Shown: positions 1 through 20,552 of the stretch, in pieces | Position numbering within the stretch: the first letter of the stretch is position 1 | How the letters are laid out: every line of letters begins with the position of its first letter | Virus record (IMG/VR): IMGVR_UViG_3300010316_000066 | Coordinates: 1 to 20,552 of that record | DNA length: 20,552 nt | Direction: 5' to 3' (one strand) | From: a virus | The notes under the pieces: model-generated | Databases searched by the model: none | Seen by the model: only the letters and a program-made list of their open reading frames with translations | Told to the model about the DNA's origin: nothing | Translations under genes and position numbers: made by a program

Positions 1-2
1 AG

Positions 3-821
3 CGATACGGCGTGGAAGAGTTTGCTCCCGGTGGATCACGTGCAGGCCAGACGTTGTCTGATCTCTCGCTCACCGAGACAGACGACACTGTGCGCAAGGC
101 CGTCATCCACTTTGCCAATGACGCGGTCTTTGCGCCCAACCCCAACGACATCCCGCTCTGGGCGCAGACGCCATGGGGCGCGGTCATCACGCAACTCAAG
201 ACGTTCCCGCTGATGATGCACCGCATGACGTCTCACATCATCAAGGAAGCCAACAAGGGCAACCTTACTCCGCTGATCTACCTCGCAACCTTTGGCCCTG
301 CGTCTGGCGCAGCAGCCTTGGGTGCAAAGGACATCCTTCAAATGCGCGGCGGTGACGAGAATGACGAGGCTGATTTCCGCAAGCGGAACCTGCTCAAGTT
401 CATGGGCCACGACAAGGATGTTCACGGCGACGAGAACGACTTCCTTGGGTGGTACTTGGAAGGCGTCCTGATGATGGGCGGCTTGGGTATCATTGGCGAC
501 ATGATGCACAGCGTCGGATCGCAGGTTGAGAATGGAGCCTACGGCCAAGTCCGTATCCTCTCCACTATCGGCGGCCCATCTGTTGGTCTGATCACAGCGG
601 CCACCACTGTAGGCGGAGGCGTGAAGGAGATGGTCGTTGACGGCACGGAGAGCAACTACAAAGAACGCTCTGCTGTCCGTGAGGTAGCGACCCGCATCCC
701 CGGCATTGGCGGCAACCGCGCTGCCCGTGAGGGTATCGTCAACTCCCTGTTCCCCAAGGAGGACGAAAGCAACGGCACATTCGGTGAAAGGTTCACTGAA
801 AGCTGGACGAAGAAGTTCTGA
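3..821 (+). CDS. C-terminal part of a large phage virion/ejection-type protein (5' truncated)
   Basis: The frame is open to the left edge, so this is the tail of a longer gene. About 270 residues are visible. The segment is rich in small hydrophobic residues, with likely membrane-active helices around residues 85-105 and 145-165 (counted from the GTG at 12), a Gly/Thr/Ala-rich stretch near 185-205 and a basic C-terminus. The local pattern 'LKTFPLMMHRM' followed by hydrophobic helices resembles the C-terminal part of the very large polyvalent or internal virion proteins of podovirus-like phages, which help move DNA through the envelope. That family link is from memory and is inference. It ends 11 bases before the amidase gene, whose ribosome binding site follows the stop, so structural genes run straight into the lysis cassette. 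A tail or tape-measure-related protein is the alternative. Confidence 0.55.
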   Translation, partial: RYGVEEFAPGGSRAGQTLSDLSLTETDDTVRKAVIHFANDAVFAPNPNDIPLWAQTPWGAVITQLKTFPLMMHRMTSHIIKEANKGNLTPLIYLATFGPASGAAALGAKDILQMRGGDENDEADFRKRNLLKFMGHDKDVHGDENDFLGWYLEGVLMMGGLGIIGDMMHSVGSQVENGAYGQVRILSTIGGPSVGLITAATTVGGGVKEMVVDGTESNYKERSAVREVATRIPGIGGNRAAREGIVNSLFPKEDESNGTFGERFTESWTKKF

Positions 822-832
822 GGAGGACAGGC

Positions 833-1405
833 ATGACGTACAGACCAGACAACCAAGTGAAGTGGATCGTGATCCACTACAGCGCCACTCCAGTTGAGCG
901 CGTCACGTCTTACGACGCCATCGAGAAGGGTCACATCCAACGTGGCTTCAAGGAGATTGGCTATCACGCATACGGCCCGCGCACCGGAGGCTTCATGCCG
1001 GGGCGTGACCTGTCCCAGCCGGGGCGGTTCGAGGTCGGCGCTCACTCCAAGGGGGAGAACTCCCGCAGCGTGGGCTACTGCTACGAAGGCGGCGTCTCCA
1101 TCCACGACATGAACACTGGCTTCGACACCCGCACCCCCGCGCAGATCGACGCCATGATCACTTGGATCGACATGATGCTGGAGCGTTTCGGTGGCGACGG
1201 CCTAGACCCGACGAAGGGTCCGATTGTCATCGGCCACCGTGACATGCCCGGAGCGGCGACACAGTGTCCGGGCTTCGACGTCACAGCATGGTGGCGCACA
1301 GTCGTTGAGGATCGCAAGTACAACGCCCCTCCACCCTCTGGCCCCTCATGGCTCACGGCGCTTGTCGATGCCCTGTCTGGCCTGTTCTCAAAGCGGAGGA
1401 AGTGA
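833..1405 (+). CDS. N-acetylmuramoyl-L-alanine amidase endolysin (Amidase_2, T7 lysozyme-like)
   Basis: This 190-residue protein carries a zinc amidase domain of the T7 lysozyme/PGRP type. It should cut the bond between muramic acid and L-alanine in peptidoglycan. The zinc ligands are visible as His15 ('VIHYSATP'), His135 ('IGHRDMPG') and Cys145 ('TQCPGFD'), with Tyr44 in 'GYHAYG' in the position of the catalytic tyrosine. The amidase fold fills residues 8-160; the last 30 residues are a Pro/Ser linker and a basic, somewhat hydrophobic tail. There is no signal peptide, so export would depend on the holin. The ATG at 833 has an AGGAGG-type site just upstream. It is the first gene of the lysis cassette. 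A second endolysin of different chemistry lies at 10632. Confidence 0.93.
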   Translation: MTYRPDNQVKWIVIHYSATPVERVTSYDAIEKGHIQRGFKEIGYHAYGPRTGGFMPGRDLSQPGRFEVGAHSKGENSRSVGYCYEGGVSIHDMNTGFDTRTPAQIDAMITWIDMMLERFGGDGLDPTKGPIVIGHRDMPGAATQCPGFDVTAWWRTVVEDRKYNAPPPSGPSWLTALVDALSGLFSKRRK

Positions 1406-1406
1406 C

Positions 1407-1589
1407 ATGGAGATACAGCGTGAAGTTCTTCGGCTCATACGCCACCTGATAGCGCCTCTCATGGCCTTCTTGGTGGCTAAGGGGTGGATGCCTGCCTACC
1501 TGCAACATGACCTCGCAGAGGTCATCATAATCGTCGTGTCGCTGGTAACAGTCATGGCCTTCTCCTTCCGCAGGGACAGTAAGAAGTGA
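1407..1589 (+). CDS. Small two-helix membrane protein, holin candidate
   Basis: A 60-residue protein starting at ATG 1407, one base after the amidase stop and with GGAGGA just upstream. The longer frame starting at 1224 lies inside the amidase gene and is not the start. It has two hydrophobic stretches, about residues 14-27 ('IAPLMAFLVAKGW') and 38-53 ('VIIIVVSLVTVMAFSF'), and a positively charged tail 'RRDSKK'. Size, membrane topology, charged C-terminus and position between an endolysin and a spanin pair all fit a class II-type holin that would let the endolysin reach the cell wall. No family signature is recognised, so the holin call rests mostly on context. The stop overlaps the GTG start of the next gene (GTGA). 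Confidence 0.65.
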   Translation: MEIQREVLRLIRHLIAPLMAFLVAKGWMPAYLQHDLAEVIIIVVSLVTVMAFSFRRDSKK

Positions 1590-1810
1590 TCGGGTTTCTG
1601 TCTCGCATCAAGTTCCAGATCATCGCGGTCTTCTCCGCTGTCGTCGCTGCCATAGGCGCTCTCCTTCTGGCCAGACGTGAGGGCAGGAAGGACGCAGAGC
1701 AGGACGCCAAGATAAAGGATCAAGAACGTGCTGACAAAATACGTGATGCTGTTGAGCGCAATGTCGATGACAGGGTGCGTAAGTACGATGACGCGGGGTG
1801 GCGCGAGTGA
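1586..1810 (+). CDS. Rz-like inner-membrane spanin (i-spanin)
   Basis: A 74-residue protein that begins at a GTG overlapping the holin stop (GTGA). Residues 9-29 form one transmembrane helix ('IIAVFSAVVAAIGALLLAR'), followed by a highly charged, Arg/Asp/Glu/Lys-rich helix to the end that looks like a periplasmic coiled coil. This N-in, C-out design with a charged helix is typical of Rz-type i-spanins, though it is shorter than lambda Rz. Its 3' part contains the start of the overlapping lipoprotein gene at 1728, the classic nested Rz/Rz1 arrangement. The pair would fuse inner and outer membranes in the last lysis step of a Gram-negative host. Confidence 0.75.
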   Translation: MIGFLSRIKFQIIAVFSAVVAAIGALLLARREGRKDAEQDAKIKDQERADKIRDAVERNVDDRVRKYDDAGWRE

Positions 1811-1964
1811 AGCCGAGGTCTGTCGTCAGATTGGAAAAGCACTCCCGACACGATCACGCTCAGACACTGCGCAGACAGCCAGTGAGATACAGACGCTCTA
1901 CGCCACATTCTCACTGGCATGCCCAGACTTCGAAGAGTTCATTCCCCGAAGTAGCGCAGGCTAA
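1728..1964 (+). CDS. Rz1-like outer-membrane lipoprotein spanin (o-spanin)
   Basis: A 78-residue lipoprotein that starts at GTG 1728 inside the i-spanin gene in another frame and runs past its end. Residues 1-16 are a short signal peptide with a lipobox 'SMTGC', making Cys17 the likely lipidated residue. The mature part is a short helical domain with two further cysteines, 'VCRQIGKALP' and 'FSLACPDFEEF', which could form a disulfide. It lacks the proline-rich tract of lambda Rz1. The Cys-flanked layout is the kind seen in many small alphaproteobacterial phage lipoproteins (recalled, not searched). A partly embedded start and out-of-frame overlap with a membrane-anchored partner strongly support a spanin pair. 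The last 26 bases overlap the convergent dCMP deaminase gene. Confidence 0.7.
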   Translation: MLTKYVMLLSAMSMTGCVSTMTRGGASEAEVCRQIGKALPTRSRSDTAQTASEIQTLYATFSLACPDFEEFIPRSSAG

Positions 1965-2385
1965 CACCCGCCTCGTCCATCATGTCCCGACTTGCGGCGA
2001 AGCTATCACGGAACCTTTCAGCCAAGCCATCCTTTGGGCGCAGAGTGATCACCTGATCCACGCCGGATTGTATCAACAGGCCAGCGCAGTTTGCGCATGG
2101 GTGGTGTGTCACGTAGGCCACGCAGTCATCCAGAGACTGCACCGCGTTCAGGATCGCATTGGCCTCCGCATGCTGCACCATCAGGTACTTCTGCTCACGG
2201 TCCTTGTATCTGTCGTGTCCGTCTAGGACACCACGCGGGAAGCCGTTGTACCCCATGCCCACGACCTGACGCTTGGGGTTCACCAAGACGCAGCCGACTT
2301 TGGTGCTGGGGTCTTTCGACCAAGCGGCGACGTGGAAGGCAAGCGACATAAATCTGCTGTCCCATTTACCAGTGAGGGCGGTCAT
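1939..2385 (-). CDS. Deoxycytidylate (dCMP) deaminase
   Basis: A 148-residue zinc-dependent deaminase. The zinc and catalytic motifs are His72-Ala-Glu74 ('QHAEANAIL') and Cys97-x-x-Cys100 ('HPCANCAG'). Early residues 'SKDPSTKVGCVLVN' and 'GYNGFPRGV' are the usual dCMP deaminase signatures. The enzyme converts dCMP to dUMP and so feeds dTMP synthesis during phage replication; no thymidylate synthase lies in the window. Length is normal for the family. It is the last gene of the minus-strand early operon. Its ATG lies inside the preceding gene, with a purine-rich GAGGTAGG site upstream, and its 3' end overlaps the convergent o-spanin gene by 26 bases. No terminator is visible at this junction. 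Confidence 0.95.
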   Translation of the reverse strand: MTALTGKWDSRFMSLAFHVAAWSKDPSTKVGCVLVNPKRQVVGMGYNGFPRGVLDGHDRYKDREQKYLMVQHAEANAILNAVQSLDDCVAYVTHHPCANCAGLLIQSGVDQVITLRPKDGLAERFRDSFAASRDMMDEAGVSLRYFGE

Positions 2386-2731
2386 CCTTGCCTACCTCCC
2401 GCTGCTCATACGTCACGAGAAACGCCATGCAGCAAGACGCATGCCAAAGGTGAGACTTGCCTGTTTCAGGGTCATGGCTCTCACCGCTCCACCACGCCAT
2501 CATGTGCCGCATCATGGCCCCGTACACACGTGACCAGTTCATCCCCCTCTCCCAGTTCCGGTCACCGTATTTCTCAGCGCCAAAGGTGAGGATGTCCCCA
2601 ATGGCCAAGACGATCTCTGGCGGCACAAGGTCGAGGCGGTTCTTACCGCCGTCAAACTTCTTCCCCTCTGGCCAGACGTCTCGCTGCGGCTGGTCGTGAG
2701 GGTCAACATATCGGTCTGTGCAATCAGTCAT
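2366..2731 (-). CDS. DUF5664-type protein (dATP/dGTP diphosphohydrolase N-terminal-like)
   Basis: A 121-residue protein with the conserved core 'KFDGGKNRLDLVPPE' (residues 25-39), 'FGAEKYGDRNWERGMNW' (50-66) and a 'HMMAWWSGESHDPETGKSH' segment (76-94). These match what I know of the DUF5664 family, now described as the N-terminal domain of phage dATP/dGTP diphosphohydrolases, a MazG-like all-alpha group. The acidic and His residues in the E/W/D/H-rich part would bind metal and nucleotide. Next to dCMP deaminase, a role in shaping the dNTP pool is likely. No PurZ-like gene is present in the window, so a link to 2-aminoadenine DNA is not supported. The ATG overlaps the upstream stop (ATGA), and the 3' end overlaps the deaminase start by 20 bases. 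Confidence 0.7.
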   Translation of the reverse strand: MTDCTDRYVDPHDQPQRDVWPEGKKFDGGKNRLDLVPPEIVLAIGDILTFGAEKYGDRNWERGMNWSRVYGAMMRHMMAWWSGESHDPETGKSHLWHASCCMAFLVTYEQREVGKDDRPHW

Positions 2732-3012
2732 TCCATTTCCAATTCAGCTTTGAGTTTCAAGAGCGCAACCTCTGCCTCTGCCAGCAACACTCCGAGTTCC
2801 ACCTCACTATCGTCGCAGTCCTTCTGCACGTATCTCAGCTTGTCCCTTGCCCTCACCAGTTCCTCTGTCTCGCCCCCTGCCTTGAGTACGTCTATGCGAT
2901 CCGCGATAGAGTAAAGGCTCCGCCGCAAAGCACCCAACCTGACCTCCTCTCTCTTTGCGTACAGGACCGCGTCTAGGTATTCACGCCCCAGTTTATCTGT
3001 TGTGGATGTCAT
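2728..3012 (-). CDS. Small coiled-coil hypothetical protein
   Basis: A 94-residue protein that I do not recognise. The start is taken at ATG 3012, which overlaps the upstream stop (TGATG) and has a strong AAAGGGAGG site; an earlier GTG at 3048 lacks this. Almost the whole sequence is charged, amphipathic helix: 'REEVRLGALRRSLYSIADR' near residues 20-40 and a Leu/Glu/Ala-rich heptad-like C-terminal third. There is no cysteine cluster, membrane helix or enzyme motif. It sits between the PD-(D/E)XK nuclease and the DUF5664 gene with overlaps at both ends, so it is co-translated with recombination and nucleotide genes. A structural or accessory partner of the nuclease is possible but is only a guess. 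Confidence 0.75.
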   Translation of the reverse strand: MTSTTDKLGREYLDAVLYAKREEVRLGALRRSLYSIADRIDVLKAGGETEELVRARDKLRYVQKDCDDSEVELGVLLAEAEVALLKLKAELEME

Positions 3013-3833
3013 CAGACCTCCCTTTCTGCTGGTTTGAATTGTTGCCAATCATCACAGGGGTAGTCCGGTATTGGACGCCCCTTCATGTTGCAGTACCAAC
3101 CACCGTCCTCAGTGGGCGAAGAGTGGGTACATGTCTGACACAGCGCGGGAACCTCAACGTGGCCCCAGCATGCGTCAGACTTGAAACAGAACCGACACCG
3201 CCAGTCTGTTTCATCCTTTGCGATCTTGATCACCTCGCCAGACAGAGCCAGCCCCACCTTCTGGCGGATGAAGCCAAACTCAAACTGGTCAAACTCCACG
3301 ACCTCGCAGTGGTAGGCAGACGTGTTCTTGTTGTAGGCGATGAAGAGAGACGACTGCATACGCGCCATCCCCATCATCATTTGCACCTGTCCGAAATACT
3401 GGGGGTGTGACTGCTTTACGCCGAGGTTCACAAACTTGGTGAACGAGGCATCGTTCATCGACTTGATCTCAAGGATCATGAGTTCGTCTTCGATCTCAAT
3501 CATCCCGTCTGTGTGGCACACCACATGGCCACCAAAGTCAGAGTAGGTGTATTGCTTGCCCGTGAGAGCATCGACCTCCCACACAGCGTACCCTGCCTTT
3601 TTCAAGTCAGCGACAACCATGTCCTCAATCTTGTGACCAAGGCCAAAGATGCGCTTTAGTTTTGCGTCTGGCTCCTTGTTCGGGAAGCCGCGCAGGTTGA
3701 AGGCGATAGACGCCTGACACTGATTGCCAACGATGGAAGCGCCAATGTAGCGACGTGGCTTGTCGCGCCTGTCGGCTTCGTATGCGTCATCAATTTTGCG
3801 GAGAACATCTTCCGCCTTCAACGATCTTGTCAT
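3012..3833 (-). CDS. PD-(D/E)XK nuclease, Cas4/RecB-like, with Cys clusters
   Basis: A 273-residue nuclease of the RecB/Cas4-like PD-(D/E)XK superfamily. The active site reads Asp109 ('CHTDGMIEI') followed by Glu122-x-Lys124 ('LEIKSMN'), with Gln150 in 'GQVQMMMG' as the usual downstream motif and Glu70 upstream. Cys39 near the N-terminus plus Cys213, Cys216 and Cys222 reproduce the one-plus-three cysteine spacing of iron-sulfur Cas4/AddB nucleases. A further cluster (Cys232, Cys235, Cys248, Cys260) follows and may bind zinc. The likely role is a DNA exonuclease for recombination, working with the Sak4-like ATPase and SSB-like protein of the same operon. Its ATG overlaps the upstream stop (ATGA). 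The iron-sulfur assignment is inference. Confidence 0.8.
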   Translation of the reverse strand: MTRSLKAEDVLRKIDDAYEADRRDKPRRYIGASIVGNQCQASIAFNLRGFPNKEPDAKLKRIFGLGHKIEDMVVADLKKAGYAVWEVDALTGKQYTYSDFGGHVVCHTDGMIEIEDELMILEIKSMNDASFTKFVNLGVKQSHPQYFGQVQMMMGMARMQSSLFIAYNKNTSAYHCEVVEFDQFEFGFIRQKVGLALSGEVIKIAKDETDWRCRFCFKSDACWGHVEVPALCQTCTHSSPTEDGGWYCNMKGRPIPDYPCDDWQQFKPAEREV

Positions 3834-4177
3834 GTTGGATGTGCCATCCCTTTATCAGTGATCCGCCAAGTGAAGATGGTGCAGGACTTGGGCCTATCAC
3901 CCTCCACAAAACCAAGACGCCGCAACACAGTGAGGTAACATTTTACCTCATTCACTTGCGACTTCATGGCCAGCGCCACGTCTTCATTGGTACGGTATCG
4001 GCCATCCTTCATGATAGAGAGCGCAAGTCTTGCGCCCTCTGACAGGACGTCCCTGTCCTGAACAACCTTCCTCACCTTCGCGGGTCGGTTGGCATGGTAG
4101 GGTGCGCCAAGCACCCTAACATTTTCATCGGCTGCCATAGCCTTCATGTCCGCAATGTCGTCGCTTGTCATACGCAT
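3830..4177 (-). CDS. Winged-helix-like DNA-binding protein
   Basis: A 115-residue protein, not assigned to a named family. The C-terminal half looks like a winged helix: 'GRYRTNEDVALAMKS' followed by 'VNEVKCYLTVLRRLGFVEG' gives the helix-turn-helix and recognition helix, and 'KSCTIFTWRITDKG' would be the wing. The N-terminal 45 residues are polar and basic. The start at ATG 4177 has GGAGG seven bases upstream; a second ATG two codons later is possible. It lies 14 bases after the SSB-like gene and overlaps the nuclease start. A transcriptional regulator or a replication-initiation accessory role is possible; the sequence alone does not decide. Confidence 0.7.
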   Translation of the reverse strand: MRMTSDDIADMKAMAADENVRVLGAPYHANRPAKVRKVVQDRDVLSEGARLALSIMKDGRYRTNEDVALAMKSQVNEVKCYLTVLRRLGFVEGDRPKSCTIFTWRITDKGMAHPT

Positions 4178-4191
4178 GAAATTGCCTCCAA

Positions 4192-4671
4192 TCAGAATGG
4201 GATTTCATCGTCCAGATCAGCAGACTTCTTGGCCTGCGGCGAGGGCGCGGGGGCGTCCCCGTCGATGATGAAGCGTTTGACTTCCTCACGCTGCACCGTC
4301 TGGCCGTTCTTCTGGTACGGCTTACCGAGGTCCACATAGATGCGGCACGTGAGGCCAATCATGCTCTCAATATCCCCCGGCTTGTCTGGGTTCGGGTGGT
4401 TGCCCGACACCAAGAAGGACTTGAGTTGACGCAAGCCAATATCCTGCGCTTGGGGCGAAGAGGTATGCACCACGTTGAAGCCAGCGGCGATAGAGCCTGC
4501 GCCACCAGTGTCCTTGAGGTTCACGACAACGCGCTTGTCTTTGCCATTGGCGGCAGTCTTGATCTCTGCCTTGGTGCAGGTGACCTCATACTCACCCTTG
4601 GTCAGCGGTGCGTAATCATCCGCCTCAACACTGCTCAGGTCGAGGTTCGCAAATCCATTCCATCCACTCAT
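4192..4671 (-). CDS. Phage single-stranded DNA-binding-like protein (DUF669-like)
   Basis: A 159-residue protein with a beta-rich body ('YEVTCTKAEIKT', 'KRVVVNLKD', 'TCRIYVDLGK') and an acidic hydrophobic C-terminal tip 'DLDDEIPF' after a Pro/Ala/Lys linker. That tip is the hallmark by which SSB proteins recruit partners. The pattern 'TKGEYEVTCTKAEIKTAANGK' (residues 24-44) resembles the DUF669-type SSB analogues found beside Sak4 or RecT genes in phages. It should coat single-stranded DNA during replication and recombination. The ATG overlaps the Sak4-like stop (ATGA) with AAGGAG eight bases upstream, so the two proteins are translationally coupled. The exact SSB family is uncertain. Confidence 0.8.
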   Translation of the reverse strand: MSGWNGFANLDLSSVEADDYAPLTKGEYEVTCTKAEIKTAANGKDKRVVVNLKDTGGAGSIAAGFNVVHTSSPQAQDIGLRQLKSFLVSGNHPNPDKPGDIESMIGLTCRIYVDLGKPYQKNGQTVQREEVKRFIIDGDAPAPSPQAKKSADLDDEIPF

Positions 4672-5519
4672 TTGTCGTCTCCTTTATCAGACGCTACTGC
4701 GTCAAGTTCTTCGATTGATTTTGCCGCTTTGTCGGCAGGCTTCATACCACCACGTAGGCCATCAAACTCTTCGTCTGACATGGACATGAGGTGGAGAAGT
4801 TCGGTGATGTCGTCTGTCCGCTCAAAGGCTTTCAGGCGACGTCTTGGGTCACGGACCTTGCCGTGCCATCCAGACACTTCGTCTGTAATCACGTAGCGTC
4901 TAACCTTGGGCATACCCTTCTCGTCCTTGTCGGTGACGCGAACACCACACAACACATGGTCGAAGAGGGCAGGCACTTGCTTGGATACCGCATTGCCTTT
5001 GACGAAGGGCCAGAAGTGGGTGACGTCATTGGCATCCTTCTCTTCCTTGGCCAGACACGTCACGTAGACATGCATCGGAAGGTCGCGGACCCACTTGAGA
5101 GCGCCGATCATGATGCGGTTGTAGTCACCCCACATCGCAAAACCGTTGCCCGATCCTGCGTGTTCCTTCTCAAGGTGTTCGATCAGCCGCTCAGACAGTT
5201 CTGTCAGGCTGTCGATGGCCAGCCACTTATATCCCATCTCGGCAAAGTCAGGGGACGAGAGCATGCGGATGATGCCCTTGAAGGAATACACGTCGCTTTC
5301 TGGGTCATGGCTGCCATCCCAAGACGTGAACGGGATGTAATCAATATCAACATCCTCGATGGATTTCAGGCCCGCCTCACCAGAGATAATCAATCCCTTG
5401 CCAAAACGGTCCTGATACTTACGGCATTGATAAGTCTTACCAAATCCGTGGTGACTGTAGAGCAGCACCTTGCTTGGGCCATCCTTGGCCAAGTCCGATG
5501 TGCGCAGCGGCTTAAACAT
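4668..5519 (-). CDS. Sak4/RecA-like recombination ATPase (AAA_24)
   Basis: A 283-residue P-loop ATPase. The Walker A motif is at residues 22-29 ('SHHGFGKT', with Ser in the first place instead of Gly or Ala) and Walker B at 99-104 ('WLAIDS'). 'MHVYVTCLAKEE' and a late 'RRYVITDE' strand complete a RecA-like core. These fit the AAA_24/Sak4 group of phage single-strand annealing or strand-exchange proteins, which work with an SSB partner. Here the SSB-like gene follows with a 4-base overlap. The C-terminal 50 residues are acidic and charged and probably mediate protein contacts. The ATG at 5519 sits in the last codons of the upstream gene with GAGGT just before it. Another RecA-fold accessory ATPase is the main alternative. 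Confidence 0.85.
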   Translation of the reverse strand: MFKPLRTSDLAKDGPSKVLLYSHHGFGKTYQCRKYQDRFGKGLIISGEAGLKSIEDVDIDYIPFTSWDGSHDPESDVYSFKGIIRMLSSPDFAEMGYKWLAIDSLTELSERLIEHLEKEHAGSGNGFAMWGDYNRIMIGALKWVRDLPMHVYVTCLAKEEKDANDVTHFWPFVKGNAVSKQVPALFDHVLCGVRVTDKDEKGMPKVRRYVITDEVSGWHGKVRDPRRRLKAFERTDDITELLHLMSMSDEEFDGLRGGMKPADKAAKSIEELDAVASDKGDDK

Positions 5520-5988
5520 TGTCTACCTCGATTTTTGCTGGAGCATGTTTGCGTGTCAGGGCGGGCTTCCATTTGCTTTGCTCTGACGTGGGTAGTGCGG
5601 CAAATTTCTTGCGATCTACCCGTGTTGATTTCTTGATGAAGGATGGGAGTGTTTCATCACCCTCTCCACCCAAGATGCTGTCGAGTGTGTCCTGATCCCA
5701 CAACCAGCGATCACGGTACGTGACTGTCATCTGGACGGTGCCGATCAGGGGATACACCACTGGCTCTTCATCTGGATCACCACCCGGAAGATACCGCTCA
5801 ATCTCCGCAACAGTTGCGCTCTCAAGGGCCTTCATTTCTTCGAGGCGATCACGTGTTTCGGATAGCGTGATGGCCAAGAAAGCCAGCTTCTTCCACTTCT
5901 CATCATCCACGTTCAGGGGTGTGTCTTCTACATGCGGCTCTGGTTCCGCCTCTCTGGCCTTGTGATCAAGGCTGTCCCAGTCACTCAT
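5512..5988 (-). CDS. Hypothetical protein, first gene of the minus-strand early operon
   Basis: A 158-residue protein that I do not recognise. The start is set at ATG 5988 because GGAGG lies eight bases upstream; longer versions would run into the control region. The N-terminus is acidic ('AREAEPEPHVEDTP'), residues 30-60 form a charged helix, and the middle 'YPLIGTVQMTVTYRDRWLWD' looks like beta strands. The C-terminal half is basic with 'SFIKKSTRVDRKKF'. It overlaps the Sak4-like start by eight bases. Position at the head of a recombination operon suggests an accessory role in DNA recombination, for example loading or modulating the ATPase or SSB, but no motif proves this. Confidence 0.8.
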   Translation of the reverse strand: MSDWDSLDHKAREAEPEPHVEDTPLNVDDEKWKKLAFLAITLSETRDRLEEMKALESATVAEIERYLPGGDPDEEPVVYPLIGTVQMTVTYRDRWLWDQDTLDSILGGEGDETLPSFIKKSTRVDRKKFAALPTSEQSKWKPALTRKHAPAKIEVDNV

Positions 5989-6007
5989 TGATTGTCCTCC
6001 GGTGATT

Positions 6008-6055
6008 AAGGTGTCTTGCTGTGACATCGAAAGGTGTATAATAGATATGACACCT
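6008..6055. promoter_or_regulatory. Candidate operator cluster in the divergent control region
   Basis: Three copies of one short word lie between the divergent genes: AAGGTGTC at 6008-6015, AAGGTGT at 6031-6037 and its reverse complement GACACCT at 6049-6055. The last two form a dyad with six-base arms and a 12-base spacer that brackets the plus-strand -10 box. This is how a repressor or Cro protein would control early promoters, and a Cro-like gene starts 35 bases downstream. The same word recurs in other intergenic regions of the window. Confidence 0.6.
6016..6042 (+). promoter_or_regulatory. Candidate promoter for the Cro-like/primase operon
   Basis: A perfect -10 hexamer TATAAT is at 6037-6042. 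The best -35 is TTGCTG at 6016-6021, giving a short 15-base spacer. The expected start of transcription near 6049 leaves a leader of about 40 bases to the ATG at 6090, which has AAAGGAGAG upstream. The box overlaps the dyad described for the operator cluster, so binding there would block it. A minus-strand promoter for the 5988 operon should lie in the same interval, but its boxes are not clear. Confidence 0.5.
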
Positions 6056-6089
6056 AGACAAGAGTGTTTTCCAAAAAAGGAGAGAACAC

Positions 6090-6293
6090 ATGCCGACCAC
6101 AATGAAAGTCAGCCAGTTGATTGACGACCTTGGGGGTGCCGCCGAGGTGGCGCGTATTGCGGGTGTCGCCCGCACCGCACCTTACCGATGGATCAAGCAC
6201 AACTACATCGGCTCTCCGATCCTTGAGCGTATCAAGGCAGCGCGTCCCAACATTGATCTGGACTACTACTTCAAGGAGGGAGAAGCAGAGTGA
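6090..6293 (+). CDS. Cro-like helix-turn-helix regulator
   Basis: A 67-residue protein whose core 'GGAAEVARIAGVARTAPYRW' (residues 15-34) is a Cro/YdaS-type helix-turn-helix, followed by 'GSPILERIKAARP' as a supporting helix and a short acidic tail. Size and layout match small phage Cro-type repressors. It starts at ATG 6090 with a good AAAGGAGAG site, immediately downstream of the repeated AGGTGT half-sites, so self-control and control of the divergent recombination operon are likely. The stop overlaps the GTG start of the primase-helicase (GTGA), tying its expression to replication. No CI-like repressor with a peptidase domain was seen in the window. Confidence 0.85.
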   Translation: MPTTMKVSQLIDDLGGAAEVARIAGVARTAPYRWIKHNYIGSPILERIKAARPNIDLDYYFKEGEAE

Positions 6294-8245
6294 AGGTATC
6301 CGAAAAGATAGACATTGCAATCGAATACCTTGAAAGAGGATGGTCACTCATACCGATCAGCCCCGACACAAAGCGGCCTCTGATCAAATGGCTGGCCTAT
6401 CAGGATCGCCACCCGACCGAAGATGAAATCACCTCGTGGGTTGAGGCGTGGCCTGACTGTTCCTTTGCGATTGTCACGGGGGAAATATCGGGCTGCGTTG
6501 TGGTGGACTGCGACAATGAAGATGCCATCCACGCCGCGTATGACGCGGACATGCGCAGCCCGATCAAGGTGAAGACCAAGCGGGGTGTCCACCTATACTT
6601 CGAACACCCAAAGGATGGCACTCGACGTGGACCCCGTGCTGGCAACAACAGCAGGGGAGAGGACTGGCCAAAGATCAATGGCCTCGACTTCCGTGGTGAC
6701 GGATCATACGCACTCTTGCCCCCATCCTCTGGCTATCACTGGGACTACCCGACCCACACACTGGACTGGGACGACATGCCAATGTGGAAGGACTGGACCC
6801 CCAGCCTTGATGCCCACATGGAAAGCAAGTCGAAGGACGACGGGTTCTCCTTCGGTGACCTTGACCTGTCCGGCATCGAGGCCATGGGGGAGTTCGTCTC
6901 AGAGTGGGACAACACCGCCCGCTACGTCTTGGAGAAGTACCCCACCACCCGCAAGCTACCCACTGGAATGAGCAATGGTCGCAATGAGCGCGTCATGCGG
7001 TGGATCAGCGAGTGCATCATGGATGGGTACTTCGGCGATGAGCTGCGCCTCAAGGGCTACTCGTTCATGAATGAGTTCTACGTGGACCCGTTGGAGGCTG
7101 CCGAGTATGAGGCCACGGTGCGGAGTATGGAGGCTGCCGAGAGGCGCAACCATCCAGAGCGCTTCACAGACACGGGCGAGTACATCCCACGCGAGGCGAC
7201 ACACGTCACCACGACGTCCGAGCATCCCGCAGAAGAGAAGCCGCCCGCCAAAACCAAGCGCCTGATCCAGATGAAGGATGCCGAAGACCTCATGCGTGAG
7301 GCGGACGGGCGTTCCTATCTGATCGAACCATGGCTACCACCAGCCACCATCGTTCAGGTGCACGGCTATTCTGGACACGGGAAGTCCATGTTCCTACAGC
7401 ATGCGCTGGGCGCACTCACCGCTGGCCGTAAATACTTTGGCCCCTTCGAGATCGGCAGGGCGGCACGGGTACTTTACCTCGACTATGAGATGGGTATGTC
7501 CACCATCGCCAGACGACTGATGGAACTGCGCACAGCACACGGAGACACGGGCGACAGGCTGCAAATCTGGACACCCTTCGTCGAAGGTAAGGACATGAGC
7601 CTGCTGCAACCCGAAGGTCTGGCCGCATTGCAGGAGTGGGTGATCAACGTGAAGCCAGATGTTGTGGTGATCGACACCATCCGCAGTGCGTTTCCGGGCC
7701 TCAAGGAGAACGACGCTCAAGAATGGTCTCGCGTCAATCAACTGGCCACACGTCTGCGCAACTCTGGCTATGCAGTGATCATGGTCCACCACTCCAACAA
7801 GCCCGGAGAGAATGGGAAGTCAGGGCGTGAGGCTGGATCATCGAACCAGCTTACCGTCTTGGAGACGCAGATCAAAGTCACGCAGGTATTCCCAGACGAA
7901 GAGACGGCGCGAGAGAACGCTGGCATCTGGGACGAAGACTACACCAAGCCTGTCTGGGATGCGCTCCAACGCAAATGCCCAGCGGATTACAAACTCTACA
8001 TGGTCAACGAGATACGCTACGGCAAAGTGCGCGAGTGGTCCGACTTGCATGATCGTCTGCAATGGGTGGGGTATGCAGCCAACACCATCACAGACGAACG
8101 TACAATCGTGTCGTCACGATCCACAAAGCAGAAGGCCAAGGATATGGCCATCGACGGGTGGGGTATGGAAGCTATAGCTGATCGGCTCTCTCGGCCATTA
8201 TCTTTGGTGAGAGACTGGCTAGAGGTGCACCCACCCGTATCTTAG
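6290..8245 (+). CDS. Primase-polymerase (Prim-Pol) fused to RepA-like helicase ATPase
   Basis: A 651-residue replication protein with two domains. Residues 5-165 are a bifunctional DNA primase/polymerase domain: the metal-binding pair Asp73/Asp75 ('CVVVDCDNED'), His101 in 'KRGVHLYFEH' and 'GLDFRGDGSYALLPP' are the expected motifs. After a linker, residues 340-530 form a RecA-fold ATPase of the RepA/AAA_25 type, with Walker A 'GYSGHGKS' (359-366), 'VLYLDYEMG', Walker B 'VVVIDT' (458-463) and 'VIMVHHSNKPG' (497-507). The last 35 residues look like a helix-turn-helix. Together these would prime and unwind DNA at the phage origin. GTG start at 6290 with AAGGAGGG upstream, coupled to the Cro-like gene. 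Its 3' end overlaps a convergent small gene by 74 bases. Confidence 0.92.
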   Translation: MKVSEKIDIAIEYLERGWSLIPISPDTKRPLIKWLAYQDRHPTEDEITSWVEAWPDCSFAIVTGEISGCVVVDCDNEDAIHAAYDADMRSPIKVKTKRGVHLYFEHPKDGTRRGPRAGNNSRGEDWPKINGLDFRGDGSYALLPPSSGYHWDYPTHTLDWDDMPMWKDWTPSLDAHMESKSKDDGFSFGDLDLSGIEAMGEFVSEWDNTARYVLEKYPTTRKLPTGMSNGRNERVMRWISECIMDGYFGDELRLKGYSFMNEFYVDPLEAAEYEATVRSMEAAERRNHPERFTDTGEYIPREATHVTTTSEHPAEEKPPAKTKRLIQMKDAEDLMREADGRSYLIEPWLPPATIVQVHGYSGHGKSMFLQHALGALTAGRKYFGPFEIGRAARVLYLDYEMGMSTIARRLMELRTAHGDTGDRLQIWTPFVEGKDMSLLQPEGLAALQEWVINVKPDVVVIDTIRSAFPGLKENDAQEWSRVNQLATRLRNSGYAVIMVHHSNKPGENGKSGREAGSSNQLTVLETQIKVTQVFPDEETARENAGIWDEDYTKPVWDALQRKCPADYKLYMVNEIRYGKVREWSDLHDRLQWVGYAANTITDERTIVSSRSTKQKAKDMAIDGWGMEAIADRLSRPLSLVRDWLEVHPPVS

Positions 8246-8414
8246 CGTCTGTCTCCTTACGGGCGGTGCGTAGCTGGTGCATACGTTCCGCCCACTCCCT
8301 TGGCTCCAAGTGACGGATGGCCGTCACCTTCGCGTCAGGAAAACTCTCACGAACTTTGTCGATCATTTGAGCAACACTGGGATACTTTTCTCGGTTGGAA
8401 TTTTTCGCGCTCAT
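8172..8414 (-). CDS. Small hypothetical basic protein
   Basis: An 80-residue protein on the strand opposite the primase-helicase. I do not recognise it. It is highly charged ('KVRESFPDAKVTAIRHLEPR', 'QLRTARKETDAKIRVG') with predicted helices and no membrane segment or cysteine. Support for it being real is the ATG with AAGGA at good spacing and balanced codon use; against it are its small size and the 74-base overlap with the end of the primase gene. It reads away from the repeat-rich intergenic region 8415-8718. A small DNA-binding or inhibitor protein is possible, but nothing specific is visible. Confidence 0.5.
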   Translation of the reverse strand: MSAKNSNREKYPSVAQMIDKVRESFPDAKVTAIRHLEPREWAERMHQLRTARKETDAKIRVGAPLASLSPKIMAERADQL

Positions 8415-8718
8415 ACAGACGCTTTCCTTAGGAATTTTGAACGGATTTTTGGAGGCACCGCCTCCTGCGTCTGCTACTTGCTATGTCAACAAGTCTGCTC
8501 TCTTGCTTTCTTGCTCACTACGACAGGCCCCCCAAGGGGGGCTGGCGAAGTGTCTGCTTGTCTTGCTGTCTGGCTCTTTGCCTTACGGCGGTGTATCTGC
8601 CGAGGCGTAGTAAGTCAACACCCTTTGACACCTTATACCATTTGAAGACACCCAACGAGTTGTCGTGCTGTCTCATATGGGGTAATAGGATACCACAACA
8701 CTTGGTGTGAGGTCCGAT
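8415..8718. other. Repeat-rich intergenic region (304 bases), possible origin or control region
   Basis: No convincing gene. It holds a perfect dyad GGAGGCaccGCCTCC (8451-8465), three copies of TCTTGCT (8501-8507, 8509-8515, 8561-8567), a C6/G6 hairpin (8525-8543), and three same-direction copies of the operator-like word: AACACCC (8617-8623), GACACCTT (8627-8634) and GACACCC (8647-8653). The 11-base word TGTCTCATATG at 8669-8679 is also found upstream of the CobS-like gene. TTGACA at 8625-8630 looks like a -35 box, but no good -10 follows; TTGTCG (8660-8665) with TAATAG (8683-8688) is a weak alternative for the gene at 8719. The position beside the primase-helicase makes a replication origin plausible. 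Confidence 0.45.
8525..8543. repeat. C6/G6 intergenic hairpin
   Basis: AGgCCCCCCaaGGGGGGCT can fold into a very GC-rich stem with one bulged base. No T-run follows on either strand, so it is not a standard terminator. Related C-run/G-run hairpins occur at 9985-10019 and 12934-12948. Confidence 0.7.
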
Positions 8719-9015
8719 ATGCCACGCAAGATATACGTCTCTGAGGCCAGTAAGGTATGGCTGCGAGACAATCACCTAGATGTCTCCTACCCCGACATGG
8801 CCTCTCACATCGGCTGCTGCGTAGACACCCTCAAACGCATCCTCGTGCGAGAAGGTCTCCAAGAATTTGACGGAGCGAAGTACCAAGTCCGCCGCAACCA
8901 CGACATCCCAACTTGGACACGACCCTGCATGGTCTGCAAGTCAGAGGAAGAAAGACCCAAGGGCTGGTATCTCTGCCGACCATGCAGAACCAGAGCAGGA
9001 TACGACGAGATATGA
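8719..9015 (+). CDS. Small HTH plus zinc-ribbon DNA-binding protein
   Basis: A 98-residue protein. The start is set at ATG 8719, with GAGG six bases upstream; a GTG at 8707 would add four residues. Residues 23-46 ('YPDMASHIGCCVDTLKRILV') look like a helix-turn-helix of the kind that recognises short DNA words. Residues 70-89 hold Cys70-x2-Cys73 and Cys86-x2-Cys89, a four-cysteine zinc ribbon. It is followed, with an ATGA overlap, by an HNH endonuclease. Small HTH/zinc-finger proteins next to HNH genes are common in phages, and the pair may act on the same target. Regulator or homing accessory is uncertain. Confidence 0.75.
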   Translation: MPRKIYVSEASKVWLRDNHLDVSYPDMASHIGCCVDTLKRILVREGLQEFDGAKYQVRRNHDIPTWTRPCMVCKSEEERPKGWYLCRPCRTRAGYDEI

Positions 9016-9569
9016 CCGACGAAATCTGGGCAGACATACCTCACTTCCCCGGCTACCAAGTCTCAACACATGGCCGCATCAACCGCACAGAAAAAACTCC
9101 GGGCGGCAAGCCACCCAAGATGATCATCGACTACGACAAGAAGCGACCACGTGGCAGGCACAACGCATACCACCGCGTCAAACTCCTACGAGAAGACGGC
9201 GAGAGAATTGAACGTCGCGTCCACAAGATCGTCGCCGACGCCTTCCTCCCCCCACCTCCCTCACCCGATCACGTCATCACGCACATCGACTACGACAGGC
9301 ATCGCAACGTCCCCGAAAACCTGATGTGGGTCACACGCACAGAGAACCGCGCAAGACGTCAGGCAGACGGCGCTCTCTACACAAGACCCCGGCATCACTA
9401 CTCGCGCATCTCACCCTTCATCGCAGAGCGCATCCGCCAAGCCTACGCCACGGGCGAATACTCCCTCTCCAAACTGGCCAAGGAATACAACGTCCACCAC
9501 GAGGCCATAAGACGTATCGTCAACGGCGACTGGCATCGCCCCAAATCCAGCAGAAGGAAACGGCAATGA
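9012..9569 (+). CDS. HNH homing endonuclease with NUMOD4 and C-terminal HTH
   Basis: A 185-residue protein. Residues 6-24 ('WADIPHFPGYQVSTHGRI') are a NUMOD4 motif, residues 69-115 are an HNH_3-type nuclease core with His71 ('VHKIVADAFLP'), His91 ('THIDYDRHRN') and 'PENLMWVTRTEN', and residues 133-172 form a DNA-binding helix-turn-helix ('SLSKLAKEYNVHHEAIRRIV'). This is the standard build of free-standing phage HNH endonucleases, which nick or cut DNA and spread themselves. The ATG overlaps the upstream stop (ATGA), and its stop overlaps the next start in the same way, so it is fully embedded in an operon and not inserted in a gene. Whether it is a selfish element or has a packaging or recombination role is open. 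Confidence 0.88.
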   Translation: MTDEIWADIPHFPGYQVSTHGRINRTEKTPGGKPPKMIIDYDKKRPRGRHNAYHRVKLLREDGERIERRVHKIVADAFLPPPPSPDHVITHIDYDRHRNVPENLMWVTRTENRARRQADGALYTRPRHHYSRISPFIAERIRQAYATGEYSLSKLAKEYNVHHEAIRRIVNGDWHRPKSSRRKRQ

Positions 9570-9934
9570 CCACAGCCTCACAACGCAAGGGCAACAACTT
9601 CGAGCGCGAACTCTCAGCCTACCTCAACGACACCATTGGCCTACGTGCATCACGCGCCCCACTCTCTGGCGGCGGCAACGTCGGCATGTCAGGTGGCGCT
9701 GACCTCCTTGGCACTCCCGGTCTGTTCGTCGAAGCCAAGCGCGTAGAGAAACTCTCATTCCCCGAAGCCATGCGACAGGCCAAGGGGAACGTCGTCAAGA
9801 CCAACGCGCCCGAAGTCCCTATCGTCATCAACAGACGCAACCGCCAGACCATGGGCGAAAGCTACGTCGTCTTGGAACTCGACGGCTTCCTCCAGTTCTA
9901 TCACGCTTGGCTCACCCAGCAGGGCCACATCTAA
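9566..9934 (+). CDS. Hjc-like Holliday junction resolvase / PD-(D/E)XK nuclease
   Basis: A 122-residue nuclease of the archaeal Hjc-like or VRR-NUC-like PD-(D/E)XK group. The start 'QRKGNNFERELSAYLN' gives the conserved Glu13/Glu15, 'GGADLLG' gives Asp46, and 'LFVEAKRVE' gives Glu56-x-Lys58, with Gln71 in the following helix. 'RASRAPLSGGG' before the Asp is the substrate loop seen in Hjc enzymes. The likely role is to resolve branched DNA during replication or packaging. It starts at ATG 9566, overlapping the HNH stop, with AAGGAAA upstream. A second PD-(D/E)XK nuclease at 3012-3833 belongs to another subfamily. Confidence 0.8.
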   Translation: MTTASQRKGNNFERELSAYLNDTIGLRASRAPLSGGGNVGMSGGADLLGTPGLFVEAKRVEKLSFPEAMRQAKGNVVKTNAPEVPIVINRRNRQTMGESYVVLELDGFLQFYHAWLTQQGHI

Positions 9935-9984
9935 CCGGACGACATCCTCCCTCACCCCCACCACACTGGCCTCTATCGCATGTC

Positions 9985-10019
9985 GGTCATCGGCCCCCCT
10001 TTGGGGGGGGTCCATGACC
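9985..10019. repeat. Long intergenic hairpin with C6-TTT-G6 core
   Basis: GGTCAT (9985-9990) pairs with ATGACC (10014-10019), enclosing GG/CC and a C6-TTT-G6 core. The whole forms an imperfect stem of about 14 base pairs. It lies in the 127-base gap between the Hjc-like gene and the gene at 10062. No T-run follows, but the fold could slow transcription or protect the mRNA. The rest of the gap holds a CGCAAAA direct repeat (about 10022-10042) and AGAGG before the next ATG. Confidence 0.65.
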
Positions 10020-10061
10020 TTCGCAAAACGCTAACGCAAAATAGCAAAAAGAGGTCCAGCC

Positions 10062-10619
10062 ATGGCAAGCCTTGCCCACACCAAAGAGATCGCCGACGAA
10101 ATTATAGATTGGGTCGCCCACCTTTCCGAGACCACGGAGACCTCAGGCCCCCGCTGCCCCTACGCCCAGCCCGCCATAGACGCAGGCATGGTGGCCGTCC
10201 ACGTCACCCACGACCTCGACGTCGTCTCCCGCATCAAGGCCACCAACCCCCCGATCCAGAACGCAGTGCACATCTTCGCGTGGACCAACCACATGCACCT
10301 CACCCTCGCCGAGTTCCGCGACTGGCTCCACTACCAGAACACCCACCACTTCGGCACGTGGCTCCTCGCCTTCCACCCCGCCGACCCTTCCACCGATTAC
10401 ATTCCCGGCTTCCCCGAAATCATCGACGGCGAGTATGCCGTCATCATCATGCTCAACCTCGAAGAACTCACAGCCTGCGCCCTCCCGCGCACACCCTCCA
10501 ACCAAGTCCTCCAGCGCACCAACATCGCCCGCAAATTCTTCGCGTCCATTGATCCCGGCACCCTCGCCAAGTTCGACGCTCTCGCCCTCTCAGCCTACGC
10601 TCAAGGCCACCACTCCTAA
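10062..10619 (+). CDS. Conserved phage protein of unknown function (CPYA-type)
   Basis: A 185-residue protein with an N-terminal helix and 'PRCPYAQPAIDAGMVAVHV' (residues 30-48), a central 'HLTLAEFRDWLHYQN', then 'GTWLLAFHPADP' and 'GEYAVIIMLNLEELTAC'. The order Cys-Pro-Tyr/Phe-Ala, then 'HP-D', then a hydrophobic strand before 'L-x-L' resembles a conserved hypothetical family that I recall from T4-like cyanophages and other marine phages. This link is from memory and function is unknown. ATG 10062 has AGAGG upstream. It follows a long hairpin and precedes the lambda-R-like endolysin by 12 bases, so the two are probably co-transcribed. Confidence 0.7.
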   Translation: MASLAHTKEIADEIIDWVAHLSETTETSGPRCPYAQPAIDAGMVAVHVTHDLDVVSRIKATNPPIQNAVHIFAWTNHMHLTLAEFRDWLHYQNTHHFGTWLLAFHPADPSTDYIPGFPEIIDGEYAVIIMLNLEELTACALPRTPSNQVLQRTNIARKFFASIDPGTLAKFDALALSAYAQGHHS

Positions 10620-10631
10620 GGAACCCTGCCC

Positions 10632-11420
10632 ATGTCCTCCCTCACCATGACCCCCGAATACCAAGCCTTCCTCGAAGCCATGTCCAAGCACGAAAGCGCT
10701 GGCGCATACGACGTCATGTACGGCGGCTCCAAGTTCTCCGACTTCTCCGACCACCCCCGCAAGTTCCACCCCATCAACTCTGGCCCCAACGCAGGCAAGA
10801 AGTCTTCCGCCGCTGGCAAGTACCAGTTCCTCGGCTCCACGTGGGACAGTGTCGCCTCACAGTTCGGCATCCCAGACTTCACCCCTCCCTCCCAAGACCT
10901 CGGTGCCATCGGCTACGCCATCCAGTCCTACGGCGGTAACCTCTACGAAGACCTTGCTTCCGGCGACCCAGCCCGCATCGCCAACGTCGCCACTGGCCTC
11001 AATCACAAGTGGACCTCCCTTCCGGGCGGCATCGAAGCTGGCCAAGACACGGACACCTTCGTCTCCAACTACTTCTCCGCGCTCAAGAACCCCGGCTCCG
11101 TCGCATCCAACATTGCTATCTCACAGTCGATGTACGCCGCCTCAGAGGCTGGCTCTGACATGGCCTCCCGTCTATCCCAGCAGGCGGAAGAGGGCGCTTC
11201 TACGGGCCTTACAGACGCTCCCAGCGTCCCTGCCGCCCAGCGCCCCCGCTCCCGTCCCGAACTGGACCTTCCCCAGTACGCCTTCGCTCCTCCCACCCAT
11301 TCATCTCGCCCGCAATCAGCGCCCAACCAAGAGCGCGAACTCCGCACCACCCACCGCCAACTGGCCCAAGAGGGACGCGCCCCTGCCTCCTTCTCCCAGT
11401 GGATGCGCAACCAATCTTAA
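10632..11420 (+). CDS. Lambda R-like lytic transglycosylase endolysin (GH104-like) with C-terminal extension
   Basis: A 262-residue muralytic enzyme. Residues 8-155 align by eye with phage lambda endolysin R: 'AFLEAMSKHES' with catalytic Glu21, 'AYDVMYGGSKFSDFSDHPRK' (25-44), 'SSAAGKYQFLGSTWD' (58-72), 'DFTPPSQDLGAIGY' and 'HKWTSLPGG'. Such enzymes cleave the glycan backbone and leave an anhydro-sugar. Lambda R is about 158 residues; here about 105 extra residues rich in Ser, Pro, Ala and Gln follow, which could attach the enzyme to the virion or another partner. There is no signal peptide. It is separated from the amidase lysis cassette by about 9 kb, so a virion-associated or ejection role, not host lysis, is possible. 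A strong hairpin follows the stop. Confidence 0.88.
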   Translation: MSSLTMTPEYQAFLEAMSKHESAGAYDVMYGGSKFSDFSDHPRKFHPINSGPNAGKKSSAAGKYQFLGSTWDSVASQFGIPDFTPPSQDLGAIGYAIQSYGGNLYEDLASGDPARIANVATGLNHKWTSLPGGIEAGQDTDTFVSNYFSALKNPGSVASNIAISQSMYAASEAGSDMASRLSQQAEEGASTGLTDAPSVPAAQRPRSRPELDLPQYAFAPPTHSSRPQSAPNQERELRTTHRQLAQEGRAPASFSQWMRNQS

Positions 11421-11423
11421 GAC

Positions 11424-11454
11424 AAAAAAAGGGGGGATGCTTTCGCACCCCCCC
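11424..11454 (-). terminator. Rho-independent terminator closing the five-gene minus unit
   Basis: Read on the minus strand, a GC stem (G7/C6 with a TGC/GCA inner pairing and a short GAAA loop) is followed directly by seven T residues (plus positions 11430-11424). It ends the transcript of the 12662-11476 unit. It also lies just after the plus-strand endolysin stop; in that direction no T-run follows. Confidence 0.88.
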
Positions 11455-11475
11455 TCACACTCACGCTCACCCTCA

Positions 11476-11763
11476 CTACTCTTCGGCCAGCGCCTCGCTC
11501 ACCCGTCCACCACTCACGTTGAAGCGGTCACCGATATGCTGCAATGTCATTTCGGGGTGCGTCCGCGCATACTGCCGCATCTCCCTCTTCAACTCTGCCG
11601 TTACCCGATCACTCTGCACGGGCGCTCTCACCTTCCGGTAACTCTTCCGCGTCATTCGCCTCAACGCCATCCCCAACACCCTCGCTTCATCATCTGCGCC
11701 CATGTCCACAAGACGTTCCCGCACAAGCGCAACCAACTCCCTCGCCTCCGGTATGTTACTCAT
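11476..11763 (-). CDS. Small HTH protein, last gene of the five-gene unit
   Basis: A 95-residue basic protein. The last third, 'TLQHIGDRFNVSGGRVSEAL' (73-92), is a clear helix-turn-helix resembling those of small phage regulators or sigma-like region 4 domains. The first part is helical ('ARELVALVRERLVDMG'), with an Arg/Lys-rich middle. It starts at ATG 11763, overlapping the upstream stop (TGATG), with GGAGACTGACTG as ribosome binding region. The terminator follows 22 bases after the stop. A role as a DNA-binding regulator is likely; the target is unknown. Confidence 0.78.
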   Translation of the reverse strand: MSNIPEARELVALVRERLVDMGADDEARVLGMALRRMTRKSYRKVRAPVQSDRVTAELKREMRQYARTHPEMTLQHIGDRFNVSGGRVSEALAEE

Positions 11764-11987
11764 CAGTCAGTCTCCCTGTACTTTGGGTGCGTCAGTGCCG
11801 TCTCAAGCATCTGCACCGCAATTTCACGGTCATAATATTTTGAGGACGTGATACGCGGCACTTCAATGCGGATACCTGTCGGCAAATGATACATGACAAT
11901 TATTGTATCCAAGCCGCCAACGCCCATACCAATGCGCTGATCCATGACGTTAATTCGCACATCCTCTGGTTTGATAATATCAAACAT
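11763..11987 (-). CDS. Release-factor-like (RF-1 domain) small protein lacking GGQ
   Basis: A 74-residue protein that resembles, by eye, domain 3 of class I peptide chain release factors. 'KPEDVRINVM' matches the family start 'DLRID', 'VMYHLPTGIRIEVP' matches 'RITHIPTGIVVEC', and 'REIAVQMLETAL' matches the closing helix 'KALxxLxARL'. Where release factors carry 'GAGGQHVN', this protein has 'GMGVGGLDT', so the catalytic Gln of GGQ is missing and the loop is changed. It therefore should not hydrolyse peptidyl-tRNA, but could still sit in the ribosomal A site. Small RF-like proteins are known in phages (recalled). The ATG overlaps the membrane protein stop (TGATG). An unrelated fold with a chance match remains possible. 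Confidence 0.6.
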   Translation of the reverse strand: MFDIIKPEDVRINVMDQRIGMGVGGLDTIIVMYHLPTGIRIEVPRITSSKYYDREIAVQMLETALTHPKYRETD

Positions 11988-12151
11988 CAGTCAGTCTCCT
12001 TTTTAATCAGCGTCTTAGTAACCGCTGTCATAGTAACTGCTGCGCCAAAGAACATGCCCGCCATTGCGGTAAACAGTGGGTGCCAATCAAATATGCCGCT
12101 AAAAACAACGGCCAGCGCCATAAGTGCCCACATTTTCCATACATGCACCAT
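11987..12151 (-). CDS. 54-residue two-helix membrane protein
   Basis: A short gene between two others, starting at ATG 12151 and ending at TGA 11989-11987, with TGATG overlaps at both ends. The product has two hydrophobic helices, about residues 4-20 ('VWKMWALMALAVVFSGI') and 26-46 ('LFTAMAGMFFGAAVTMTAV'), and a charged tail 'KTLIKKETD'. I do not recognise it. Holin-like or superinfection-exclusion proteins have this build, but the lysis cassette is elsewhere. Its end carries the ribosome binding site for the next gene. Confidence 0.75.
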   Translation of the reverse strand: MVHVWKMWALMALAVVFSGIFDWHPLFTAMAGMFFGAAVTMTAVTKTLIKKETD

Positions 12152-12456
12152 CACTCACCCGCCTTCCTATTCACGCGCTTCTCCTTGTGCACCTCTTCCA
12201 GTGCCAGCTTGGGCGCACCCGCCAGCCCCCACTTCTTCATAAGTCTTGGCATCGCAGGCCCTGCCACCCACAGCTTCCACTGTTTCTGCAAGACGTTCCT
12301 CTCCACCAGCCTCCTGATCCGCACCCCTGCCCCACCCTTCTTGAGGCCCAGCAGTTCACACACATCCTCCGTACCCACACCACGCCCCGTCTCCTTCATA
12401 AACTTGGCCAACAGGATCGTCGTGTTCACGTCTCCCTTACTCATTCGCTTGCCCAT
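12151..12456 (-). CDS. Winged-helix-like small protein
   Basis: A 101-residue basic protein. The start is set at ATG 12456, which overlaps the upstream stop (TGATG) and has GGAGGTG six bases upstream. Residues 10-60 look like a winged helix: 'TTILLAKFMKETGRGV', 'TEDVCELLGLKKGGAG' and 'VRIRRLVERNVL' give three helices and the turn. The C-terminal 35 residues are rich in Lys, Arg and Glu. It is probably DNA-binding. It sits second in the five-gene unit; no named family is recognised. Confidence 0.75.
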   Translation of the reverse strand: MGKRMSKGDVNTTILLAKFMKETGRGVGTEDVCELLGLKKGGAGVRIRRLVERNVLQKQWKLWVAGPAMPRLMKKWGLAGAPKLALEEVHKEKRVNRKAGE

Positions 12457-12662
12457 CACTCACCTCCCTTACGACAGCGCGCTTCGCCCGCCGCCTCCAA
12501 ATGCTTCACCAATTCGTCAGCCAGACACCCGATCACAACGCCCGCAATCTTGGCCACTGCCTCATGTATCTCACGGTCTTCCGTCTGCCGTGTCATCATC
12601 TCAACCTGCTCTATCACCCTGTCTTCAACAGCATGCACGAAGCCTCTCACATTCTCTCTCAT
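12456..12662 (-). CDS. Small helical hypothetical protein, first gene of the five-gene unit
   Basis: A 68-residue protein. ATG 12662 is chosen because AAGGGG lies about eight bases upstream; a longer start at 12695 would lie within the leader. It is almost entirely helical, with 'VHAVEDRVIEQVEMMTRQTE' and 'EAVAKIAGVVIGCLADELVKHLEAA' (about 34-58) as two amphipathic helices and a basic tail. I do not recognise a family. The coupling by TGATG to the next gene suggests a regular stoichiometry. Confidence 0.7.
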   Translation of the reverse strand: MRENVRGFVHAVEDRVIEQVEMMTRQTEDREIHEAVAKIAGVVIGCLADELVKHLEAAGEARCRKGGE

Positions 12663-12700
12663 TCTCTTACCCCTTGATCCACACCAGATTAACAACCTGT

Positions 12701-12729
12701 CTTATATCCTATACACCTAACCAACACCT
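12701..12729 (-). promoter_or_regulatory. Candidate promoter/operator for the five-gene unit
   Basis: On the minus strand there are two AGGTGT words (plus positions 12713-12718 and 12724-12729), exactly 11 bases or one helical turn apart, followed by TATAAG (12706-12701), a plausible -10 box. The stretch from AGGTGTATA onward closely resembles the control region at 6032-6055. The -35 box is not clear. Confidence 0.5.
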
Positions 12730-12780
12730 GCAACCCTCTTTCGCCACCAAGAGTTAACACTCCTCCCTCTCTCACAACCT

Positions 12781-12808
12781 TGCCAAAATCCTGCCAAAAT
12801 CCTGCCAA
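12781..12808. repeat. Three TGCCAA repeats phased at 11 bases
   Basis: TGCCAA occurs at 12781-12786, 12792-12797 and 12803-12808, with the longer unit AAATCCTGCCA shared between copies. A fourth related copy, AATCCTGCCA, lies at 12992-13001 in the integrase 3' end. One-turn phasing points to cooperative protein binding, for example integrase arm or excisionase sites. Confidence 0.7.
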
Positions 12809-12979
12809 GTTCCCCTCACTCCCTACGGTAGCAAGGACGCCTCTGGCGTCCATGCAACCTATCCCGAACACCTCCCGCACCCATCCACCTTACCCCTTTT
12901 CGCGCCAATCTGGCAGCTAATGTCAAAGGATGGCCCCCTGTTTGGGGGAAGAAGCCCCATACAAACCAACACCTTACCC

Positions 12980-14002
12980 TCACCTTGCCTCAATCCTGCC
13001 ACTCAATGCCTTCATCACGCCCGCCCTTCTCGTCGGCACGTGGTGCGCATACCTCGCGGTCATGTTCAGGTTCGTGTGACCCAGCAAATCCTTCAACTGC
13101 AACAGGTCAACCTCCCCGCTCTGCGCCAGCATAGTCGCATACGTGTGACGACAATCATGTGGCCTAAACCCCTCGATCCCTGCCGCATCACACACATCTT
13201 TCCATCTCGCATAGAAGTCGTTCAGGCACCCATCACCCACCCACTCATCCAAGACGTAGCCACCCTCCCTTTCACCCATGGCCCGCTTCACCCGATCCGT
13301 CAGCGGCACAGAGTACCAGCGCTTCACGCCCGCACCTTTCTTCGTATAGAGGCGCACACTATCCTCGCTCACATCCTTCCATCTCAGATGCCTCACACAA
13401 GACAGCCTCCCGCCCGTCTCCAACAACAGGACCATCAACCGCCACAGCCCACGATCCCAAGCCTCGCACACTCCCAGCAACCGATCCCGCTCCTCAAACG
13501 TCAGCCACCGATCCCGTCCCTCTCCCTCTTTCGGCATCCGTCCAAACACAAAGTTCGTCTTGGCCCCACTCGCCTGCGCAAAGTTCATCACAGCCTTCAC
13601 GACCACAGCCTCCCGCCTCTGGCTACTGCTCGACACCTTGCGCCCCTCAACCTTGCGCATCACTTCCCAGCCCTCAATCTCACTCACCTTCCGCCCGCCA
13701 AACTCCCGTTCAAACCGCCTCAGGTACGTGCCATCCTTGCCAACACCTCCCTCCCTCTCACGCTTACGCTCATACTCCCTCACCGCATCCCTCACGTACA
13801 CAAGGGGTGAACCATCGTTCACCCCCTTCACCCGTCTCTCCTCCAGCACGGCCCTCACAACACTCTCAACCCTGCGCTTCGCCTCACCCTTCTCTCCGGC
13901 CCCGCACCCCGTGCTCCGCCTCACTCTCACCTTCTCACCTGTCTCATAATCCATGGCCATCCCACTCACGTACCAATAGCCATTCACCATCACGAGTTTC
14001 AT
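12980..14002 (-). CDS. int: Tyrosine recombinase (phage integrase)
   Basis: A 340-residue tyrosine recombinase that should integrate and excise the phage at attP/attB. The N-terminal 65 residues form a small arm-binding-like domain, residues 66-150 are the SAM-like core-binding domain, and 165-330 the catalytic domain. Catalytic residues visible are Arg199 ('LETGGRLSCVRHLRW'), Lys222 in 'TKKGAGVKRWYSVPL', His282 and Arg285 ('RPHDCRHTYAT'), His309 ('LLGHTNLNM') and the nucleophile Tyr318 ('TARYAHH'). The usual Glu after the first Arg is Cys. The start is set at ATG 14002, which overlaps the upstream LuxR-type stop (TGATG) and has AAGGAGG nine bases upstream. Length and motifs are complete, so it is probably active. 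Confidence 0.95.
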   Translation of the reverse strand: MKLVMVNGYWYVSGMAMDYETGEKVRVRRSTGCGAGEKGEAKRRVESVVRAVLEERRVKGVNDGSPLVYVRDAVREYERKREREGGVGKDGTYLRRFEREFGGRKVSEIEGWEVMRKVEGRKVSSSSQRREAVVVKAVMNFAQASGAKTNFVFGRMPKEGEGRDRWLTFEERDRLLGVCEAWDRGLWRLMVLLLETGGRLSCVRHLRWKDVSEDSVRLYTKKGAGVKRWYSVPLTDRVKRAMGEREGGYVLDEWVGDGCLNDFYARWKDVCDAAGIEGFRPHDCRHTYATMLAQSGEVDLLQLKDLLGHTNLNMTARYAHHVPTRRAGVMKALSGRIEAR

Positions 14003-14475
14003 CACCCTTCCTCCTTCACAAACCGATACAAATCCCGCCACTTATCCGGCTCACCCCCCTCCACACACTTACTGGCCCAGTCCAGCGGCAGCCCACCGCT
14101 CATGATCTCATACGTCTTGGGCGCTATCATCTCCAACAGAGGCACCACACTCAGCACCACCTGCATCCTGCTACTCACGCCCAGCTTCCCAGCAATGCTC
14201 CGCACATACACCTTGGCCGTATTCTCAGTCACACCAAACCGCTCTGCAATTTTCGCATTACTCGCCCCCGTCACCAGCATCTGCATGGCAGCATGCTGCT
14301 TCGTCGTGAGCCTACTCAGTACCTCGACCGCATCCAAATCCTTGGCCGCGTCACCCTGCGACGGTCCACCTCGCGCACCATCACCCTGTCCGATCATCTG
14401 CATCAGCATGGTACTCAACTGATCCAGCTTCCACTCCAGCCGTTCCAGTTTTGTTTCAATATTTCCATCGCTCAT
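14002..14475 (-). CDS. LuxR-type (GerE) HTH regulator without sensor domain
   Basis: A 157-residue protein. Residues 54-108 are a LuxR/GerE helix-turn-helix: 'LTTKQHAAMQMLVTGASNAK' (56-75), 'IAERFGVTENTAKVYVR' (76-92) and 'IAGKLGVSSRMQVV' match the family well. The N-terminus has a short coiled coil ('KLERLEWKLDQLSTMLMQM', residues 9-27) and a Gly/Asp linker; no autoinducer-binding or receiver domain is present. The start is ATG 14475 with AAGGAG upstream, inside a longer open frame. It is coupled to the integrase by TGATG, so it probably controls, or is made together with, integration functions. Confidence 0.85.
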   Translation of the reverse strand: MSDGNIETKLERLEWKLDQLSTMLMQMIGQGDGARGGPSQGDAAKDLDAVEVLSRLTTKQHAAMQMLVTGASNAKIAERFGVTENTAKVYVRSIAGKLGVSSRMQVVLSVVPLLEMIAPKTYEIMSGGLPLDWASKCVEGGEPDKWRDLYRFVKEEG

Positions 14476-14607
14476 ACCTATCTCCTTTGCTCGCGCATCT
14501 CCCTTGTTGTCATGTTTATCATAAAGGTTACAGCCAGAAAACTCCGTGCGTCCCACTGCACAGTCCTCCTATGTTACGTTACACACCCCTCACAGCTTAC
14601 CCTCAAC

Positions 14608-14644
14608 TGTATAAAAGGTAAGACACCTTACCACCCAACACCTT
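14608..14644 (-). promoter_or_regulatory. Candidate operator/promoter for the LuxR-integrase unit
   Basis: A perfect inverted repeat GGTAAG-ACAC-CTTACC spans 14617-14632 and contains GACACCTT (14622-14629); AACACCTT follows at 14637-14644. On the minus strand TATACA (plus 14613-14608) could be a -10 box, but no good -35 is seen. The rest of the 237-base gap to 14712 holds only the leader and the terminator of the next unit. Confidence 0.5.
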
Positions 14645-14661
14645 CCGATGTCAAACATCAC

Positions 14662-14696
14662 AAAAAAAGGGACGTCCACACACACGCAGACGTCCC
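14662..14696 (-). terminator. Rho-independent terminator closing the CobS/CobT-like unit
   Basis: On the minus strand, GGGACGTC pairs perfectly with GACGTCCC around a 12-base loop, followed by seven T residues (plus 14668-14662). It lies 17 bases after the DUF6283-type stop and would end the long transcript from about 20113. Confidence 0.92.
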
Positions 14697-14712
14697 CAAC
14701 CTTCACTCTATC

Positions 14713-15120
14713 TCAGCCAGCCTTCCCCTTCCTCACCAGCTTATCAATCACAGCCCCTGCCTCCTCACTCGGCGCATCAATATCCTTCATGCCATGCCTC
14801 GCTGCCTCCTCCCCACTCCCCCAAAGCGGCGTCTCGCACTCATACCCGAACACCCTTTCATCAAACTGCTCACCCCTCATCCTCGTCGCCAACCTCATGG
14901 CCATCAGGTTGTCACTCCCATGGCACCCCAGCCACCCAGCACACAGCCCGCCATCCCTCTGGTGACACATGAACAGTCCCGCACCCCCTTTCATCAACTG
15001 TTCTCCCATGTCCCCATCATAACTGGGCAGCTTCTCATACTCGCTCCTATCCCACACACCGCTCGGCACATCCTTACGATACGGACAAGACGCGCACGGC
15101 TCTCTCGCTACGCTCACCAC
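14713..15120 (-). CDS. DUF6283-type Cys-rich protein
   Basis: A 135-residue protein with the metal-binding pattern Cys9-x2-Cys12 ('EPCASCPYRKDVPSGVW'), then Cys52-His53 ('LFMCHQRDG') and Cys60/Cys66-His67 ('LCAGWLGCHG'). This order matches what I know of DUF6283, a phage and actinobacterial family of unknown function that probably binds zinc. The C-terminal half is acidic and helical. The start is GTG, either at 15120 or 15117; the second overlaps the upstream stop as GTGA. No strong ribosome site is visible, so translation probably relies on coupling. It is the last gene of the unit. Confidence 0.75.
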   Translation of the reverse strand: MVSVAREPCASCPYRKDVPSGVWDRSEYEKLPSYDGDMGEQLMKGGAGLFMCHQRDGGLCAGWLGCHGSDNLMAMRLATRMRGEQFDERVFGYECETPLWGSGEEAARHGMKDIDAPSEEAGAVIDKLVRKGKAG

Positions 15121-15518
15121 CTGATAATCGACAGCGCAAAAAACACGAGGCTCACTACCGCCCCCGCAGCAATCAGCGTACTCTCCCGCTTCAACCGCTT
15201 GATCTCCTTATCCATCCCTTCCATCACATCACTGGCCTCTTTCATCATCTGCACCTTACTCGTCTCCTCCTTCACAAGACGCACCAGCGACTGCCAGACC
15301 ATGCTCACCCGATCATCTTCGTTCATCCGGTCCATGACTTCCCCCAACTTCTCATGAGACCCCCGTATATCCCTCGCATCCAGCCTCACCTCCTCCGTCT
15401 CACCACTCGCAAGCGGCACCTCCATCAGTATCAGCCCCCGCTCCTGTGCTCTCATTCTGCGGCGGATCAGTTCATCCAGTTCATCCAGTTCATTCTTCGC
15501 TGCACTCGCCTTTGCCAT
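15114..15518 (-). CDS. Tail-anchored coiled-coil membrane protein
   Basis: A 134-residue protein. The start is set at ATG 15518, overlapping the upstream stop (TGATG). Residues 7-30 and 52-113 are charged helices with coiled-coil character ('MMKEASDVMEGMDKEIKRLK'), and residues 114-132 are one transmembrane helix ('TLIAAGAVVSLVFFALSII') ending in 'RW'. There is no signal peptide, so it would be anchored by its C-terminus with the coiled coil in the cytoplasm. No family is recognised. Next to the AAA+/VWA genes, it may attach that machinery to the inner membrane; this is inference from context. Confidence 0.78.
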   Translation of the reverse strand: MAKASAAKNELDELDELIRRRMRAQERGLILMEVPLASGETEEVRLDARDIRGSHEKLGEVMDRMNEDDRVSMVWQSLVRLVKEETSKVQMMKEASDVMEGMDKEIKRLKRESTLIAAGAVVSLVFFALSIIRW

Positions 15519-15739
15519 CACACAATCCCTCTCGCTTCGCTCGCTGTCACAATCTCTCTCTCGACCTCACGGCAGCACTCTCGCACCGCCGCCCAGTCAT
15601 CCTGCCGCACCCCCTTACTCTTCACCCGCCGCGCAACCTCCAGCCAGAACGGTCGGTGTGACCCCCTCCGGGGCCACATGCTCAACCACTCACGTCTTAC
15701 GACCACACCACTACCTCGCTTCTTGCGTCCACCAATCAT
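15518..15739 (-). CDS. Small basic hypothetical protein
   Basis: A 73-residue protein rich in Arg and Lys ('GGRKKRGSGVVVRREW', 'RRVKSKGVRQDDW') with a helical C-terminus ('AAVRECCREVEREIVTASEA'). The ATG overlaps the CobT-like stop (ATGA) and its own stop overlaps the next start (TGATG). I do not recognise a family. The basic first half could bind nucleic acid or the acidic linker of the CobT-like protein encoded just upstream. Confidence 0.7.
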   Translation of the reverse strand: MIGGRKKRGSGVVVRREWLSMWPRRGSHRPFWLEVARRVKSKGVRQDDWAAVRECCREVEREIVTASEARGIV

Positions 15740-17835
15740 GCCGCACGTCCCTTCACTCTGCTGCGCTTCCCCTTCGTGGCCTTCATCAGCCCATGTGCAG
15801 GCTTCGCCATCCCTCCCTTACCCAAGAGGATGGCACCCAGTTCACCCATCGCAACCCGTGCCAAGTCCCGCACGTTGTGCACGACCACAGCCTTCGGGTA
15901 ATACCGCTGCACCGCCCGCGTCATGATGCCGATGCCGACACACTCCACACCCTCACCCTCGATGAAGTCCACGGCGTCCCGCAGGTGCTGCTGATACATG
16001 TCCTGCGCCGCGTAATGGCTGCCGCCCCTCACAAGTTTGTACGAAAACGCTGGCTCGCCATCGCTCAAGACCATCATGACCTTGCGCTTTTCAGGGCGCT
16101 TCGCCAGCCTCGTGTACGCTGCGATCAGCGCCTCGCTGTCCGCATTGTTCGCGTCCACCGCATCCACAATGCTCACCAGTGGACCCTTCGCATCCACAAG
16201 ACGATCATCAAACGCCTTGAACAGCGGCATTTCCAACGGCTCCACACGCCCAAACCCCGGCTTCTTATTTTCCCAGTCGTTGGTAAAGCCGATCACCTCA
16301 AGCGCCACACCAGTGCGCCCAACAGCCTCACAGATTGCCAGCACACAGTCCTGTGCAACCCGCGACTTCCCGTCTGACGACATGCTGCCGCTCAGGTCCA
16401 CCACCACCTGCAAAGCTGTATCAATGTCCCTGCTCTCGTCCCGCTGCTTGCGTATATCCTTGCGCCCTGCCATCGCCGCAACGAACCGCCGCGTATCCAG
16501 CTTGCCGCTCTCCAGATTGCGGTGCCAGTCCCGCTCCACTCTGGCCATCAGCGCCCGCTCCAGCCCTCGCCGCATCACGTTGACGTCGCCACTCATCTCC
16601 GCAACCTTGCGGTTATACACACTGGCCCGACCACCACGCAGCACACGCATCCAGTGTTCAAACCTACTCTCCCCCACAAAATCTGGCCGCGTCTTCATCT
16701 TGGCATGTGGGAACCAGTCATACTTCTTCGCAGTGCTCACGTAACTCTTGCTCGCATCGACGTCCCCACTACTCAACTTGGCTTCCTTCAACTCCTTCTC
16801 CAAGACCTCCCCAATCTCTGGCATCTTGATCTCTTTCGGCTTCTCCTTCTTCTCGCCATCCGGCTCACCCGTCACGTCCAAGCCTGTCGGCTCGCCATCC
16901 TCGCCGTCACCCATCGCGTCTTGGCCACCATCCTCGGCGTCGCCCTTACCTTCCTCACCGTCTTCGATCTCGGCGTCGGCTTCACCGCCTTCACCCTCAC
17001 CTTCTTCGGCCTTGCCCTCGGCTTCACCTTCGCGCTCACCTTCACCCTCTTTGCCTTCGCCCTCACCTTCTACGTCTTCACGCTCACCCTTCTCACCCTC
17101 ACCTTCACCCTTGCCTTCACCATCCTCACCCTCTTCGCACTCACCCTCTGGCCCCTCACCCTCTGCGCCTGACCCTGCGCCTTCACCCAGTTCCTTGGCG
17201 ATCTTCTCGGCCAGCTTGCAGGCATCGACAGTGTTCTTGCACCCTGCCAACTCACCGATCCAGCGCTCCAGTGCCTCCCGCATTGGCGCATCCAGCATGT
17301 CCAGCAACTCACCGCACGTGCTTTCGCCGTACCCCTTACGACCCTCCCACGTCAGGCCCACAGCCACGGCACACGACGGCTCACGCAACTGCTCTTCCGT
17401 CACGCGCCCTTCACTCACGGCCAGCAGCAACTCCCGATTGACGCTGGTCGTTGTCGCCCGCAGGTTCTTCTGGCTGCCCGGATAGTCCCGCATGTGCAGA
17501 CGTTCGATGCGCACATCCTCAAGGGCTTGCAGGATGTTATCCACCAACGCTGGCCCTTCCTTCGCAATTTTACGGCCTGCGTTCCACCTCTTCCGGTACG
17601 GCTGCGCTCCCTTCATGTCGGTGTGCCTTACGTGCGCACTCTCATGGTCGCCGAACCCCCGCATCACAAGCTGGGTCCATTCATCCACCTCCTTGCCCTC
17701 CACCAACGCTGGATAGTAGATCACACTGCCGTCCGTCCTTGCCCCCTTGCCTTCGAACACCACCTTGATGTCCTTCTTTCTCCCAAATACTTCACTCGTT
17801 CCCGTCATCTCATGTTGAAACATATCGCTACGCAT
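15736..17835 (-). CDS. CobT-like protein: HExxH metallopeptidase motif, Glu/Gly linker and VWA domain
   Basis: A 699-residue protein. The start is set at ATG 17835 with GAGGAG upstream; an earlier in-frame ATG at 17898 lacks a site. Residues 1-215 hold His64-Glu65-x-x-His68 ('DHESAHVRHT') and 'ALEDVRIERL' (104-113), whose Glu107 or Glu111 could be the third zinc ligand. Residues 217-332 are an extreme acidic linker of Glu, Gly, Asp and Lys. Residues 470-675 form a von Willebrand A domain with a MIDAS motif Asp480-x-Ser482-x-Ser484 ('VVVDLSGSMS') and 'VLSDGEP' (589-595). This is the layout of CobT-type partners of MoxR/CobS AAA+ ATPases. No CobN is present, so cobalt insertion is unlikely; remodelling of a protein target is more plausible. 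The tail is basic. Confidence 0.85.
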   Translation of the reverse strand: MRSDMFQHEMTGTSEVFGRKKDIKVVFEGKGARTDGSVIYYPALVEGKEVDEWTQLVMRGFGDHESAHVRHTDMKGAQPYRKRWNAGRKIAKEGPALVDNILQALEDVRIERLHMRDYPGSQKNLRATTTSVNRELLLAVSEGRVTEEQLREPSCAVAVGLTWEGRKGYGESTCGELLDMLDAPMREALERWIGELAGCKNTVDACKLAEKIAKELGEGAGSGAEGEGPEGECEEGEDGEGKGEGEGEKGEREDVEGEGEGKEGEGEREGEAEGKAEEGEGEGGEADAEIEDGEEGKGDAEDGGQDAMGDGEDGEPTGLDVTGEPDGEKKEKPKEIKMPEIGEVLEKELKEAKLSSGDVDASKSYVSTAKKYDWFPHAKMKTRPDFVGESRFEHWMRVLRGGRASVYNRKVAEMSGDVNVMRRGLERALMARVERDWHRNLESGKLDTRRFVAAMAGRKDIRKQRDESRDIDTALQVVVDLSGSMSSDGKSRVAQDCVLAICEAVGRTGVALEVIGFTNDWENKKPGFGRVEPLEMPLFKAFDDRLVDAKGPLVSIVDAVDANNADSEALIAAYTRLAKRPEKRKVMMVLSDGEPAFSYKLVRGGSHYAAQDMYQQHLRDAVDFIEGEGVECVGIGIMTRAVQRYYPKAVVVHNVRDLARVAMGELGAILLGKGGMAKPAHGLMKATKGKRSRVKGRAA

Positions 17836-17882
17836 GGTTATCTCCTCTTGCGCTAGTGCTTGATTGTACTCTCGTGTGTGCT

Positions 17883-17935
17883 GACCGAGGCGCGTCACGC
17901 CTCAGTCCTTACGGCCCGCCTTGTCAGCGGGCCGT
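17883..17935. repeat. Two tandem hairpins between the CobS-like and CobT-like genes
   Basis: ACGGCCCGC (17911-17919) pairs with GCGGGCCGT (17927-17935) around seven bases, and GAGGCG (17887-17892) pairs with CGCCTC (17898-17903). Both genes are read on the minus strand, where no T-run follows either stem, so they are more likely RNA stability or attenuation elements than terminators. In the plus direction the first stem is followed by TTGCTTT. Confidence 0.75.
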
Positions 17936-17947
17936 TTGCTTTCCGGC

Positions 17948-20113
17948 TCAGTAATCGAAGACACGCTGGGCAATACCTGCCAGCACCGCCCTGTCCTGCT
18001 GCGTGGCACGGTCCAGCACAGACGTAGACACCGCTTCCTCCACGGCCTTCCCCCGCTGGTCCTTGGGCCAGTACGTCGAGTACACGTGGAGCAATTCAGC
18101 GAGGTCCATGTACCCCCTTGGCGTGATGGGCTGGAGTACAGTCGCATCCTTGAACGCCTGCAAGTGTTCGGTCACATACGCCCCGACCTTCCCTCTCAGG
18201 CCCTTATCCAGAGCAGGCGCAGCCTTCTCGATCAGCTTCATGCGATCCTCAGGTGCCAGATACTTGACTTCCATCCAGCGCTCGAACCTGTCCAGCAGCG
18301 CAAGACTTTGCTGCCGTGCACCCTGATACATGCCCTTCTCGTCACCCTGTCCGACGGTATTGCCTGTCGCAAACAACCTGCTCATGCCATTGGGCTTCAC
18401 GATCCGGCCACCATCTTCAAGGATGCGCAGTCCGTTACCCTCCAGCACAGACTGCATCGCATACATGATGTCTGGCCGTCCGAAGTCGAACTCGTCGAGG
18501 CACCCAATCACTGGCCCTCCGATCATCTTGGGCAACAGGCCCTCAAGGAACCTGCTCACGGTCACGCCATCCTGCACGATCAGTTCATCCTTGCCGATCA
18601 GCATGTCCCGCGTGATGTCGCTGTCCATGTTCAACCGCATGAAGGGCCAGTGCATCTTGGCCGCAACCTGCTCGACCAAGGTCGTCTTGCCTGAACCCGT
18701 ATCTCCATGGAGATACATGCGCTTGTTCCCCACAATGCTGGTCAGCACACGGAACAACTCGAAGGGCCGGAACACGTAGTCCTGATTGACATGCGGCACA
18801 TCGGGATGCTCACCCTCCCACGTCCACACTGGCACATCAAAGCGGAACGTATCCGCCCCAGCCTCAACCCCGAACACCTCACACGCTGGCTTCACCATCC
18901 AGTGGCCCTTCGGCACAGCCCCAGAGACGCTCTCTACGTGCACCTTATCGCTTGGCTTCATGATCCCCAACGCTGGTGCAGAGACGGCCTTCTCCGCCGC
19001 CTCTCTGGCCTCCTGCCGCGCCTTCTCGGCATCCCCCTTGGCCTTCCGCAAGGCAGCTTCCAGCCCGTTCACCGCCACGACCAGTGTCTTGAGGCTTGGC
19101 ATTGACGCCGCACTCAGCGTCATGTCCACCAGCTTCACGACGCTTTCGTCTGTGGGCAGGGTCAGTTCTGTGAACTCGCGCACGTCTACGTCTACGTCTG
19201 TCTTCGCCATGTCTGTGTCTTCCTCTGTTGTTGTGTGTGTTGTTGTCTTCGTCGTCTCGTCCAAGGCGTCGTGCAGAACCCCTGCTATGGCATCCCGCTC
19301 AATCCCCGTGTCGTTCAGCGTCTTCTCCACGCTCAAGGCAATCAGGCCCTCGTCTGCATCGAGCCAGACTTGGTACATCTTCGGATCATACACGCCGTGG
19401 ACCCACTCACTGGCCCGCTTCGACAGTGCATGAAAGCTCGTCTCTTCGAGGTGCTTACAGAAGGCGTTGATTACCTTCTTCATCAGCACCCGCATCTCGC
19501 CTGCGCTGGGTGCTTCGGAAATGTGTCCACGACCTTGAACATCGCAGGCATAGAGCGCGGCCAGCCCAATGATGTGGCTGGGCAACGATACCTTGATCGT
19601 CACTGGTTCAGGCTTAGTCTCAGGCACCTCGCTGCTCTCGGTGTCACCAGTAAGGAGGTCCAGCAGGTACTCCTTCACGATTGCCGTGCCTGCCATGCTC
19701 ACGCTCTCGCCCAAGGCGTAGCCCGTCTTGCCCTTCGCAGACTTCACACCGCGCTTCGCAGGTACGACCATGGCATCAATGACCATGGTCCAGCCCTTGT
19801 TGTAGAAGCAAATCTGCAAGAGCGCCCTCATACTCAGGGCATCACGCAACCCTGCCAATGTAGCAGGCGGGTTGATCTGCGCGTCACCGCCCCCGATCAA
19901 AGGCGAGGCTGCGTAGACCCCCTCAACCCCATCGTCACCCACCTTGTGGTGTGTCCGCAGGATTTCATGGGCGTGGTGTCTCAGGTCCGCCCGCTTCTGG
20001 GCGAAGTCGTCTTGGTTCAGGATGCGCCTCAGTTCCCCCGCCCAAGGCGTCATAAGTTTTCCGGTAACGCTAAAGTACACGCCGACCTCCACTGGTTTCC
20101 TTGTCTTCGTCAT
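17948..20113 (-). CDS. CobS/MoxR-like AAA+ ATPase with a long N-terminal region
   Basis: A 721-residue frame. The C-terminal part (about 440-720) is a MoxR/CobS-type AAA+ ATPase: Walker A 'GDTGSGKT' (470-477), Walker B 'CLDEFDF' (538-544), sensor 1 'FATGNT' (581-586) and an arginine-finger region 'LLDRFERWMEV'. It should power a remodelling reaction with the CobT-like VWA protein encoded next. Residues 1-285 are a separate domain with no recognised family ('GVYFSVTGKLMTPWAGELRR'), joined by a Thr-rich stretch 'ETTKTTTHTTTEEDTD'. Right after it, Met302 has its own ribosome binding site and could start a 420-residue form, typical in size for phage CobS. The ATG at 20113 has AGAAGAGGA upstream. 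Confidence 0.85.
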   Translation of the reverse strand: MTKTRKPVEVGVYFSVTGKLMTPWAGELRRILNQDDFAQKRADLRHHAHEILRTHHKVGDDGVEGVYAASPLIGGGDAQINPPATLAGLRDALSMRALLQICFYNKGWTMVIDAMVVPAKRGVKSAKGKTGYALGESVSMAGTAIVKEYLLDLLTGDTESSEVPETKPEPVTIKVSLPSHIIGLAALYACDVQGRGHISEAPSAGEMRVLMKKVINAFCKHLEETSFHALSKRASEWVHGVYDPKMYQVWLDADEGLIALSVEKTLNDTGIERDAIAGVLHDALDETTKTTTHTTTEEDTDMAKTDVDVDVREFTELTLPTDESVVKLVDMTLSAASMPSLKTLVVAVNGLEAALRKAKGDAEKARQEAREAAEKAVSAPALGIMKPSDKVHVESVSGAVPKGHWMVKPACEVFGVEAGADTFRFDVPVWTWEGEHPDVPHVNQDYVFRPFELFRVLTSIVGNKRMYLHGDTGSGKTTLVEQVAAKMHWPFMRLNMDSDITRDMLIGKDELIVQDGVTVSRFLEGLLPKMIGGPVIGCLDEFDFGRPDIMYAMQSVLEGNGLRILEDGGRIVKPNGMSRLFATGNTVGQGDEKGMYQGARQQSLALLDRFERWMEVKYLAPEDRMKLIEKAAPALDKGLRGKVGAYVTEHLQAFKDATVLQPITPRGYMDLAELLHVYSTYWPKDQRGKAVEEAVSTSVLDRATQQDRAVLAGIAQRVFDY
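19208..19224 (-). promoter_or_regulatory. Internal translation start region within the CobS-like frame
   Basis: On the minus strand GAGGAAG (19224-19218) lies seven bases before the in-frame ATG at 19210-19208. The preceding bases are ACACACAACAAC-rich, like the leader of the frame's own start at 20113 (ACACACAACGAG then AAGAGGA). This start would give a protein of 420 residues with the complete AAA+ domain. Confidence 0.55.
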
Positions 20114-20117
20114 GTCG

Positions 20118-20375
20118 TCAGTCCTCTTCTCTCGTTGTGTGTGTTACGTTTATTAGACAGGCCAAGCCCTCCAAATCTTGGCCGAATAGAAGACCCCTTC
20201 GGGGTATTCTCGCTATATTCAGGGTGTTTCCAGACCTCCTCTGGTCTCTCATATGAGACACCTTTCGATCTGCATAGCCGACACCGACGCCCTCCGTCAA
20301 GGCACGTCTTGCCCGCCACCCCCTCTCCCGCTTCCGTCGTCGGAAGTGTTTGTGTTTCGGGGTCTCGATCTTCAC
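20118..20375 (-). CDS. Doubtful small basic protein upstream of the CobS-like gene
   Basis: An 85-residue open frame from GTG 20375, with GGAG nine bases upstream. The product is Arg-rich ('HFRRRKRERGWRARRA') and unlike any family I know. An overlapping frame (20110-20394, ATG, with 'CLDGGRRCRLCRSK') ends with an ATGA overlap onto the CobS-like start and is an equal rival. Third-position GC is lower in both than in the sure genes, and the stretch contains three dyads that suggest an untranslated leader. At most one of the two frames is real. Confidence 0.3.
   Translation of the reverse strand: MKIETPKHKHFRRRKRERGWRARRALTEGVGVGYADRKVSHMRDQRRSGNTLNIARIPRRGLLFGQDLEGLACLINVTHTTREED
20193..20262. 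promoter_or_regulatory. Leader with three dyads upstream of the CobS-like gene
   Basis: Three dyads follow each other: ACCCCttcGGGGT (20193-20205), CCAGAcctccTCTGG (20230-20244) and a near-perfect 20-base palindrome centred on CATATG (20243-20262, perfect core TCTCATATGAGA). The last contains GACACC, the operator-like word seen elsewhere, and the 11-mer TGTCTCATATG also present at 8669-8679. The palindrome is the best operator candidate for this unit; no clear -35/-10 pair was found. Confidence 0.5.
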
Positions 20376-20397
20376 TCCTCTGTTCTCCTCTCATGCT

Positions 20398-20430
20398 CAA
20401 ACAAAAGGGCAGCACCCTGCGGTGCCGCCC
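20398..20430 (-). terminator. Rho-independent terminator upstream of the CobS-like unit
   Basis: On the minus strand GGGCGGCACC pairs with GGTGCTGCCC (one G-T wobble) around a four-base loop and is followed by TTTTGTTT. It would end the transcript of the partial gene at the right edge and insulate the CobS/CobT-like unit. Confidence 0.88.
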
Positions 20431-20472
20431 TCACTCTCGTCGTCGTCGTCTTGCTGGCTTACTTCGGGAAGC

Positions 20473-20551
20473 TCACACCTCCATCACTTCGCAGCCAAGA
20501 AGGGTCAGCACCTTCTGCACCTTGGCCATCTTCGCAGGTGGACACACCACC
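20473..20551 (-). CDS. C-terminal end of an unknown gene (truncated by the window edge)
   Basis: The last 25 codons of a minus-strand gene, ending at TGA 20475-20473. The visible residues include 'KMAKVQKVLTLLGCEVMEV', a plausible amphipathic C-terminal helix, and third positions are mostly G or C as in the sure genes. A rival frame ending at TAA 20461-20459 is Gly/Ser-rich with poorer codon use. A terminator follows in either case. Function cannot be judged. Confidence 0.5.
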   Translation of the reverse strand, partial: VVCPPAKMAKVQKVLTLLGCEVMEV

Positions 20552-20552
20552 A

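Follow-up and report, generated by a model that had tools for sequence, protein, structure and literature searches.

The T4-like cyanophages have cobS among their core genes (PMC3037559), and ecological studies have tallied phage cobS with the auxiliary metabolic genes for B12 (e.g. PMC9983427). In one such reading, phage CobS and CobT together with the CobN of the host insert cobalt and raise cobalamin, e.g. for a B12-dependent ribonucleotide reductase; there the two are considered cobalamin genes, and the label 'peptidase' a mistake (PMC8651126). For Roseobacter phage CRP-810, the nearest isolate to the virus analysed here, cobS and cobT were described as auxiliary metabolic genes of uncertain function, and cobT as a lower-ligand-activating enzyme, which is a different protein sharing the name (PMC11288001). 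A pair of MoxR and metallopeptidase-vWA genes has been reported from group 2.2 jumbo phages, with virion assembly as the proposed function (PMC7824862). Among open papers we found none that ties the jumbo-phage pair to the phage CobS/CobT annotation.

The window and its transcription unit

The window, i.e. the whole stretch of DNA that was analysed, spans a virus record from end to end (20552 bases, GC content 57.5%). The IMG/VR contig L002 matched it over 11.8 kb at 99.8%. Other genes in the window encode an internal virion protein fragment, an amidase, a dCMP deaminase, a Cas4-type exonuclease, a Sak4-like annealing protein, a primase-polymerase and a RusA-like resolvase. The cobS and cobT genes adjoin a regulator and an integrase, not a polymerase.

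A single transcription unit on the minus strand (20113..14668) contains the genes for a CobS-like protein, a CobT-like protein, a 73-residue protein (s73), an anchored coiled-coil protein and a DUF6283 protein, followed by a terminator. All five open reading frames listed in an earlier note on this DNA are present, and so is the terminator it placed after them, a strong one at 14668..14697 (minus strand; fold z -3.3). On the other side the unit is bracketed by a terminator-like hairpin at 20405..20432 (minus strand), approximately 300 nt upstream of cobS. The overlaps of 1-4 bases described earlier were found between cobT and s73 (4 nt) and between s73 and the gene of the anchored protein (4 nt); the latter gene overlaps that of the DUF6283 protein by 7 nt, or by 4 nt from the second GTG. 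Between cobS and cobT there is no overlap. The CobT-like protein most likely starts at ATG 17835, since its relatives start at the same residue, and this ATG has a Shine-Dalgarno sequence (AAGAGGAG); the gap between cobS and cobT is therefore 112 nt. Two strong tandem hairpins are predicted in this gap (17883..17935, minus strand; fold of 17836-17950, z -4.5), and the ratio of CobS to CobT is possibly tuned by them.

The CobS-like protein (17948..20113, minus strand, 721 aa) is a MoxR-type AAA+ ATPase (AAA_5 2e-12, phrog_249 1e-42) with an N-terminal extension of roughly 300 aa. Its Walker A motif, GDTGSGKT, is located at residues 470-477 as claimed (18706..18683, minus strand), and the core is kept in 29 relatives. 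An in-frame internal ATG is found at codon 302 (19210..19208, minus strand), with GAGGA shortly upstream and an ACA-rich, leader-like stretch before it, and CRP-810 cobS has a similar internal ATG at codon 144. A second, shorter CobS product from the internal start is possible.

Adjoining the AAA+ gene is the gene of the CobT-like protein (15736..17835, minus strand, 699 aa; CobT_C 7e-26, CobT N-domain 5e-07), which consists of an N-terminal zincin-like domain, an acidic linker and a C-terminal VWA domain. The VWA domain (15823..16446, minus strand) scores 91.7 bits against CobT_C, where the cut-off is 21, and matches the solved CobT 9uka at 8e-52. It contains the MIDAS motif DxSxS as DLSGS, D480/S482/S484 (16398..16384, minus strand); this motif and the HESAH discussed below had both been noticed before.

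The s73 protein (15518..15739, minus strand) is basic, with a pI of 11.3, and has homologues in CRP-810-type phages. In about 29 loci a protein of this type starts -82 to +1 nt from the cobT stop. It appears to be a new small protein family, coupled to cobT in CRP-810-type phages, with the pattern W....P.R....FW..V..RVK.R.VR; its model has three helices (pLDDT 76.9) and gave no fold matches in PDB. The next gene (15114..15521, minus strand) encodes a coiled-coil protein of 135 aa, whose C-terminal hydrophobic segment at residues 115-133 bears out the tail anchor that had been claimed (Kyte-Doolittle 2.5 over 19 residues). It was found only in the near-identical L002, with no phage matches. The last gene (14713..15120, minus strand) does encode the Cys-rich protein assigned to DUF6283 (PF19800 1e-31; 110 bits against a gathering score of 27 bits). 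Matches of the small proteins to AbiV, IS256 and DUF6743 were weak and below cut-off, and membership of the unit in a defence system was rejected, as only weak generic ATPase matches were obtained.

The earlier note had taken the five genes as one phage module, possibly acting at the inner membrane. When conservation of the five-gene order was checked, only cobS, cobT and s73 recurred in CRP-810-type relatives. DUF6283 proteins occur in 37 other phage records, in contexts without the cobS/cobT pair, and both the DUF6283 gene and that of the anchored protein adjoin the pair only within the window's own phage population; for these two genes this is the outcome that the note itself had named as refuting. 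The five-gene module thus does not hold, and a site at the inner membrane is unsupported. As judged from the sequences, the conserved unit in CRP-810-type phages is three genes, cobS, cobT and s73, because the s73 gene is kept next to cobT.

A candidate zinc site in the CobT-like protein

The N-terminal domain of the CobT-like protein has an HExxH motif and a distal acidic candidate ligand (H64-E65-x-x-H68, E106-D107), in a numbering that is consistent with the start at ATG 17835. The HExxH motif, H64-E65-S-A-H68 (17632..17646, minus strand), lies in a predicted helix covering residues 52-71 and is invariant in 39/39 alignment rows. The second motif, EDxxxE with E106-D107...E111 (17503..17520, minus strand), is assigned by alignment and model to a predicted helix covering residues 95-117 and provides the candidate third zinc ligand. 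In CobT-like N-domains EDxxxE is located about 25 to 43 residues downstream of HExxH. The model of the domain (pLDDT 90.5) places both halves of the motif on two helices.

Scans of IMG/VR gave about 50 more loci. In 39 IMG/VR homologues with a median identity of 36%, only 13 positions are invariant, among them H64, E65, H68, E106, D107 and E111. In a wider set HExxH is present at the same aligned position in 69 of 71 viral, plasmid and prophage-like homologues (68 aligned as H, E, H, plus cyanophage L014, which is gapped there but has HEVGH), where the rows are partly non-independent and one scan used part of the HExxH...EDxxxE motif. Seventeen of the homologues came from the first scan, in which the motif was not used, and others from plain tblastn. 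Chance does not account for this, as HExxH is found in 2% of shuffled N-domains. The motif is also present in SSU5-type and Rhizobium phages, cyanophage Syn1, Ochrobactrum phage OC and plasmids, and in haloarchaeal viruses as HECGH with NAAEDGAIE (HVTV-1) and as HEVQH with NVLEDNHID, on a separate ORF (HHTV-2). The homologue in ICP2 is without E106. The remaining two of the 71 come from nickie-type and Stenotrophomonas phages (L009 4732-6870 and L010 4906-6981), where the pair is kept and HExxH is replaced by SEIAK and REVST, respectively, as in a natural loss of the site.

Cellular cobaltochelatase CobTs have an N-domain homologous to that of the CobT-like proteins (hhalign E 2e-08), and HExxH was found in none of 37 of them, nor in the solved CobT 9uka. 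Cellular CobT forms one clade (99/98) in a tree with a midpoint root and many long branches, from which L014 and L124 were left out and in which L044, which does have the motif, is mislabelled. Because of this root and these branches, loss of the protease site in cellular CobT is likely rather than certain. The Caulobacter vibrioides control genome has a full chelatase CobT without a match to the CobN family, and cellular CobST may have another role too.

In cyanophages, cobS follows a protein annotated as 'peptidase' inside the gp47-gp46-gp45-gp44 cluster. Three observations identify this 'peptidase' as the counterpart of CobT: its N-domain is homologous to that of the window's protein (E 1e-06; hhalign prob 90.7), cobS and 'peptidase' have equal record counts (365+61+24), and in Ochrobactrum phage OC the gene found at this locus is named CobT and has HESAH. 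Of the two labels, 'peptidase' agrees better with the motif data.

Function of the pair

We consider it probable that the pair joins an AAA+ motor to a VWA-zincin metalloprotease. The CobS-like AAA+ ring would hydrolyse ATP, and the VWA/MIDAS domain of the CobT-like protein would dock on it. The N-domain would be a gluzincin-type zinc metalloprotease, with predicted zinc binding through H64, H68 and probably E106, and with E65 as the presumed catalytic base of proteolysis. The ring may act on a protein substrate by unfolding or pulling it, and so hand it to the protease domain. The s73 protein would be made by coupled translation, and a role as adaptor is speculative.

The pair is found in the contexts gp47-gp46-CobT-CobS-gp45-gp44, next to Pol III alpha, next to a polymerase or primase, and with RecT, an exonuclease and SSB, in lineages that are partly non-independent. 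Since its neighbours are usually replication and recombination genes, the best candidates for substrates might, speculatively, be proteins met in early DNA replication or establishment; the regulator and integrase beside the pair in the window itself count against this. Plasmids have homologues too, in over a thousand records that are mainly enterobacterial. Genes for AAA+, DUF3150 and HExxH-VWA proteins are present in plasmids (L068 5284-9734, L069 5241-9680); on the conjugative pMAQU02 they come after those for SSB, RecT and an exonuclease.

Structural proteins are processed by phages during maturation. This counts for a chaperone-protease of virion assembly, as does an architecture equal to that of the jumbo-phage MoxR and metallopeptidase-vWA pair, for which such a role was proposed (PMC7824862). 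We regard it as unlikely, as the pair is situated in replication and recombination clusters and a conjugative plasmid without a virion has the AAA+ and HExxH-VWA homologues. A role in replication or establishment is favoured over one in virion assembly.

Somewhat more doubtful is a remodelling chaperone without proteolysis, in which the metal site of the N-domain is structural or vestigial. The motif is indeed dispensed with in two phage lineages and in all cellular CobT, and the search for a zincin fold gave little: with Foldseek the N-domain model had no solved relatives in PDB (best E 0.38), and zincin matches in a viral library were weak and not significant. However, the would-be catalytic residues are strictly kept across very divergent viruses. 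DUF2201 metallopeptidase was tried as a near relative of the domain and rejected (hhalign prob 0.4%).

A role in cobalamin synthesis is supported by the homology of the pair to the chelatase subunits, by a B12-dependent reductase family over cut-off in 6/36 records (mainly T5S1-type, plus HVTV-1), and by CobN in 2/3 bacterial genomes bearing a phage-like CobT. Against this, the pair scores far under the chelatase equivalog cut-offs (CobS-like, 162.4 bits against 558.55 for TIGR01650; CobT-like, 115.5 bits against 759.05 for TIGR01651), and the zincin site is missing from the chelatase form. The B12-dependent reductase had no matches in CRP-810-type records. All 121 sampled genomes from the order of the prophage-like L081 (Rhodobacterales-type) exceed the cut-off for a full CobT, and those hosts therefore have a CobT of their own. 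The pair is carried by many enterobacterial phage-plasmids, while the E. coli control genome shows no CobN. The absence of CobN reported earlier for the window extends to 63 related records, many of them fragments. The pair is probably not a cobaltochelatase, and the cobalamin reading is the least probable of those considered.

The proposal of the earlier note, a machine that remodels or cleaves proteins, is a better fit: an ATP-driven cutting or remodelling machine is more likely than a vitamin gene because the zinc-protease signature is intact here and absent from the true B12 enzymes. More tentatively, the pair may belong to a family of ATP-driven zinc proteases found throughout viruses, with members in tailed phages, haloarchaeal viruses and also conjugative plasmids; the family would serve DNA replication and be misfiled as B12 synthesis, and cellular CobT would be a descendant or sister that lost the protease site. 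Should the pair prove to be a zinc protease machine, the cobS counts of ecological studies would be uninformative on B12, and simple point mutants would open an unexplained core function of viruses to testing.

Comparison with known systems

What this work adds is a systematic comparison with chelatase CobT, a link between both annotations of the pair, and s73 as third conserved gene. The aerobic cobaltochelatase CobS/CobT (TIGR01650, TIGR01651; PDB 9uka) resembles the window's pair in its homologous AAA+ and VWA proteins, acidic linker and adjoining genes, but its CobT has sequences of the DAFAL or DSMAL types where the window has HExxH, and the window's pair is without CobN. In the group 2.2 jumbo phages, an AAA+ gene likewise adjoins one for a VWA protein whose N-terminal domain is a metallopeptidase, a likeness of architecture; CobS and CobT are not mentioned there (PMC7824862), and the long CobS extension and s73 distinguish the window. 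The T4-like cyanophages share adjoining AAA+ and HExxH proteins (cobS and 'peptidase', T4-GC 146), whereas their CobS is shorter, s73 is absent and the pair lies between gp46 and gp45. Roseobacter phages of the CRP-810 type have cobS, cobT, s73, a LuxR-type regulator and an integrase in an order identical to that of the window, which differs from CRP-810 in having the anchored protein and DUF6283.
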